DNA of 64,000 bases, taken from assembly GCF_001651865.1 (NCBI RefSeq), contig NZ_LPUX01000064.1, positions 372,001-436,000 of the forward strand. Direction: 5' to 3'. Positions 1 through 64,000 of this stretch are shown piece by piece. This DNA is from Sinorhizobium glycinis. Lineage in GTDB: Bacteria; Pseudomonadota; Alphaproteobacteria; Rhizobiales; Rhizobiaceae. Every line of letters begins with the position of its first letter. Positions within the stretch are counted from its first letter, which is position 1. The notes beneath the pieces were generated by a model, which was not told where the DNA came from, did not search any database, and was given only the letters and a program-made list of their open reading frames with translations. The translations under genes were made by a program, and so were the position numbers.

Positions 1-954
1 GGTGTCGGGGTTTACCGTATCGGCGAAACGCGCAATGCCGGCGATGGCGATCGGCACCATCAGCACGCTGAAGAAGATGAGATAGGCGGGGTAGAGCCAG
101 GCGGCGGCGCGCACCTGCGATAGCGACCTGTTCTCGACCACCGCGACATGGAACATGTGCGGCAGGCAGAGGAACGAGATCGCGGCGATGATGGTGTTGG
201 ATATCCAGGTCGGATCGGCAAAGTCCGGCGCCAGCAGTGACTCCATGCGCGGATCCGCTTGCGCGCGGGCGACGAGGTCGCCGAGGCCGTCGAACATGCC
301 GAAGACGATGAACAGCGCGACGATGACGAAGGCGGACAGCTTGACGAGGCTCTCGAAGGCGATCGCCGCCATCAGCCCGCGGTGATGCTCGCTCGCATGG
401 ATATGCCGAACGCCGAACATGATGGCGAACAGCGCCATCGACGCGGCGACCGCAAGGGTGCTGTCGCCGCGGATCGGCCGGACCGCTCCGGGGGCAACGG
501 CCGGCGCGGTCAGGATGTCGAAACTGGTGCCGACCGCCTTCAGCTGCAGCGCGATATAGGGCAACACGGCAAGCAGCGCCGCCATGGTGACGAGCGCCGC
601 AAGCCCCTGGCTCTTGCCGTATCGCGCCGCGATGAAGTCGGCGATCGAGGTGATGTTCTGGCTTTTCGCGACCGTGACGATCCTGGCGATCAGCCGCTGC
701 CCGAAGATGAGAACGAGGGTCGGACCGATATAGATCGACAGGAAGTCGAATCCGCTCAAAGCCCGTCCGACCGAACCGTAGAAGCTCCAGGACGTGTTGT
801 AGATGGCAAGCGTCAGCGCGTAGCCGAGTGCCGACATCCACTCGGCCGGAACGGCCAAGCGGCGGCCCGCACCTTGCCGATCCGTCCACCAGGCAATCAG
901 GAACAGGATCACGACATAGGCTGTAGAAACGGAGAGGACGACCCAACCGGGCAT
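1..954 (-). CDS. SSS-type sensor histidine kinase, N-terminal part (runs off the left edge)
   Basis: Partial gene: it starts with ATG at 954 (GAGG just upstream) and stays open through base 1, so only 318 residues are visible. What is seen is a multi-pass sodium:solute symporter (PutP-like) domain, with the stretch YNTSWSFYGSVGRA near residue 50 and NITSIADFIAARYGKSQ near residue 100. In the CbrA/CrbS/MxtR family of sensor kinases exactly this kind of transporter domain is followed by PAS, HisKA and ATPase domains; those would lie beyond the window and are inferred. It lies just downstream of the permease gene mctP on the same strand, so it may sense a carboxylate moved by that type of carrier. 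A plain symporter cannot be excluded until the C-terminus is seen. Confidence 0.7.
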   Translation of the reverse strand, partial: MPGWVVLSVSTAYVVILFLIAWWTDRQGAGRRLAVPAEWMSALGYALTLAIYNTSWSFYGSVGRALSGFDFLSIYIGPTLVLIFGQRLIARIVTVAKSQNITSIADFIAARYGKSQGLAALVTMAALLAVLPYIALQLKAVGTSFDILTAPAVAPGAVRPIRGDSTLAVAASMALFAIMFGVRHIHASEHHRGLMAAIAFESLVKLSAFVIVALFIVFGMFDGLGDLVARAQADPRMESLLAPDFADPTWISNTIIAAISFLCLPHMFHVAVVENRSLSQVRAAAWLYPAYLIFFSVLMVPIAIAGIARFADTVNPDT

Positions 955-979
955 GGCACCTCGCTGCCCAACTGCAGCA

Positions 980-1032
980 ATTTCAAAGTGCTATAGCGAC
1001 CTTGCGGATTTGATCGGACGCGGCGCTGTAGC
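980..1032. repeat. Rhizobial intergenic palindromic repeat, copy 1
   Basis: The segment from TTTCAAAGTGCTATAGCGAC to GGCGCTGTAG closely matches 37110-37165 in the same orientation. It has an internal degenerate dyad (GCGCTGTAG against CTATAGCGAC). It sits in the 180-bp gap between mctP and the sensor kinase gene. Such dispersed palindromes are common between rhizobial genes and may act as transcript ends. Confidence 0.6.
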
Positions 1033-1134
1033 AGCGGCATTTTCCATCAGGCCGCCGTCGGTTCATTGCCATATCGGCCGGCGAATGGCAACGCGCGGCG
1101 CAAAGGGCCGGCCTGATCCGCCGGCCCCTTGGGA

Positions 1135-2640
1135 TTAGCTGCGCGAGTCGGCCTCGGCGACCGTCAGGTCGTCGGCGGTCTCTTTCGCCGGCACGACGAG
1201 GTTGACGACCACTGCGACCGCGACGTTGAGCGCCAGAGCCAGCAGTCCGGTATAGACCGAGACGGTCATCCCGTCGAAGGCCAGCGCATGCAGCGGTTTC
1301 AATCCGTCCGACCAGACGAGCGCCGAGCCGCCGATGAAGCCGGCCGCCCAGCCGGCAAGCAGCGCCGGAGCCCGGAACCAGCTGGTGTAGAGGCCGAAGA
1401 CGAGGGCCGGCAGGGTCTGCAGGATCCACAGGCCGCCGAGCAGCTGCAGGTCGAGCGCGAACTGGGTCGGCAGTATGAGGATGGCGAGAAGCGCCCCCAC
1501 TTTCACCAGCATCGAGGTGATCTTGGCGACCTGCGCCTCGCCGGCCGGCGTGACATCGGGGTTGACCCAGACCTTCCAGAAGTTGCGGGTGAAGAGGTTC
1601 GCCGCGCCGATGCTCATGACCGCCGCCGGAACGAGCGCGCCGATGGCGATCGCCGAGAAGGCGAAACCTGCGAACCAGCCCGGGAAGAGCGTCTTGAACA
1701 GCGTCGGGACGACGTCGTTGTTGCTCTGAAGCTGCAGCCCGGCGGCGTGCCCCATGTAGCCGAGGAGCGCGAGCAGGCCGAGGAGCAGCGTATAGGCGGG
1801 CAGCAGCACCGCATTCTTGCGGATCGTATTGGCGCCCGACGAGGCGAAGATGCCGGTCAGGGTGTGCGGATACATGAAGGCGGCGAGCGCCGAACCGAGC
1901 GCCAGCGTCACATAGGGGACGAGCTGCGCCGGATCGAGCAGGATGCCGCCCTTGCCCTTCGCCTCGAAGGCCGCATCGGCCGCCGAGAAGACGGCGCTGT
2001 AGCCGCCGAGCTTGGAAGGCACGACGATGATCGCCGCGAGCACCACGATATAGATCATGATGTCCTTGACGAAGGCGATGAGCGCCGGCGCCCGGAGGCC
2101 CGACGAATAGGTGTAGAGTGCCAGCACCAGGAAGGCGAGGATGATCGGCATCTCGCCGGTCAAGCCCAGCGCCTTGATCGCCACCTCCATGCCGATGAGC
2201 TGCAGGGCGATATAGGGCATCGTGGCAATGACGCCGGTGGAGGCGACGGCAAGCTCCAAAGCGCGCGAGCCGTAGGTACCGCGGACCACGTCGCCGGCGG
2301 TCACGTAGCCGCGCTCTTTCGCCGCCTTCCACAGAAGCGGCATCACGGCGAAGACCAGCGGATAGACGATGATCGTGTAGGGCAGCGCGAAGAAGCCGTA
2401 GGCGCCGATCGCATAGACCAGCGCCGGCACGGCGATGACCGTGTAGGCGGTGTAGAAGTCGCCGCCGACCAGGAACCAGGTGATCCAGGTGCCGAACTTG
2501 CGGCCGCCGAGGCCCCATTCGTCCAGGTGATCGAGCGATTCCGCCCGGCGCCAGCGCGAGGCGAAGAAGCCCATGGCCGTGACGAGCACGAAGAAGAAGA
2601 TGAAGACGGCGAGCGCCGGCATGTCGATGTTAGCCGTCAT
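1135..2640 (-). CDS. mctP: Monocarboxylate permease, sodium:solute symporter family
   Basis: 501 residues, multi-pass inner-membrane symporter of the SSS family (about 13 membrane segments expected). Motifs seen include WGLGGRKFGTWITWFLVGGD near residue 43 and the conserved transporter core (ITSMLVKVGALLA late in the protein). Rhizobial MctP carries short monocarboxylates such as lactate, pyruvate, acetate and alanine; that assignment rests on family resemblance and on the DUF3311 partner. The start ATG at 2640 has AGGAG nine bases upstream. It overlaps the DUF3311 gene before it by 11 bases, so the two are co-transcribed and probably translationally coupled. Regulation is probably by a sensor/response-regulator pair; an SSS-type kinase gene follows directly. 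An acetate-type permease (ActP) is the main alternative. Confidence 0.82.
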   Translation of the reverse strand: MTANIDMPALAVFIFFFVLVTAMGFFASRWRRAESLDHLDEWGLGGRKFGTWITWFLVGGDFYTAYTVIAVPALVYAIGAYGFFALPYTIIVYPLVFAVMPLLWKAAKERGYVTAGDVVRGTYGSRALELAVASTGVIATMPYIALQLIGMEVAIKALGLTGEMPIILAFLVLALYTYSSGLRAPALIAFVKDIMIYIVVLAAIIVVPSKLGGYSAVFSAADAAFEAKGKGGILLDPAQLVPYVTLALGSALAAFMYPHTLTGIFASSGANTIRKNAVLLPAYTLLLGLLALLGYMGHAAGLQLQSNNDVVPTLFKTLFPGWFAGFAFSAIAIGALVPAAVMSIGAANLFTRNFWKVWVNPDVTPAGEAQVAKITSMLVKVGALLAILILPTQFALDLQLLGGLWILQTLPALVFGLYTSWFRAPALLAGWAAGFIGGSALVWSDGLKPLHALAFDGMTVSVYTGLLALALNVAVAVVVNLVVPAKETADDLTVAEADSRS

Positions 2641-2806
2641 GACGCACGCTCCTGTAGACGAAATAGGTGAGCAAGGACGTCAGCGGCACCCAGGCAAGCT
2701 GGTACCAGTAGAAGAACGGAAAGCCGAAGAGCTTCGGCTCCTCGAAATTATAGAAGGGGACCCAAAGCAGCCCGATATAGGGCGCCAGCAGCAACAGGCG
2801 TATCAC
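2630..2806 (-). CDS. DUF3311 small membrane protein, permease partner
   Basis: 58 residues, beginning at GTG 2806 behind a strong GGGAGGAAAA ribosome-binding site. The protein (VIRLLLLAPYIGLLWVPFYN at the start, then FFYWYQLAWVPL) has two predicted membrane segments and matches the small DUF3311 family that is routinely encoded directly before SSS-family permeases. Its stop codon TAA lies 11 bases inside mctP. The role is unproven; a subunit or assembly factor of the permease is the usual inference, by analogy with YjcH-ActP. Confidence 0.82.
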   Translation of the reverse strand: MIRLLLLAPYIGLLWVPFYNFEEPKLFGFPFFYWYQLAWVPLTSLLTYFVYRSVRHDG

Positions 2807-2952
2807 GTTTTCCTCCCGCGATGTCTGGACTGAAGCGGGACGAGGAAAAATATGCGCGGCTCTCCGCCCGCCTCCCGCTTTTCACTGATCGATGGCACGT
2901 GATCCTCGGCACGTGTGCCCATCGAATAGCGCCAAACGCCGCGCCGCGGCCT

Positions 2953-2988
2953 CCCTACTTTCGCTCCGGCGCCCCCCTACTTTCGCTC
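2953..2988. promoter_or_regulatory. Tandem 14-bp direct repeat upstream of DUF3311-mctP
   Basis: CCCTACTTTCGCTC occurs twice without mismatch at 2953-2966 and 2975-2988. The copies are 22 bases apart start to start, that is two helical turns, about 150-180 bases upstream of the DUF3311 start. Identical boxes in phase on one face of the DNA are typical of activator binding sites. Which regulator binds is not shown by the sequence. Confidence 0.5.
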
Positions 2989-3150
2989 ATCCTCCTGCCG
3001 CTCTGGAGACGGGGAAAGGCATGAATCTCCTTCCGGCGGGCAAGGATGTCCGGTGCGGAGGCCGGAAACAACCTTTACACGACCGGGCTTTCGGCGTTCC
3101 CCGCAGGTCATGCGCAGCCGGAATAACCTGCAAAAACCGTATATTGCGGG

Positions 3151-3220
3151 ATTTCTTGAATCGGCTTCGATTTAAGGATAAAATTACGCCAGCAATTCAA
3201 GGCGTTACGGCAACCGTGCG
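3151..3220. repeat. Rhizobial intergenic repeat, copy 2 (partial)
   Basis: The stretch containing AATCGGCTTCGATTTAAGGA followed by AATTCAAGGCGTTACGGC aligns with 37067-37136 (AATCGGAATCGATTTAAGGA ... ATTCAAAGCGCTCCAGC). It is a diverged copy of the same dispersed element and lies just before the SPW gene. Confidence 0.55.
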
Positions 3221-3299
3221 ATCACAGGCGACCGGAGCTGGAACGTGTGTTGCACGTGAGTGGTGACGCTTTGATCAAGCTTCATACGTGGAGGTTGTC

Positions 3300-3656
3300 A
3301 TGCCCAACACTCTTATGGCAGGAAGAAGAAGCCAGGATTGGGCCAATCTGGTCCTGGCAGTATGCCTGTTCCTCTCGCCCTGGGTCATCGGCTTCGCATC
3401 GGATACGACGCCGACCTGGAACGCATGGATCGCCGCTATCGTGCTCGGCGCCCTTGCGGTCGCGACCCTTTCGGCATTCGCCGAATGGGAGGAATGGGCC
3501 AATATGGTGATCGGCCTGTGGTTGATCGTCTCTCCCTGGATCCTCGGCTTCATGGCGAATGTGAACGCGATGTGGACTCACGTCATCCTCGGCGTACTCG
3601 TCGCCGCCATCGCCGCCTGGGCGGTCTGGGACTATCGTCACCACTTGCACGTCTAA
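3300..3656 (+). CDS. SPW-repeat membrane protein
   Basis: 118 residues with four hydrophobic segments arranged as two similar halves, each with the SPW signature: LFLSPWVIGFASDTTPTWNAW near residue 28 and LIVSPWILGFMANVNAMWTH near residue 80. This is the SPW repeat family (PF03779), inner-membrane proteins of unknown function. ATG 3300 is chosen because GGAGG lies at 3290-3294 with ideal spacing. A strong hairpin follows the stop. A distant paralogue lies at 41770-42141. Probably monocistronic. Confidence 0.85.
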   Translation: MPNTLMAGRRSQDWANLVLAVCLFLSPWVIGFASDTTPTWNAWIAAIVLGALAVATLSAFAEWEEWANMVIGLWLIVSPWILGFMANVNAMWTHVILGVLVAAIAAWAVWDYRHHLHV

Positions 3657-3661
3657 AGCGC

Positions 3662-3688
3662 GACGGCTTCGGTTCAACCGAAGCCGTC
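3662..3688 (+). terminator. Hairpin after the SPW gene
   Basis: GACGGCTTCGG and CCGAAGCCGTC form a perfect 11-bp stem around TTCAA, five bases after the SPW stop codon. There is no clear T tract, so it may work as a terminator or only as a transcript-end stabiliser; it could serve both converging transcripts. Confidence 0.55.
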
Positions 3689-3805
3689 ATCGTCTGAATG
3701 GAGCGAGCGGCCGTGAATTGTCGCCCGGAGTGCGTTCCCTGTGAACGCCGGCCGCGATGACTGTCTCCCGCCTCTGGAAGGACCGGAAAGCGGGAGCAGC
3801 ATGTG

Positions 3806-4894
3806 TCACCCGCCGACGGCGAGGCGCCCGTCCTGAACCCACTCCACGTCGGCGACGCCGAGTTCCCGGCGTTCGCGTTCCGTCTCGATCGCCAGGTCGA
3901 GGACCTTCTGCAGGTCGGCGGCATGGCGGAAGCCGGGCTCGGCCATCTGCCCGGCCCGAACGGCGGCGACGAAGCGCTCGTAGTTGGTCGGCACCGTGCC
4001 CGCATCGACCTCGCGCCAGATGGCCTTTTCGACATCTGGCCCGAGGCACGCTTTGAGACTCGATCCGTCCGGCGTGTGGATCACCTCCAGCGCACCCTTG
4101 TCGCCATGCAGCCTCAGCCGCAGCTCGTTCAAATGGCCGGTCGCCCAGCGGCTCGCATGGATGACGCCCATGGCGCCGCTGTCGAACTCCACCGTCATGG
4201 CGAAACTGTCATTGGCATCGAGGTCGTATTCGCCGATCCGGTTGCCGGGTGCCTTGTCGAAGGCCTTCAGCCGGGCGAAGACGCGCTCGACCGAAATCCC
4301 GGCGCCGTAGCCGGCGAAATCCAGAATATGAATGCCGACATCCCCGAGCACGCCGTTCGAACCGTGCCTGGTCGAGAGCCGCCACAGCCATTTGGACTCG
4401 CTTGCCCAGTCGCCCCAGGCCTTCGACACCAGCCAGCTCTGCAGGTAGGAGGCTTCCAGATGCCTGACCTCGCCGATCGCGCCGGAGAGCACCAGTTCGC
4501 GCGCCTTCTGCAGCGGCGCGACATTGCGATAGGTGAGGTTGACCATGGCGACGAGGCCCGAGCGCTCGGCCGCCGCGGCCATTTCCGCCGCCTTTTCATA
4601 ATTCTCCGCCAGCGGCTTTTCGCAAAGCACATGCTTGCCGGCGGCAATCAGCGCCAGGGTCGTCGGATGGTGCGCCTTGTCCGGGGTGACGTTCGTCGCG
4701 GCGTCGAACTCGCCCCACGCGATCGCCTCCTCGAGCGAGGAGAAGGTGCGGTCGATGCCGTGCTGTTCGGCAAAGGCCTTGGCGCGGTTCGGGTCGACAT
4801 CGACGGCGCCGACGATTTCGACGCCGTCTATCTTGGCGAAGGCGTTTGCATGGCTGTTTGCCATGCCGCCGGTTCCGAGTATCAGCAGACGCAT
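3806..4894 (-). CDS. thuB: ThuB: Gfo/Idh/MocA oxidoreductase of the trehalose/sugar operon
   Basis: 362 residues, last gene of the thu operon. The Rossmann fold opens the protein (MRLLILGTGGMANSHANAF; nucleotide-binding GxGxMA pattern) and the family's EKPLAENYEKA motif lies near residue 95. In S. meliloti ThuA and ThuB act together in trehalose/maltose/sucrose-type disaccharide catabolism, forming 3-keto derivatives; the assignment follows from this precedent and the identical gene order. ATG 4894 is preferred because AGGAGG precedes it with good spacing; an ATG 15 bases upstream overlaps the thuA stop (ATGA) and is possible. The gap to thuA is 11 bases. Confidence 0.85.
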   Translation of the reverse strand: MRLLILGTGGMANSHANAFAKIDGVEIVGAVDVDPNRAKAFAEQHGIDRTFSSLEEAIAWGEFDAATNVTPDKAHHPTTLALIAAGKHVLCEKPLAENYEKAAEMAAAAERSGLVAMVNLTYRNVAPLQKARELVLSGAIGEVRHLEASYLQSWLVSKAWGDWASESKWLWRLSTRHGSNGVLGDVGIHILDFAGYGAGISVERVFARLKAFDKAPGNRIGEYDLDANDSFAMTVEFDSGAMGVIHASRWATGHLNELRLRLHGDKGALEVIHTPDGSSLKACLGPDVEKAIWREVDAGTVPTNYERFVAAVRAGQMAEPGFRHAADLQKVLDLAIETERERRELGVADVEWVQDGRLAVGG

Positions 4895-4905
4895 CGGCAG
4901 CCTCC

Positions 4906-5691
4906 TCATCTGTAGCCAGCCTCGCCGGCGCGGTGCAGTTTCGGGCCGCGCTCGACGATCGGCTCCAGCGCCTTTTCCACCGGCACGTTCGGCGCCTCGT
5001 GGATCGCCTTGTAGGACCCTTGAGGGTTGTAGGCCCATTTCACCGAATTGCGCAGCACATGCTGCACCGTTTGATCGTGATAGGTCGGGTAGGTCTCGTG
5101 GCCGGGGCGGAAATAGAAGATGTTGCCGGCGCCTCGCCGCCAGGTCAGCCCGGAGCGGAACACCTCGCCGCCCGCGAACCAGGAGATGAACACCGTCTCC
5201 AGCGGCTCCGGCACGGAGAACTGCTCGCCATACATCTCCTCGTGCTCGATGACGAAATTGTCGCCGAGCCCCTCGGCGATCGGGTGGCGCGGGTTGACCA
5301 CCCAGACGCGCTCGCGCTCGCCCGCCTCGCGCCATTTAAGCGCGCAGGGCGTGCCCATCAGCCGCTTGAAGACCTTGGAGAAATGGCCGGAATGCAGGAC
5401 GATCAGCCCCATGCCCTCCCAGACCCGCTTGGCGACCCGCTCGACGATCCGGTCGTCGACGGCGCCGTGGTCCTTGTGGCCCCACCACAGAAGCACCTCG
5501 GCCGAAGCCAGCCGCTCCTCGCTCAGCCCATGTTCCGGCTCCTGCAGCGTCGCCGTCGTCGCCTTGATCGCCGGATCGGTGTTCAGCGCCGCGGCGATGG
5601 TGTTGTGCATGCCGTCCGGATAGATTTCCCTGACGACGGCATTCGTCTGCTCGTGGATGTTCTCACCCCATACGATGGTGTTGATAGACAA
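4906..5691 (-). CDS. thuA: ThuA family trehalose utilization protein
   Basis: 261 residues, ThuA fold (class I glutamine-amidotransferase-like). Characteristic stretches are [15 protein letters not shown] near residue 67, [17 protein letters not shown] near 95 and [14 protein letters not shown] near 200. ThuA works with ThuB in the keto-sugar route of disaccharide breakdown; it is cytosolic. The start is TTG at 5691, supported by AGGAGA seven bases upstream; no in-frame ATG fits the conserved N-terminus ([13 protein letters not shown]). A 139-base gap separates it from thuK. Confidence 0.86.
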
Positions 5692-5830
5692 GGTCGTTCT
5701 CCTGCTGATTGGGGCATCCGCCGCGGGTGCCCGCTGTCCGTGAATTGAATCAGTCGACCGTGGTCGGGCTGGGATTTCGCCCTACCGGGTCTAACGTCTG
5801 GCGTTTGGAAATGATCCGAAATCGATAGAT

Positions 5831-6856
<1,026 letters not shown>

Positions 6857-6920
6857 GTTTTGACTCCTAAATCAGGCGGGATGCGGGCGGAAAACCGCGC
6901 ACACTTTTCCTCATCCCGCA

Positions 6921-7750
<830 letters not shown>

Positions 7751-7751
<1 letters not shown>

Positions 7752-8737
7752 CAGCGTTCCCCTCCTTCGAAATTGACGCGACCAAACCACATGTAGAGGA
7801 TCGTGATCGAGGCGATGATCAGGAACAGCATCGTCGAGGCGGCGGCGCCGTAAGCGAACTTGTCGAAATCGAAGAGGTTCTCGCGGGCCAGCACCGACAT
7901 CGTCTTCGTCTGCGCATTGTTGGGCGTCAGCACGTAGATGAGGTCGAAGATGCGTAGCGCGTCGAGCATGCGGAAGATCACCGCGACCATCAGCGCCGGC
8001 CGGATGAGCGGCAAGGTCACCCGCCAGAACACCCGGAGCGGATGGACGCCGTCGATCTTCGCCGCCTCGTAGATGTCGACCGGTACCATCTGCAGGCCGG
8101 CGAGGATCAGGAGCGCCATGAACGGCGTCGTCTTCCAGACGTCGACGATGAGCACCGCGACCATTGCCGTGTCAGGACTGGCGGTCCAGGCGATCTTCTG
8201 GCTGATCAGCCCGAGCCCGAGCAATATCTCGTTCAGGATGCCGAACTGGTCGTTGAGCATCCAGGCCCACATCTTGGCCGAAACGATCGTCGGGATCGCC
8301 CAGGGAATGAGGATTGCCGCCCGCACCAGGCCGCGTCCGGGAAAATGAGCATTCAGCACCAGGGCGACGACCAGGCCCAGCGCCGTCTCGATGCTGACCG
8401 AGATCAGCGTGAATTTCAGCGTGTTCCAGACGGCGTTCCACCAGGCCGGATCGGCGAGCAGGCCCTTGTAGATGGTCCGGCCGCTCTTCAGAGTGATCCA
8501 GGAAAGATAGTTCTGGAAGCCGACGAACTCGGCGCCGGCAAGGTTCGTCAGCGACGCATCGGTGAAGCTGAAATAGATGGTCCGGACAAGCGGCCAGCCG
8601 GCGACCAGCGCCAGCACTAAGAGGGTCGGCGCCAGGAACACCCAGGCGGAGCGGACGCGCTGGGCCTTGAGGTCCGAATGGATATGGCTCGGATGCGCAA
8701 GCGCGGCCGGTGGATCCGCGACAGTGAGATCGGTCAT
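7751..8737 (-). CDS. thuF: ThuF: sugar ABC transporter permease
   Basis: 328 residues, MalF-like with six or more membrane segments; the first is WVFLAPTLLVLALVAGWPLV near residue 36. The EAA loop reads YEAAKIDGVHPLRVFWRVTLP near residue 235. ATG 8737 is chosen because GGGGAG lies eight bases upstream; a longer form starting at 8782 has no such signal. Its stop overlaps the thuG start. The gap to thuE holds two strong hairpins. Confidence 0.88.
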
Positions 8738-8782
8738 GAGATGGCTCCCCTTTGCCGTTCGGCTTTCGCCGCAAGGTTTCAT

Positions 8783-8814
8783 GGGGATGGCGGCCGGAGT
8801 GGGCCGCCATCCCC
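8783..8814 (-). promoter_or_regulatory. Intercistronic hairpin between thuE and thuF (13-bp stem)
   Basis: GGGGATGGCGGCC and GGCCGCCATCCCC pair perfectly over 13 bp around a six-base loop. Such stems between a binding-protein gene and its permease gene often protect the upstream message or thin out transcription, so that the binding protein is made in excess. No T tract follows. Confidence 0.55.
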
Positions 8815-8859
8815 GGCGACGGCTGCAAGGCGGGGAGAGAGGTACGAAGTTTTACAGTG

Positions 8860-8877
8860 CCTCCCCGCCCGGGGAGG
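8860..8877 (-). promoter_or_regulatory. Short hairpin directly after the thuE stop
   Basis: CCTCCCC and GGGGAGG pair around a four-base loop two bases beyond the thuE stop codon. Together with the 8783-8814 stem it forms a double hairpin between thuE and thuF. Confidence 0.5.
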
Positions 8878-8878
8878 T

Positions 8879-10141
8879 TTACCAGCTGTCGCCTTTGAGA
8901 TCGGTCAGCTCGACTTCGAGCAGTTCGAGGTTCTCGGCAGCGGTTCCGTCGCCGGAGAGCGTGTTGTGGACGGCGCTCCAGAGCTTCGAGGAGACCTCGT
9001 TATACTTGACCTTGGTGACCGCGGACGGCCGCGGCACGGCGTTCTGGAAAATCGGCTTCCAGTTCGGCATGAAGGGCTGCGCGGCGGCGATTTCCGCGTC
9101 GTCGTAAAGCGCGGCGATCGTCGGCAGCTGCGACATCTGCAGGGCACGCGCCTTCTGCACTTCCTTGGACGAGAGGAACTTTACGAGCTCGATCGCCGCT
9201 TCCTGCTCATCGGAATATTTCGACACGGCGAGGTTCCAGCCGCCGAGCGTCGAGGACGGCTTTTCTCCATCGGTCGCCGTCGGCAGCGGCATCACGTCGA
9301 ACTTCCCCTTCACCGCGCTGTCGTCACCATTGCCGAGCGCATAGGCATAGGGCCAGTTGCGCATGAAGACGGCATTGCCGGTCTGCCAGACGCCGCGCGA
9401 TTCTTCCTCCTGATAGGCAAGCACGCCCTCAGGCGAGATCGTGCCGATCCAGCCCTTCACCCGCTCGATGGCAGCGGCCGCCTTTTCGTTGTTGACGGAG
9501 ATCGTCCCGTCTGACTCGACGATCTGACCGCCGCCCGAGGACTTGATCCATTCGAGCGCATTGCAGGTGAGGCCCTCATAGGCATTGCCCTGGAAAACGA
9601 AACCCCAGACATTCGCCTTTCCGGCGGCACGCTCCTTTTCCTGGATTTCCCCTGCGGTCGCCGCCAGCTCGTCCCAGGTCCTGGGCGGCGTCTTGCCGTA
9701 TTTCTCCAGGAGGTCCTTGCGATAATAGAGCGCCGGCGCGTCGGTGAAGATCGGCAGGGCCACCAGTTTGCCGTTGACGGTCTGCGACTGGATGATCGAC
9801 GGGAAGTGATCGCCGACCACGTCCTTGGCCGCCTCGGTGAGATCGATGAACTGGTCGGCGAGCTGCGGCGCCCAGATGACGTCCGTCTGGTAGACGTCGA
9901 CGTCTTTGTTTCCGGCGGCCAGCCACAGCCGGTACTGGCTGAACTGCTCGCTGCTCGACGGCGGCATGGTGACGAGACTGACCTTGTGGCCGGTCTTCTT
10001 CTCGAAGGCGTCGAGCTGCTCGCGCATGAATTTCACGTTCTTGCCGGTGGTGTTGGCCGCAACCGAAAGTTCCGCGGCGGCGGCAAGATCGGCGGCGCCG
10101 AGAGCGGCGCAGAAAGTCAAGGTCCTCAGAAGCAGTGTCAT
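8879..10141 (-). CDS. thuE: ThuE: periplasmic sugar-binding protein
   Basis: 420 residues, first gene of thuEFGKAB. ATG 10141 gives a clean Sec signal peptide (MTLLLRTLTFCAALGAADLA then AAAEL) and is preceded by GGAGGAG. The rest is an extracellular solute-binding protein family 1 fold, typical of trehalose/maltose/sucrose importers: FEKKTGHKVSLV near residue 47, WDELAATAGEI, and ALYYRKDLLEKYG. It captures disaccharide in the periplasm and delivers it to ThuFGK. A longer frame reaching 10243 lacks a signal-peptide start and is not used. Confidence 0.88.
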   Translation of the reverse strand: MTLLLRTLTFCAALGAADLAAAAELSVAANTTGKNVKFMREQLDAFEKKTGHKVSLVTMPPSSSEQFSQYRLWLAAGNKDVDVYQTDVIWAPQLADQFIDLTEAAKDVVGDHFPSIIQSQTVNGKLVALPIFTDAPALYYRKDLLEKYGKTPPRTWDELAATAGEIQEKERAAGKANVWGFVFQGNAYEGLTCNALEWIKSSGGGQIVESDGTISVNNEKAAAAIERVKGWIGTISPEGVLAYQEEESRGVWQTGNAVFMRNWPYAYALGNGDDSAVKGKFDVMPLPTATDGEKPSSTLGGWNLAVSKYSDEQEAAIELVKFLSSKEVQKARALQMSQLPTIAALYDDAEIAAAQPFMPNWKPIFQNAVPRPSAVTKVKYNEVSSKLWSAVHNTLSGDGTAAENLELLEVELTDLKGDSW

Positions 10142-10195
10142 GGTCGATGGCTCCTCCAAAATCCCCCACCGCTCGATAGCTCCTCGGCAAATTCG

Positions 10196-10207
10196 AAAAC
10201 GGTTTGG
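10196..10207 (+). promoter_or_regulatory. Candidate ThuR operator, thuE side
   Basis: AAAACGGTTTGG, centred on CG as LacI-family operators are, 55 bases upstream of the thuE start. It recurs with one change at 10381-10392. Binding by ThuR is inferred. Confidence 0.4.
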
Positions 10208-10380
10208 CTGGAAAAAGGTGTCAGAAGCGCCAAATGATGTCAATACTCTGCCTCGCGGGACGGCGACGGATTGCCATTACGCAATTTAGTCGCTTTGTTT
10301 CAAATAGTTATGCTGTTTACAACTCTTCTTTGAATGCACTGCCCCTCTCAGTCCAAGTGACGTGCAATCAAACATTTTTT

Positions 10381-10392
10381 AAAACGATTTGG
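10381..10392 (+). promoter_or_regulatory. Candidate ThuR operator, thuR side
   Basis: AAAACGATTTGG, eleven of twelve bases identical to the site at 10196. It lies at the edge of the AT-rich segment, about 115 bases before thuR. Two sites 185 bases apart would allow looping; this is inference. Confidence 0.4.
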
Positions 10393-10507
10393 TAGATTTC
10401 CAGCGCTGGCGGCAGGAGGGAGCCCAACGCACGCCGATCGGTTGTTCCTCGCGGCAAAGGCGTATATTCCTCATCGAGCATCGGGGTTAAGGGAATAGAC
10501 GGGCCGC

Positions 10508-11536
10508 ATGAAGCTCAAGGAGTTCGCCAGCCAACTGGGCCTTTCGCCGACGACGGTCAGCCGCGCGCTGAGCGGCTATCCGGAGGTGAGCGAAAAGACA
10601 CGCAAGCGCGTCGCGGAAGAGGCCGTGCGGCTCGGCTATCGCCCCAACATCAATGCGGTGCGATTGGTGACTGGGCGCGCCGGTGCGATCGGCGTCATCA
10701 TGGGCCGCACCGGCGAATTTCACTTCGCCGAATTCATGAGCGGGATGGCCGAGCGCCTGGACGGCGAGGATATCGACATCCTTGTCAGCCCGACCGCGGA
10801 TCGTGACGCCACCGATGAAATTTCGCTTTACAACAGGCTCGTCACCAGCGGCCGGGTCGATGCGGTGATCGTCCATTCGCCGAAGCCGAACGACGAGCGC
10901 ATTGCCCTGCTGCATGGGCTGGGCTTTCCGTTCCTGGTGCATGGCCGCTCCGAAACCGACGTGCCGCATGCCTGGATCGATATCGACAACGAGAGCGCCA
11001 TCCGGCGCGCCACCTCGCACCTCATCGACCTCGGCCACAGGCGCATCGCGATGATCAATGGCCGCCACGGGCGGACCTTCTCGCTGCATCGCGACAAGGG
11101 CTACCGCGACGCCCTGCAGGAGCGGGGCATCCCCTTCGATCCGCGGCTCGTCGCCCATGACCATTTCACCGACGAGCTCGGCTTTCGCTATTCCCGGTCG
11201 TTTCTCGAGCAATCGCCGCGTCCGACCGCCTTCGTCGCCGGCTCTATGATGACCGCGCTCGGAATCTATCGCGCGGTGCGCTCCCGCGGGCTCGTCGTCG
11301 GGAAGGACGTCTCGGTGATCGCCCATGACGACGTGTTTCCCTACCTGACGGCGGAGAACATGGTGCCGTCGCTTTCGGCGACCCGCTCCTCGATGCGCGC
11401 CGCCGGGGCGCGATCGGCGGATCTCGTTCTGCAGCTCCTGGGCGGGCGGCCAGCCGAGGAGATCCACGAGCTCTGGACCGTCGAACTGATCCTGCGCGAG
11501 TCGACCGGCCCGGCGCCGGCGGAAGCACAGTCATGA
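10508..11536 (+). CDS. thuR: ThuR: LacI-family transcriptional regulator
   Basis: 342 residues. The N-terminal helix-turn-helix (MKLKEFASQLGLSPTTVSRA) and hinge LGYRPNINAVRLVTGR are typical LacI family, followed by a periplasmic-binding-like effector domain (GAIGVIMGRTGEFHFAEF; HLIDLGHRRIAMING). It is divergent from thuEFGKAB, as in S. meliloti, and is expected to control that operon in response to the disaccharide or a derivative. Its stop overlaps the next start by four bases (ATGA), so the flavoprotein gene is coupled to it. Confidence 0.87.
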   Translation: MKLKEFASQLGLSPTTVSRALSGYPEVSEKTRKRVAEEAVRLGYRPNINAVRLVTGRAGAIGVIMGRTGEFHFAEFMSGMAERLDGEDIDILVSPTADRDATDEISLYNRLVTSGRVDAVIVHSPKPNDERIALLHGLGFPFLVHGRSETDVPHAWIDIDNESAIRRATSHLIDLGHRRIAMINGRHGRTFSLHRDKGYRDALQERGIPFDPRLVAHDHFTDELGFRYSRSFLEQSPRPTAFVAGSMMTALGIYRAVRSRGLVVGKDVSVIAHDDVFPYLTAENMVPSLSATRSSMRAAGARSADLVLQLLGGRPAEEIHELWTVELILRESTGPAPAEAQS

Positions 11537-12750
11537 GCCGGCCAGTCATCGCACGCAGAAAGGTCGCTATCATCGGCGGCGGGCCGGCCGGCCTGATGGC
11601 GGCCGAGGTGCTGTCGGAAGCGGGCCATGCGGTGACGATCTACGAGGCGATGCCGACCGCCGCCCGCAAGTTCCTGCTCGCCGGCAAGTCCGGGCTCAAT
11701 ATCACCCATGCCGAGAGCTACCCGCGCTTCGCCACCCGCTTCGGCGCCGCCTCCGATCGCCTGCGCCCTGCCCTCGACGCCTTCACCCCGGACGACGTGC
11801 GGGCTTGGGCGGCGGGGCTCGGCACCGAAACCTTCGTCGGCTCCTCCGGCCGCGTCTTTCCGAAGACGATGAAGGCGTCGCCGCTGCTGAGGGCCTGGCT
11901 GCGCCGGCTGGAGGCGCAGGGCGCCACGCTTCTCACCCGGCACCGCTGGATCGGCTTTGCCGAGGACGGCTATCTCTTCGAGACGCCGGATGGGCGGAAG
12001 GTCGTCCACCCAGACGCCGCCCTGCTGGCGCTTGGCGGCGCAAGCTGGCCGCGGCTCGGCTCCGATGCCGCCTGGGTTCCCTGGCTAGACGCCAGGGGCG
12101 TAGAGGTCCGCGACTTCCGTCCCGCCAATTGCGGCTTCGACGTCGCCTGGAGCGAGACCTTTCGCGAGCGTTTCGCGGGCGAACCCTTGAAATCCGTCGT
12201 TGCCTCGTCCGAAGCCGGCGCCTTCGCGGGCGAGTTCGTGGTGAGCCGCCACGGCATCGTGGGCAGCCTCGTCTACGCCCATGCCGCCACCCTGCGCGAT
12301 CGGCTCGAAGGGAATGGTAAGGCGACGCTTACGCTCGATCTCGCGCCGGGTCGAACCGCGGACCGCCTGAGGCGCGACCTGGCTCGACAGGACGGCAAGG
12401 CAAGCTTCGCCAACCGCCTCAGGAAGGGCGTCGGGCTCGAAGGCGTCAAAGCGGCGCTGTTGCGCGAGCTTGCGCCGGAAGCCTCGAAGGCCGATCCGGA
12501 ACGGCTTGCGGCTGCGATAAAGGCTCTCCCCGTCCCGGTTCTGCGGCCACGGCCGATCGCCGAGGCGATCTCGTCTGCCGGCGGCATTGGCCTCGATCAG
12601 ATCGACGATCGCTACATGCTGAAGACTGTTCCCGGCCTCTTCGTCGCCGGAGAGATGCTCGACTGGGAAGCGCCGACCGGCGGCTACCTGCTGACCGCCT
12701 GCCTGGCGACGGGCCGCGCCGCGGCGCGCGGCATCGAAGCCTGGCTCTGA
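11533..12750 (+). CDS. FAD-binding flavoprotein, HI0933/BaiN-like (TIGR03862 type)
   Basis: 405 residues. The N-terminus has a dinucleotide-binding motif (VAIIGGGPAGLMAAEVLSEA near residue 11), then RKFLLAGKSGLNITH, a hallmark of the HI0933 family of uncharacterised NAD(P)/FAD-dependent oxidoreductases, and a C-terminal second FAD contact (GLFVAGEMLDWEAPTGGY near residue 365). Cytosolic; the substrate is unknown. The four-base overlap with thuR puts it in the regulator's transcript, which may be chance operon sharing. A plus-strand terminator follows. Confidence 0.8.
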   Translation: MSRPVIARRKVAIIGGGPAGLMAAEVLSEAGHAVTIYEAMPTAARKFLLAGKSGLNITHAESYPRFATRFGAASDRLRPALDAFTPDDVRAWAAGLGTETFVGSSGRVFPKTMKASPLLRAWLRRLEAQGATLLTRHRWIGFAEDGYLFETPDGRKVVHPDAALLALGGASWPRLGSDAAWVPWLDARGVEVRDFRPANCGFDVAWSETFRERFAGEPLKSVVASSEAGAFAGEFVVSRHGIVGSLVYAHAATLRDRLEGNGKATLTLDLAPGRTADRLRRDLARQDGKASFANRLRKGVGLEGVKAALLRELAPEASKADPERLAAAIKALPVPVLRPRPIAEAISSAGGIGLDQIDDRYMLKTVPGLFVAGEMLDWEAPTGGYLLTACLATGRAAARGIEAWL

Positions 12751-12821
12751 GGCGACTGATCGGACCTATCGGCATTCCACCGGCGCAGTGCAAGCCGCCT
12801 GGTCCTTGATCGTCAGGCGGC

Positions 12822-12852
12822 GGGCCCGGTGCATGTAGCGCCGGGCCCTTTT
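12822..12852 (+). terminator. Rho-independent terminator after the thuR-flavoprotein operon
   Basis: GGGCCCGG and CCGGGCCC form a GC-rich stem around eleven bases and are followed by TTTT. It lies 72 bases after the flavoprotein stop and before the converging dodecin gene. Confidence 0.7.
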
Positions 12853-12868
12853 CGTTCCTCGACGCCGT

Positions 12869-13078
12869 TCAGTCGTCGATCCGGAAGCCGACCTTCATGA
12901 CCACCTGGTAGTGGGCCACCTTGCCATTGACGATCTGTCCGCGAATCTGGTCCACCTCGAACCAGTCGAGGTTGCGCATCGTTTTCGACGCCCGTGAAAT
13001 CGCCGTTTCGACGGCCTCGGCAATCGAGTTCGGAGAACTTCCGATCAGTTCAACCTTCTTGTAGACGTGCCCGCTCAC
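12869..13078 (-). CDS. Dodecin flavin-binding protein
   Basis: 69 residues, full dodecin length. The start is GTG 13078 with GAGGAG upstream, giving SGHVYKKVELIGSSPNS; the longer frame to 13120 lacks support. The conserved core is present: SIAEAVETAISRASKTMRNL and WFEVDQIRGQIVNGKVAHYQ, the tryptophan being the residue that stacks on bound flavin. Dodecins form hollow dodecamers that store riboflavin or FMN in the cytosol. Monocistronic. Confidence 0.9.
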   Translation of the reverse strand: MSGHVYKKVELIGSSPNSIAEAVETAISRASKTMRNLDWFEVDQIRGQIVNGKVAHYQVVMKVGFRIDD

Positions 13079-13346
13079 CGTATCCTCCTCAAGGGGTTTC
13101 CGATTTGGTATCCTTGGCATCGTAGGTCCGCAGCGGCATTCGTCGCCGCTGCCTGGACGATCATGCCCCCGTTGCGTCCCGGCCGCCAGCGAAAGCTCGG
13201 AACTTGCGGTCGACCGCGCCCGTAAAACGCAGCGGACGACAGCGGCAGGAACGCAGAGCCGTAATTGAACTGCCCCGAGGGCTATGGTGTGTCGGAATCT
13301 CGTTTAGCTGGTCGTCTTCAAGACAGACAAGCTATGGAGAACAACA

Positions 13347-14000
13347 ATGACTATCACCATTACCGCCTTTGAGCGGTCGCCCGATCGCGGCAAGGGTCTG
13401 GCGCGTGACATGCGCGTTCGCTGGGCGCTCGAGGAAGTGGAGCAGCCTTACGAGGTCCGTCTCCTTTCGTTCAAAGCGCTGAAGCAACCCGCGCATCTCG
13501 CGCTTCATCCTTTCGGGCAGATTCCGACCTATGAAGAAGGCGATCTCGCCCTGTTCGAGTCGGGGGCGATCGTGCTCCATATCGCGGAGCGCCATGCGGG
13601 CCTGCTGCCAGACGACGCGAATGCCCGGGCGCGCGCGATCGCGTGGATGTTTGCCGCGCTCAACACGGTGGAGCCGCCGATCTTCGACCGCGCCCTCGCC
13701 AGGATCCTCGAGCACGACGAGCCTTGGTACGAGCAGCGCCTGCGTGTCCTCGAGGACAGCATCCGGAAACGGCTGGGCGGCCTTTCCAGTCGCCTTGGCG
13801 ATGCCGACTGGCTCGACGGTGCGTTCAGCGCCGGTGACCTGCTGATGGTGACGGTGCTGCTCAGGTTGAAAGGATCGGCTCTACTGGACGATTATCCGAA
13901 CCTCTCCGCCTATGTCGCCCGCGGCGAAGCGCGGCCCGCATACAAGCGCGCCTTCGACGCTCAACTGGCGGTTTTCACCGCCGCATCGTCCGGCCGATGA
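13347..14000 (+). CDS. Glutathione S-transferase family protein
   Basis: 217 residues, two-domain GST fold. The thioredoxin-like N-terminus runs through ALEEVEQPYEVRLLSF, the cis-proline site is in HPFGQIPTYEEGDLALFES (residues 50-70; the ES pair contacts the glutathione gamma-glutamyl group), and the alpha-helical C-terminal domain contains ALNTVEPPIFDRALA and AFSAGDLLMVTVLLRL (N-capping-box region). The substrate is unknown. The usual N-terminal catalytic Ser/Tyr/Cys position is not obvious. A short hairpin follows the stop. Confidence 0.82.
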   Translation: MTITITAFERSPDRGKGLARDMRVRWALEEVEQPYEVRLLSFKALKQPAHLALHPFGQIPTYEEGDLALFESGAIVLHIAERHAGLLPDDANARARAIAWMFAALNTVEPPIFDRALARILEHDEPWYEQRLRVLEDSIRKRLGGLSSRLGDADWLDGAFSAGDLLMVTVLLRLKGSALLDDYPNLSAYVARGEARPAYKRAFDAQLAVFTAASSGR

Positions 14001-14391
14001 AGGTCCGCTCTGGGTGGAGAGCGGTCGATCGGCCGATTCCCGTTCTAAGACTGGAACGCGCCAGGAAGCAGAAGTTATCCCAGAGACGACCAGTTTCCGC
14101 TCTCGGACCCGTTGCGGACATACGCCGGTAGCGCATTGAAAATCCGGTAATGAGTGCAATGCGGTCTTTAACGCGCCCTGCGAAAGGGTCCCTGCAGCAG
14201 ATAGTCGTCCCAGGCGGCCATTGAATATTAGCATGAGCAGCGTCGACAACGCTGACCCGGCAGGCCGAGTTCGCGAGCGGTTGCGAACTTAATTGCATCG
14301 AAGTCCGCTGGCGCCAGCGTTCTCCCCTTCATGGCCGAAGGGGAGAACGCGCGGTCGATGGGTTTGACGAGTGGCGGGTCAAAGATGCGCT
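14001..14391. other. Intergenic region with two hairpins
   Basis: These 391 bases lie between converging genes and hold no supported gene. A 7-bp hairpin (CCGCTCT/AGAGCGG, 14005-14024) follows the GST stop, and a strong 14-bp hairpin at 14317-14350 lies at the end of the ABC operon. Nothing else was recognised. Confidence 0.55.
14317..14350 (-). terminator. Strong hairpin after the ABC transporter operon
   Basis: GCGTTCTCCCCTTC and GAAGGGGAGAACGC pair perfectly over 14 bp around ATGGCC, 41 bases beyond the permease stop. It lacks a T tract but is the best transcript end for the minus-strand operon. Confidence 0.6.
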
Positions 14392-15165
14392 TCAAGCCGG
14401 GCGTTCGGATGCGCTCGGACGCCACTTGATCAAGCGTCTCTCTGCCACGTCCAGGATGCTGTCGATGATCAGGACGAAGATCGCGAGGATAAAGATACCT
14501 GCAAAGACGCCCACTGCATCGAAATTGCCTTCGGCCTGTGCGATGAGGTAGCCGAGGCCGGCGGAAGAACCGAGATACTCGCCGATGATCGCCCCGACGA
14601 CGGCAAAGCCGACCGAAGTGCGCAGGGAGGACAGGATCCAGCTCGCTGCTGCCGGGAAGTAGACGTGGCGGAGCAGGTCCGACCGCCCGGCCCCCAAAAT
14701 GCGAGCGTTCGACAGCACCATCGGGTTCACTTCGCGGACGCCTTGCATGGCGTTGAAAAAAGTGACGAAGAACACCAGCGTCACGGCCAGCGCCACCTTG
14801 GACCACAGACCGAGGCCAAGCCACAGCACGAAGATCGGCGCAAGCACGACTCGAGGGATCGCGTTCAAGCCCTTGATAAAAGGGTCCAGGATGCGCGCCG
14901 CCGAGCGGCTGAGGCCGAGCCAAACGCCTGCCGCCACGCCAAGGGCCGTTCCGACCAGATAGCCGAGCACGGTTTCCGTCAAGGTGATCGCCACATGGCT
15001 ATAAAAGCTGGTGTCCATCACCCAGGAAACAACCTGGTTGAAGATGTCGACCGGCGCCGGGAAAAAGAAGACGTCGATAACGCCTGCCGTGACACCGAGC
15101 TGCCAGCCGCCGACAATTACCACCAGCAGCACGACCTGGATTAAGCGTTCAGTCATGGCGTTCAT
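14392..15165 (-). CDS. ABC transporter permease, NitT/TauT (SsuC-like) family
   Basis: 257 residues, about six membrane segments. The conserved permease loop reads ARILGAGRSDLLRHVYFPAA near residue 160 and an SsuC-like GAIIGEYLGSSAGLGYLIAQA follows. ATG 15165 is chosen because GGAG lies eight bases upstream; it overlaps the ATPase gene by 17 bases. It forms the membrane channel with the neighbouring ATPase and binding protein. The family carries nitrate, sulfonates, taurine, pyrimidine precursors and some aromatic acids. Confidence 0.85.
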   Translation of the reverse strand: MNAMTERLIQVVLLVVIVGGWQLGVTAGVIDVFFFPAPVDIFNQVVSWVMDTSFYSHVAITLTETVLGYLVGTALGVAAGVWLGLSRSAARILDPFIKGLNAIPRVVLAPIFVLWLGLGLWSKVALAVTLVFFVTFFNAMQGVREVNPMVLSNARILGAGRSDLLRHVYFPAAASWILSSLRTSVGFAVVGAIIGEYLGSSAGLGYLIAQAEGNFDAVGVFAGIFILAIFVLIIDSILDVAERRLIKWRPSASERPA

Positions 15166-15979
15166 AGCTTTTCTCCACTTCGCCGCGCAGCGACGACCAG
15201 ATGTTGCGATAAAGATCCATGAAGCGCGGATCGAGCTTGATTTCGGCGACATCGCGCGGGCGTTCGAGATCGACGGGGAAGCTGTCGATCACCCGCGAGC
15301 GTGGTCCGGCGGCAAGCACCACGACCCGATCGCCGAGAGCAATTGCCTCCTCGAGGTCGTGCGTGATCATCACCACGGCGCGCCGTTCCTCCTGCCAAAG
15401 CCGCAATAGCTCGTTCTGCATCAGGTGGCGGGTGTGAATGTCGAGCGCCGAGAAAGGCTCGTCCATCAGGATGACCTTGGGGCCAGTAATCAGCGCCTGG
15501 GCCATCTGCACGCGCTTGCGCTGACCGCCGGAAAGCTGATGCGGATAGCGATGTTCGAAGCCCTTGAGGCCGACTTTCGCCAGCCATCTCATCGACTGCT
15601 CGCGACGTTCGGCAGCGCCGACACCCTTGAACATGGGACCGAGTTCCACGTTCTCGATCGCGGTCTTCCACGGAAGCAATGCATCCTGCTGGAAGAGATA
15701 ACCGATGTCGTTCTGGATCCCGCGCACCGGCTGACCATCGATTGATACGGTGCCACTCGCTGGTTTCAGCAGGCCGGCAATCGCATTGAGTATTGTGCTC
15801 TTGCCGCAGCCGGTGGGGCCGACGATGGCGAGGAACTCGCCATCGGAGACTTTCAGGTTCACATCCTGCACGGCCACGTAGGCGCCGAAGGCCATGGTGA
15901 CCGAGTCGAGGGAAACCATCGACTTTGCTTGATGCGGACTGTCCGTCGGGGATGCGGTTTTCAATACGGCCAATGCCAT
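15149..15979 (-). CDS. ABC transporter ATPase, NitT/TauT (SsuB-like) family
   Basis: 276 residues. Walker A GPTGCGKST near residue 53, signature LSGGQRKRVQMAQALI near 148, Walker B VILMDEPFSALDIHTR and the switch histidine in VMITHDLEEAIALGD are all present. It energises the importer with the adjacent permease and binding protein. It lies 12 bases after the binding-protein gene. Confidence 0.88.
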   Translation of the reverse strand: MALAVLKTASPTDSPHQAKSMVSLDSVTMAFGAYVAVQDVNLKVSDGEFLAIVGPTGCGKSTILNAIAGLLKPASGTVSIDGQPVRGIQNDIGYLFQQDALLPWKTAIENVELGPMFKGVGAAERREQSMRWLAKVGLKGFEHRYPHQLSGGQRKRVQMAQALITGPKVILMDEPFSALDIHTRHLMQNELLRLWQEERRAVVMITHDLEEAIALGDRVVVLAAGPRSRVIDSFPVDLERPRDVAEIKLDPRFMDLYRNIWSSLRGEVEKSYERHD

Positions 15980-15991
15980 GACCTCCTCCTG

Positions 15992-16993
15992 TCAGTTGGC
16001 GGCGATGTTCGGGACCTTGCCGACGAACTCGTTCGTGTAGGTTTTCGTAAGGTCGATTTCAGCCGCGGCGACTTTTTCGTTGAAGCTCTTCAGGACGGCG
16101 AGCGGCGTCTTGATATCTTCCTCGTTGATACGCCCGTCCTTTGAAAAGATCGCCTTCGCGTTCTCGACCGCCTTGACGTAGGTGTCACGATCGCCGGAGA
16201 TGAACTCCTTCGGCAGCTTGTCGACGATCTCTTCCGCGGAGTGGCTATTCATCCACTCAAGCGCTTTGACCGTCGCATTCGTGACCTTCTGGATGGTCTC
16301 CGGATTTTCCTCGATATAGCTCTGGGTGGCATAGAGGACGGAGGTTGGATAGATCCCGCCATAGATCGCCTTGGCACCCTCGTCGCTGCGCCCGTCGATC
16401 AGGATCTTGCCGACGCCCTTGGCCTCGATGAAGGTCGCTGCCGGGTCGTAGTTGACGAGGAGGTCGACCTTGCCCTGTTCAAGGGCCGCGACGGCGGCAG
16501 AGCCGGAACCAACGCCGATCAGCGAGACGTCGTCCGCAGACAGGCCGTTGCGCTGCAGATAATAGCGGACGAAGAAATCGGAAGACGAGCCTGGCGAGGT
16601 GATCCCGACTTTCGCGCCTTTGATCGTTTCCGGTTTTGCCGGGTCGAAAGTGCTGTTCTTGCCGCCAGCCAGCACGAGCCCGGAATTGCGGGCGAGCTGC
16701 ACGAAGGCCACGACGGCCTTCTTCTGAGATTGCATCTGGATCGTGTGGTCGTAGAAGCCGACGGCGATATCCGTCGAGCCGGCAACAAGCGCCTGAAGCG
16801 TCTTCGAGCCGCCCGAAGCGAAGTTTTCGACGGTCACCTCCAGGCCTTCCTTTTCATAGAGGCCAAGCCCCTGGGCGACCGGAAAGGGAAGATTGTTGAG
16901 ATTATAAGAACCGACGCTGATGCGGACGGGATCCGCCAACGCCGAACCGGCGAAGGCGACGGTTGCCGCGAGGGCGAGCATGAGCTTGTGCAT
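15992..16993 (-). CDS. ABC transporter substrate-binding protein, SsuA/NMT1-like
   Basis: 333 residues with a clear signal peptide (MHKLMLALAATVAFAGSALA). The mature protein has the NMT1/SsuA features: GLGLYEKEGLEVTVENFASG and the TDIAVGFYDH segment, then GAKVGITSPGSSSDFFVRYY. ATG 16993 follows GGAGGAGA. It binds substrate in the periplasm for the downstream ATPase and permease. Its neighbour upstream is a 4-oxalomesaconate tautomerase, so an aromatic ring-cleavage product or aromatic acid is a reasonable guess for substrate; the sequence alone does not prove it. Confidence 0.85.
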   Translation of the reverse strand: MHKLMLALAATVAFAGSALADPVRISVGSYNLNNLPFPVAQGLGLYEKEGLEVTVENFASGGSKTLQALVAGSTDIAVGFYDHTIQMQSQKKAVVAFVQLARNSGLVLAGGKNSTFDPAKPETIKGAKVGITSPGSSSDFFVRYYLQRNGLSADDVSLIGVGSGSAAVAALEQGKVDLLVNYDPAATFIEAKGVGKILIDGRSDEGAKAIYGGIYPTSVLYATQSYIEENPETIQKVTNATVKALEWMNSHSAEEIVDKLPKEFISGDRDTYVKAVENAKAIFSKDGRINEEDIKTPLAVLKSFNEKVAAAEIDLTKTYTNEFVGKVPNIAAN

Positions 16994-17038
16994 GATATTC
17001 TCCTCCTGTTGGTGGCGCCCTCCCGGCGGCCACGATCA

Positions 17039-18121
17039 TTATGCCGCGCAACCCAGTTGCGTGACAGGTTTTGCGAAGACATGTCCTTCGAACAGCCGGC
17101 GGGCGGTGCGAAGGATGCCGGCAACGACCTTGCCGTCCCTTTCATGAAGCTTGACGTCCAGGTGGCCGCTCGGGTGCTCAATCGAAAGCACCAGCGGCGG
17201 GTTGCGAGTGCCGACGAGACGGGAAGCGACGGTGCCTTCATTGATGCAGGCGGTGGCAATCCCCACGGCCCCGGTCGTCGCCAGCGAAGGGTGACATTGA
17301 TGCGGCATGAAATAGCGCACGTTGATGTCGCCTCCCGACTTTGGCCGGGAAATGAGCACGGGCTTCGGGGTTACTTGGCTCCGCACGTCGCCAAGGCCCA
17401 TCCGTTCGCCAGCAGCGATGCGCAGCCTCTCCAACCGATCAAGCAGCGTCTTGTCGGCATTGAGCTGAGCCGCTGACTCGAAGCCGGTTGCGCCGACCGA
17501 GTCTGCCTCGACCAACACCATCGGCATGGCGCAATCGATGCAGGTGACAGCCACACCGTCGATCGAATCGATAGGCTTGCCGGTGGGAAAAAGCTGACCG
17601 GTACGCGCGCCGGCTGCGTCCATGAAGGTCAGCGCGATCGGCGCTGCGCTGCCGGGTACACCGTCGATCGCCGCTTCGCCGAGATAGGAGACGTTGCCAT
17701 TCGGCGTGGGAACGTCGGCTTCGATCATCTTGCCGGTATTGACGTTGTGGATTCGGACGAGCGTCGTTTCCCCTCGGGCCGGAATGAGACCCGCCTCGAT
17801 GGCGAAAGGGCCGACCGCAGCAAGCATGTTGCCGCAGTTCGGTGAGGTGTCGACGATCTGTTGGTCGACCCGCACCTGGGCAAAGAGGTAATCCACGTCA
17901 GCACCAGCGATGGTGGCAGGTCCGACGATGGCCACCTTGCTCGTGACCGGGTTGCCGCCGCCGATGCCATCGATCTGCAACGGGTGACCGGAACCCATCA
18001 CGGACAGCAGGATCTTGTCCCGCTCGCTGGCATCCGCAGGAAGATCGGTTGCCAGGAAGAATGGACCCTTCGAGGTGCCGCCTCTCATCAGGACGCAAGG
18101 GATCGCCAGCAGGTCGTTCAT
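17039..18121 (-). CDS. galD: 4-oxalomesaconate tautomerase (GalD/PrpF family)
   Basis: 360 residues of the PrpF/diaminopimelate-epimerase fold. The N-terminal signature IPCVLMRGGTSKGPFFLATD, then QIDGIGGGNPVTSKVAIV and TSPNCGNMLAAVGPFAIE near residue 95, match GalD of the gallate pathway, which converts the keto form of 4-oxalomesaconate to the enol form in 4,5-cleavage of gallate and protocatechuate. ATG 18121 has GGAAG upstream; an ATG at 18136 has no ribosome-binding site. It is the first gene of the minus-strand group with the ABC transporter (46-base gap). No ring-cleavage dioxygenase or hydratase lies beside it. A PrpF-type aconitate isomerase is the main alternative. Confidence 0.75.
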   Translation of the reverse strand: MNDLLAIPCVLMRGGTSKGPFFLATDLPADASERDKILLSVMGSGHPLQIDGIGGGNPVTSKVAIVGPATIAGADVDYLFAQVRVDQQIVDTSPNCGNMLAAVGPFAIEAGLIPARGETTLVRIHNVNTGKMIEADVPTPNGNVSYLGEAAIDGVPGSAAPIALTFMDAAGARTGQLFPTGKPIDSIDGVAVTCIDCAMPMVLVEADSVGATGFESAAQLNADKTLLDRLERLRIAAGERMGLGDVRSQVTPKPVLISRPKSGGDINVRYFMPHQCHPSLATTGAVGIATACINEGTVASRLVGTRNPPLVLSIEHPSGHLDVKLHERDGKVVAGILRTARRLFEGHVFAKPVTQLGCAA

Positions 18122-18156
18122 CGCTTGTGCTTCCATCGGAATTATGTCATCGCCGT

Positions 18157-18175
18157 ATCAATCGGCCTATTTGAT
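18157..18175. promoter_or_regulatory. Possible LysR binding dyad between galD and its regulator
   Basis: ATCAA and TTGAT flank nine bases in the short divergent gap. A LysR-type site controlling the tautomerase-transporter operon is expected here; this dyad is the clearest candidate but is weak. Confidence 0.3.
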
Positions 18176-18235
18176 CCATTTATCGGAGGTACGGTCTGAT
18201 TTGTGAAATGCTAAGAATCGGGAAATTGATGCAAG

Positions 18236-19135
18236 ATGAGCATTAATTGCGAGATACTTGATCTTCGGGCGTTCTTGAGCGTGGTCGAGCTGGAGAGCTT
18301 TCATCGCGCTGCCGATGCGTTGCATCTGTCGCAGCCGGCGCTGAGCCGCCGGATTCAAAAACTCGAGCAGGCGATTGGAGCGCCGCTCCTGGAGCGAACG
18401 ACGAGGCATGTGTCATCGACGGCGCTCGGAACAGAACTCATTCCGCTTGTGCGGCGCATGTTGGAGGAATTCGACGGTTCCTTGTTCGCCGTACGCGACG
18501 TTGGTACCAATCGAGGCGGATTGGTAACGATCGCATGCCTCCCTACCGCAGCATTCTACTTCCTGCCGACCGTCATTCGCCAGTTCAACGAGGAGTATCC
18601 GAACATTCGCTTTCGTATCCTCGACCTGCCCGCGACCGACGGCCTCCAAGCCGTGGCACGCGGTGAGGTGGAGTTCGGCATAAATATCATGGGCACATCG
18701 GATCCGGACTTGATCTTCGACCGGCTTGTGGAAGACCCTTTCGTGCTGGCAGCGCGCAGAGATCATCCCCTCGCTGCCAAGCCCGCGGTCGGCTGGGCAG
18801 AGCTTGAGCCCTACCATCTGATTACCGTTCATCGATCGAGCGGCAACCGAACCTTGCTCGACGCAGCCCTGGCAAAATCGAACATCAAGCTGCGTTGGTT
18901 CTACGAAGTGACCCATCTGTCCACTTCGCTCGGTCTGGTGGAGGCCGGCCTCGGAATTTCGGTCCTGCCGCGCATGGCGACCCCGCAGGATGACCATCCG
19001 TTCTTGATCACACGCCCGATTGGCGATCCCGAGATATCGCGTACCATCGGCGTGGTCCGCCGTCGGGGCGGCACCTTGTCGCCGGCGGCAGAGAGATTTC
19101 TCGATATGCTGATGGGCGCATGGGGAAGTGTTTGA
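18236..19135 (+). CDS. LysR-family transcriptional regulator
   Basis: 299 residues. The N-terminal helix-turn-helix is classic (LRAFLSVVELESFHRAADAL, then SQPALSRRIQKLEQAIG). The effector-binding domain follows (GGLVTIACLPTAAFYFLP; VEAGLGISVLPRMA). It is divergent from galD, so it most likely regulates the galD-ABC transporter operon in response to an intermediate. No second candidate target is near on its own strand. Confidence 0.87.
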   Translation: MSINCEILDLRAFLSVVELESFHRAADALHLSQPALSRRIQKLEQAIGAPLLERTTRHVSSTALGTELIPLVRRMLEEFDGSLFAVRDVGTNRGGLVTIACLPTAAFYFLPTVIRQFNEEYPNIRFRILDLPATDGLQAVARGEVEFGINIMGTSDPDLIFDRLVEDPFVLAARRDHPLAAKPAVGWAELEPYHLITVHRSSGNRTLLDAALAKSNIKLRWFYEVTHLSTSLGLVEAGLGISVLPRMATPQDDHPFLITRPIGDPEISRTIGVVRRRGGTLSPAAERFLDMLMGAWGSV

Positions 19136-19490
19136 AGGGACCTCCACGCGGATGCTTCAATAAACCCGATTCGCTCGCCTGCGTGAGCGGCGTCGCCGAA
19201 TTGCTTTGGGTCTGCGCCGCATTCACCGAGACTGCTCGCGGCCGGCTATCTGAATGGTTGCGGGGTCGAAGCCTGCCATGTCGTCTTCGAATCTATGGGT
19301 GAGGAGCCGGAGCAGAAAATGATTTGTGGTCCTGTTTGGCGGCCGCCGTCCGCTTGCTTTGTCGCACAGCGGTCGCTCAGCACAATCTCGACCAACTTCA
19401 GCCATCCACCCAAAAATCGCTTCTCGAAGTACGATCACTCCGCTTGGAGGTTGAGCGCTGCGGTGTGGAGGCGGCTTTCGGAGGAAGGCT
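19136..19490. other. Intergenic region before the integrase
   Basis: 355 bases. No frame shows a recognisable protein, and no clear repeat or promoter was found. It could include the left edge of an acquired segment, because the next gene is a recombinase. Confidence 0.4.
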
Positions 19491-20087
19491 ATGTCCAGCT
19501 GGAACTCTGGCCGCATCATCGGTCAGAAGCCCCCATTGAAGCCGAAGGAGGTCTGGGCCATCCGGACCCGCCTTCAGATGTTGGGTGCAGTGCGCGACCT
19601 GGCGCTGTTTAATCTCGCGATCGACAGCAAGTTGCGAGCTTGTGATCTGGTCGCGATCTCAGTTGCTGATGTCGCGATTTCCGGAAGGGTTCGCGAGCGG
19701 GCGATCATCATTCAGAGGAAGACCGGCCGACCCGTGCAATTCGAACTCACCGATCAAACGCGGGAGGCTGTCGGTGCATGGATTGGAAGTCGCAGACTCG
19801 GTGAAAGGGATTACCTATTTCCGAGCCGCGTGCACGCATTGCCGCATCTGTCGACGCGGCAATATAGCAGGGTCGTCGAAAGGTGGGTGTCCAGCATCGG
19901 GCTTGATCCCAAACGCTACGGCACACATTCGATGAGACGGACGAAGGCGGCGCATATCTACAAGAAGACGGGCAACCTGCGGGCCGTCCAGCTCTTGCTC
20001 AGCCACAAGAAGCTGGAGAGCACCGTGCAGTACCTCGGGATCGAGGTCGACGACGCCTTGGCCATCTCTGAGCAAGTTGAGCTGTAG
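19491..20087 (+). CDS. Tyrosine recombinase (phage-type integrase), short form
   Basis: 198 residues, only the catalytic domain of the family. The first catalytic arginine is in AIDSKLRACDLVAISVADV near residue 48, the HxxR box is in THSMRRTKAAHIYKK near residue 145, and LLSHKKLESTVQYLGIEVDD holds the second histidine and the likely nucleophile tyrosine near residue 180. ATG 19491 follows GGAGGAAGG. No excisionase, attachment site or phage genes lie next to it. Short integrases of this kind are common on rhizobial plasmids. It may mark the edge of the aromatic island. Confidence 0.82.
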   Translation: MSSWNSGRIIGQKPPLKPKEVWAIRTRLQMLGAVRDLALFNLAIDSKLRACDLVAISVADVAISGRVRERAIIIQRKTGRPVQFELTDQTREAVGAWIGSRRLGERDYLFPSRVHALPHLSTRQYSRVVERWVSSIGLDPKRYGTHSMRRTKAAHIYKKTGNLRAVQLLLSHKKLESTVQYLGIEVDDALAISEQVEL

Positions 20088-20096
20088 TCCTTAATG

Positions 20097-20121
20097 GCGG
20101 CGCTTCTAACAGAAGCGCCGC
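20097..20121 (+). terminator. Hairpin after the integrase
   Basis: GCGGCGCTTCT and AGAAGCGCCGC form a perfect 11-bp stem with a three-base loop, ten bases after the integrase stop. Probable transcript end. Confidence 0.6.
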
Positions 20122-20145
20122 TATATCGCTACGCGGAAGGCCAAA

Positions 20146-20267
20146 TTCGACCCTACGCTGTCATCTGCAACCAGGCAATGAACGTCTGAATTGGGCTCGG
20201 AGGCAAAGAAATGCCTCCAACCCTGATCCAAAGGGTTGGAGGCATCTGGAGCTACGGTAGGGCGAAG
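20146..20267. repeat. Nested inverted repeats between integrase and hydroxylase
   Basis: An inner perfect 14-bp stem (ATGCCTCCAACCCT at 20211-20224 with AGGGTTGGAGGCAT at 20232-20245) lies inside imperfect outer arms (CTACGCTGTC side near 20146-20156 carrying TCGACCCTAC; GTAGGGCGAA near 20257-20267). The inner stem may terminate the hydroxylase transcript coming from the right; the outer arms resemble ends of a very small mobile element, but this is speculative. Confidence 0.4.
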
Positions 20268-20286
20268 CCGAACCAAAGTGGAACCA

Positions 20287-21864
20287 CTAAGCTGCTTGGA
20301 CGGAACCTCGGCCGACGAGGCTGATGTCATCCGGATTTATCAGATCAGAACCCGTCCACCCGGAGAGGTCGTACTCGCTCATGCAGGCTTTCACCAAGGA
20401 CTGCATGGACGCGAGATCGCCGGTGACCGTCGCCGCTCCTAAGGTCTCGATCCGAAGGTTTTCATAGTTACCAGCATAATTGCGCTCATACAGTTCGTGG
20501 CGACCGCCGAACTCGGTGCCGATGGCGTCCCACAGAAGCTTCAAGAGCTTCACCCGGTCCAGCGCGGCATAGCCGTTCGAGCCACGTACGAACCGGTCAA
20601 GATAAGGACGGATCGCCTCACTTTCGAAATCGGCAGCACTCGACGGCAGATAGATGAGGCCACTCGCAACGTGACGTTCGATCAGTTCCTTGATCCGCGG
20701 ATAGGCCATCGGCGCCAACACGCGATAGGCAAGACCGGCATTGAGGTTCGGCAGGTTGTAGCCTTCGGTTCCCTGCCAAGGAACCGGCGACTTCACCATC
20801 GCATCACCGAGTGCATGAAACGTGTTGCGCCAAGCGATGACCTCGCCGACGCCGGCCTGGACGCCGCGAAAATCCTTCGAGCCCGTTGCCTCGACAGCCA
20901 TCGAGAAGAGACCGGCGATGAAGTCGAGTTTCACCGACAGGCGCGTAAGGCCGTGCAGCGTAAAGCGTGGGACGAAGCCCGATGCCGGGAAGAACTGATT
21001 GATCTTGTCGACGTCTCCGTAGATGAAGACGTTCTCCCAAGGCACCAATACCTTGTCGAAGACGAGAATGGAGTCGTTCTCGTCCAGGCGGCTGGAAAGC
21101 GGGTAGTCAAACGGAGATCCGGTTGCGGCCGCGTTGAACTCGTACGACGAGCGGGCAATGAGCTTGATGCCAGGCGAGTCCATTGGCGCGGTAAAGATTA
21201 GCGCAAAGGACTTGTCCTTGATTGGAATGCCATAGTGCGCGATGAAATTGTAATGCGTGAGGGCTGAGCCCGTCGCGACGACCTTGGCTCCGGACACAAT
21301 GAGCCCCTTGTCTGTCTCCTTCTCGACATGCATGAAGACGTCGCGCACCTCCTCGATCGGGCGGTCACGATCGATCGGCGGATTGACGATGGCGTGATTC
21401 CAGTAGTCGAGCCGTTCCTGCGTGCGGGCATACCATATGCGTGCGTTCTCGGCATATTCACCGTAGAAGGCCGAATTTGCGCCCAGCGTTCCCAGGAACG
21501 AGGCCTTGTAGTCCGGGGACCGGCCCATCCATCCGTAGGAGACCTTCTGCAGCTCGGCAATCGCGTCCCGCGACTTGATCAGATCCTCGCTCGTCTTCGA
21601 TCCCAGGAAGAAGGGATGCGTCAGCTTACCCGAGCCGGTATCGGTCAGCACACCAATTTCATTCTTCTTTTCATGGAACCGATCGTACCAGCGCGCCACC
21701 ATTCGCGAGGAATTCCGAAATGCCGGATGCTCGGTGACGTTTTTGACGCGCTCACCGTAGATATAGATCTCGCGGCCGTCCTGAATGCTCTCCAGGAACT
21801 CCGAGCCCGTGTAGGCGTCAGTCGCGGTTTCTTTTTCCTCGGACGCGATAGCCAGATTGTTCAT
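20287..21864 (-). CDS. FADH2-dependent aromatic hydroxylase, HpaB/TftD family
   Basis: 525 residues, the usual length for the oxygenase component of two-component flavin monooxygenases (4-hydroxyphenylacetate 3-hydroxylase, chlorophenol monooxygenases). The N-terminal family region is [18 protein letters not shown] near residue 38, the conserved [15 protein letters not shown] near 112 carries the Arg and Tyr that bind flavin and phenol in HpaB, and [11 protein letters not shown] follows near 207. It uses FADH2 supplied by a reductase to ortho-hydroxylate a phenol; the reductase is encoded at 22686-23213. ATG 21864 follows GGAGGAG. It is divergent from the ring-cleavage operon, sharing its control region. 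The true phenolic substrate cannot be read from the sequence. Confidence 0.82.
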
Positions 21865-21978
21865 GTCGGTTCACTCCTCCATTTAGCCGGACAAGCTGCC
21901 TGCCCGGCGGGCGCCTAGATCCGAAAGGGCGCCTCCTCCCTTTCCGAGGCAACAAACTATGCGCTGAAGAAGAGCGAT

Positions 21979-21999
21979 TGATAGGTATCATGCGATACC
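21979..21999. promoter_or_regulatory. Overlapping dyads in the divergent hydroxylase/operon promoter
   Basis: TGATAGGTATCA (arms TGATA/TATCA) overlaps GGTATCATGCGATACC (arms GGTATC/GATACC). Both sit in the 229-base gap between the hydroxylase (minus) and the flavin operon (plus). They give three phased GATA/TATC arms, a plausible operator for the LysR regulator encoded at 26655. Confidence 0.5.
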
Positions 22000-22093
22000 G
22001 GTTCAGGCATCGCAGCGTGGGCCATCAGCCGCTAGGCTTGCCTCATTGATGGCCCCGGAGAAGGCGCCATGGTTGGGAACATGGGAGGAGACC

Positions 22094-22699
22094 ATGGATC
22101 ATCACCCCGGCATTCATACGCAGATTCACGACGACACCGGATTGACGCTTTCCGGGTCGGCCCTGACGATCGGAGCCTTTGATGGCGTCCACAGCGGCCA
22201 CCAGGCGTTGATCCGGTCGACTGTGCTCAGTGCGCAAAGACTCGGGGTTCCCTCGGTCGTCTACACGTTCGATCCGCCTCCCAAGGCTCTGCTGTGCGGT
22301 GCCCGTCCGCTCACTTCGATTGGCGAGAAGGTCGCGCGGATAAGCGCACTTGGCCCCGACCACATCGTCGTCGCCCGTTTCGATGCGGCCTATCGGGCCC
22401 GCACAGCCACCGATTTCATCCAGGATCTTGGTCGGATTGCGCCGCTGGTCATCTGGATCGGCTCCGATTTCCGCTTCGGTTCCTGCAAGAAAGGGACTCC
22501 GGAGTTGCTCGCCGGCTACTTCGATACGCGGATCCTTCCAGCCGTATGCTGCGAATCCGGCGAGGTCGTATCGAGCACACGCATTCGCGCCCTTAGGGCC
22601 GCAGGACGTGTCCTGGAGGCAGAACGGTTGGAAGGATGGTCGGAGCTTCTGCCGTTCCGACGGTCCAGTGACAATGGAGGACACCATGCGACTGCTTGA
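22094..22699 (+). CDS. Stand-alone FMN adenylyltransferase (RibF N-terminal domain only)
   Basis: 201 residues. It carries the nucleotidyltransferase half of bifunctional RibF: TIGAFDGVHSGHQALI near residue 25 (the HxGH-like motif), FDPPPKALLCG, IWIGSDFRFGSCKKGTPEL near 125, and VVSSTRIRALRAAGRV near 165. It ends there, so the riboflavin-kinase domain (about 120 residues in RibF) is absent. Expected reaction: FMN + ATP to FAD + diphosphate. ATG 22094 is chosen for the perfect GGGAGGAG three bases upstream. It overlaps the flavin-reductase gene by 14 bases, so FAD making and flavin reduction are coupled in one operon that faces an FADH2-using hydroxylase. This arrangement suggests dedicated FAD supply. 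Confidence 0.8.
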   Translation: MDHHPGIHTQIHDDTGLTLSGSALTIGAFDGVHSGHQALIRSTVLSAQRLGVPSVVYTFDPPPKALLCGARPLTSIGEKVARISALGPDHIVVARFDAAYRARTATDFIQDLGRIAPLVIWIGSDFRFGSCKKGTPELLAGYFDTRILPAVCCESGEVVSSTRIRALRAAGRVLEAERLEGWSELLPFRRSSDNGGHHATA

Positions 22700-23213
22700 C
22701 CCCCGTACGTTTCGCGACGCCTGCGGTGTCTTCGCGACCGGTGTTAATGTCATTACCACCCATAGCGACGGCCACGATCACGGCATGACTGCGAATGCGT
22801 TCATGTCGATTTCGCTCGATCCGCCACTGATTGCCATCTCAATCGCCGAGAAGGCGAGAATGCTCGAGAAGATCCAGAAGTCGGGGCGTTTTGCCGTCAG
22901 CGTTCTTGCTTGCGGAATGGACTCTGTTGCCTGGCACTTCGCCGGCAAGCCAAACGCTGACCTGCATGATTTGTTCGACACACTCGATGGCCTTCCAGTG
23001 ATCCGCGGCGCGCTTGTCACGTTCTCGGCCATCGTCCACGACGAAATCCTCGCCGGCGATCACACGATCTTCGTCGGCCGCGTCCAGTCGCTCGCGAGAA
23101 GCGACGGCGATGAACCGCTGCTTTTCTTCAAGGGCAAATTCGGCGCCGTGGAAAATACGCGAAAGGCTGCGTCAGTCTACAGGCTTGAGGTCGAGACCGA
23201 GTTCATGTGGTGA
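22686..23213 (+). CDS. Flavin reductase (HpaC-like) of a two-component monooxygenase
   Basis: 175 residues of the FMN-binding split-barrel flavin-reductase family: FRDACGVFATGVNVITTHSD near residue 8, GMTANAFMSISLDPPLIAIS near 34, DHTIFVGRVQSLAR near 125. It reduces FAD or FMN with NAD(P)H and hands FADH2 to the hydroxylase. ATG 22686 has GGAGGA upstream; an ATG 12 bases earlier lacks one. It overlaps the adenylyltransferase gene. Confidence 0.87.
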   Translation: MRLLDPRTFRDACGVFATGVNVITTHSDGHDHGMTANAFMSISLDPPLIAISIAEKARMLEKIQKSGRFAVSVLACGMDSVAWHFAGKPNADLHDLFDTLDGLPVIRGALVTFSAIVHDEILAGDHTIFVGRVQSLARSDGDEPLLFFKGKFGAVENTRKAASVYRLEVETEFMW

Positions 23214-23253
23214 GGACGGAACCGCCCACCTACGCATTTGCAAGGAGGAGAAA

Positions 23254-24123
23254 ATGCGAAACGTAACCCAGCAAAATATTTCGGATGTCGTAATCGCCGC
23301 ACTGTCGCCGGATATCCCGGCCCGCAACCGGCAGATTCTCGAAAGCCTCATCCGCCACATCCACGCCTTCTGTATCGAGGCGAAGATCACCCACGCGGAG
23401 CTGATAGAAGCCTGTCAATTCCTCGTCCGCGCCGGACACATCTCCAATGACGCACGCAACGAGTTCATCCTGCTTGCCGACATCCTGGGCGTCGAGGTCC
23501 TTGTCGACATGCTCGACCACGCGGTGACCGATGGCGAGAGCGAATCCACCGTCCTCGGACCGTTCTATCGCGAAAACCCGCCCGTGTTGCCGAACGGCGC
23601 CTCGATTGTTCAGAAGAGCTTCGAAGGCTCCGAGACAGTGCGTGTCCGCGGAGTGGTGCGCGACACGGCAGGACGCCCCATTCCTGGCGTGACGGTGGAC
23701 GTTTGGGAGGACGCCCCGAACGGCCTCTATGAACAGCAGGATCCGGATCAGCCCGATTACAATCTTCGCGGCCGCTTCCTGACCGACGAAAACGGCGAAT
23801 ACGAGTTCGTCGGAATTCGGCCGGTTCCCTATCCGATCCCCTACGACGGCGCCGCCGGCGAACTGCTGAACTATATGGGCCACCACCCGTGGCGCCCTGG
23901 CCATATCCACTTCATGCTCGACAAAGATGGCTATCAAAGCCTTGTGTCGCAGATCTATGACGCGGATACCGAGTATCTCGACAACGACGCCGTCTTCGCC
24001 GTTAAGGAAAGCCTCATTGGCAAGATGGGCAAGGCCGAAGCTGGCGCGGATACGGATCTCGTCATGGAATTCGATTTCAAGCTCAAGCCGGCTACCGGCA
24101 CCATGTCTGTCGCCGCCGAGTAA
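23254..24123 (+). CDS. Intradiol ring-cleavage dioxygenase (catechol/hydroxyquinol 1,2-dioxygenase)
   Basis: 289 residues. An N-terminal dimerisation domain is followed by ESTVLGPFYRENPP near residue 102 and the catalytic core. The non-haem Fe(III) ligands expected in this family are visible: tyrosines in GLYEQQDPDQPDYNLRGRF and in RPVPYPIPYDG, histidines in HHPWRPGHIHFM near residue 220. It opens an ortho-dihydroxylated ring between the hydroxyls. The wording NLRGRF and PYPIP resembles hydroxyquinol 1,2-dioxygenases, while the neighbouring cycloisomerase argues for a muconate product, so catechol or a substituted catechol is equally possible. ATG 23254 follows AAGGAGGAG. Confidence 0.84.
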   Translation: MRNVTQQNISDVVIAALSPDIPARNRQILESLIRHIHAFCIEAKITHAELIEACQFLVRAGHISNDARNEFILLADILGVEVLVDMLDHAVTDGESESTVLGPFYRENPPVLPNGASIVQKSFEGSETVRVRGVVRDTAGRPIPGVTVDVWEDAPNGLYEQQDPDQPDYNLRGRFLTDENGEYEFVGIRPVPYPIPYDGAAGELLNYMGHHPWRPGHIHFMLDKDGYQSLVSQIYDADTEYLDNDAVFAVKESLIGKMGKAEAGADTDLVMEFDFKLKPATGTMSVAAE

Positions 24124-24196
24124 TCACCGCAGCAGCATTCCAGCATCGATCCGCCGAGCGACGTCTCTGCGGATCAGCTCGAAAGGCAATAGGAAC

Positions 24197-25384
24197 ATGC
24201 CCCCCGCAATCGCTGAACCATCCCCAACTCCTGACCAATCCGCGGTCGGTATGCGGGACATGCGGATTCGGTCCATCGTAGCGACCATCCTCGAGGCTCC
24301 TACCATTCGCCGGCACAAGCTTTCGAACACGGAGATCGCCCACCAGGGATTTGTTCTCGTGCGGGTTCTGCTTGAGAACGGTGTCACGGGCATCGGCGAG
24401 GCCTCTACGCTCGGTGGGCCGCGTTGGGCCGAGGAGAGTGTGGAGTCAATACAGGCGGTCATCGAGAAATATCTCGCCCCCGCCCTCGCAGATCAGAATG
24501 CGATGATGTTCGAGGCCAATGCCGTGCGCATGTCAAAGGCGGCCACGCGCAATTTCGCTGCAAAGGCTGCGGTTGAGTCGGCACTTTTTGATGCCGTCGG
24601 CCGCACGCTCGACCTGCCCGCCAGTGCGTTGCTCGGCGGTCAGGTCCGCGACAGAATCGGCGTGATCTGGGCGCTTGCCTCCGGCGATTCCGGACAGGAA
24701 CTTGAGGAGGCACGCGAGAAGCTACGTCTGCGTCAGCACAAGGAATTCAAGATCAAACTCGGCTTCAACGCGCCGGATGCCGATGTCAGGCGCCTGCAAC
24801 ACTTGCGCGCCGGCTTGGGCGACGACGTGCGGCTTATCGTCGATGTCAACCAAGCATGGACGGAAGCACTATGCCTCAGGCTCTTTCCCGCGCTCGAGGA
24901 ACTCGGCGTGGCGCTGATCGAGCAACCGGTTCCGGCGTCCCAACGCGACGCCATGGCGCGTGTCGCTTCGCGGACCCGTATCCCTCTACTCATCGACGAG
25001 GCGGCCTTCACCAACACGGAACTGGCGAGTGTCGCCTCGCACGCCTGCGGAAGCGTTTATTCCCTCAAGCTGGTGAAAAGCGGCGGGCTTCTTGAGCTCA
25101 AGCGAGCGGCCGGCATCGCGCAGGCATTCGGTATCGAGCTTTATGGCGGGTGCCTGCTGGAAAGCAGCATCGGCGCAGCAGCGCACATGGCTGTGTTTTC
25201 GACGCTCCCCAAGCTCGAATGGGGAAGCGAGCACTTCGGGCCCCGTATTCTCGTGGACGACCTGGTCGCGGCGCCGCTGGTCTTCGAGGATTTCGAGATC
25301 CATGTACCGAGCGGCCCTGGGCTCGGCATGATCCTCGACGAAGATAAGGTGCGCTTCATGGCGCGGAAGGCAGGAAGCAAATGA
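24197..25384 (+). CDS. Muconate cycloisomerase family (CatB-like enolase superfamily)
   Basis: 395 residues. The N-terminal cap has FVLVRVLLENGVTGIGEAST and LGGPRWAEESVESIQ. The barrel shows the KxK acid/base pair (FKIKLGF near residue 188), metal ligands in DVNQAW, IEQPV and IDEAAF, and the second lysine in SLKLVKSGG near 300, then LESSIG. These are the active-site residues of muconate-lactonising enzymes, which turn cis,cis-muconate into muconolactone. ATG 24197 (AGGAAC upstream) gives a 17-20-residue extension before the conserved start MRIRSIVATIL; a start at an internal ATG near there is possible. Its last codons overlap the next gene (ATGA). Confidence 0.85.
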   Translation: MPPAIAEPSPTPDQSAVGMRDMRIRSIVATILEAPTIRRHKLSNTEIAHQGFVLVRVLLENGVTGIGEASTLGGPRWAEESVESIQAVIEKYLAPALADQNAMMFEANAVRMSKAATRNFAAKAAVESALFDAVGRTLDLPASALLGGQVRDRIGVIWALASGDSGQELEEAREKLRLRQHKEFKIKLGFNAPDADVRRLQHLRAGLGDDVRLIVDVNQAWTEALCLRLFPALEELGVALIEQPVPASQRDAMARVASRTRIPLLIDEAAFTNTELASVASHACGSVYSLKLVKSGGLLELKRAAGIAQAFGIELYGGCLLESSIGAAAHMAVFSTLPKLEWGSEHFGPRILVDDLVAAPLVFEDFEIHVPSGPGLGMILDEDKVRFMARKAGSK

Positions 25385-25782
25385 CGCCTGGAACGCCGCA
25401 CACTGTACATCGCTCCAAACTCGATCAAATGGCGGAGAGACTCGACGCGACGCCTCATCTCCTGCGCCTCGGGCGCCTGTTCAATGAAACGGTGCTGATC
25501 GAGATCGACCAGGATGAGTTTTACCTCACCTTCGAGAAGGGGCGCGTCGCAGAGATCAAAGAAGGTCCAAGCAAGAAACTGCCCTGGCGCTTCGCGCTCA
25601 GGGCCAAAGGTGAGGCGCTGGACAAATTCTGGCATCCGATACCGGAGCCCGGCTTCCATGACATTTTCGGTCTTGTGAAATATGGGCATGGCCGCATCGA
25701 CGGAGATATTCTGACGCTCGTGAAAAACCTGCGCTACTTCAAGGAATTCATGGCATTGGGACGGCGGGAGGAAAGCCAATGA
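25381..25782 (+). CDS. Small SCP2-like protein in the ring-cleavage operon, function unknown
   Basis: 133 residues, no signal peptide or membrane segment. The pattern FYLTFEKGRVAEIKEGP, then FALRAKGEALDKFW, PEPGFHDIFGLVKYGHG and IDGDILTLVKNLRYF resembles the SCP2 sterol-carrier fold, which makes a hydrophobic pocket. It overlaps both neighbours by four bases (ATGA), so it is tightly co-translated with the cycloisomerase and the hydrolase. It occupies the place where a muconolactone isomerase would be expected, but it does not look like CatC. I do not know its function; a ligand-binding or chaperoning role is a guess. Confidence 0.65.
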   Translation: MTPGTPHTVHRSKLDQMAERLDATPHLLRLGRLFNETVLIEIDQDEFYLTFEKGRVAEIKEGPSKKLPWRFALRAKGEALDKFWHPIPEPGFHDIFGLVKYGHGRIDGDILTLVKNLRYFKEFMALGRREESQ

Positions 25783-26648
25783 CATCGTCGATCGAGCCGA
25801 TCACCGGCCGATATATCCGCCTGACCGTCGATGGCACACCTTTGCGGGTCTACTTCGAAGAAGCCGGCCGAGGCCGTCCGGTGGTCTGCCTGCATACGGC
25901 CGGGGCCGATACGCGCCAATGGCGGTTCATTCTCAACGACGAGGTTTTCACCAGTTCGCACCGCTTCCTGGCATTCGACATGCCCTGGCACGGCAAGTCT
26001 TTGCCGCCGCAAGGATTCGAGACTGCGGAATACCTTCTGACCACCGGAACCTACATCGAAACAGTGCTCTCGTTTTGCAACGCGCTGGGCCTGGAGAAGC
26101 CGCTGCTCGCGGGGTGCTCAATGGGGGGGCGGATCGCTCTGCAACTGGCAGCGCTGCATCCCGATCGTTTTGCCGGTTTCATCGCCGTCGAGGCGTCCGA
26201 TTTCCAGCCAGCGTGGTATGACATCGATTGGTTTCATCGTCCCGACGCCCACGGCGGCGAGATGGGCGCCGCCCTCGTCTCCGCCAATATTGCGCCTCAC
26301 GCGCCCCCCGTCGAACGGTGGAACACCCAGTGGATGTTCATGCAATCGGGTCCGGGCGTGTTCCGCGGTGATCTCAGTTTCTACACGAAGGATGACAGCC
26401 TCGTCGGCAGGCTGGGAATGATCGACACGAGACAGACGCCGGTGCATATCATGTGCGGCGAATACGACATGACCTGCACACCCGAGGACGCCCGTCGGAC
26501 CGCGGAGGCCATTGACGGCGCCACCCTTGCCATCATGAAGGATCTTGGACATTTTCCGATGAGCGAGAACCCCGCCGCCTTCCGGCCCTATTTTCAGGAG
26601 GCGCTGGAGCTTATGAGACACTCCCATGCGGAGCTGACTCATGCCTGA
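25779..26648 (+). CDS. Alpha/beta hydrolase, possible enol-lactone hydrolase
   Basis: 289 residues, complete alpha/beta-hydrolase fold. The nucleophile elbow is GCSMGGRIALQL near residue 110, the acid is in GEYDMTCTPEDA near 228, and the catalytic histidine is in DLGHFPMSENP near 258. GADTRQWRFILND marks the oxyanion region. In an ortho-cleavage operon the expected job is opening of a 3-oxoadipate-type enol-lactone (PcaD-like), but MhpC-like C-C hydrolases are also similar. Cytosolic; fourth of the tightly packed catabolic genes before the LysR gene. Confidence 0.8.
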   Translation: MTSSIEPITGRYIRLTVDGTPLRVYFEEAGRGRPVVCLHTAGADTRQWRFILNDEVFTSSHRFLAFDMPWHGKSLPPQGFETAEYLLTTGTYIETVLSFCNALGLEKPLLAGCSMGGRIALQLAALHPDRFAGFIAVEASDFQPAWYDIDWFHRPDAHGGEMGAALVSANIAPHAPPVERWNTQWMFMQSGPGVFRGDLSFYTKDDSLVGRLGMIDTRQTPVHIMCGEYDMTCTPEDARRTAEAIDGATLAIMKDLGHFPMSENPAAFRPYFQEALELMRHSHAELTHA

Positions 26649-26654
26649 CGGACG

Positions 26655-27539
26655 ATGATGGACTTCAAACGGCTGAGCTATTTTCTGGCGGTGGCGGAAG
26701 AGCTGCATTTCGGAAGGGCGTCCGCGCGGCTCGGCATTGCCCAACCTCCGCTCAGTCGCCAGATAGCTCAGTTCGAAAAGGAGATCGGGGCAATCCTGTT
26801 CGATCGCAGCCGCAGCCAGATCAGGCTCACCCAAGCGGGCGAACTGCTTCAGGAACGGGCAAGAGAAATATTGGAGCGCGTTGACCAGACGGAGCGCGAG
26901 GTGAAACGCATCGGCGAAGGGGTTGCAGGTCGTCTGCGGATCGCCTTCGTCGGCACCGCCACGTTCGGAGTCCTGCCCAACATCATCAAGGCATTTCGAG
27001 TTGCCAATCCGGACATCGAGTTGGCACTGTCTGCCATGAACAACGCTGAGCTGAAGCGCGCCCTGATCCAGAGGGAGATCGATATTGCTGTTGCGCGTCC
27101 GGCCATCGAGGATCCGGAGCTGAAATCCGAGACGTTGATCCAGGAGCCGCTGGTCCTTGCGCTGCCAGACGTATACGCCGACTTCCAAGGTCCGATAAAG
27201 CTCGAAGAACTGCGAGAAACGCCGTTCGTGCTTTTCCCGCGCCGGCCGAGGCCGAGCTACGCGGACTACGTCCTCGACGTCTGCAAGCGGAATGGCTTCA
27301 TCCCTGCTTCACAGGTTATGGCTCAGGACTTTTTGACCGCTATCAGCCTCGTCTCGGTCGGCGTGGGGGTGTGCATCGTGCCGCAGTCGGTCGCCCTCAA
27401 CGAGCGAACAGGGGTCGTCTACCGAAACTTTGAAGGCTTCAATCCGGGCACCAAACTCTCGCTAAACTATCGACGCGACAACCGCTCGCCACACCTGTTC
27501 CGGTTTCTGGCGCTCGCGCGGAAATTGGCCCGCACGTAA
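26655..27539 (+). CDS. LysR-family regulator, CatR/BenM-like
   Basis: 294 residues. The helix-turn-helix region MDFKRLSYFLAVAEELHFGR and IAQPPLSRQIAQFEKEIG is the pattern of the CatR/BenM/CatM branch, which activates ortho-cleavage genes in response to muconate. The effector domain has VGTATFGVLPNIIKAF and SVGVGVCIVPQSVA. It lies six bases after the hydrolase gene on the same strand, so it may be co-transcribed and autoregulated; the dyads at 21979-21999 are its likely targets. Confidence 0.85.
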   Translation: MMDFKRLSYFLAVAEELHFGRASARLGIAQPPLSRQIAQFEKEIGAILFDRSRSQIRLTQAGELLQERAREILERVDQTEREVKRIGEGVAGRLRIAFVGTATFGVLPNIIKAFRVANPDIELALSAMNNAELKRALIQREIDIAVARPAIEDPELKSETLIQEPLVLALPDVYADFQGPIKLEELRETPFVLFPRRPRPSYADYVLDVCKRNGFIPASQVMAQDFLTAISLVSVGVGVCIVPQSVALNERTGVVYRNFEGFNPGTKLSLNYRRDNRSPHLFRFLALARKLART

Positions 27540-27858
27540 TTCCAGATTGCTGGTGTTCCACTCGGGGCGACGATTGGAACACCAGCGTCCAAACTTCCAC
27601 AACAGAGTGCACTGCAGACGTTCATCGCCCTCGAGGGGACTTCCGCTCACCATCCCACCTGTGCCGCCGACGGCGACACCTGGAAGGACCGGATTGGGCT
27701 AATCTTGCCGTTCGTCGTGTCCAGCGCCAAGGACCGCAACGGGTCGCTCCCAACCGCTCGCCGGGAGAGATGGGACATGCCTCGGACCAGCAGACGTGTC
27801 TCGCCGAGCGTCTCGGACCTAAAGCGCGCCGCGTGAATACGTTTGAATGCGACGCGCT
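27540..27858. other. Intergenic region after the aromatic operon
   Basis: 319 bases without a supported gene between converging transcripts. It holds a terminator-like hairpin (27549-27586) and the start of a dyad at its right end (27819-27862). The remainder shows no recognisable signal. Confidence 0.5.
27549..27586 (+). terminator. Hairpin after the aromatic operon
   Basis: GCTGGTGTTCCA and TGGAACACCAGC pair perfectly over 12 bp around 14 bases, ten bases after the LysR stop. No T tract; probable transcript end. Confidence 0.55.
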
Positions 27859-27862
27859 TTAG
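27819..27862. repeat. Palindromic repeat overlapping the pcm stop
   Basis: CTAAAGCGCG and CGCGCTTTAG are 10-bp perfect arms 24 bases apart. The right arm contains the pcm stop codon. The arms are of the AAAGCGCG type seen in dispersed rhizobial intergenic repeats. Confidence 0.5.
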
Positions 27863-28530
27863 ACCGCCTCGAGCCGGCTGAACCGAACCGGGATGAGTTG
27901 CCGCGCCTCGAAGTGTCCTGCCGAATCCTTGTCGATGACCGTCAGAAACTGCTCTTCAGAGCCCACCGGAAGAACCATACGGCCCATTGGCTTGAGCTGC
28001 TCAAGCAAAGCCGGCGGCGCCTCCTCGGCAGCCGCCGTGACCAGGATCTTGTCGAATGGGGCGCGCTCAGGCCAGCCGCGAGATCCGTCGCCGATACGGA
28101 TGCCGACATTTGACAAGCCGAGGCGCTGTAGGAGAGCCTCGGCATGGCTTGCGAATTCCTCGATGATTTCGACGCTCCACACTTGCCCGGCGAGTTCCGC
28201 GAGGATTGCGGTCTGGTAGCCCAGGCCGGTGCCGATCTCGAGCACCGCCTCATGCGGTTGGGGAGCAAGGAGATCGGTCATCAGAGCGACCATGAAGGGC
28301 TGCGACACGGTTTTATCGAAGCCGATCGGCAGTGGCGTGTCCTGGTAGGCAAAGGGCGCAGCCGGGGCGGGCACGAAGAGATGCCGGGGCACCCGCAGCA
28401 TCGCCGCCATCACCCGTTCATCGAGCGCCGCCTTGCCCAGTTCTTCGCCTGCAAGATCGGCATAGATTGCAATCACCTCGACCATGTGCCTGCGCAGGAC
28501 CGCAAGGTGCTCTTCGTTCATTGGCTTCAT
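27859..28530 (-). CDS. pcm: Protein-L-isoaspartate O-methyltransferase
   Basis: 223 residues, SAM-dependent methyltransferase that starts repair of isoaspartyl residues in aged proteins. The N-terminal family region is RVPRHLFVPAPAAPFAYQD near residue 47, the substrate loop GFDKTVSQPFMVALMTDLL follows, and SAM-binding motif I is VLEIGTGLGYQTAILAELAG near residue 95; VTAAAEEAPPALLEQL is the post-I motif. ATG 28530 has GGAGAG eight bases upstream, better than the ATG 21 bases before it. Monocistronic. Confidence 0.88.
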   Translation of the reverse strand: MKPMNEEHLAVLRRHMVEVIAIYADLAGEELGKAALDERVMAAMLRVPRHLFVPAPAAPFAYQDTPLPIGFDKTVSQPFMVALMTDLLAPQPHEAVLEIGTGLGYQTAILAELAGQVWSVEIIEEFASHAEALLQRLGLSNVGIRIGDGSRGWPERAPFDKILVTAAAEEAPPALLEQLKPMGRMVLPVGSEEQFLTVIDKDSAGHFEARQLIPVRFSRLEAV

Positions 28531-28933
28531 GGCGTGGCTCTCCTCGGCCACTTGGCCGCGAGATGGGGCCCCTCAACATTAAAGCCCACGGATATACGAT
28601 AGCAAGATCAGAAGGCGAACAATCGCCCCAGCCATCTGGCGCTTCAAAGGCAAGGCCTCGGAAGGGTGGGAGAGGTCGCCCGCTCTGAGGCTACAGACCT
28701 CCCTTCATGGCGGCAGGCACGAGCGTGCGGCGATCCGTCCGGTTTCGTACAGAGCGGACAGAACGGGTGGAGCAATGGGCGTTCACGGCCTATTCTTCAA
28801 CCCCGCACTCCAATGGCTTGCAATTTGCAGACTGGCCCTCGGGAAATGCTCCGAGGGCCTTTTTTCGACTTGCTGCGGCCTCGCGACGGCAGCATCATTT
28901 GCAGCAGGACGGCTGTTTCGTATTTTCGCGGGT
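28531..28933. other. Intergenic region with a plus-strand terminator
   Basis: 403 bases with no supported protein gene. Its right half ends in a textbook terminator on the plus strand that belongs to no annotated gene; a small RNA is proposed separately. The left part, upstream of pcm, shows no clear motif. Confidence 0.5.
28700..28866 (+). ncRNA. Candidate small RNA ending at a rho-independent terminator
   Basis: GGCCCTCGG (28834-28842) and CCGAGGGCC (28851-28859) form a 9-bp stem with an eight-base loop followed at once by TTTTTT (28860-28865). No plus-strand gene lies within 1.1 kb upstream (pcm is on the other strand), so the terminator must end an unannotated RNA or act on read-through. 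The 5' end given here is a guess; no clear promoter was found. Confidence 0.4.
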
Positions 28934-29650
28934 TCAGAAGAGCGCAGTCATAAGTCGACGGTATTCTGCCTCCGGCTTACCATAGGCGTCCCGGGCGAAC
29001 TCTTCGAGGGCTTGCCTGTTTCGGATAATGATGTTGCCCCTGTTCGAGCGAATGAAACCGTTGCCTTCAAGGACGTGGAGCGACGTGGTGACGCTTGGAC
29101 GGCGAACCGCGAGCATCAGCGAAATGAACTCGTGCGTCAGAGGAATCTCGTCGCCCGATACACGGTCGTGACACATCAGCAGCCATCTGGCCAATCTCTC
29201 GTCCACTCCGTGCAACGCGTTCGAAATCGCAGTGTAGGTAAGCTGAATCGAGAAGGCCTCGATGCATCGGATCATCACCCGGGCGAAGTTCCGGTTACGA
29301 TCCATCCACTTCCGAAATGCGCTGAACTCCATCCGGTAGGCGTCTCCTTCGATCTGCATGATGATGTCGTGCACACTGAACTCTACACCCATGGCAGCAG
29401 AAGTCGGGATGTAACCTTCACTCCCGAAGATGCCCGCCTCCGCTTTGTTCCCCTCAGGCGTCGAGGCGACCAGGGAGCCAATCCCGGACGTGAGATAATA
29501 AACATGGTCTATGGGGGCGCCGGCCGTAGCGATCAGAGCGCCTCTAGCCACTTTGACATAGTCGAGGTCAGGCGCAATCTGGTTATAGTCAGGCTCCGGA
29601 AGCAGGGCCAGCAACCGGTTGTTAACCGAAGCTTGGGGAGGAATCGCCAT
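28934..29650 (-). CDS. Crp/Fnr-family transcriptional regulator
   Basis: 238 residues. The N-terminal cyclic-nucleotide-binding fold includes VYYLTSGIGSLVASTPEGNK near residue 50 and EAGIFGSEGYIPTSAAMG. The C-terminal winged helix has HEFISLMLAVRRPSVTTSLHVLEG near residue 180, then GFIRSNRGNIIIRNRQAL. No cysteine cluster for an FNR-type iron-sulfur centre is seen at the N-terminus. ATG 29650 is chosen as the start of the conserved MAIPPQASVNNRLLALL; the frame extends 30 bases further. The ligand and targets are unknown. Such short Crp-like regulators are numerous in rhizobia. Confidence 0.82.
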   Translation of the reverse strand: MAIPPQASVNNRLLALLPEPDYNQIAPDLDYVKVARGALIATAGAPIDHVYYLTSGIGSLVASTPEGNKAEAGIFGSEGYIPTSAAMGVEFSVHDIIMQIEGDAYRMEFSAFRKWMDRNRNFARVMIRCIEAFSIQLTYTAISNALHGVDERLARWLLMCHDRVSGDEIPLTHEFISLMLAVRRPSVTTSLHVLEGNGFIRSNRGNIIIRNRQALEEFARDAYGKPEAEYRRLMTALF

Positions 29651-29925
29651 TGCCTTCCCCTCAGTGGGGAGCCTGAGCACCGCGGCTCTGTCGGCCGCTT
29701 TCTGCCAAGAATTGCGGATCGGTGTCTCCTTACTCTAGCATGCCGGTTGCCCGTCGGCTATCTGCAAGCCAGTATCATTCTAACTCCAGTTTTCTCCGAT
29801 CCCGCGGTGTTCGTACGGTTCCAGACCCTTTGTCCCTGGGGCGCAGTATTGACTCGCCATGTCGATCAAGACGCGTAGACTTCCCCCCGCGACCGAGGCG
29901 ATCGCCAGGTCCGGAGGAAGAGTTA

Positions 29926-30132
29926 ATGAGACCCCAACGAGTATGCACTTCTGACCCACTAGGGCCTGACGAGATCGAGATGATCGAGAGCATCTTCCGT
30001 CGCGAACTGCAATTGCGGGCTTTGCCACTGAAGTCCGAGGAGGCTGAAATGCTCGCGGCGAGGCTTATCGGTGCCTATCAGTCAGGAATACGCGACGCTG
30101 CAGGCCTGACCGCCGTGGCGGAACGTATGTGA
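29926..30132 (+). CDS. Small conserved-looking hypothetical protein
   Basis: 68 residues, soluble, helical (EMIESIFRRELQLRALPLKS, then EEAEMLAARLIGAYQSG). It starts at ATG 29926 behind GGAGGAAG with good spacing, which supports it as a real gene despite its size. No domain is recognised. It stands alone between the Crp-like gene and the lipoprotein gene. Confidence 0.6.
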   Translation: MRPQRVCTSDPLGPDEIEMIESIFRRELQLRALPLKSEEAEMLAARLIGAYQSGIRDAAGLTAVAERM

Positions 30133-30268
30133 TGGGCAGCACCTACCGATCACCTTGACGCGCGCCCGCGCGTCTGCTTTCTCACAAGCCAGCACAGGAC
30201 ATTCCGGTCACTGATGGCGGATGCCTGCAATGGGTCGAGAATTTCGCCTTCAGCAGTGTCGTGGATGG

Positions 30269-31588
30269 TCACTCCTTCTCAGTAAGAAGCTTAGTACTGC
30301 GGCTGAGAACGCTCCAAAATGGACGCTTTATTTCGACGAGTGGCCGACCGGGATCACCAGCCTTAAGACGGTTCCTAAGTAAAGCAGCTAGATCTTTTTG
30401 CACCGCCGGATCGGACAAGAAATAGCTATGACCCGCAAAGCCCGCTCTTCCCTTGTATTCGATAAAGTCGGCGATACCCAACAACTGCGAATTCTTCCAG
30501 AGCGCATTCGACCCCGCCTCCTTGGAGCAGATGCTGGCGCTGGTTAATCGCCCGAGCCGCACCACGCTTCCGAACAGCCCGCTTGAAAGGGCAAGCGCCC
30601 GGTCGCTGCTGGATGAATATACTGTGAGATGCAGCGAGCCCACAGGGGGCAAAGGGCCGTAGGGGGTTGCGTTTGCTCCGTAGGGCGCATCGGGATCAGA
30701 CACGAATCCGAACAATCTTGCTGTGGCAACATCGAGATCGATGTCGGGAGCGAACAGCACGACATTGCTGATTTTGTAGCGCTCGGTAGGAGAAGACCGG
30801 GCGGCATAGGCCTCCATTCCGAGTTGCTGGAGGGCGGTTAATAGCACGTCTGCGCCGCGACTGTGCGCGATGAGGTGGAGCCGTTTGACAGCTCCGGTCT
30901 CGGAAATGATCCGAATAGCCTTCTTCACATCCGCTGCTGCGAACTCGCCGGACTCCCGGTCGATGTTGTAACCGTAGAAAGCGCCGCCCGATCCGCCCGC
31001 TGGCCACGAGAGCGATACGCACACAAACTCTGCAGAAAGGGCATTGCATATCTTGCCGGTGGCCTTGGCGGCATCGTCGAAACTATTGTTATAGCCATGA
31101 ATAAAAATGACCAATTCTTTGCGTTTCGCCGTCGCAAGGCGCCGGGTCACCTCACCCTGCAACGCAGCGGTTGCCCGCATATGGGCATCCACAGTTGCGG
31201 GTACCCGACGGGGCCCCTGGGGCGTGAGTTCGATCGGGTACGGCGACTGCGGAAATTCTCCTATTTTGGTCGTGCGTGAAACCTGTAGCGACGCGTCAGG
31301 CTGTCCAGCCGGCCCACCGTGAAAGCGCGACCGCTCGCGAGCAAGCGTAACTGAACCGAAGCTCATTGAACGACCCCGAAATGAGCTGTAGGCGAATTGA
31401 CCATTAGCCGAAGCGGCAGGCGCTCGATCGGTGACGTAAAGTAGATCGAGGGAGTTGTCCTGCTTAACGCTGGAAGCAGCAGCCTCTGTCCCAGTCGGCA
31501 ATTTGCCGAAAAGATCTCTTTCCGTTGAGCAGGCCGAAAGGAAGAGAATATACTGCACCAGCAATAGTAAAGCTGCGAACTTGCGCAT
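30269..31588 (-). CDS. Lipoprotein alpha/beta hydrolase, DUF900 family
   Basis: 439 residues from ATG 31588, which gives a lipoprotein signal peptide ending in the lipobox LSAC (lipidated Cys at residue 20). The frame extends upstream to 31642, but that form would bury the signal peptide. The hydrolase domain has the oxyanion region FIHGYNNSFDDAAKAT near residue 155, a nucleophile elbow IAHSRGADVLLTAL near 235 (HSRG instead of the usual GxSxG) and an acid-bearing FAPDIDLDVA near 275. This matches the DUF900 esterase/lipase-like family. It is expected to sit on the outer face of the inner membrane or on the outer membrane. Substrate unknown. Confidence 0.78.
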   Translation of the reverse strand: MRKFAALLLLVQYILFLSACSTERDLFGKLPTGTEAAASSVKQDNSLDLLYVTDRAPAASANGQFAYSSFRGRSMSFGSVTLARERSRFHGGPAGQPDASLQVSRTTKIGEFPQSPYPIELTPQGPRRVPATVDAHMRATAALQGEVTRRLATAKRKELVIFIHGYNNSFDDAAKATGKICNALSAEFVCVSLSWPAGGSGGAFYGYNIDRESGEFAAADVKKAIRIISETGAVKRLHLIAHSRGADVLLTALQQLGMEAYAARSSPTERYKISNVVLFAPDIDLDVATARLFGFVSDPDAPYGANATPYGPLPPVGSLHLTVYSSSSDRALALSSGLFGSVVRLGRLTSASICSKEAGSNALWKNSQLLGIADFIEYKGRAGFAGHSYFLSDPAVQKDLAALLRNRLKAGDPGRPLVEIKRPFWSVLSRSTKLLTEKE

Positions 31589-31750
31589 CCTTTGAACGAA
31601 GTCGTCACAACGCGTTGACCTTGTTTCGGACCGTATATTCATTTGTATTCCGGCATCACATTCCGTTGACGTAAGTAGCAGGAAATTCTGCCTTGGCTTG
31701 GAGTACAGGGCGGAAACAAGAAGTCCCCCAAAAGCGGCCGTTGAGAGCGG

Positions 31751-33199
31751 CTATCGACGAAAGACGCTATGAATTGTTCGAAGGAACGCAGCGGAGTGCT
31801 CAATCCGGTTTGGCGCACTGTGACCTGATGCGTGCGTGCCGAGTGAAAGATTGGCAAGATGTAGCGAAAGTTCGTCTTGGACCACCGGATTGTCGCGCAA
31901 TAGTGCTTCCAACGCCCGGCTATCAAGTTCATAGGCTTGCAGCACCGTCAAAGCCTTGAACGTGAGCGCATTGTCATCATCCGCGACCCGGACGACGATC
32001 GCACCAGAGCCCAGTCGCAAGACCTCGGCATCCGCCCGCATCATCGCGGCGGCTCCCGAGCGGACAACCATCAAGGTCGGTTCTTTCGACGTGCGGACAA
32101 GCACTGGGTCGCCTGGGCGGTATTGTCGCATCGTCGCCGCGGCTTCGAGTTTCAAGAGCTCACTCTGTCTTACGTCCGCAAAGATCGGGTTTGAGCGCAA
32201 GATCTGCAGAAGCGTTTCCGGTAAGCGGGCTCCGGTGCCAAGACCTTCCGCCGCGACGGCCAGCGAAGCTGGCAATGCAAGGGGGATGCCCGTTGCCGCG
32301 CATTGACGATGGACCAGATCGATAACCTCGTTTCGCGCAGCGATGCGAAAGGCAACGCGCCTGACGAGAAATTGCAGCTCCAGCTCCATAGCGACTGCAT
32401 CCATGCCTATGAGCGCGACAAGCGGAGCCGGATCATGGACGATGGAGTTACAGCCCATTAATGCTTGCCGCATCGCCTCGACGATGACGGACGGGTAACG
32501 CGTTGGCTTCAAGCGCAACGGGAGGATGAGCTGGTGCATCTCGTCGGGGCGACTGATATTCGTCAGGCCTATCTTGGCGAGGACGCTGTTTGGCAGGACG
32601 ACGATGTTGTCGGCTGCCGTCTTGATGTGCGTCGACCGCCAGGTGCTTTCGACAACCCGTCCCTCGGTGCCATCGGTCAGCATGATCCAGTCGCCAATTC
32701 CGTAAGGGCGCCCCAATGTGAGCGCCAGACCGGAAAAGAGGTCGTTCAATGTGCTTTGCAGTGCCAGCCCGAGTATGATGGCGATGACGCCCGACGTCGC
32801 GACGAGCGTTCCGATCGCAATGCCGAACACGAAGGAAAGAATTGAAAGCGTGACCCCGAGATAGACCGCCGCGACGATCAGGTCCTGCAGCAGCCGCGCC
32901 TCGCGCGGCCGGCCGTCAAGGACGATGTAGATGCGGACAAAGCCGATCAATGCCCAGGCAAGATGCACCCACCACAGCAGTTTTGCGACGATGAGAAGGT
33001 AGCCACCTGCCTGGAACGGCTGGAACTGCTGAGGCGCAATCCCGCTTCCGACCAATATTGCCGTCATGATCGTAAAGAATGCGATCTGTACCACGAGCCG
33101 GGCGTTGGGGCGCCGCCGCCCCTGCAAATGCCAGACGCTGATACCTGCAACGCCCAGGGCAACAATCTGGACGAGGGGTGAAAGTAGCAGATCAAGCAT
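31751..33199 (-). CDS. MscS-type mechanosensitive channel with C-terminal cyclic-nucleotide-binding domain
   Basis: 482 residues. Membrane segments occupy roughly residues 1-150 with a pore helix GTLVATSGVIAIILGLALQS, followed by the conserved beta domain (LFSGLALTLGRPYGIGDWIML and VVLPNSVLAKIGLTNIS). From about residue 340 a Crp-like domain follows (LLQILRSNPIFADVRQSELL, then YRPGDPVLVRTSKEPTLMVV). Fusions of MscS to a cyclic-nucleotide domain (bCNG subfamily) may be gated by ligand rather than tension. The phosphate-binding cassette is degenerate here (LRLGSGAIVVRVADD). ATG 33199 follows GGAGG at eleven bases. Alone on its strand. Confidence 0.85.
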   Translation of the reverse strand: MLDLLLSPLVQIVALGVAGISVWHLQGRRRPNARLVVQIAFFTIMTAILVGSGIAPQQFQPFQAGGYLLIVAKLLWWVHLAWALIGFVRIYIVLDGRPREARLLQDLIVAAVYLGVTLSILSFVFGIAIGTLVATSGVIAIILGLALQSTLNDLFSGLALTLGRPYGIGDWIMLTDGTEGRVVESTWRSTHIKTAADNIVVLPNSVLAKIGLTNISRPDEMHQLILPLRLKPTRYPSVIVEAMRQALMGCNSIVHDPAPLVALIGMDAVAMELELQFLVRRVAFRIAARNEVIDLVHRQCAATGIPLALPASLAVAAEGLGTGARLPETLLQILRSNPIFADVRQSELLKLEAAATMRQYRPGDPVLVRTSKEPTLMVVRSGAAAMMRADAEVLRLGSGAIVVRVADDDNALTFKALTVLQAYELDSRALEALLRDNPVVQDELSLHLANLSLGTHASGHSAPNRIEHSAAFLRTIHSVFRR

Positions 33200-33438
33200 C
33201 GCCTAAGGTGCCTCCCTTGACCCGGACAAGCCAGCGAACGAACCTCGATCCGCCTGGACTTTTTTCACCGGTGAAGAACCCGGGTGGAGGAGGCGCAGTT
33301 TTGTTTTTCTTGAATCGTCGGATCCTCACCCGAGGGTCGTACCGCAGCCAGTCGACGACGCCTCCGCGAGATGCCGGCAACCCCTCGCCTGCCGAATCCG
33401 ATACTCGACGGGGTGCCGGACGCCGATGGGTCAAGACG

Positions 33439-33846
33439 TCATTCTTCGAATTTGGTCAGGTTGGTTTCGTTGGTGTCCACCACGAACACGGCCAGCAGAC
33501 GCGCCGGCTCGCTACTGCTGGCGTTTGCGCTGACGCGATGAAAGTCACCCGGAAATTCCGGGAAGCTTTCGCCGGCATGGTAAACCTTCTCCGGCCCGCT
33601 ATTGACCTGGCTCCGGATCGCCCCTTCAAGAACGGTGGCATAGATGAATGCCGACTTCGGGTGGGTGTGTGCGGGCGAGGCACCGCCGGGTCCGTATTCG
33701 ACGAGCACCGCCTTGATGCTCTTGCCTTCTACATTGTGCAGCTTCTGATCGTAAACGACGGTCAACTTCGCTCTGCCGTCGTCAGCCTGCGCACCGGTGG
33801 CAAGATTGACGGCGAGTGCTGCCGTCGCGAGGATGTGCCTCAGCAT
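33439..33846 (-). CDS. Secreted cupin-domain protein
   Basis: 135 residues with a signal peptide (MLRHILATAALAVNLATGAQ) and one cupin barrel. Metal-binding residues are plausible in GASPAHTHPKSAFIYATVLEG near residue 58 (two histidines) and in FPGDFHRVSAN near 100. Periplasmic; ligand or reaction unknown. ATG 33846 has AGGAG upstream. The next gene upstream on the same strand is an NAD-binding protein 79 bases away. Confidence 0.78.
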   Translation of the reverse strand: MLRHILATAALAVNLATGAQADDGRAKLTVVYDQKLHNVEGKSIKAVLVEYGPGGASPAHTHPKSAFIYATVLEGAIRSQVNSGPEKVYHAGESFPEFPGDFHRVSANASSSEPARLLAVFVVDTNETNLTKFEE

Positions 33847-33925
33847 GTCTGGTCTCCTGTGTGATCGGAATGGTCGGGTCGAGCGCCGCCGCCAACTCGC
33901 AACGACCCGCGCCCCGTTTGCTAGT

Positions 33926-34693
33926 CTAGGCAGTCATTTTCCGAGGCGGATGCTGGCTTAGCCAATCGTTGAAGCGGATTCGGCCAAGCCTCGCGTTGCT
34001 GCCGGGCACGAGCGACTCATCTTTCAGCTCCACGCCGAAGTAGCGGGCGTGAGGATCGGCAACCACCTGGCGGGCATCGTTTTTGGCCGCCAGCAAACGC
34101 GCTACGATTTCGTTGAGGCGGACCTTCTCGGGGCCGCCGATCTCAATCGTGCCGTTCGCCGGGGAGGCAAGCGCGACGTCCGCCATGACATCGGCGACGT
34201 CATCGGATGCGATCGGCTGCACATAGGCGGACGACAGATGGACGGTCTGACCGATGGTTGCCGCCTGGGCGATGCCGTCCATGAACTCGAAAAACTGCGT
34301 CGAGTGTACGATCGTGTAGGGGATGCCGGAGCTCTTGATCAGCTCTTCCTGAGCCATCTTGGCACGCATGTAGCCGCTGCCCTGCAGCCGCTCCGTGCCG
34401 ACGATCGAGAGCGCGACGTGATGCTCCACGCCGGCGGCAGCGCCCGCGCTCAGCAGATTGCGACCCGCCGTCCGGAAGAATTCCAAGACGGCATTGTCCT
34501 CGAATGATGGTGAGTTTGCGAGGTCCAGCACCACCCGCGCTCCTGCGAGTGCTTCGGCAAGACCCGTTCCGGTGATCGTGTCGACGCCTGAATTCGGCGA
34601 TGCCGCCAACACGTCATGGCCTTTCTTGCGCAACCGCTCCACGGTTTTTGAACCGATGAGACCGGTGCCGCCGATAACGACGATTTTCATCAT
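33926..34693 (-). CDS. NmrA-like NAD(P)-binding protein
   Basis: 255 residues of the atypical short-chain dehydrogenase (NmrA) family. The nucleotide-binding motif KIVVIGGTGLIGSKTVERL opens the protein, and SGIPYTIVHSTQFFEFMDGI near residue 135 is the typical middle region. The catalytic YxxxK of active dehydrogenases is not evident, so it may be a sensor or reductase-like protein. Two ATG codons in tandem begin it; 34693 has AGGAG at good spacing. Possible partner of the cupin gene downstream. Confidence 0.8.
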   Translation of the reverse strand: MMKIVVIGGTGLIGSKTVERLRKKGHDVLAASPNSGVDTITGTGLAEALAGARVVLDLANSPSFEDNAVLEFFRTAGRNLLSAGAAAGVEHHVALSIVGTERLQGSGYMRAKMAQEELIKSSGIPYTIVHSTQFFEFMDGIAQAATIGQTVHLSSAYVQPIASDDVADVMADVALASPANGTIEIGGPEKVRLNEIVARLLAAKNDARQVVADPHARYFGVELKDESLVPGSNARLGRIRFNDWLSQHPPRKMTA

Positions 34694-35293
34694 TGTTCTC
34701 CTCACGAATGTGCATTGCAAAGTGTTCGCTGATGGGCAAACCGCGCAGCGCGCGGTCTCGATGGACAAGGTGTCGGTCGGCGGGGCGGTCAGCGCGATCA
34801 GGCCGGCACTGCGAGACCGGTTTCCAGGGGCAACAGTCTGATGATTCAGCATGTGTTCTCTCCCGGCCGGTCGGCGTGGCCGACGGCAGGGAGAATGCGG
34901 CGGACCGGGATGCCAATCTACTCTACGGACGTCGTTGCCATACGGAGCAGAAGCATTGGGGCAGCCCTCGTTTCGATCGGAAAAACGCGATGAAGTGGAG
35001 GAAATCCGCGCCATTCGGCATCGGACGAATGGACCTTGGGCGCGATAGCTGACCCGGACGGAAGGGGTTCGCCGATCCATTGTCGAAGAAGAGCTGAAAA
35101 GCTGTTTCCCACCGGTCAGTTTTGCGCTGGGTTTTCGCACATGCAGGCACCCGAGTGCCTATTGATCCGATACCACAGCCTGACCGCCTCGATACCTCCC
35201 GGTACTGCCGCCCCAAATCATCGCCCGTTACGCTCGTCCGAAACTACGGCCCCGTGACCGACACGTCTCGATCACGCAAGAAAGGAGCGCATC
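34694..35293. other. Intergenic region upstream of divergent genes
   Basis: 600 bases with no supported gene; several short frames exist on both strands but none has a ribosome-binding site with a recognisable protein. A 7-bp hairpin ACCGCGC/GCGCGGT lies at 34740-34756. It could hold control sites for the divergent NmrA-like and metallo-hydrolase genes. Confidence 0.4.
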
Positions 35294-36259
35294 ATGCCGC
35301 AGGCAGAAACGAGACCCCGTACGATTGGTCAGCAGGAGACAACCATGAACTTGGACATCTCACACCCCGGTAGGCCGGGGCCCGAAGAGTTGGTTCCTTC
35401 ACGCTACGCGGTGAAAGTCGGCGAGATTGACGTGCTGGTGGTCAGCGATGGGGTGCTACCGCTCCCAACCGCGATGTTGGGACACAACGTCGAGCCGTCC
35501 GCCCGGGCGGCCTGGCTGAAAGACATGTTCCTGCCGCAGGACGCTTTCGACTGGGCGCTGAACGTGGTCGTGGCGCGTAGCGGCGGGCAGACCATACTCA
35601 TCGACGCCGGGCTAGGATTGGACCCGGAATTGAACTTGCCGCGAGCCGGTCAGTTGGTCAAGCGACTGGAGGCCGCCGGCATCGATCTGGCGTCCGTGAC
35701 CGACGTGGTGCTTACCCACATGCATATGGACCACATTGGCGGGCTGCTCGTCGACGGGGTTAAGGAGCGACTGCGTCCGGACCTGCGGATTCACGTGGCG
35801 GCTGCCGAGGTCAAATTCTGGGAGTCGCCCGATTTCTCCCACGTCTCCATGCCGCCGGGGTTCCCGGATGCGCTTCGGGCGGCCGCCAAGCGGTTCACGA
35901 AAGAGTATCAGAGCCAGCTGCGGCTGTTCGATGAGGAATACGAGGTGGCGCCGGGAGTGATCGTCTGTCGCACCGGCGGCCACACCCCCGGGCACAGCGT
36001 GGTCCGCATGGCGTCCGGCGGCGATCGGCTGATGTTCGCCGGCGATGCGGTGTTCGCCGTCGGGTTCGAACACCCCGACTGGCACAACGGTTTCGAACAC
36101 GACCCCGAGGAGGCGGCCCGTGTCCGGGTCCGTCTCTTGCGCGAGCTGGCGGAGACCGGCGGACAGCTCGTGGCCACGCACTTGCCGTTCCCGTCCGTCG
36201 GTCGGGTGGCAGTCGACGGCGACGACTTTCGTTGGGTAGCGGCCTTCTGGGACTACTGA
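35294..36259 (+). CDS. Metallo-beta-lactamase-fold hydrolase
   Basis: 321 residues. The zinc-binding motif HxHxDH is seen as LTHMHMDHIGGLL near residue 145, the next histidine in GGHTPGHSVVRM near 232, the bridging aspartate in FAGDAVFAV near 250, and the last histidine in ATHLPFPSVG near 298. This is the AttM/AiiA-like or general hydrolase branch; lactonase activity is possible but not shown. Two starts are plausible: 35294 (AAGGAG) and 35345 (CAGGAG, giving MNLDISHPGRPG). Monocistronic; a strong bidirectional hairpin follows. Confidence 0.82.
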   Translation: MPQAETRPRTIGQQETTMNLDISHPGRPGPEELVPSRYAVKVGEIDVLVVSDGVLPLPTAMLGHNVEPSARAAWLKDMFLPQDAFDWALNVVVARSGGQTILIDAGLGLDPELNLPRAGQLVKRLEAAGIDLASVTDVVLTHMHMDHIGGLLVDGVKERLRPDLRIHVAAAEVKFWESPDFSHVSMPPGFPDALRAAAKRFTKEYQSQLRLFDEEYEVAPGVIVCRTGGHTPGHSVVRMASGGDRLMFAGDAVFAVGFEHPDWHNGFEHDPEEAARVRVRLLRELAETGGQLVATHLPFPSVGRVAVDGDDFRWVAAFWDY

Positions 36260-36300
36260 CCGCTTGTTGGGTTGGGCCGACCTAGACGACCGCATAATCT

Positions 36301-36340
36301 GAAACCGCTCTGCCGGGCTGATCTCCGGCAGAGCGGTTTC
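36301..36340. terminator. Bidirectional hairpin between converging genes
   Basis: GAAACCGCTCTGCCGG and CCGGCAGAGCGGTTTC pair perfectly over 16 bp around eight bases. It lies between the hydrolase (plus) stop and the response-regulator (minus) stop and can serve both; an AAACC arm start gives TTTC at each end. Confidence 0.75.
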
Positions 36341-36343
36341 AGC

Positions 36344-37036
36344 TTAGCGGACGCCGGCCTGGCGCAGTTGCGGAGGCAGTGTCTCAAAGGCCCGGATCAG
36401 TTCGCCGACGGAGGCAGCCCCCATCTTGTGCATCGCACTGCTGCGATGCGCTTTCACCGTCACTTCGCTGATGCCGAGATCGAAGGCGATCTGCTTGTTG
36501 AGGCGCCCGCGCGCGACTTCGTACAGAACTTCACGCTCGCGCTGCGTCAGCGTCTCGAGGCGTTCGATGTTGAGCCGGGAAATCGCCGCTGCGGCGCGCC
36601 GCTCGGCGTCCATCGCAATGCCCGCAGCGACTGCGTCAAGCAGCGTTTGGTCCCGCACCGGTTTGGTGAGGAAATCCACCGCACCGGCCTTCATCGCCTC
36701 GACGGTCATCGGGATGTCACCATGCCCGGTCAGGAAGATGATCGGCTTCGGGTTGCCGTTATCGGCCAGATGGCGCTGCAGATGGAGACCGCTTTCCCCC
36801 GGCATGCGCACATCGAGGATCAAGCACCCGGGGGCGTCCAGCAAATCCGCGTCAAGCAATTCCCGAATCGAGGCAAAGCTGACCGGCCGGAAACCCGCCG
36901 ACAGGATCAGCTCCGACAGTGCCGCGCGAACCGACGCGTCGTCGTCGACAATAACAACGAGCGGCTCATCCTCTTCACTCCCAAGCTGCGGTGACGATGA
37001 CGACGTTCTCCGCAGGAAAGGCTCGCTAACTCCCAT
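36344..37036 (-). CDS. Two-component response regulator, FixJ/NarL type
   Basis: 230 residues. After a 24-residue lead, the receiver domain has VVIVDDDASVRAALSEL, the phospho-acceptor aspartate in LILDVRMPGESGLHLQ near residue 76, and lysine in DFLTKPVRDQ. The LuxR-type C-terminus is LTQREREVLYEVARGRLNKQ and SEVTVKAHRSSAMHKMG. ATG 37036 follows AAGGAGGG. It is the third response regulator in the cluster that begins with the sensor kinase at 38155-41373, separated from the others by a repeat-bearing gap. Confidence 0.87.
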   Translation of the reverse strand: MGVSEPFLRRTSSSSPQLGSEEDEPLVVIVDDDASVRAALSELILSAGFRPVSFASIRELLDADLLDAPGCLILDVRMPGESGLHLQRHLADNGNPKPIIFLTGHGDIPMTVEAMKAGAVDFLTKPVRDQTLLDAVAAGIAMDAERRAAAAISRLNIERLETLTQREREVLYEVARGRLNKQIAFDLGISEVTVKAHRSSAMHKMGAASVGELIRAFETLPPQLRQAGVR

Positions 37037-37064
37037 GTCACCCTCCTTCTAATTGTCTCCTGCA

Positions 37065-37165
37065 TGATTCCTCAAATCGGAATCGATTTAAGGACAAAAT
37101 CATGCAGTGATTCAAAGCGCTCCAGCGACCTTTGCGCGTCTAATTAGACGCGCGGCGCTGTAGAG
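37065..37165. repeat. Rhizobial intergenic repeat, copy 3 (longest)
   Basis: It starts with ATTCCTCAAATCGG and AATCGATTTAAGGAC, continues through ATTCAAAGCGCTCCAGCGAC and ends in GCGCGGCGCTGTAGAG. Its two halves match the copies at 3151-3220 and 980-1032. It runs 26 bases into the 3' end of the neighbouring response-regulator gene. Confidence 0.65.
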
Positions 37166-37514
37166 CAATGGCAATTGCCGCAAGCAGGGCCTGGGCATCG
37201 AAAGGCTTGCGGAAAAACCCGCTAATGCCTTGGGCGCGGCCCTGATCGGCTATCTCGTGGCGGCCCGTGATCAAGAATACCGGCAGTTCGGGACGCGACT
37301 TCTTTACAAGGTCACGAAGCTCGAGGCCGTCCATCCCAGGCATTCCGATATCGGTGATGAGCACGTCCAGGTCCGACACTCCATTGGCGAGCAACGACCC
37401 CGCCGACGAGAAGCTGCGGGCCACATAGCCCGCGGATTCCAGGAGGTCGCTCACCGATTCAAGCAGCCTTGCATCGTCATCGACAATTGCCACGACATGT
37501 CTTTTCTTGTTCAT
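37140..37514 (-). CDS. Single-domain CheY-like response regulator
   Basis: 124 residues, receiver domain only: HVVAIVDDDARLLESVSDLL, phospho-acceptor aspartate in LDVLITDIGMPGMDGL near residue 53 and lysine in GFFRKPFDAQAL near 104. ATG 37514 is chosen (GGGAGGG upstream); a TTG six bases earlier is possible. It begins just as the FixJ-like gene ends. Its final codons, encoding LQRRASN and the stop, lie inside the intergenic repeat 37065-37165, so its native C-terminus seems to have been replaced. It may be a phosphate sink or shuttle for the adjacent kinase. Confidence 0.85.
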   Translation of the reverse strand: MNKKRHVVAIVDDDARLLESVSDLLESAGYVARSFSSAGSLLANGVSDLDVLITDIGMPGMDGLELRDLVKKSRPELPVFLITGRHEIADQGRAQGISGFFRKPFDAQALLAAIAIALQRRASN

Positions 37515-37516
37515 GC

Positions 37517-38158
37517 TCAATTCCCTCCCACTCGACGGGAGTGGGTGATCGGTATTTCCAGCCTTTCGGCGATCCGCACGAGATCGGCGAGCGAGGCTGC
37601 GGCCATTTTGTGCATCACGTTTCGTCTGTGGATCTGCAGCGTGACCTCGCTGATGCCCAACTCGGCGGCCGCCTGCTTGTTGAGAAGACCGCTCACGACG
37701 AGCGGCAGTACCTCCCGCTCTCGCGGCGTTAGCTCGCGATAGCGTTGTCCCAGAACGCTGAGCTCGGCGCGTTCCGCTCTCTTGTCCCGATCTTCAGCGA
37801 TCGCCGCGCCGATTGCTGCCATGAGGTCAGCATCGCTGAAGGGTTTCGTCAGGAAATCCACGGCGCCGTGCTTGATCGCACGCACTGAAGATGGAATGTC
37901 GCCATGCCCCGTGATGAACACGATCGGCGGATGATCCCCGTCCGCGATCTGCCTCTGCAGATCGAGGCCGTTGATATCCGGCAATTCGACATCGAGAATG
38001 AGGCAGGCAGGGAGATCCGGCTTATCCGCGCTCACATATTCGCCGGCTGATGCAAAGGAAACAGCGCGCATGCCATGCGAGTCCAGGAGGTCGCTGAGCG
38101 CCTCGCGGATGCGTTCATCGTCGTCGACGATGAAGATGACATGATCATCGCTCATCAT
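37517..38158 (-). CDS. Two-component response regulator, FixJ/NarL type
   Basis: 213 residues. Receiver: VIFIVDDDERIREALSDLL, aspartate in LILDVELPDINGLDLQ near residue 55, lysine in DFLTKPFSDADL. DNA-binding LuxR-type domain: LTPREREVLPLVVSGLLNKQ and SEVTLQIHRRNVMHKMAA. Its start overlaps the stop of the sensor-kinase gene (ATGATGA), so it is the prime cognate regulator. Closely similar in plan to the protein of 36344-37036, suggesting duplication. Confidence 0.88.
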   Translation of the reverse strand: MMSDDHVIFIVDDDERIREALSDLLDSHGMRAVSFASAGEYVSADKPDLPACLILDVELPDINGLDLQRQIADGDHPPIVFITGHGDIPSSVRAIKHGAVDFLTKPFSDADLMAAIGAAIAEDRDKRAERAELSVLGQRYRELTPREREVLPLVVSGLLNKQAAAELGISEVTLQIHRRNVMHKMAAASLADLVRIAERLEIPITHSRRVGGN

Positions 38159-41100
38159 GGCGCTGCCTTCGCTTCAACCGGCAGGGTGAAGATGAACTTT
38201 GCTCCCTGCGGTTCGTTCTTCTCGGCCCACAATCGTCCGCCGTGCAGCTCGACGATCGAACGGCAGATCGCCAATCCCATGCCCATGCCGTCTTTTTTTG
38301 TCGTGAAGAACGGCTCGAATACCCTGTCGGGAAATTCAACGCCCGGACCTAAATCGCTGATCTCGGTCTGAATCACATCTCCGATATAGCTTGCGCGCAT
38401 GCCAAGCACCCTGTCGCCCGCAACAGAGCCCATTGCCTCCATGCCGTTGCGAATGAGGTTGATGAGAACCTGCTGGATCTGGATATGGTCGATTGCGATC
38501 GGCGGAAGGCCGCCGTCGATCTGCAGGTCGATCCGAACGCGCCGCCGCGCCGCCTCGTCGGCCAGAAGGTTGCGCACTTCACTGATCACGCTGGTAAGCG
38601 CCGCATTGATCCTCGTGCCTATGGATTGCTTGAACAAGGCGCGAATGCGGCTGACGACGTCGGCCGCCGAATTGGCATCCCGGACGATGCGCTCTACCGT
38701 TCGCTGCGCGCGCTCGATATTCGGCGGTACGGCCGTGAGCCAACGCTGGCAGGCATGCGAATTTGCCACGACGGCTGCCAGGGGCTGGTTCACCTCGTGT
38801 GCGATGGAAGCCGAAAGCTCGGAGAGGCTGGCTGCCTGATTTGCCCGAGCCAGACTCTCCTGCGCGAGGCGCAACTGTTCCTCTGCCCGGACCTCTCCGT
38901 CGATATCCAGGCATATGACATTCCATTGAACGATCGTGCCCTCGGCATTGCGCATCGGCGCAGCACGCGTTTCAACCCAGCGATATTCGCCGTCAAATCG
39001 CCGCAGACGGTGCCTTCGTGCATAGGGTTCGCCCGTGGCCAACGAATAGGCATAGTTCTCCTTGACACCATCGACCTCGTCAGGGTGGACGCCGGCATCA
39101 AGCGTGCCCTCCAACCGGGACTTGCCCGTTCCGTCGAGCTCTTCAAGCTTATAGCCAAGGAAGTCGCGGAGCTGCGGATTGCGGTATACCGGCTCCCCAT
39201 CCGGAGCGGCGCAATCGATCATTGCAGGCAGCGTCTCAACGATCTGCCAGAGGGAGCGTTCCCTTTCGCGCAGCGCCTCCTGGACGCGCAGCTGATCGTC
39301 GATGTCATGTGAGAGGCCGTACCACTGGACGATGCGTCCGCTCTCGTCCCTGAGCGGCTCCGCAGTGCCTTGTACCCAGCGATAGACGCCATCCTGACGC
39401 CGAAGGCGATACTGCTTGGAGAAGCGCTCGCCCGTGACGAAGGAACGGTTGAGAGCCTCCTCAAGACCGATCGCGTCGTCAGGGTGAACGGCGGTTTCGA
39501 TTATAGCTTGCAGCCGGCTCAGGCCTGGCTTGTCCAAATCCGCAATTTCCAGGCCGAGAAAATTTATCACGCGTTTGTTGAAGAAGGTCGGTTCACCGTC
39601 GGGGCTCAGCCGCCAGAGGAGGCTTGGGACCATGTCTACGAGCTGGGAGAGCTCCCGCTCACGGTCTCGCAATGCCTCCTGTGCCCGCACCTCGTCATCG
39701 ATGTCTATGGCAGCCGCGTACCATTGCACGATCTCTCCTCTTTCGTTTCTCAACGGCTCCGCACGGCCTTCCATCCAGCGATAGACGCCATCTGCGCGAC
39801 GCCGCCGATATCGTATCGTGTAGGGCTTGCCGGTGAGGAGAGCGTGGCCAAGGACCTCTTTCATTCGAGGTCCATCCTCGGGGTGAACGGTTGCTCCTAT
39901 CAGGACCGCCAGGCGACTCCTGTCCAGTTCGTCCCAACTGGCGACGTCCTCCATACCGAGAGATTCCAAAGTGCGCTTGCTGAAGAAGGTCGGCTCGCCG
40001 TCAGGCGCCATGCGTGCAATGTGAACCGGAACCATATCGACCAGCAGCGACAGCTCGCGCTCGCGCTCGCGCAGCGCCTCCTGCGCGCGCACCTCGTCGT
40101 CGATATCGATAGAAACCCCATACCATTGCAAGACCGTTCCGTCCTCGTCACGCCGGGGCTCGATTCTGCACTCCGCCCAACGGTAAATGCCATCCCTTTC
40201 GCGCCAACGAAATCGCATCGCCGCTCCGCTGCCGGTATCGAAACAATTCCCCAGCGTGGCCTGCACTGCCGGAGCATCCTCGGGGTGGACGAGCTCTTGC
40301 AGCAGGTTTTCGATCCGCGGCTCTTCGACGGCATCGAAGTCCTCGATAACCGAGCGGAAATGGTCCTGATATCGCTTGTTGAAGTAGGCCGACCCGCCGG
40401 TCGGCGTCGCACTCCATATCCGGGCCGGAACGGCGTCGATCAGCTGCTGCAGTTGGCGCTCGCTCTGGCGCACCGTGAGCAGCGCCAGCTGATGCTGCCG
40501 GGATATGGCGGCCACGATCAGCGCCGATAATGCCGAGATGGCCAGAAAAAGTTGCAGCATAATGTGCTTTTGCCTCTGGGCCTCGGGATCTCCGGCAAAT
40601 TGGCTGGAGCCGGATATGGTGAACATCAGCGTGATCAGGGCAAGGAGGATCAAGCTGACGGCGGCGCCTTTGAACTCGAACCGCACTGCGGCCCAGAGAA
40701 GAGGCGGCATGACGATGTAGGCGAAGGGCAGGTAGCCGCTGAGTGATAGGGCCGCGACACAGAGAAGGATCAGCCCCAGGGCGCAAGCTTCCATCCATTG
40801 CGAGCTCGAGAGCCGGGGCTTGCCATGCCAGCTATTGAACATGACCAGCACCAGCGGTGCCACGATCAGGACTCCGGTGGCGTCTCCGATCCACCAAAGA
40901 GGCCAGGCCGATGTGAAGGATTGCGATTGTATGGCAAACCACGCAAGTGTCGCACTTCCGACAGTCGCGCCCACAACAGGCGCAATTCCGGCTCCCAGCA
41001 CGACGAATGCGAGAACTTCTTGCAGGGTTTCCAGCCGGACCGGCCGCCCTAGCACCCGGTTCACCAGCCATGCCCCAGTCGCTGCTTCAAGCGCGTTGGC

Positions 41101-41373
41101 AATATAGATGAGCACGGCCGCGGGCAGCGGGCTGTGGAACCACAGGGCATTGCTGAACAGTTCAGCCAGGCAGCCGCTGAGCACCCACCAAGGCCAGCTG
41201 CAGGGTGGGGTGAGAACAAGCGTGGCCATGAAAAGCCCGCCCGGAGGCCAAATGGAAACACCTGTCCCCGGTACGATTGCGAGCGACTGAGCGAAACCGC
41301 AGCCCAGAACATAGGCCGCGAAGAATAGCCCCAGGTGAGAGAATTTGGGGCGGTGCGACCACACGCTCATCAT
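38155..41373 (-). CDS. Membrane sensor histidine kinase with MASE1 and four PAS domains
   Basis: 1072 residues. About eight to ten membrane segments form a MASE1-like sensor (residues about 10-290; VPGTGVSIWPPGGLFMATLV near 35 and WPLWWIGDATGVLIVAPLVL near 165). Four PAS/PAC units of about 130 residues follow (VPARIWSATPTG, VPVHIARMAPDGEPTFFSKR, VPSLLWRLSPDGEPTFFNKR, LPAMIDCAAPDGEPVYRNPQ), each closing with the IVQWYG type of PAC sequence. The catalytic end has the H-box SIAHEVNQPLAAV (His about 857), N-box INLIRNGMEAM and G-boxes DLGPGVEF and GMGMGLAICRSIVELHGG. Its neighbours are three response regulators. Its ligand is unknown. Confidence 0.88.
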   Translation of the reverse strand: MMSVWSHRPKFSHLGLFFAAYVLGCGFAQSLAIVPGTGVSIWPPGGLFMATLVLTPPCSWPWWVLSGCLAELFSNALWFHSPLPAAVLIYIANALEAATGAWLVNRVLGRPVRLETLQEVLAFVVLGAGIAPVVGATVGSATLAWFAIQSQSFTSAWPLWWIGDATGVLIVAPLVLVMFNSWHGKPRLSSSQWMEACALGLILLCVAALSLSGYLPFAYIVMPPLLWAAVRFEFKGAAVSLILLALITLMFTISGSSQFAGDPEAQRQKHIMLQLFLAISALSALIVAAISRQHQLALLTVRQSERQLQQLIDAVPARIWSATPTGGSAYFNKRYQDHFRSVIEDFDAVEEPRIENLLQELVHPEDAPAVQATLGNCFDTGSGAAMRFRWRERDGIYRWAECRIEPRRDEDGTVLQWYGVSIDIDDEVRAQEALRERERELSLLVDMVPVHIARMAPDGEPTFFSKRTLESLGMEDVASWDELDRSRLAVLIGATVHPEDGPRMKEVLGHALLTGKPYTIRYRRRRADGVYRWMEGRAEPLRNERGEIVQWYAAAIDIDDEVRAQEALRDRERELSQLVDMVPSLLWRLSPDGEPTFFNKRVINFLGLEIADLDKPGLSRLQAIIETAVHPDDAIGLEEALNRSFVTGERFSKQYRLRRQDGVYRWVQGTAEPLRDESGRIVQWYGLSHDIDDQLRVQEALRERERSLWQIVETLPAMIDCAAPDGEPVYRNPQLRDFLGYKLEELDGTGKSRLEGTLDAGVHPDEVDGVKENYAYSLATGEPYARRHRLRRFDGEYRWVETRAAPMRNAEGTIVQWNVICLDIDGEVRAEEQLRLAQESLARANQAASLSELSASIAHEVNQPLAAVVANSHACQRWLTAVPPNIERAQRTVERIVRDANSAADVVSRIRALFKQSIGTRINAALTSVISEVRNLLADEAARRRVRIDLQIDGGLPPIAIDHIQIQQVLINLIRNGMEAMGSVAGDRVLGMRASYIGDVIQTEISDLGPGVEFPDRVFEPFFTTKKDGMGMGLAICRSIVELHGGRLWAEKNEPQGAKFIFTLPVEAKAAP

Positions 41374-41769
41374 CAGCTGCTCCTGCCGGACAAACTCGGG
41401 GGATCGTCAGCGCGTACAGCACGTGTTCTCGATATCGGGGCTGGCGAACTCGTCTCGACACCGTAGACCCGCCGCGCCACAGCCGCAATTCATGGAAATC
41501 CATGCATTGCGCCGCGACGTCGCCGCTTCGTGCAAGGCTGGATCGGACCGCGTGAGCCGGAGATTACTGCATGCGTCCTTCCTGCCTTGTTGGCTGACGG
41601 CCCGCAACTCCGAGAGACTTCGGCGACCGACGTCGACGACGAGCCGCTACTTGCCGCCCTGGCGTGAGACAAGGCAGCAAGCCAACGACCTTCTTTTTCT
41701 CGAGCTGCTTCACGACGCCTTGGCGATAGGTGTTTGCGGTCGACTACATTTCGTAAAACCGCCGCTGCC
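41374..41769. other. Intergenic region upstream of the sensor kinase
   Basis: 396 bases, no supported gene. It should hold the promoter of the sensor-kinase/response-regulator operon; no specific motif was recognised. Confidence 0.4.
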
Positions 41770-42141
41770 TCACTCTCCGGGCTTTAACCTGGTGCCTGAG
41801 GGCTTGTCCGTTTGGCGACCGGCAAAAAGCTGGATTGCAGCAATCGTCGCGACGCAAAGCCCAAGCAGGACGTGTGTCCACATCGCGACAGGCGCTGATC
41901 CGAAGCCGAGCAGGAATGGGGCGACCGCCGCCCAGCACCCCAGGAGGAGATTGGACCATTCGGCCCAAGCCCCATAGCGCGTGAGGGCCACGGCAGAGCA
42001 GCAGACCATCAACGTGCCCGTGATCCCCGCATTCCATGCGACGACGGGTAGTCCGCCGAACATATATGCAGCGCAAATGAAACCTGCACCAAGAACCAGA
42101 TTGCTCCACTCCAACGACTTACTTGGCACTTCGCTTTTCAT
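41770..42141 (-). CDS. SPW-repeat-like membrane protein, second copy
   Basis: 123 residues with four hydrophobic segments in two related halves: SLEWSNLVLGAGFICAAYMF near residue 9 and AEWSNLLLGCWAAVAPFLLG near residue 65, ending GSAPVAMWTHVLLGL. It matches the layout of the SPW protein at 3300-3656, in particular the EWxN and MWTHxxLG positions, although the SPW triplets themselves are degraded to YMF and APF. ATG 42141 follows GGAG. Function unknown. Confidence 0.75.
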   Translation of the reverse strand: MKSEVPSKSLEWSNLVLGAGFICAAYMFGGLPVVAWNAGITGTLMVCCSAVALTRYGAWAEWSNLLLGCWAAVAPFLLGFGSAPVAMWTHVLLGLCVATIAAIQLFAGRQTDKPSGTRLKPGE

Positions 42142-42580
42142 CTCTCATCTCCTTTTCCGGTTTGTGCCGCAGCACTTCAGGGACCGTGTGGTCGGGCTAG
42201 GAGAATGGGGCAGTATGGTGCACGCATCTATTCTGCGCAGGCATCTGCCGGGTGATGCTAAAGGCGGGAGCAGTTCGGCACTTGGATATTGGTCGTTATC
42301 CAGGCGCTCGGGCCGGAGGGCGTTCGTGCTGCTTTCGTTGAGCCACACTGATGCTACGGAAGCTGGAGAAGGTTCCCGCTTGCGATGCCACTCAAAACCG
42401 GCGCAAGCAGCCGCTGGGCCTTCTTCACCTTCTCCGTCAAGGCATTCACCCTTTTGGCGGCATGCTCTTGCGCGCCTTCTCCCTCAGCTCACGTATTATT
42501 CGATATGCGGCCCCTGCTACCCGCCAATGTCACCGAACTGCCTTATTGACATAGCAATGCAATGATGGCAGTAAACTGTC
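42142..42580. other. Intergenic region between SPW and TetR genes
   Basis: 439 bases with no supported gene. Just before the TetR start, TGACA (42547-42551) and TGTCA (42577-42581) form an inverted pair, and TTGACA at 42546-42551 could be a -35 element. No other signal was recognised. Confidence 0.4.
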
Positions 42581-43210
42581 ATGAGCAACACACAGACCAC
42601 CCTTCGTGAACGACAGGTAAAGGCGACGCACGACCTCATTCTGGAGGTCGCGATGCGACTCATGCATGAGAATCCAAACGGTCCGTTCTCGCATGAAATC
42701 ATTGCCGAGGCCGCAGGTATCGGCGCGCGTACCGTTTACCGCCATTTCCCAACCCGCGACGATCTCCTGCAGGCGATGTGGATTCGTCTGCGCGACAAGA
42801 CCGGGACCCGGTTCCCGGAGAGCGAGGACGAAATCGTTCCGCTCATCCGGATGGCATTCAGCAATTTCGAAGAGCATGAAGCGCTTGTGCGCGCTTCGCT
42901 GCAGGCGGCCGGAAGCACGATCCGTGATCGCGGCGCGATCGAGGGGCGTCCGGCGTTTCGCAAGAGTCTCGCCGCCATTCTCGATGGACTGCCACCCGAA
43001 GAGGAGCGCCGCCTCGTCGCGGTCTGCCTTGCGATCTACAGCGCGCCGTTCTGGCAACTGTTGCGCGACCGCGGCCTGCTGTCTGGGCGTGAGGCTGGTG
43101 AAGCCGCGGCTTGGGCCATCGACATGATTTTGCAATCAGCGCGTGCCGCCTCGCAAAAAAGCGAACGGCAAACCGCCACATCAGCAGGAGAAGGAGAGAA
43201 GCATGAGTGA
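42581..43210 (+). CDS. TetR-family transcriptional regulator
   Basis: 209 residues. The N-terminal helix-turn-helix is ILEVAMRLMHENPNGPFSHE and IIAEAAGIGARTVYRHFPTR (residues 20-60). The C-terminal ligand domain is divergent, as usual. It overlaps the cupin gene by eight bases, so the two are one transcript; the cupin gene is the likely target along with its own promoter. Confidence 0.85.
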   Translation: MSNTQTTLRERQVKATHDLILEVAMRLMHENPNGPFSHEIIAEAAGIGARTVYRHFPTRDDLLQAMWIRLRDKTGTRFPESEDEIVPLIRMAFSNFEEHEALVRASLQAAGSTIRDRGAIEGRPAFRKSLAAILDGLPPEEERRLVAVCLAIYSAPFWQLLRDRGLLSGREAGEAAAWAIDMILQSARAASQKSERQTATSAGEGEKHE

Positions 43211-43727
43211 AAAACAGGGGGACGAGCGCGGCAATGTCCGTCGATTGGCTCGCGGGGAGCAGGGGAAGCTCGACGTGCTCGGCATTCTGCTTGAGTTGAA
43301 GATCGGTGAAGCCGAAACCGGCGGGCACTACAGCCTGTTCGAGGCGGTCGTGCCGCCGGGCGCGGGGGTGCCGCTGCATCAGCACGCGCAGCAGGAAGCC
43401 TTCTATGTGCTCGAGGGCCAATCGCAGTTCTGCCGCATGGGCGCGAGCGGTGCGGAATGGATCGATGTCGGCCCGGGCGATACGATCAGCATTCCCGGCG
43501 GGGCGATGCACGGCTTCCGCAATCCCGGTCCCGCGGCGGTGCGCCTGTTGATTACCTGTGCCCAAGGCATGGAAGCGTTCTTCTGCGAGGCAGGCGTGTC
43601 CGTCGCGGCCGGATCGCCTGCGCCGTCCGGCCCGCCGTCACCGGAGGACATTGATCGGGTCATCGGCATTGCGATCAGGCATGGCCAGACCTTCGCTCCG
43701 CCGGAAACAATGCCGTCGGTAGCCTGA
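43203..43727 (+). CDS. Cupin-domain protein (quercetin 2,3-dioxygenase-like)
   Basis: 174 residues, single cupin. Metal ligands are plausible in GVPLHQHAQQEAFYVLEG near residue 55 (two His and a Glu) and in SIPGGAMHGFRNPG near 98. ATG 43203 has GGAGAAGGAGAG upstream and overlaps the TetR gene, indicating co-expression. The layout matches TetR-controlled single-cupin proteins of unknown substrate. Cytosolic. Confidence 0.8.
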   Translation: MSEKQGDERGNVRRLARGEQGKLDVLGILLELKIGEAETGGHYSLFEAVVPPGAGVPLHQHAQQEAFYVLEGQSQFCRMGASGAEWIDVGPGDTISIPGGAMHGFRNPGPAAVRLLITCAQGMEAFFCEAGVSVAAGSPAPSGPPSPEDIDRVIGIAIRHGQTFAPPETMPSVA

Positions 43728-44027
43728 CGCCTTCAGCCCGGCGTTGTTAATTGCTTCGCCAGCAATTGCGATCGTCCTGCACGGCTTGTCACCGGTTGCA
43801 GCCCGGGAGGATTCGAGCCCCGCTTTGAAGACGCAAGTCAAATCCATCGCATTGATCCGCCCCATATGATCATTCGATTTCCCTCGCCCTCAGTGCTTCG
43901 CTAAATCGGGATCGACGGCGCGCGTGCCGCTGTCGGAACCTGATGCACAGCCGTAACCGCAATCACCGGAAAATCTGCAGTCGCCGCCAATACTGGGCCG
44001 AATTGGAATGGTCCCAAAGGAGATCTG
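43728..44027. other. Intergenic region
   Basis: 300 bases; AATTGC/GCAATT at about 43749-43767 is a weak dyad after the cupin stop. Nothing else was recognised. Confidence 0.35.
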
Positions 44028-44414
44028 ATGATGAACCTTCTTTCGAAAATCTGCTGGATCGGAGCAGTACTCTATGCTGTCGCCGGCATGGTATTCGGCA
44101 TCGTCATGTCGGCATCAGGCGACCACTCGCTTTCTCCCGCGCATGCACATCTCATTCTGCTCGGCTGGGTGACGCTTGCACTTTACGGCACATTTTACAC
44201 GCTGTGCGCAGAAGCGACGAAAACCTGGGTGGCAAGAATTCAGGTCGCGCTCGCGCATCTCGGTGTTCTGGTCCTTACACCCGGTATCGTGCTCGCGATC
44301 CAGGGCAGAAGTGAAACCCCGGCCAAGGTCGGAGCAGTCATCGTGCTTATGTCCATGCTTCTGTTTGCGACAGTCGTCTTCACGCAACCAACGCGCTCGG
44401 CCAAAAGCGCCTAG
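44028..44414 (+). CDS. Small four-helix membrane protein, haem-copper-oxidase-subunit-I-like
   Basis: 128 residues, four membrane segments. SPAHAHLILLGWVTLALYGT near residue 37 carries a pair of histidines and the Gly-Trp seen in the first helices of cbb3-type oxidase/NorB proteins. Proteins of this size are sometimes annotated as cytochrome-oxidase-like. It is too short to be an oxidase. Tandem ATG codons begin it, with AAAGGAG upstream. Function unknown. Confidence 0.72.
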   Translation: MMNLLSKICWIGAVLYAVAGMVFGIVMSASGDHSLSPAHAHLILLGWVTLALYGTFYTLCAEATKTWVARIQVALAHLGVLVLTPGIVLAIQGRSETPAKVGAVIVLMSMLLFATVVFTQPTRSAKSA

Positions 44415-44751
44415 CGGACCTGCTGTCACTGCATGCGATTTCCGTCGTCGGGAGACGGTGGCATCAATGACCTCGTTACGACGGATCGCCCGGACCTCCG
44501 GTGGGATCGGTCAGGTCATCGACGTGCGCAAACATTGGTCGGGACTTTTCTGAACAATATGACGATGGTCCTCGGGACCGAGGAGACAAGGACATAATCA
44601 AGATCCGTTAGAAAAGACGCCCTCCCGGGCATTCGCCGTCGGCATCTGTCAGCCGCGGCAGCACTTTCGAAAAATCCAATCCGCTTCAACGCCGCGCGTC
44701 CGCGTGCCGGCGAACGAAACCTCTGTGTCAACAAATACTCAGGAGATACGA
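44415..44751. other. Intergenic region upstream of the RTX gene
   Basis: 337 bases without a supported gene; presumably includes the RTX promoter. No terminator or operator was recognised. Confidence 0.35.
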
Positions 44752-47721
44752 ATGGCAATGGTAATGGGTACGGACGGCGCCGATAGGCTGATAGGCGATT
44801 TCGGCACCGACAACCTTTTTGGCCTCGGTGGAAACGATACGCTCAGCGGCTCCTTCCAGGGTGACGTCCTCTTCGGCGATACCGGCGAAGACACGCTGGA
44901 CGGCGACAACGGCAATGACTTTCTCGATGGCGGCGACGGAAGCGACCAAATCAACGGCGGCTCCGGCCAGGACACGATCATGTCGGAAGTGCCGTTCTCC
45001 GGAAGCGGCGATGTCGTCGACGGCAGTTCGGGAACGGACCATCTCATGGTTGACTACTCCGATCTCACGGTGGGCGTGACCATCACGGTCAAGGACTGGA
45101 TCACGCCGCAGACGCTGGTCGGCAACATCCAGGCGACCAATGTCGAAGCCTTCCAGATCACCGGCACCGATTTCGCCGATACGATCACCGGCGGCAACTA
45201 CAGCGACATGTTCACCGGCGGTGCCGGCGACGACAAACTGACCGGCGGTCGCGGCTTCGACATGCTGACGGGCGGCCTCGGCCAGGATACGCTCAAGGGC
45301 GGCTATGGGACGGACTTCCTCAACGGCGACGACGGGGACGATATTCTCACCGGCGACCAGGGGGCCGACTTCCTTTCCGGCGACGGCGGCGAGGACGACG
45401 TCCGCGGCGGCACGGGCGACGATTCCGTATCCGGCGGTATCGGCAATGACGGTCTCTTCGGCGACGATGGCAACGATGAAGTGCTCGGCGGCGCTGGGCT
45501 CGACAGCCTGAGCGGCGGCAACGGCCACGATTCGCTCGACGGCGGTATCGGCGACGACAAGGTCGAGGGCGGCGCCGGCAACGACACGATCACCTACGTC
45601 TATGGCGAGGGCAAGGACACGATCACCGATGCGAGCGGCAGCGACCGGCTCGTCATCCGCAGCTTCACCGGCGATTTCACCGCAAAGCTGCCGACCGAGC
45701 TGAACACGCTGGCCGGCGGCACGACCTTCGTCGGCATGGAACACTACAGCATCCATGCGACCGGGACCGGGATCAACAGGATCGTCACCGGAGCGGGCAA
45801 CGACATCGTCGATGCGGGCGCCGGCAACGACTCGATCACCGGCGGTGCCGGCAACGACAATCTCAACGGCGGCATCGGCAAGGATACCGTGTCGGGTGGG
45901 GCCGGAAACGATGTCGTAACACTCGGCGACGGCGGCGCCGATACGGGCGACGGGGGAACCGACACGGATACCGTCGTCGTCGACCGCCGCTCGGCGACGG
46001 CAGCCCTGAGCTTCTCGGCGACAGGCGCGACAGCGACGCTGTCGGACGGCACCAGCCTGAAGAATTTCGAGCACTACCGGGTGTCGTTCGGCGCCGGCGA
46101 TGACATCGTCAAGTCGGTCGGCAGTGCCCAGAGCGTCAACTTCTACGGCTTTGCCGGCAATGACACGCTGATCGGCACAGCCGGGTCCGACGTGCTCGAC
46201 GGCGGCACCGGCAACGACAGCCTGTCCTCCGGCGCCGGCCATGACCGCCTCGTCGACCTTGGCGGCACCAATGTGATCAAGGCGGGCGACGGCAACGACA
46301 CGGTCACCGTCGGCGACAGCGGCGCCGCGATCGGCCACAACACCGTCGATCTCGGCACCGGCAACGATTCCTTCAAGCGCAGCGCCTCGACCGGCAAGCT
46401 GACGCTCGACGGCGGCGCCGACACGGACTTCGCGTCGATCGATTTCAGCAAGTACAGCGCCGGGATCACCTTCAAGCTGGCGCCTTCCGTCACCGTCAGC
46501 AACGCGCCGGTCACGGTCAAGAACGTCGAGCGCATCGAACTCATCGGCGGCAGCGGCAATGATATCTTCGCCGGCGGCGGCCTGGACGACCGGCTCTGGG
46601 GTGGCAGCGGCCACGACAGCCTGACCGGCGGCGCCGGCAGGGATGTGCTCGGCGGCAATCTCGGCAACGACACGCTGCGGGGCGGCCTCGGCGACGACAC
46701 GCTTTACGGTGATGGGGTCGGCTTCTACGGCGGCCTCGACAAGCTCTACGGCGAAGACGGCAACGACCGCGTCTATGCCGGCATCGGCGACGTTGCCGAC
46801 GGCGGCACCGGCACCGACACGCTCGATCTCGACGTGCGCAACCAGACGAAGGACATCACCTTCAGCTTCGCGACCGGCAGCGCCACCGTCGATGCGACGA
46901 CCTCCTTCAAGGCCTTCGAGGTGCTGAACTATCTCGGCAGCGCCGGCAAGGACACGGTGACGGGCGGCAGCCTCGGCGATCGGCTGGAGGGCAATGGCGG
47001 CAACGACACGCTGCGCGGCGGTGCCGGCGACGACGTGCTCACCGATGGCGCGGGCAGCGACAGCCTCTACGGCGACGCCGGCAACGACACGCTGACGCGC
47101 ACCGTCTTCAGCGGAACCGATGTCTTCGACGGCGGTACCGGCACCGACACGCTGTCCTTCGGCAGTCCCACCGAGAACTCGGTGGTGCTCGACCTGCAGA
47201 ACCAGGCCTCGAACCGCGGCATGGCGCAGGGGCTGACGGTGAAGAACTTCGAGATCATCAACGGCAGCGTCAATGACGACGTCATCCGCGGCGACGCGCT
47301 CGCCAACACCCTGAATGGCGGCGGCGCCGACGACGTCCTCGACGGCCGCGGCGGCGTCGATCGGCTGAACGGCGGCGCCGGCGATGACTGGCTGACCGGC
47401 GGCACCGGCAACGACCTGTTCGTCTTCGACCGCTCCGGTCGCGACGGCGAGGGCGACGTCATCACCGACTTCACGCGCGGCCAGGACAAGCTCTTGCTCG
47501 ACCGCAGCGACTACGGCATCGCCGCCGCCGATACGGCGGTGACGCTCGTCGTCGGCGCCGATCCGGTGGCGACCGGCACGAAGGGCACCTTCCTGTTCGA
47601 AAGCGACAACGGCCGGCTGTGGTTCGACGCCGACGGCAAGGGCGCCGAGGCGGACCTCGAACTGGTGGCGATCCTCAAGAACGTCACGACGCTGTCGACC
47701 AGCGACTTCCTCCTCGCCTGA
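44752..47721 (+). CDS. RTX calcium-binding repeat protein (hemolysin-type)
   Basis: 989 residues, almost wholly made of GGxGxD nonapeptide repeats that wind into calcium-binding beta-rolls, in several blocks: for example GLGGNDTLSG near residue 22, GGAGDDKLTGGRGFDMLTGG near 160, GGDGSDQINGGSGQD near 60 and GGAGDDWLTGGTGNDLFVFD near 880. The blocks alternate with less repetitive spacers (VKNVERIELIGGSGNDIFAG, VKNFEIINGSVNDD). The C-terminus FFSTSDF-like end (LSTSDFLLA) with GDVITDFTRGQDKLLLDR is the serralysin-type export end for type I secretion. No secretion genes lie nearby. No enzyme domain was found. ATG 44752 follows AGGAGA. Confidence 0.87.
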   Translation: MAMVMGTDGADRLIGDFGTDNLFGLGGNDTLSGSFQGDVLFGDTGEDTLDGDNGNDFLDGGDGSDQINGGSGQDTIMSEVPFSGSGDVVDGSSGTDHLMVDYSDLTVGVTITVKDWITPQTLVGNIQATNVEAFQITGTDFADTITGGNYSDMFTGGAGDDKLTGGRGFDMLTGGLGQDTLKGGYGTDFLNGDDGDDILTGDQGADFLSGDGGEDDVRGGTGDDSVSGGIGNDGLFGDDGNDEVLGGAGLDSLSGGNGHDSLDGGIGDDKVEGGAGNDTITYVYGEGKDTITDASGSDRLVIRSFTGDFTAKLPTELNTLAGGTTFVGMEHYSIHATGTGINRIVTGAGNDIVDAGAGNDSITGGAGNDNLNGGIGKDTVSGGAGNDVVTLGDGGADTGDGGTDTDTVVVDRRSATAALSFSATGATATLSDGTSLKNFEHYRVSFGAGDDIVKSVGSAQSVNFYGFAGNDTLIGTAGSDVLDGGTGNDSLSSGAGHDRLVDLGGTNVIKAGDGNDTVTVGDSGAAIGHNTVDLGTGNDSFKRSASTGKLTLDGGADTDFASIDFSKYSAGITFKLAPSVTVSNAPVTVKNVERIELIGGSGNDIFAGGGLDDRLWGGSGHDSLTGGAGRDVLGGNLGNDTLRGGLGDDTLYGDGVGFYGGLDKLYGEDGNDRVYAGIGDVADGGTGTDTLDLDVRNQTKDITFSFATGSATVDATTSFKAFEVLNYLGSAGKDTVTGGSLGDRLEGNGGNDTLRGGAGDDVLTDGAGSDSLYGDAGNDTLTRTVFSGTDVFDGGTGTDTLSFGSPTENSVVLDLQNQASNRGMAQGLTVKNFEIINGSVNDDVIRGDALANTLNGGGADDVLDGRGGVDRLNGGAGDDWLTGGTGNDLFVFDRSGRDGEGDVITDFTRGQDKLLLDRSDYGIAAADTAVTLVVGADPVATGTKGTFLFESDNGRLWFDADGKGAEADLELVAILKNVTTLSTSDFLLA

Positions 47722-47848
47722 GGCGTATCGCGAAGATTCGCATCGAGCCCCGTCCCGCTTCGGCGGGGCGGGATCGCCCTTGGTTTGGGCGCTGCGGAAA
47801 AACAGATCCGGAACCTGCGCGTGCCGCTGAAAATCACTTAGGAGAGGA

Positions 47849-48407
47849 ATGGGAAATATCACGGGCACGGCCGGCAAACGATGTGTTGATCGGCAGCGAA
47901 CAAGGGCCTGGCGCTCGGCCTCACGGTGCGGAATTTCGAAATCATCGAAGGCAGCGATGCCGATGACGAAATCCACGGCGACGCGGCCAACAATATCCTT
48001 CGTGGCGGGGACGCCGACGATATAATCGACGGCCGCGGCGGCAACGACACGCTGGTCGGCGGCGAGGGCGACGACTGGCTGACCGGCGGCGCCGGCAGCG
48101 ATCGGCTCGTCTTCGACGAAGCCGGGCTCGATGGCGAAGGCGACGTCATCACCGACTTCGTGCGCGGTGAGGACAAGCTCGTCATCGAACGTGCGGCGTT
48201 CGAGATTGCCGCAGGCGACACGGCAGTGACGCTCGCGACCGGAACGGAACCACCCCCTTGGGCAGGAAGGGCACCTTCCTGTTCGAAACGGACAATGGTC
48301 GCCTCTGGTTCGATGCCGACGGGTCAGGCACCGACGCCGATCTGCAACTGGTCGCCATCCTGCAGAACGTCAGGACCCTCTCGACGAGCGACTTTGCGCT
48401 TTTGTGA
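47849..48407 (+). pseudogene. Decayed, internally deleted RTX paralogue
   Basis: The remnant keeps a start (ATG 47849, GGAGAGG upstream, MGNITGTAG) and then, after a lost base near 47880, the frame reads NDVLIGSEQ. The text then jumps to the 3' portion of an RTX gene (LGLTVRNFEIIEGSDADDE, GGAGSDRLVFDEAG, GDVITDFVRGEDKLVIERAA), parallel to residues 835-960 of the intact gene. A second frameshift near 48255 puts the end (GTFLFETDNGRLWFDADG, LSTSDFALL, stop TGA 48405-48407) in another frame. So most of the middle is gone and two frameshifts remain. It is a tandem copy of the upstream gene. Confidence 0.85.
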
Positions 48408-48621
48408 CGTCGCTTCGACGCTCCTGACCCGGAACTGGGCGGAGGGCGTGCAATCGGCCGAGGCAAGGGTTCCCCCTGTGCGACCTTCGCACATTACTCA
48501 CGCAAGAAGACGTTTTAGGACACGTTTCGTCGCTCGACGGTGAAATGTGCGCGGCGTCTGGTGGTAGTGTTCAGTCTATCGCAGATGGGTGCATGTCACG
48601 GCATAAGACGCAGGGAGGCAC

Positions 48622-49251
48622 ATGTCGCAGGAGGGTGGAGGCCGAGTACTGGTCGCGGAGCGCAACCCCTTGGTGATTGCCGCTCTTCGTGGCCTCTTTT
48701 CCGAAAATGCCAGGTTTTCCATCGTCGATACGGCGCGGACCTCGGCCGAACTGTGCGAGAAGCTTGCCTCCGTCGAGGCGGACTGCGTGCTGCTCAGCTG
48801 GCAGCTCGACGATGCCGAGGCGCCCGAGGTGCTCGCCGATCTCGGGCGGCTCGGGTTCGACCCGCGGATCGTTCTCTTCGCCGACACCAGCAATCCTTCG
48901 GTCGTCAACGAGACGATCCGGCTTGGTGTCAACGGTCTCTGTTACCAGTTCGAAGATCCCGAAATCCTGTTCGCGACGCTCACCGCCGTTATGCAGGGCC
49001 GGATCTGCATTCCCTATACGGTGCTCTCGAAAATCTCCAACACGCCGTTCCAGCAGCTCACCTCTCGCGAAAGTGAGCTGCTCGGCATGCTGGCCAATGG
49101 TTGGACCAACATTCAAATCGCCGCGCGAACAGGCATTTCCGAGAATACCGTGAAATACCACCTCAAGAATCTCTACGACAAGCTCGAAGTGCGCAACCGC
49201 GCCATGGCGGTCGCCCTTTACACCAAGGAGCGCCGGCGCAATCCGGAGTGA
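48622..49251 (+). CDS. LuxR/NarL-type regulator with a degenerate receiver domain
   Basis: 209 residues. The N-terminus has a receiver-like fold (RVLVAERNPLVIAALRGLF) and the C-terminus a LuxR helix-turn-helix (LTSRESELLGMLANGWTNIQ, then GISENTVKYHLKNLYDKL). Phosphorylation residues are missing: the acidic pair reads ERN, the acceptor site reads VLLSWQLDD (Ser where Asp is expected) and the lysine region reads GLCYQFED. It therefore probably works without phosphorylation or by binding a ligand. ATG 48622 follows GGGAGG. It lies 190 bases before the serine-cycle operon and is its likely regulator. Confidence 0.82.
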   Translation: MSQEGGGRVLVAERNPLVIAALRGLFSENARFSIVDTARTSAELCEKLASVEADCVLLSWQLDDAEAPEVLADLGRLGFDPRIVLFADTSNPSVVNETIRLGVNGLCYQFEDPEILFATLTAVMQGRICIPYTVLSKISNTPFQQLTSRESELLGMLANGWTNIQIAARTGISENTVKYHLKNLYDKLEVRNRAMAVALYTKERRRNPE

Positions 49252-49441
49252 TACCGTTCGTATGCTACCTGCGGGTAGTCTTTTCCTACCCATCCCTCCC
49301 AAGTGGCCACCCGTCAGGGCCGCGCTCAAGCTGCCCGTCGGGCATTCTTTTCTGCCTGAGCGAGTGTTGTGCGGACCTGGCCCGGAAGGCAGCTTTGGCG
49401 CCGAGGAAACGCCGTCCGCGGACGCAGCCATTGGAGGAACG

Positions 49442-50632
49442 ATGTCAGGCTACAACCATCTCTTCATTCCCGGCCCCACCAACATTCCCGAACAGGTTCG
49501 CCAGGCGATGAACCTGCCGATGGAAGACATGCGCTCGCCTCGATATCCCGAGTTGACATTGCCGCTCTTCGCCGACGTCAAGAAGGTTTTCAAGAACGAG
49601 AACGGCCGCGTCTTCATCTATCCATCATCGGGCACCGGCGCCTGGGAGGCGGCGATGACCAACGTGCTCTCGCCCGGCGATCGCGTGCTGATGAGCCGCT
49701 TCGGCCAGTTCTCGCATCTCTGGGTCGATATGGCCGAGCGCCTCGGCTTCGAGGTCGATTGCATCGACAGGGAATGGGGCACGGGCGTGCCGGCCGAGCT
49801 CTATGCCGAGCGCCTCGCCGCCGACAAGGCGCACAAGATCAAGGCTGTCTTCGTGACCCACAACGAAACCGCGACCGGCGTCACCTCGGACGTGGCCGCC
49901 GTCCGGGCGGCACTCGACGCCTGCGGCCATCCGGCGCTGCTCTTCGTCGATGGCGTCTCCTCCATTGGCTCGATCGATTTCCGCCAGGACGAATGGGGTG
50001 TCGATTGCGCCGTGTCCGGTTCGCAGAAAGGCTTCATGCTGCCCGCCGGCCTCGGCTTCCTTTCGGTAAGCCAGAAGGCGCTCGAAGCCGCCAAGACCGC
50101 GCGCCACATGCGCTGCTACTTCTCCTTCGACGACATGATCAAGACCAACGATACGGGCTATTTCCCCTATACGCCGCCGACACAGCTGCTGCGCGGCCTC
50201 AGAGCCTCGCTGGACCTGATGTTCGAGGAGGGCCTCGAGAATATCTTCGTCCGCCACCACCACCTCGCCAACGGCGTCCGGGCTGCCGTCTCGGCCTGGG
50301 GCCTCAAGCTCTGCGCGACCGAGCCGAAATGGCATTCCGACACTGTGTCGGCGATCCGTTTGCCGGAAGGGATCGATGGTGCCGAGGTCATCCGTCACGC
50401 CTATCGCACCTACAACACCTCGCTCGGCAGCGGGCTCAGCAAGGTGGCGGGCAAGGTCTTCCGCATCGGCCATCTCGGCTCGCTGAACGAGGTCATGGTC
50501 CTCGGCGCGCTCTCCGCCGCCGAACTGACGCTTCTCGACTGCGGCGTGAAAATCGAACCGGGCGCGGGCGTCGGCGCGGCGATCAGGCAATTCCGCTCCG
50601 CCGCCACGGCGTCGACCGCCAAGGCAGCCTGA
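49442..50632 (+). CDS. sgaA: Serine-glyoxylate aminotransferase
   Basis: 396 residues, class V PLP aminotransferase. The N-terminus NHLFIPGPTNIPEQVRQAM and the active-site region CAVSGSQKGFMLPAGLGF near residue 190 (Lys carries PLP) match serine-glyoxylate aminotransferases of the methylotroph serine cycle: L-serine + glyoxylate to hydroxypyruvate + glycine. ATG 49442 follows GGAGGAAC. It leads a tight operon with malyl-CoA lyase and malate-CoA ligase genes (22-, 14- and 11-base gaps). Alanine- or aspartate-glyoxylate specificity is the alternative; the neighbours favour serine. Confidence 0.85.
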   Translation: MSGYNHLFIPGPTNIPEQVRQAMNLPMEDMRSPRYPELTLPLFADVKKVFKNENGRVFIYPSSGTGAWEAAMTNVLSPGDRVLMSRFGQFSHLWVDMAERLGFEVDCIDREWGTGVPAELYAERLAADKAHKIKAVFVTHNETATGVTSDVAAVRAALDACGHPALLFVDGVSSIGSIDFRQDEWGVDCAVSGSQKGFMLPAGLGFLSVSQKALEAAKTARHMRCYFSFDDMIKTNDTGYFPYTPPTQLLRGLRASLDLMFEEGLENIFVRHHHLANGVRAAVSAWGLKLCATEPKWHSDTVSAIRLPEGIDGAEVIRHAYRTYNTSLGSGLSKVAGKVFRIGHLGSLNEVMVLGALSAAELTLLDCGVKIEPGAGVGAAIRQFRSAATASTAKAA

Positions 50633-50654
50633 AAAGAACGGAAGGGGAGAACCG

Positions 50655-51599
50655 ATGAGCCACACGATAAACCATCTCCGCCGGCTGCGCCTGCAACGCA
50701 GCGAGCTTGCCGTCCCGGGCTCCAACCCCGAGATGATCGAGAAGGCCGCCAATTCCGAGGCCGACTACATCTTCCTCGACATCGAGGACGCCGTGGCGCC
50801 GCCGGACAAGGAGCGGGCTCGCGCCAATATCGTCGCCGCCCTCAATCAGATCGACTGGCGCGGCCGCGGCAAGACGATCTCGGTCCGCATCAACGGGCTC
50901 GACACGCACTACATGTACCGCGACGTCGTCGACCTCATGGAGCAGGCCGGCGACCGGATCGACACGCTGCTCGTGCCGAAGGTCGGCGTGCCGGCCGACC
51001 TCTACATGGTCGAGGCAATGGTCAACCAGATCGAGATCGCCAAGGGCTACAAGACCCGCGTCGGCCTCGAGGCGCTGATCGAGACCGCCCTCGGCATGGC
51101 CAATGTCGACGCTATCGCCTCCTTCGGCGGACGGCTCGAGGCACTGCATTTCGGCGTTGCCGACTATGCCGCGAGCCTGAAGGCCCGCACCGTCAACATC
51201 GGCGGTCTCAACCCGGACTATCCCGGCGACCAGTGGCACTTCGGCCTGTCGCGGATGACGGTTGCCTGCCGCGCCTACGGACTGCGCGCCATCGATGGTC
51301 CGTTCGGAGATTTCTCTGACCCCGAAGGCTACAAGGCGGCTGCGCGCCGTGCCGCGGCCCTCGGCATCGAAGGCAAGTGGGCGATCCACCCGAGCCAGAT
51401 CGCACTCGCCAACGAGATCTTCTCTCCGCCGGAAAAGGAGGTCGACCGCGCCCGCCGCATCATTGAGGCGCTGAAGCTCGCCGAGAGCCAGGGCAAGGGC
51501 GCGGCCTCGCTCGACGGCAAGATGATCGACGCCGCTTCGGAACGCATGGCGCGCAACGTGCTCGCCACCCATGACGCAATCACCGCCGGCCGCCGCTGA
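50655..51599 (+). CDS. mclA: L-malyl-CoA lyase
   Basis: 314 residues, HpcH/HpaI aldolase (CitE-like) family. Early [20 protein letters not shown], the metal-binding [17 protein letters not shown] near residue 40, [19 protein letters not shown] and the aspartate in [14 protein letters not shown] near 165 are typical of Mcl. It cleaves malyl-CoA into acetyl-CoA and glyoxylate, the acetyl-CoA-forming step of the serine cycle. ATG 50655 follows GGGGAG. Sandwiched between sgaA and mtkA. Confidence 0.9.
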
Positions 51600-51613
51600 A
51601 GGGGAGGACACTT

Positions 51614-52798
51614 ATGGACATTCACGAATATCAGGCCAAGGAACTTCTCGCCCGGTACCAGATCGACATCCCGCGCGGCGGCCTCGCCTATAGTCCCGAG
51701 CAGGCGGCCTACCGTGCCAGGGAGATCGGCGGCGACCGATGGGTGGTGAAGGCGCAGATCCATTCCGGCGCGCGCGGCAAGGCGGGTGGCATCAAGCTCT
51801 GCTCGTCCGACCACGAGATCGTCGCGGCCGCCGACTCCATGCTCGGCCGCACGCTTGTGACGCACCAGACCGGGCCGCAGGGAAAACTGGTCAGCCGCCT
51901 TTATGTCGAGGAGGCGATGGATATCGCGCGCGAGATCTATCTCGGCTTCGTTCTCGACCGCAAATCCGAGCGCATCATGATCGTCGCCTCGTCTTCGGGT
52001 GGCATGGAGATCGAGGAGATCGCCGAGGCCGAGCCTGATTCCATCATCCGCGCGACCGTCGATCCGGGCGTCGGCATGCAGGACTTCCAGGCGCGCGAGA
52101 TCGCATTCGGGCTTGGCATCGACAATGCCCTGATCGGCCGCGCCACGCAGACGCTCATCGGATGCTACCGCGCCTTCGTCGACTATGACGCCTCGATGCT
52201 CGAGATCAATCCGCTGGTCGTTACCCGCCAGGGCGATCTCGTGGCCCTCGACGCAAAAATGAGCTTCGACGAGAATGCGCTGTTCCGCCGGCCGCATATC
52301 TCCGAGATGCGCGACAAGAGCCAGGAGGATCCGCGCGAAACCTACGCGTCCGACCGTGGACTTTCCTATGTCGGCCTTGACGGCAATATCGGCTGCATCA
52401 TCAACGGTGCCGGTCTGGCGATGGCGACCATGGACATGATCAAGATCGCCGGCGGCGAGCCCGCGAACTTTCTCGACATCGGCGGCGGCGCCTCGCCCGA
52501 ACGCGTGGCGAAATCCTTCCGCGCCGTCCTCACGGACAGGAACGTCGAGACCATCCTCGTCAACATCTTCGCCGGCATCAACCGCTGCGACTGGGTGGCC
52601 GAGGGCGTCATCAAGGCGTTGAGGGAAGTCGGCGTGCCGGTGCCGCTCGTCGTCCGCCTCTCCGGCACCAACATGGAAGAGGGCCGGCGCATCCTCGCCG
52701 AATCCGGCGAAAACATCATCGTCGCCGAAACGCTGGCCGAAGCTGCCGAGAAGGCAGTCGCCGCGTGGCGTTCGTTCACCGCCGGCAAGGCTGCCTAA
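51614..52798 (+). CDS. mtkA: Malate-CoA ligase subunit beta
   Basis: 394 residues, SucC-like ATP-grasp subunit. [20 protein letters not shown] opens the protein, ATP-grasp residues appear in [20 protein letters not shown] near residue 43, and the C-terminal [20 protein letters not shown] matches the family. With MtkB it makes malyl-CoA from malate, CoA and ATP. Malate rather than succinate is favoured because the gene lies between mclA and mtkB, away from TCA-cycle genes. ATG 51614 follows GGGGAGG. Confidence 0.88.
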
Positions 52799-52809
52799 GG
52801 AGGCGAAAC

Positions 52810-53709
52810 ATGTCCATTCTGCTCGACAAGAACACCCGCGTCATCGTCCAGGGCTTCACCGGCAAGATCGGCAGCTTCCACGCCGAGGACATGAAGCGCT
52901 ACGGCACCAATGTCGTCGGCGGCGTCACCCCCGGCAAGGGCGGCCAGACCCATCTCGGCATGCCGGTCTTCAATACGGTGAAGGGGGCCGTGCAGGAAAC
53001 CGGTGCGGATGCCTCGATCGTCTTCGTGCCGCCGCCCTTTGCGGCCGACTCGATCATGGAGGCGGCCGATGCCGGCATCCGGCTCTGCGTCTGCATCACC
53101 GACGGCATTCCTTCCCAGGACATGATCCGGGTCAAGCGATACATGCGGCGCTACCGCTTCGAGGATCGCATGACCCTGATCGGGCCGAACTGCGCCGGCA
53201 TGATCACGCCCGGCGAGGCGCTGATGGGAATCATGCCCGGCTCCATCTATCTGCCCGGCCGTGTCGGCATCGTCGGACGCTCGGGCACGCTCGGCTACGA
53301 GGCCGCAAGCCAGATGAAGGCACTCGGCATCGGCGTGTCGACCTCGGTCGGTATCGGCGGCGACCCGGTCAACGGTTCATCCTTCAAGGACATGCTGGAA
53401 CTGTTCGAAAAGGACCCGAACACCGACGCGGTTTTGATGATTGGCGAGATCGGCGGCCCGCAGGAGGCGGAAGCGGCGCTCTGGGCGCGCGACCACATGA
53501 AGAAGCCGCTGATCGCCTATATCGCAGGCCTTTCGGCGCCGAAGGGCCGCCGCATGGGCCATGCCGGCGCGATCATCTCCGCCTTCGGGGAATCGGCGCA
53601 GGAGAAGGTCGAGATCCTCAAGGGTGCGGGAGTAACCATCGTGGCGACGCCCTCGTCCTTCGGCGAGACGGTGGCGGAAGTGCTGTCGGTCATGAGCAAG
53701 GTTGCCTGA
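52810..53709 (+). CDS. mtkB: Malate-CoA ligase subunit alpha
   Basis: 299 residues, SucD-like subunit. The CoA-binding N-terminus is MSILLDKNTRVIVQGFTGKI and the phospho-histidine loop is in GRRMGHAGAIIS near residue 245. It completes the malyl-CoA synthetase with MtkA. ATG 52810 lies 11 bases after mtkA, with AGGAGG overlapping the mtkA stop. Last gene of the sgaA-mclA-mtkA-mtkB operon. Confidence 0.89.
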   Translation: MSILLDKNTRVIVQGFTGKIGSFHAEDMKRYGTNVVGGVTPGKGGQTHLGMPVFNTVKGAVQETGADASIVFVPPPFAADSIMEAADAGIRLCVCITDGIPSQDMIRVKRYMRRYRFEDRMTLIGPNCAGMITPGEALMGIMPGSIYLPGRVGIVGRSGTLGYEAASQMKALGIGVSTSVGIGGDPVNGSSFKDMLELFEKDPNTDAVLMIGEIGGPQEAEAALWARDHMKKPLIAYIAGLSAPKGRRMGHAGAIISAFGESAQEKVEILKGAGVTIVATPSSFGETVAEVLSVMSKVA

Positions 53710-53816
53710 GTCATCACCTTTTTACGACGGTCGCGGTCCGCCGGAGAGGATCGCATGAGCGGCTTGGCTGCCCGGTTCGCACCGGGGTCATATGGTCAAA
53801 TTGGGAGGAGCAAAAA

Positions 53817-55409
53817 ATGGAGTCATCACGACCCAGTCAGATCGATCCGGCCGTATTCTGGCCGGCCATGTTCATCATCTTGGGATTTGTCGGCTGGGGG
53901 ACCATGTTCCCCGAAAGCCTCTCCTCGATCTCCAAGGTGGTTCTCGATGCCATCATAAGCGGCTTCGGCTGGGGCTTCGTCGTTTCTACTGCGGGCTTCC
54001 TGGTCTTCGCACTTTTCCTGGCGGGGAGCCGCTTCGGCAAAATCCGACTCGGACAGGACGACGAGCGACCGGAATTCCGCACCGCCTCGTGGATCTGCAT
54101 GATGTTCAGCGTCGGCATGGGCATCGGCCTGATGTTCTGGGGCGTCGCCGAACCCATCTACCATTTCGCCAGCCCGCCGCATGGGCAGGCGGCGCCAAAA
54201 AGCCTCGAAGCGGCTCTCGTCGCGATGAAGTACTCGTACTTCCACTGGGCACTTCACCCTTGGGCAATCTATGCCGTGGTCGGCCTGGTCATCGCCTATT
54301 TCACCTTCCGCAAAGGTAAGTCGAACCTGATTTCGGCTGCCTTCACGCCGATCTTCGGCGAGGCCGCAAGCGGGCCGATCGGCAAGGCGATCGACGTGCT
54401 TGCGCTTATCGCGACACTGTTCGGAACCGCCACCTCGCTCGGCCTTGGCGCTCAGCAGATCAACAGCGGCATAAACTTCCTCTGGGGCACGGGCGTTTCA
54501 AACGGCATCGCGCTGACGATCATCGGCGTCATGACGGTGCTGTTCATTCTCTCGGCGGTGTCCGGCGTCGGCAAGGGGATCCAGTTTCTCTCCAACATGA
54601 ACATGATCATCGCGATGCTGCTGCTGGCCTTCCTGGTGTGCATCGGTCCGACGATCTTCATCTTCAACACCTTCACGGAATCGCTGGGCTTCTATCTGAG
54701 CGACCTTGTGTCCATGTCGTTGCGCACGGCCGCCTTCAGCGACGGCAAGTGGCTCGGCAGCTGGACCATCTTCTATTGGGCCTGGTGGGTCTCCTGGGCG
54801 CCCTTCGTCGGCGTGTTCATCGCCCGCATCTCGCGCGGCCGCACGATCAGGGAGTTCGTGATCGGCGTGCTCCTCATTCCGAGCGGCGTGACCTTCGTCT
54901 GGTTCACGATCATGGGCGGTACGGCGCTCCATTCCGAGCTGTTCGGCGCCGGAGGCATCGTCGATGCCGTCAACAACCAGGGTGCGGCCGTCTCGCTCTT
55001 TGCCCTTCTGGCGCAGTATCCCTTCGCCTGGCTGACATCGTTGATCGCCATCTTTCTCGTTGCGATCTTCTTCATCTCGGGCGCGGATGCAGGCGCGGTC
55101 GTGATGGGCATGCTTTCATCACGGGGGGTCCTGGAGCCGAAACCCGGCGTTGTCGTCCTCTGGGGCGTGCTTGCCGGTGCCTCGGCCGCGGTGCTTCTGG
55201 TCATGGGCGGGCTTCAGGGCCTCCAGACCGCCTCGATCATCGCGGCCGCACCGTTCCTGCTGGTGATGGTCGGGCTTTGCGTTTCGCTCTGGCATGCCCT
55301 TCTCGATGAGCTCGAGGAGGGAAAGGGGCGGCGCTCTGCGACAGCATCCGCTGAGCCGGTCACGGGAGCGGCGGAAGCTTCCGGGCTCGCACCTGAAGCA
55401 GTATCGTGA
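53817..55409 (+). CDS. BCCT-family betaine/choline/carnitine-type transporter
   Basis: 530 residues, twelve membrane segments. The BCCT signature is visible in FYWAWWVSWAPFVGVFIAR near residue 322, with SVGMGIGLMFWGVAEPIYHF near 100 as the conserved substrate-site region; aromatic residues there form the trimethylammonium box in BetP. It carries a quaternary amine such as glycine betaine or a relative; the C-terminal tail is short, so osmotic gating is doubtful. ATG 53817 follows GGGAGGAGC. Its place inside the serine-cycle cluster suggests a C1/C2-yielding amine as feedstock. Confidence 0.87.
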   Translation: MESSRPSQIDPAVFWPAMFIILGFVGWGTMFPESLSSISKVVLDAIISGFGWGFVVSTAGFLVFALFLAGSRFGKIRLGQDDERPEFRTASWICMMFSVGMGIGLMFWGVAEPIYHFASPPHGQAAPKSLEAALVAMKYSYFHWALHPWAIYAVVGLVIAYFTFRKGKSNLISAAFTPIFGEAASGPIGKAIDVLALIATLFGTATSLGLGAQQINSGINFLWGTGVSNGIALTIIGVMTVLFILSAVSGVGKGIQFLSNMNMIIAMLLLAFLVCIGPTIFIFNTFTESLGFYLSDLVSMSLRTAAFSDGKWLGSWTIFYWAWWVSWAPFVGVFIARISRGRTIREFVIGVLLIPSGVTFVWFTIMGGTALHSELFGAGGIVDAVNNQGAAVSLFALLAQYPFAWLTSLIAIFLVAIFFISGADAGAVVMGMLSSRGVLEPKPGVVVLWGVLAGASAAVLLVMGGLQGLQTASIIAAAPFLLVMVGLCVSLWHALLDELEEGKGRRSATASAEPVTGAAEASGLAPEAVS

Positions 55410-55425
55410 CCTGAGCTCGCTCAGT

Positions 55426-55457
55426 TGCACGGCCGGTTCTCCGGGACCGGCCGTGCA
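55426..55457 (+). terminator. Hairpin after the BCCT gene
   Basis: TGCACGGCCGGT and ACCGGCCGTGCA pair perfectly over 12 bp around eight bases, 16 bases after the stop. No strong T tract. It separates the BCCT gene from the fusion gene, which may still receive read-through. Confidence 0.6.
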
Positions 55458-55660
55458 GAAGTGGACTCCAACTGGAGCGCGAAAGGACCGCGGTTTTTTC
55501 GGACCTGGCGGGCTTCTCGCTGCCGGCGCGGCAGCAACCCTCATTGCAGGCGCACCCATGACGCATTCCGCGTGCTGTTCGACGCATATGAGGTCTTCTT
55601 TCCGACGTGTTCGATCCACTATCCGCGCATCCTTACGCCTCGAAAACAGATAGGCAGATC

Positions 55661-58636
55661 ATGACGAATATCGCGCAGATGCAGGAACAGCGACTGAAGG
55701 CACTCGAACTGACCAAATCGGGCGCGCCGAGGCTGCCGTCCAATCCGTTCTTCGGCGTCGGCCCGATCACCGATGCGACCACCGACGAAGTGGACAGCCG
55801 CCTGCGGCGCATCGCCTTTGACGCCTGGATCGAGAAGACCTATCGCAAGTTCGACGACAGGGGTAACGACATCGGCGGCTTCACCACCGCCGAGATTTCC
55901 CGCAGCATGCACCGCGGCTATCCGGCAGACAAAATCCTGACCGACATGATGCGGGCGATCCATCGCTATTTCGGCTTTCCGAAGACGAACCGCATGGCGG
56001 TCGGGCTTGGCGGTGGCCACAGCGGCTTCACCGTCTGCGTCCAGCACCTGATGAACGCCAACGACGCCTCCCAACGCATCTATGTGGATACGCCGCAGCC
56101 GGAGAGCGATCCGTCCAGGGCCGCCGGCTTCTTCCGCCAGTCCTGGGCGACCCAGCTGATCGAGATGCAGCGCTTCGCCGAAAAGGGCTGCGAGAGCCGA
56201 ATCCATTTCGCCGTCTCCGAAGGCGTGATCCCGACGGCGGCGGAGCTGTCTGAACTTGGCGTTTCGATCTTCGTCGGTGTCGGCCACGAGACGACCGGGG
56301 CCAACGCTTATACGAGCCGCGAGATCCGCGAGCTTTTGAGCTGGATCGACGGCGATCCGGCGAACCGTCATGCGGTGTTCGATGCCACCTCGATGCTCGG
56401 CGCCATGCCGTGGGAGCCCGAACTGGTCAGTGCCGTGATGGCGAAGTGCTGCCTGTTCATGCCGTTCCAGAAGGCGATCGGCGGGATTTCCGGCTATTTT
56501 GTCGCCTCCTTCACGCCGCATGCCCTGGCCCTGATCGAGAAGAACCAGCAGGATCCTGCCTGGGCAATCCCGCGTCAGCTGAAGATCGCGCCGCCGATCG
56601 ACCCCAGGCAGCCGTTTTCGGCCAAGCGCTCCGTCGATGCCGGGCCGTTCTACGATGCCGCCGAAGACCGTATGCTCGGCGGCGTCATCAACACCTACAG
56701 CGCGCTCGCCTTTGCCGAAACCACCTTCGGCCTGATGCAGTCGGAGGCTCGGGTTGGTTCTGTCGTCGAACTCAACCGCCGTTCTGCCGCCAATCGCAAG
56801 GTAATCGACGAGTGGGTCAAGTCGCATCCGCTTCTGTCGCTGACCGTCACCGATGCCGAGCGGCGCGGCGCGGCGGTGACGCTGCTGAAGGTCGAGGACG
56901 ACGGCATCACCGATCCCGGCGTCCACGCCCGCATCATCGCCCGTTCGAAGCAACTGCTCGGCTATGAGGGCATCACCCATCCGAACGGCGAATACGAGCC
57001 CGGCCTCGATGCGGCCCGCTACGTCAATGCCTTCCCGGGCACGCCCGGCGACTACCGCGCCTGGGTCGGCGGCATCCGCGAGCCGGAAGATGTCGTCGCG
57101 CTGCTGGAGAACCTGCAATATGCGTATCTGCGCGCCAAGATCGTCGTTCTCGAAGAGGAACTGGCGAAAAGCGGCGTCACTTTCGAGGCCCCGGCCAAGG
57201 CCGGCGGGGCCGTCCGCAAGGACGATCCCGCGCGCGCCTATACCGTGCTGATCGCAGACCTGGTCGGCCTGCGTTTCGGCCCCGACGGCAAGCCGGATCA
57301 CAGCGAGATCAAGGCCTATGTCGAGGCGAAGGGCGGCGTCTTCCATCTCGGGCCGCTCGGCGACCGGTCGGTGCTCGAGAAGGGCCGCATCCATTTCTTC
57401 TACCAGCCGGATCTCAGCACCGAGGCGGAGATCCTGCCACAGACCGACAAGGGCCAGTACGACGCGCTGATCGCGGCGGCGACCTTCATTCCGAAGGCCT
57501 CCGTGTTCCCGCTCGGCGGCGTGCGCATCGGCGCCGGCACCGGCAACATGGGCTCGGCCTCCTGGGGCGGCGGCAACGGCGAGGGCGGCAGCGCGCCGCT
57601 GATGAACACGCCGGGCATCAATAGCCGCGCGACCGCTCAGATGGCGATGAAGGCGGTGCTGAAGGTCGTTCCCGACCTGCCGGTCGACAGGCTGCACCGG
57701 ATGGTTGCCGAGGGCGACTTCGACACCGGCCGTCAGCTCAAGGACTTTCCAACCGCCAAGCTCGAGGGCCGGAAGATCGCCATTCTCGGCTACGGCAATA
57801 TCGGCCGCGAAGTCGCCAAGCTCGCCAAGGCTTTCGGCATGAAGGTGGCGATCTACGCCCGCGAGCATCACAAGCGCTGGATCGAGGCGGAAGGCTTCGA
57901 ATATGCCGCAAGTCCTGTTGCGGCGGCGACCGGCGCCGACGTGCTCTCCGTCCACATCGGCCTCGGCCGCCTGGACGCAGCGACCGGCGTCTATTCCAAC
58001 GCCGGAACCGTCAATGGACAAGTGCTCGGCGCGATGAACGACGGTGCGGTACTGGTCAACTACGACCGGGGCGAAGTCGTCGACGCCGCCGCGCTCGACG
58101 AGGCGCTCTCGTCCGGCAAGATCGCGCATGCGGCGATCGACGCCGACCTCTTCAAGGACGCCGCGACCGGCAGGCTCAGCGGGCCGATGCTTCCCTATCT
58201 GCCGCTCGAAGAGCGCCACAAGGGCAAGCTGGAATTGCTGCCGCATGCGGCCGCCGACACCGACCATCCCTCGCGGGTGACCGGCGCGAAGCAGGCGGTC
58301 GACCAGATCTTCGACGTCATCCGCTTCAAATCGGTCACCAATCTCAAGGGCGACCTGCCGGAGGGCTACGTGGCAGCCGGCAGCCGCACGCCGGCCGGCA
58401 TCGGACGGGTGACGAAGCGGGCGGTCACCGAGGTCGGCGGCAAGGCCGAACTCCTGGACGAATTGCGGCAGACTTCGGAAAGGGTCGCCGCAATCCTGGG
58501 TGCTCTCTCCGCCGTCTCCGATCCGGATCATCGCGGCCGGATCGTCGATCGCTACACCGGCCTGCTGGTCGAAAGTGCCGGCCGGCAGCGGGCGCTGCTC
58601 GACCAGCTCGGCCTCTACGGGCCGTCGGAGGAATAA
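55661..58636 (+). CDS. Fusion: phosphoserine-aminotransferase-like domain + 2-hydroxyacid dehydrogenase
   Basis: 991 residues. Residues about 1-500 are a fold-type I PLP aminotransferase resembling SerC: GVGPITDATTDEVDSRLRRI near residue 29, VGLGGGHSGFTVCVQHL near 110, PLP-lysine in FMPFQKAIGGISGYFVA near 270. From about 520 on is a D-2-hydroxyacid dehydrogenase: NSRATAQMAMKAV near 655, NAD motif ILGYGNIGREVAKLAKAFG near 710, catalytic Arg in NYDRGEVVDAAALDEAL near 805 and His in LLPHAAADTDHPS near 865. The usual catalytic Glu motif is displaced by an insertion (LPLEERHKGK). ATG 55661 has only a weak AGG-type site. It sits where a serine-cycle hydroxypyruvate reductase would be expected and leads into a broken glycerate kinase gene four bases on. 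Confidence 0.82.
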   Translation: MTNIAQMQEQRLKALELTKSGAPRLPSNPFFGVGPITDATTDEVDSRLRRIAFDAWIEKTYRKFDDRGNDIGGFTTAEISRSMHRGYPADKILTDMMRAIHRYFGFPKTNRMAVGLGGGHSGFTVCVQHLMNANDASQRIYVDTPQPESDPSRAAGFFRQSWATQLIEMQRFAEKGCESRIHFAVSEGVIPTAAELSELGVSIFVGVGHETTGANAYTSREIRELLSWIDGDPANRHAVFDATSMLGAMPWEPELVSAVMAKCCLFMPFQKAIGGISGYFVASFTPHALALIEKNQQDPAWAIPRQLKIAPPIDPRQPFSAKRSVDAGPFYDAAEDRMLGGVINTYSALAFAETTFGLMQSEARVGSVVELNRRSAANRKVIDEWVKSHPLLSLTVTDAERRGAAVTLLKVEDDGITDPGVHARIIARSKQLLGYEGITHPNGEYEPGLDAARYVNAFPGTPGDYRAWVGGIREPEDVVALLENLQYAYLRAKIVVLEEELAKSGVTFEAPAKAGGAVRKDDPARAYTVLIADLVGLRFGPDGKPDHSEIKAYVEAKGGVFHLGPLGDRSVLEKGRIHFFYQPDLSTEAEILPQTDKGQYDALIAAATFIPKASVFPLGGVRIGAGTGNMGSASWGGGNGEGGSAPLMNTPGINSRATAQMAMKAVLKVVPDLPVDRLHRMVAEGDFDTGRQLKDFPTAKLEGRKIAILGYGNIGREVAKLAKAFGMKVAIYAREHHKRWIEAEGFEYAASPVAAATGADVLSVHIGLGRLDAATGVYSNAGTVNGQVLGAMNDGAVLVNYDRGEVVDAAALDEALSSGKIAHAAIDADLFKDAATGRLSGPMLPYLPLEERHKGKLELLPHAAADTDHPSRVTGAKQAVDQIFDVIRFKSVTNLKGDLPEGYVAAGSRTPAGIGRVTKRAVTEVGGKAELLDELRQTSERVAAILGALSAVSDPDHRGRIVDRYTGLLVESAGRQRALLDQLGLYGPSEE

Positions 58637-58639
58637 GAC

Positions 58640-59009
58640 TTGTTGCCGCCCGACGAGCGCCGGCCGTTCTTGACCTCGCTCTTTGATGCCGCCGTCACTG
58701 CAGCCGATCCGGCAAAGGTGATCGCCGCCAATCTGCCGCCGCGCCCGAGAGGCCGCACCGTCGTCATCGGTGTCGGCAAGGGTTCGGCGCCGATGGCAAA
58801 GGCTGTGGAGAGCCATTGGGACGGTCCGCTGTCGGGCGTCGTCGTCACGCGATACGGCTTAGGTGACGACTGCGACAGGATCGCTGGATGCGTGAGAACT
58901 GCTCGACGCCAACGATTCCTGGTCGGCGTTTCACGCCGTCGGAGACCTGTTCGCTCCCGGGCCGACCGGAACGAACGTCAACGACTTCAGGGCCATTCTC
59001 GTCGAATAG
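58640..59009 (+). pseudogene. Glycerate 2-kinase remnant, internally deleted
   Basis: The first 75 or so codons match the start of MOFRL-type glycerate kinase (RPFLTSLFDAAVTAADPAKV, GRTVVIGVGKGSAPMAKAV, GPLSGVVVTRYG). The frame then breaks, and the last 37 codons match its C-terminus in another frame ([36 protein letters not shown], stop TAG 59007-59009). The family is about 420 residues long, so roughly 300 codons of the centre are missing, with the catalytic region. The gene would start at TTG 58640 with AGGA upstream, four bases after the fusion gene. It cannot make an active kinase. Confidence 0.87.
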
Positions 59010-59197
59010 CAGGCTCGGGTCCCTGCCCGGCCGATGCGCGCATGCCGCCGACCCCCTCGTCGTGCAGGGGTTGTATTGTAACCGCCGAGACTTACGAAAT
59101 CGATCCGAAACGCGCCGTTCCGGCCCTCGATCATTCCCGTCGCGAGAGTGTGGAAAGCACGTCATCCCCATCGTGTGGAGCAAGCAGCGGGCGAAAC

Positions 59198-60607
59198 CTA
59201 ATCCGGCAGCTTGAATTCAGCAGCGAACTCGGCGCCGTCAGGATGGAGCGTCAATTCCGACGTGCCGTCCAGGGAATGGCTAAACACTCCCTCCAACACT
59301 TGCGAGCCGTAGCCCTTGCGAGCGGGGGCGGTATCGATATCGCGGCCGTTCTCTCGCCAGCGAAAACGGATTAGTGTTCCATTGCCCTTTCTTCGGTGTG
59401 CCGTCCAAGTTACCTTCAGCCGGCCTTCGGGGGTGGCCCAGGCACCGTGCTTTACTGCATTGGTGGCCAGTTCATGGATCGCCATGGCGAACGCTTGCGT
59501 GCTTTCCCGCGACAGGATGACGTCCGGACCGTCGACTTGGTAGTTTTCTCCCTCATGACCGCCCTGGGCCTCCAGCTCAAGCCGCAGGACTTCAGCCATG
59601 CGGACATCGTGCGCAGGCGCGCGCATCAGCAGGTCCTGGGTCCTGGAGAGGGCGCCCAGGCGAGTTGCAAACCTGTCGCGAAACTCATCAAGAGATTGAC
59701 TTTCATGCAGGCTTCGATTTGCCAGCGCGTTCACGCTCGCCAGGATGTTCTTCACCCGGTGATGCAGTTCGCCCATCAACGTCTGTTGCTGCGCCTCCAA
59801 CAGGCGTTGTTCGGTGACGTCGCGTATCGCCAGCAGGATCAGGTCGAGATGATCGAGACGGCGGCCATTGAGGAGCATGATGCGCGGTCCGACCGTTTCG
59901 AAGTCGTGCTCTACCTCGACATCGTCAAAAGCATTGTTGTCGGGAAGAACATCTTCCAAGAGCTCCCTCAATTTCGGAATGTCCCATTGCCGGTTCCCGA
60001 GTTCGTACACCAGCCGGCCTTCAGTGTCGGAGCGGGAAACCTGAAACAGGTCATAGAAGGTCTGGTTCGCCCTGACGACTCGCAGATCCCAGTCGAGCAC
60101 CAGGAGTCCTTCGCGAACGCTATCAATCAGCTTTTCCAGAAACTCCCGATGTCCTTCGAGTTCAAACCGGGCTTGCTCGGCTTCCGTTCGATCAGAGACT
60201 GTGAGCAGGAGCAATTCCGGCCGCCCATCATCCGCCGTTATTCTTCGGGCGTTCAGGATCATGACTCGCCTCCCGATATTGGGAAACTTGTGCTCGATCC
60301 GGTAGCCTTTCACGATCGTGCGTTCGGGCAGGACCTGCTCCAGGAGCCCGCGCAGCTCGGGAATGTCCCATTGCCCGTTTCCCAGCCAGTATATCGGCTG
60401 GCCGCGCGTTCCCTCGGCTGTGACGCCGAAGGTTTCGCAGTATGCGGAATTGACGTCGGCAACGGTGAGATCGGAAGTGAGGATCAGCAGCGGCTGATCA
60501 AGCGTCTCGACGATCGCTTCGGCAAGTCCTGCCAAACCGAAGCGCTGCCTTGCGGCACCCGCATTCCCGCTATCGTTCCCGCCGGTCATCTTTCCATAAT
60601 GTGGCAC
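59198..60607 (-). CDS. HWE-type sensor histidine kinase with two PAS domains
   Basis: 469 residues, soluble. Two similar PAS units (FGLAGLAEAIVETLDQPLLI near residue 23, then FLEKLIDSVREGLLVLDWDL near 155) each contain a YELGNRQWDIPKLRELLED-like stretch that is specific to this family. The kinase part has the H-box GELHHRVKNILASVNALANR near residue 280 and FRWRENGRDI near 430, the Trp-x-Glu that names HWE kinases, common in rhizobia. GTG 60607 is the longest start; ATG 60589 is equally possible. No response regulator is adjacent, so it is an orphan; HWE kinases often act in general stress signalling. Confidence 0.84.
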   Translation of the reverse strand: MPHYGKMTGGNDSGNAGAARQRFGLAGLAEAIVETLDQPLLILTSDLTVADVNSAYCETFGVTAEGTRGQPIYWLGNGQWDIPELRGLLEQVLPERTIVKGYRIEHKFPNIGRRVMILNARRITADDGRPELLLLTVSDRTEAEQARFELEGHREFLEKLIDSVREGLLVLDWDLRVVRANQTFYDLFQVSRSDTEGRLVYELGNRQWDIPKLRELLEDVLPDNNAFDDVEVEHDFETVGPRIMLLNGRRLDHLDLILLAIRDVTEQRLLEAQQQTLMGELHHRVKNILASVNALANRSLHESQSLDEFRDRFATRLGALSRTQDLLMRAPAHDVRMAEVLRLELEAQGGHEGENYQVDGPDVILSRESTQAFAMAIHELATNAVKHGAWATPEGRLKVTWTAHRRKGNGTLIRFRWRENGRDIDTAPARKGYGSQVLEGVFSHSLDGTSELTLHPDGAEFAAEFKLPD

Positions 60608-60881
60608 CTATTTTGCGAGAGTCGAGATAATTCTGGGAAGCATTCGGTCTCGGGGAAAGGTTTCTATCGGTCGCGGTTGGGTGGAAAGCGGTCGCCAGCC
60701 AAGGCACCCCGGAGGGCTCCAAATAGCCCTTCTTCAATTTAAATGAAACCATCCTGTTGGCTGAAGGTCCGGCATCTTCGGAGGGCAATTGCCCCTGCTC
60801 TCGTAGAATGGTTCCATTTATCCAGAAAAGGCTCTACTGCATGTTCATCGACTCCTGGCGGATACGCATAGGGAAAGGATG

Positions 60882-61289
60882 CTAGGGAGCATCCGGCGCT
60901 ATCAGCGCGAGTGATGGGAAATAGGTGCGGTAACGGCTGGTATCACGGGTCAACAAGGGGAGTTGACTGACCGCAGCGTGAGCCCCGATGAAGAAATCCG
61001 GCAAAACGCCGGTCCTGGATCCGCCTGACCGGCGATACCGGGTGAAGACCTTGCCGGCAAGAAAAAGCGCTTCGCGTGGCGTTGGCGTGAGTTCCAGTCC
61101 CGCCTCGCTCAGGAAAGCCTCGAGCTGCTCGATACGGTCATACCGCACCGCGAGCTCAGCATAGACCGTGTCGTTGATCAACAAAGGCCCCTCAAGGCTC
61201 GCCGCCTCGAGCGCAGCGATCGACCAATCGGCCCAGCGCGCATCGTCGGTGACAACGTCCAGAAGGACATTGGTATCCACCAGCGTCAC
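60882..61289 (-). CDS. vapC: VapC-type PIN-domain toxin
   Basis: 135 residues. The PIN-domain metal site is visible: aspartate in TLVDTNVLLDVV near residue 5, glutamate in DTVYAELAVRYD near 45, aspartate in LPDFFIGAHAAV near 100, and LLTRDTSRYRTYFP near 118. It is expected to be an RNase checked by the antitoxin encoded just upstream. It starts with GTG 61289, which overlaps the antitoxin stop (GTGA), so antitoxin and toxin are translationally coupled. Confidence 0.87.
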   Translation of the reverse strand: MTLVDTNVLLDVVTDDARWADWSIAALEAASLEGPLLINDTVYAELAVRYDRIEQLEAFLSEAGLELTPTPREALFLAGKVFTRYRRSGGSRTGVLPDFFIGAHAAVSQLPLLTRDTSRYRTYFPSLALIAPDAP

Positions 61290-61519
61290 GGTTCGCCGCG
61301 GGTCAACGCCATGATGGCATCGGTGCTGAGCCCCTTCCCGGCGTGACCACGCAAGCGGGCGAACCGGCTCTTGGGCCGTTTTTCGTCGGCCCGGACGAGC
61401 ACGATGCTGCCGTCGTTCGAGCGGAGGAACTCAACCTTGCTGCCGGGGCCGATTCCCATCAGGTCTCGGACCTGTTTTGGAATCGTGACCTGGCCCTTGG
61501 CGGTGACCGTCGTTGCCAT
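61286..61519 (-). CDS. vapB: VapB-type antitoxin (AbrB/SpoVT DNA-binding domain)
   Basis: 77 residues. The swapped-hairpin AbrB domain is MATTVTAKGQVTIPKQVRDL and GIGPGSKVEFLRSNDG; the C-terminus SRFARLRGHAGKGLSTDAIM binds the toxin. ATG 61519 is chosen because GAGGG lies six bases upstream; an ATG at 61525 and a longer frame to 61579 lack support. It precedes vapC and represses the pair through the dyad at 61532-61560. Confidence 0.87.
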   Translation of the reverse strand: MATTVTAKGQVTIPKQVRDLMGIGPGSKVEFLRSNDGSIVLVRADEKRPKSRFARLRGHAGKGLSTDAIMALTRGEP

Positions 61520-61531
61520 CTGCATCCCTCG

Positions 61532-61560
61532 GTAATACTCTGTCTCCTGATAGGTATTAC
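61532..61560. promoter_or_regulatory. VapB operator: inverted repeat upstream of vapBC
   Basis: GTAATAC (61532-61538) and GTATTAC (61554-61560) are perfect 7-bp arms around 15 bases, 13 bases before the vapB start. The position over the promoter and the symmetry fit autoregulation by the VapB-VapC complex. Confidence 0.6.
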
Positions 61561-61634
61561 TTGCGGGGATGCAATTCAAGCGCAGGATTGCAAGTCAGCG
61601 CCGGCCTCCCTCCCCTCGCCTTTCCCCTCGCCTC

Positions 61635-63596
61635 TCAATGCTCGTTCGCATGCGTGCCATGCGCGTGGATGATCGCCTGCGCCTCCTTGCCGTAGAGCTC
61701 TTCGAAATGATCGAAGCTCTTCGAAAAATAGCCGATGCCCTGCGTCGCCGATCTCAGCGCCCGGGCCAGGTCTTCAAACGCACTGCCGGGGATGAGCGCG
61801 CGGAAGATGTCCCATCCCTTCGCCGCCTCGTCGCGGTCGAAGCCGAGGACCTGGCCCTTGAGGGTCGAGACGACCGGCACGAGCGCGCCGGAATAGATCG
61901 ACGGCACATGGATCTCCACCCGAAAGATCGGCTGCAGCAGCACGGCGGCGGCCTGCGACAGCGCCTGCCGCACCCCGAGTTTGCCGGCCGTCCGGAAGGC
62001 ATATTCCGAACTGTCGACGGAGTGGTGCTGGCCGTCGGTCAGCAGCACGCCGATATCGATCGCCTTGAAGCCGAGCGGGCCCTTGTCCATCGCCTCGCGG
62101 GCGCCGGCTTCGACGGCCGGGATGAAGTTTCGCGGCACCGCGCCGCCCTTGACGGTTTCGGCAAAGGAGAACCCCTCGCCGCGCCCGTTCGGATGGACGC
62201 TCAGCTTGACATCCGCGAACTGACCGGCTCCGCCGGTCTGCTTGCGATGGCGGTAGTGAACCTCCGCCGACTTGGAGATGGTCTCCCGATAGACCGGGCT
62301 CGGCGGCCGCTCGCCGACCTCCACATGGAAGACATCGGAGAGCGTCCGGCAGATGTCGCGCAGGTGAACCGGCCCCTGGACGCTGACCAGTTGCGCGCCG
62401 GTCCCCTCCTCCTGCGTGACCGTCAGGCCGCGGTCGGTTTCGGCGAGTTTTGCCAAGGTTTCGGAAAGCTTGTTCTCGTCGCGCTCGCTTTCCGGCACCA
62501 GAATACGCTGGAGGATCGGGGTCGGCGGTGCCGTCCAGTCGGGCGGCGCGACCGTCGCATGGGGCGTCAGCAGGGCGGGAACCGTCAGGTGATCCGATTT
62601 CACCGCCGCGAAAACCTGCCCGGCCACGGTGATGCCGCTCGCCATCGGCCGGCCGCTCGCCGGGTCCTGGAGCGCGCCGAGGCCGGCGCCGCCGAGCACC
62701 GCTCCCTGCTTCACGCCGTTCTGCAGGGCGCGGGCGACAACCGTCTTGCCGACACTCTGCCGGTGGTAGGCGTGGAAGCTGACGGCCGTCAGCGTTGCCT
62801 CGTCGATGCCGGCAGATGCGGCCAGGCGCTTGCGCAGCGCATCGGCGCGCGGCGCCTCGTGGCGCAGTGCCTTCATCAGCCGCATGATGCCGTTGCTGTG
62901 GCTCGCCGCGCCAAGCAGCACCGGAATGATCCTGTTTTCGCTCAAAACCCGGGTCGAGATCGCATAGATCGTGTCGCTCGCCGGCTCGCGGTCCTCGATC
63001 AGTTCCTCCAGGAGCCAGTCGTCGAACTCCGAAAGATGCTCGAGCAGCTCGGACCGCGCCTCGTGCTCGCGCTCGATCGCGCTCTCGGGTATCTCGAAGA
63101 GCGAAGAGGTCTGGCCTTCGCGATAGCGCCAGGCGCGCTCCGAAATGAGGTCGCAGCTGCCGATGATCTTGTCGCCGTCGCGGATCGGGATTTGCCGCAG
63201 GACGAGCGGACGGCTGCAATAGTCCTGCAGCGCGGCGACGACGTCGCGCAGCCGGCCGCGCGGCTCGTCCATGCGGTTGACGAAGAGGATGCAGGGCGTG
63301 CCGGAGGCCTCGATCGCCCTGAGATAGGGGGCGGCGAGCACCGCCTCGTCGAGGACCGGCGAAACGCAGAGAACGCAGGCGTCGCTCGCCAGCAGCGCGT
63401 CCTGCGCATGGGCAAGCGCCTCGTTGTTGCCCGGCACGTCGAGAGCACACCAGGCCTCGCCGCCAAAATCAAATTCAGTGATGGATAGACCGTAAGGGGA
63501 AACTGACTTTTTCGGCTCGCCTTCCAGCGAGCCCAACCTTTCCACGAGCGTGGATTTTCCGATCTGCGAAGGACCAAGTACCGTAAAGCAGCGCAT
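61635..63596 (-). CDS. EF-G-like GTPase with altered G-motifs
   Basis: 653 residues, with the domain order of elongation factor G. P-loop GPSQIGKST near residue 8 (canonical AHVDAGKTT), switch II DVPGNNEAL near 53 (canonical DTPGH, so the catalytic His is Asn), NRMD near 107 (canonical NKMD). Domains II-V follow, with QTGGAGQFADVKLSVHPNGR and IPAVEAGAREAMDKGPLGF near 490 and a C-terminal VEIHVPSIYSGALVPVVSTL. Such paralogues are present beside the true fusA in rhizobia and may serve a special ribosome role or be near-inactive as GTPases. ATG 63596 follows GGGAGGAA. Monocistronic. Confidence 0.82.
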   Translation of the reverse strand: MRCFTVLGPSQIGKSTLVERLGSLEGEPKKSVSPYGLSITEFDFGGEAWCALDVPGNNEALAHAQDALLASDACVLCVSPVLDEAVLAAPYLRAIEASGTPCILFVNRMDEPRGRLRDVVAALQDYCSRPLVLRQIPIRDGDKIIGSCDLISERAWRYREGQTSSLFEIPESAIEREHEARSELLEHLSEFDDWLLEELIEDREPASDTIYAISTRVLSENRIIPVLLGAASHSNGIMRLMKALRHEAPRADALRKRLAASAGIDEATLTAVSFHAYHRQSVGKTVVARALQNGVKQGAVLGGAGLGALQDPASGRPMASGITVAGQVFAAVKSDHLTVPALLTPHATVAPPDWTAPPTPILQRILVPESERDENKLSETLAKLAETDRGLTVTQEEGTGAQLVSVQGPVHLRDICRTLSDVFHVEVGERPPSPVYRETISKSAEVHYRHRKQTGGAGQFADVKLSVHPNGRGEGFSFAETVKGGAVPRNFIPAVEAGAREAMDKGPLGFKAIDIGVLLTDGQHHSVDSSEYAFRTAGKLGVRQALSQAAAVLLQPIFRVEIHVPSIYSGALVPVVSTLKGQVLGFDRDEAAKGWDIFRALIPGSAFEDLARALRSATQGIGYFSKSFDHFEELYGKEAQAIIHAHGTHANEH

Positions 63597-63879
63597 CCGC
63601 GTTCCTCCCTCTACCGAATGACACTCTTAGGAAGATAGGATGCCCCTCTCGGAGGCAAAGTGCCAGAGATTGCTGTTTTTTCCTGGCGAGGGGTGACGAA
63701 AGGCCGGCCGACCGAGCCCAGGCAGTCCGGAATGTCGCGTTGCGGCTGTGCGCCGCGCCTGAAGGCCAGCGGGACGGCCGGTCGTATATTAGATATCAAT
63801 CATATTCGCCCAATCGACCTGCAACGCATCCATCCCTTCTGCGGATGCGTTCTGAAAATGGTGTTGACTGAAACCCGGA

Positions 63880-64000
63880 CTATCCGTTCGCGCCAGGTGC
63901 GAATTCGGCGACGAGTTCGTGCCGATCGCCGGGATAGGTGAGCCGCACGCTGGTGACGGGCGCGCCGCCGCTCCAGGTCCGCCGCTCGATCACCAGACAG
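63880..64000 (-). CDS. hutC: HutC-like GntR/UTRA regulator, C-terminal end only (runs off the right edge)
   Basis: Only the last 39 codons are in the window. They read CLVIERRTWSGGAPVTSVRL followed by TYPGDRHELVAEFAP and a TAG stop at 63880-63882. This matches the end of the UTRA ligand-binding domain of histidine-utilisation repressors of the GntR/HutC family. The DNA-binding N-terminus is outside the window. If correct, hut genes should follow upstream of this point. Another UTRA regulator is the alternative. Confidence 0.65.
   Translation of the reverse strand, partial: CLVIERRTWSGGAPVTSVRLTYPGDRHELVAEFAPGANG

Follow-up and report, generated by a model that had tools for sequence, protein, structure and literature searches.

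We propose that a 201-residue protein of Sinorhizobium glycinis works as a monofunctional adenylyltransferase, forming FAD and PPi from FMN and ATP, and is dedicated to the two-component aromatic hydroxylase encoded beside it, a reading to which we assign a probability of about 0.7. Its gene lies in a 64,000-nucleotide stretch of contig NZ_LPUX01000064.1, referred to here as the window, and is confirmed as a real gene for an FMN adenylyltransferase-type protein that lacks the riboflavin kinase module. The link to the hydroxylase, already part of the original prediction made from the letters of the window, is supported by domain content, predicted fold, motifs, selection and a recurring gene neighbourhood. 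The same prediction had regarded an extra FAD-making gene as an oddity of this operon; that view is not supported, since both Alphaproteobacteria and Bacilli show the arrangement repeatedly and since Geobacillus was previously described as having an FAD-making enzyme that serves its anthranilate hydroxylase (PMC4539516, excerpt).

Protein identity and cluster organization

The sole Pfam match of the 201-residue protein is to FAD_syn (PF06574; residues 20–162, 1.6e-30); Flavokinase (PF01687) was absent in the Pfam search, and the protein is therefore not classed as a bifunctional RibF. It carries the HxGH and SSTxxR motifs and is predicted to adopt the fold of the N-module of the C. ammoniagenes enzyme CaFADS; the stretches FDGVHSGHQ, GSDFRFG and SSTRIRAL, on which the assignment was first based, all fall in its frame. 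The chain ends 36 residues past SSTRIR, approximately where bifunctional RibF enters its kinase module. One other FAD_syn protein is encoded in the genome (L001, 327 aa, PF06574 and PF01687), a full-length bifunctional RibF of the kind whose presence elsewhere had been proposed as a check, and the only PF01687 match of the genome lies inside it. Two candidate explanations are thereby rejected: that the 201-residue protein is the genome's only FAD synthetase, and that a frameshift at 22699 removed a kinase domain, since relatives share a similar length and end point and no PF01687 match occurs in the genome outside ribF.

Table 1. Features of the cluster (window coordinates).
Feature	Position	Strand	Evidence
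HpaB-type aromatic hydroxylase, oxygenase component	20287..21864	-	HpaB_N 1.1e-82, HpaB 6.8e-63
Palindrome GGTATC-ATGC-GATACC, perfect, candidate operator	21984..21999		sits in divergent promoter region
Kinase-less FAD synthetase (FMN adenylyltransferase module only), 201 aa	22094..22699	+	PF06574, no PF01687
Overlap of FAD synthetase and reductase genes, 14 bp	22686..22699	+	sequence
Flavin reductase, PheA2/HpaC type	22686..23213	+	PF01613 5.5e-37; best PDB sequence match 1rz0, 1e-42
Intradiol ring-cleavage dioxygenase	23254..24123	+	PF00775 8.7e-44, PF04444 7.6e-24
Muconate/chloromuconate cycloisomerase family protein	24197..25384	+	TIGR02534 399.2 bits, above the 334.95 cut-off
Hypothetical protein, 133 aa	25381..25782	+	no Pfam or NCBIfam match
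Alpha/beta hydrolase, distantly enol-lactonase-like	25779..26648	+	PF00561 2.2e-19
LysR-type regulator	26655..27539	+	PF03466, PF00126

The FAD synthetase and flavin reductase genes overlap as originally described (Table 1), an arrangement that makes translational coupling possible. With starts judged by eye, the FAD synthetase ATG is preceded by GGAGGAGACC and the best reductase start has GGAGG upstream. Annotated overlaps in relatives measure 4 bp (L003, L007), 8 bp (L008) and 14 bp (L009, L010, L011), and in L004 the two genes are annotated without overlap. The HpaB-type gene is divergent from this pair, again in agreement with the original prediction. The palindrome between them, a candidate regulator site, is identical in the rhizobial relatives L005, L021 and L022, with near-matches by eye in the Bradyrhizobium loci L003 and L023. 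The LysR-type protein, linked to the cluster by position alone, possibly regulates it. An integrase-like frame (19491–20087), with recombinase motifs recognized by eye, adjoins the cluster and fits mobility.

With HpaB_N and HpaB domains and a Flavin_Reduct partner, the oxygenase belongs to a two-component monooxygenase of the HpaB type, which by family would be FADH2-dependent. Its PDB matches are 4oo2, 6qyh and 6b1b, and that of the reductase, 1rz0, is phenol 2-hydroxylase component B. Against TIGR02310 (4-hydroxyphenylacetate 3-hydroxylase HpaB) the oxygenase scores 685.6 bits, below the curated cut-off of 885.2, and for this reason the aromatic substrate is left unnamed. Anthranilate is unsupported as a substrate, because 3-HAO failed to reach its cut-off in all five genomes searched, which are the alphaproteobacterial ones in the named set and other than the window's own. 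Downstream, the NCBIfam enol-lactonase models score far below their cut-offs on the alpha/beta hydrolase. A search of the window's own genome for muconolactone isomerase (PF02426) gave no match, and a classical catechol ortho pathway is therefore uncertain, despite the catC gene beside the cluster in Bradyrhizobium L003; the 133-residue protein or the alpha/beta hydrolase may replace the missing isomerase.

A clade of kinase-less FAD synthetases

GTDB genome contigs were scanned with an 11-row alignment and the best 80 loci were kept. These are divided by a clear gap: 17 have a best-segment identity of at least 42% and E values of at most 5e-45, and the other 63 lie at 1e-27 or weaker. Within these 80, and with models built here, the kinase was absent from 17/17 close loci and present in 61 of the remaining 63, the two exceptions being L042 (Enterobacter, short frame) and L089 (frame cut by the contig end). 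The L042 frame (positions 5983–6648, Enterobacter sp. EA-1) encodes 221 residues and groups with ordinary ribF; it is possibly a broken or misassembled ribF.

In a tree of 158 FAD_syn domains, inferred by a quick search without bootstrap, 57 kinase-less rows fell on one side of a branch with an SH-aLRT support of 99; rows shorter than 170 aa, L006 and L194 included, were left out, as were recognized repeats. The clade spans Alphaproteobacteria (Hyphomicrobiales, Rhodobacterales and Sphingomonadales) and Bacilli. Outside it stand two short rows, L042 and that of Variovorax L016, the latter having what looks like a separate origin. Compared with three Rhizobium-group copies, the window gene gave dN/dS values of 0.12–0.21, so that among rhizobia the kinase-less gene evolves under purifying selection. 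A PF06574 survey of 289 Alphaproteobacteria kept the strongest matches and is hence unfit for counting kinase-less copies; among the matches listed, five genomes (G000, G039, G059, G145 and G201) have two each, counting second matches of any type.

Two genomes deserve separate mention. Seven FAD_syn matches occur in Bacillus norwichensis (G687, the genome of L026): five have frames of 180–186 aa, and the other two measure 293 and 318 aa. HpaB adjoins four of the five short frames, and the fifth has an acyl-CoA-dehydrogenase-type match. In Shinella (L006, 5108–5509), a shortened copy of 133 aa lies immediately upstream of a dioxygenase, with no adjoining reductase and no HpaB match at the locus, which looks like a decayed cluster.

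Recurrence of the hydroxylase neighborhood

The search across genomes that had been suggested, for an adenylyltransferase without kinase beside an HpaC-like reductase and an HpaB-like oxygenase, recovered the pairing with HpaB in both Rhizobiaceae and Bacilli. Among 394 Rhizobiaceae genomes, including the window's own, 11 matched at 1e-42; two of these matches bear a kinase (L110, L111), leaving nine genomes with 10 copies. Among 299 genomes of Bacilli, the class of G688, with the known-positive center included, 16 matched at 1e-40; one genome with only a frame of full RibF length was dropped, leaving 15 genomes with 16 copies, one of which (L194), perhaps incomplete, has 132 aa by its predicted frame. 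Copies with HpaB at a distance of up to 6 kb number 10/10 in Rhizobiaceae and 13/16 in Bacilli. With the same neighborhood models, which were built from this study's own loci and may miss genes, neither HpaB nor a flavin reductase was found beside kinase-bearing ribF at any of the 61 such loci of the contig scan, 44 of which span at least 12 kb. Leaving out the window, HpaB proximity amounts to 22/25 kinase-less against 0/61 kinase-bearing copies, with a Fisher p of 1e-17 that overstates the evidence because the copies are related.

A reductase was found by these models within 6 kb of all 10 Rhizobiaceae copies and of 8/16 Bacilli copies, so an adjoining reductase is not the rule in Bacilli. 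The reductase gene directly follows the FAD synthetase gene in the window, as it does at annotated loci of Alphaproteobacteria (L003, L004 and L007–L011). Nine of the 16 Bacilli survey copies follow HpaB, and their clusters also hold genes of the 3-hydroxyanthranilate dioxygenase, ACMSD and RidA types; in L027, L029, L032, L036, L180, L186 and L194 the order is HpaB, kinase-less FAD synthetase, FMN-reductase-like, 3-HAO, ACMSD-like and RidA-like. The three Bacilli survey copies without HpaB within 6 kb are L187, on a 5.2-kb contig carrying a catechol-2,3-dioxygenase-like protein, and L188 and L192, near which lies an acyl-CoA-dehydrogenase-fold protein, perhaps a monooxygenase and perhaps not.

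Of the 17 kinase-less copies in the named set, 14 have HpaB nearby. Of the three without it within 6 kb, L028 and L033 sit among aromatic catabolic genes of the RidA and ACMSD types, and L037 has an intradiol dioxygenase and a cycloisomerase nearby. Nine further copies occur in the same 17 genomes, eight near HpaB and the ninth with an acyl-CoA-dehydrogenase-type match.

On a Sphingobium plasmid (L008, 1013–8215), the LysR, IclR, hydroxylase, FAD synthetase and reductase genes are flanked by two IS6100 transposase genes and likely form a mobile unit; tblastn matches of equal score to L008 were found on four other Sphingobium/Sphingopyxis plasmid records.

Signature residues and proposed function

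HxGH is kept in 56/57 clade rows by strict matching and SSxxR in all 57. At the position of CaFADS H57, a residue that approaches the phosphates (PMC6829536, excerpt), the clade has Pro in 53/57 rows, among them the window protein, Ser in two and Leu in two. In 82 full-length rows, three of which (L018, L151 and L161) owe that label to the length of their tails rather than to a kinase match, the same position holds His in 59, Gln in 14, other residues in nine and Pro in none. The stretch from FG to SS measures 30 residues in 55/55 clade rows in which both motifs were found and 31–40 in full-length rows, 53 of the 82 having been measured; one of seven 'mid' rows measured also has 30. The CaFADS variant N125D is inactive (PMC3509593, excerpt); the window protein has Asp at the equivalent position, as does the bifunctional RibF of the same genome.

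A local FAD supply line for the hydroxylase is plausible and has a published parallel. In such a scheme, housekeeping bifunctional RibF would provide FMN, and the kinase-less enzyme, whose co-expression and translational coupling with the reductase are probable, would convert it to FAD upon induction; the reductase would generate FADH2 and hand it to the HpaB-type oxygenase, whose catechol-type product would pass to the intradiol dioxygenase and cycloisomerase downstream. The Pro in place of H57 counts against a dedicated adenylyltransferase, as do the Asp at the N125 position (albeit shared with the bifunctional RibF), the copies with no HpaB in reach, the Bacilli copies for which no reductase was found, and the inactivity of an isolated module: the FMN adenylyltransferase domain of the C. 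ammoniagenes enzyme, expressed alone, made no FAD (PMC2573891, excerpt). The literature searched yielded no biochemical data on alphaproteobacterial kinase-less members.

These same features invite other readings. The enzyme might prefer reduced FMN, so that FMNH2 from the reductase would be adenylylated directly to give FADH2 on site for the oxygenase. The FAD synthetase of S. pneumoniae has Ser at the H57 position (PMC6829536, excerpt) and requires the flavin to be reduced before it is adenylylated (PMC5548840, excerpt), which, taken with the reductase gene directly following in the alphaproteobacterial loci above, weakly suggests FMNH2 as the substrate; the near-uniform replacement of H57 across the clade points the same way. 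The B. subtilis enzyme, however, is likewise cited as reduced-flavin-specific (PMC5548840, excerpt), yet the bifunctional Bacilli rows for which the motif was displayed retain His, so such specificity does not require its loss. The reductase found near only half of the Bacilli survey copies also speaks against a preference for reduced FMN. FMNH2 is, moreover, quickly reoxidized in air, and on balance we consider this preference unlikely. Its extension to the whole RibF-derived clade, as a free-standing third monooxygenase component, common to catabolic clusters of Alphaproteobacteria and Bacilli, that would make FADH2 from the reductase's FMNH2, with the losses of H57 and of the kinase reflecting a change of substrate, is likewise an unlikely conjecture.

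A protein that had lost catalysis might still carry flavin from reductase to hydroxylase or hold the two together as a scaffold; alternatively, the enzyme might work backwards, as an FAD pyrophosphorylase. The missing kinase module and H57, the loop shortened in every clade row measured and the inactive CaFADS module speak for such readings; HxGH and SSxxR, however, are retained in nearly all 57 rows and would be needless in a scaffold, and HpaB-type hydroxylases use FAD (PMC6165268, excerpt), so that its removal makes little sense. We hold these readings to be very unlikely. As for a decaying or frameshifted ribF copy, to which the absent kinase domain and the still shorter Shinella copy might point, conserved length and purifying selection refute it: a similar end point is reached in two phyla within a well-supported clade, and no kinase remnant exists in the genome outside ribF, which leaves decay with next to no probability. 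The dedicated FMN adenylyltransferase thus remains our preferred reading.

Relation to known systems

The principle of an FAD-supplying partner is already known, since loci in Geobacillus and Parageobacillus have been described. The original Geobacillus study, by Liu et al. in 2010, reportedly worked on three proteins in vitro. In the anthranilate 3-hydroxylase cluster of Geobacillus thermodenitrificans NG80-2, an FAD-making enzyme and an FAD reductase are said to supply FAD to the FAD-dependent hydroxylase encoded with them (PMC4539516, excerpt). Like the window, as judged there by domains and position, this cluster unites an FADH2-type monooxygenase, a flavin reductase and an enzyme of the FAD-making type, and the seven Bacilli loci of shared gene order listed above represent the same kind of pathway. 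The window differs from it in its PheA2/HpaC-type reductase, its intradiol (ortho) pathway and its Rhizobium-type genome. The Geobacillus enzyme is moreover labelled a riboflavin kinase/FMN adenylyltransferase in the review excerpt (PMC4539516), whereas the window protein lacks PF01687. A second parallel is the phenol hydroxylase locus PtPL of Parageobacillus thermoglucosidasius, in which ribF lies beside sgcE6 (reductase) and hpaB and whose reductase–oxygenase pair is equated with PheA of strain A7 (PMC8696081, excerpt). The window has a comparable trio, and its reductase is closest in the PDB to a phenol hydroxylase component; PtPL, in contrast, belongs to a meta-cleavage pathway, and its ribF is likened here by annotated name, its role not being discussed in the excerpt.

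The window protein resembles bifunctional RibF, the prokaryotic FAD synthetase, in its predicted FMN adenylyltransferase fold and motifs, and the clade departs from it in lacking the riboflavin kinase module, in the replaced H57 and in an FG–SS loop of 30 against 31–40 residues. Listeria Lmo0728 is a monofunctional FMN adenylyltransferase. N-terminal-only FAD synthetase-like proteins appeared in a 2008 survey as one of five odd groups, together under 5% of sequences, that were set aside, with no function, neighborhood or phylogeny given in the excerpt (PMC2573891). Among the matches listed from the open-access literature, we found no description of a kinase-less clade tied to monooxygenases. 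A review of two-component FAD monooxygenases (PMC6165268) mentions neither FAD synthetase, adenylyltransferase, RibF nor riboflavin kinase; PMC5481743 has FAD synthetase only in a reference entry; the excerpt of PMC10958861 has it once, in a cofactor-engineering context; that of PMC12934955, on gut riboflavin degradation, concerns the bifunctional enzyme in a different context; and that of PMC5428420 has nothing on the isolated module. What appears to be new is the kinase-less clade with its signatures, the replaced H57 and the shortened loop, and perhaps a repeated recruitment.

Two-component hydroxylases find use in biodegradation and in the production of hydroxylated aromatics, where a greater supply of FADH2 is an engineering aim (PMC10958861, excerpt); a kinase-less enzyme that many bacterial lineages have retained beside such hydroxylases is a candidate component for raising it. 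The clade also makes two ideas testable, namely a bacterial FMN adenylyltransferase module working without its kinase half and reduced FMN as a natural substrate.

Divergent FAD synthetases outside the clade

Further FAD_syn proteins, either kinase-less or divergent, fall outside the clade. Sixteen loci were considered (L014, L015, L017–L020, L118, L138–L143, L147, L150 and L151), leaving aside L089, L164 and L165 as contig-end or short loci. Within 6 kb, HpaB was found at 6/16, an acyl-CoA-dehydrogenase-type match at 3/16 and a reductase match at 10/16, that of L020 falling on a gene whose annotation names a LysR-type protein. PF01687 was absent from L141 and L015, the two proteins of this set that were scanned. 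In L018 and L151 the tail reaches the length found in full RibF, and these two may carry a divergent kinase missed by the single-sequence model. The starred branches of the FAD_syn tree require the 'mid' label to have changed four times or more, so the recruitment of additional FAD synthetases next to flavin monooxygenases may have occurred more than once.

Four loci of Bacillus sp. OV166 (G690; L139, L141, L142 and L143) form a separate FAD_syn group of 271–286 aa with an unassigned C-terminal part. Acyl-CoA-dehydrogenase-type proteins lie near them, in three of the four clearly by model score, and two of the four have an adjoining flavin reductase.
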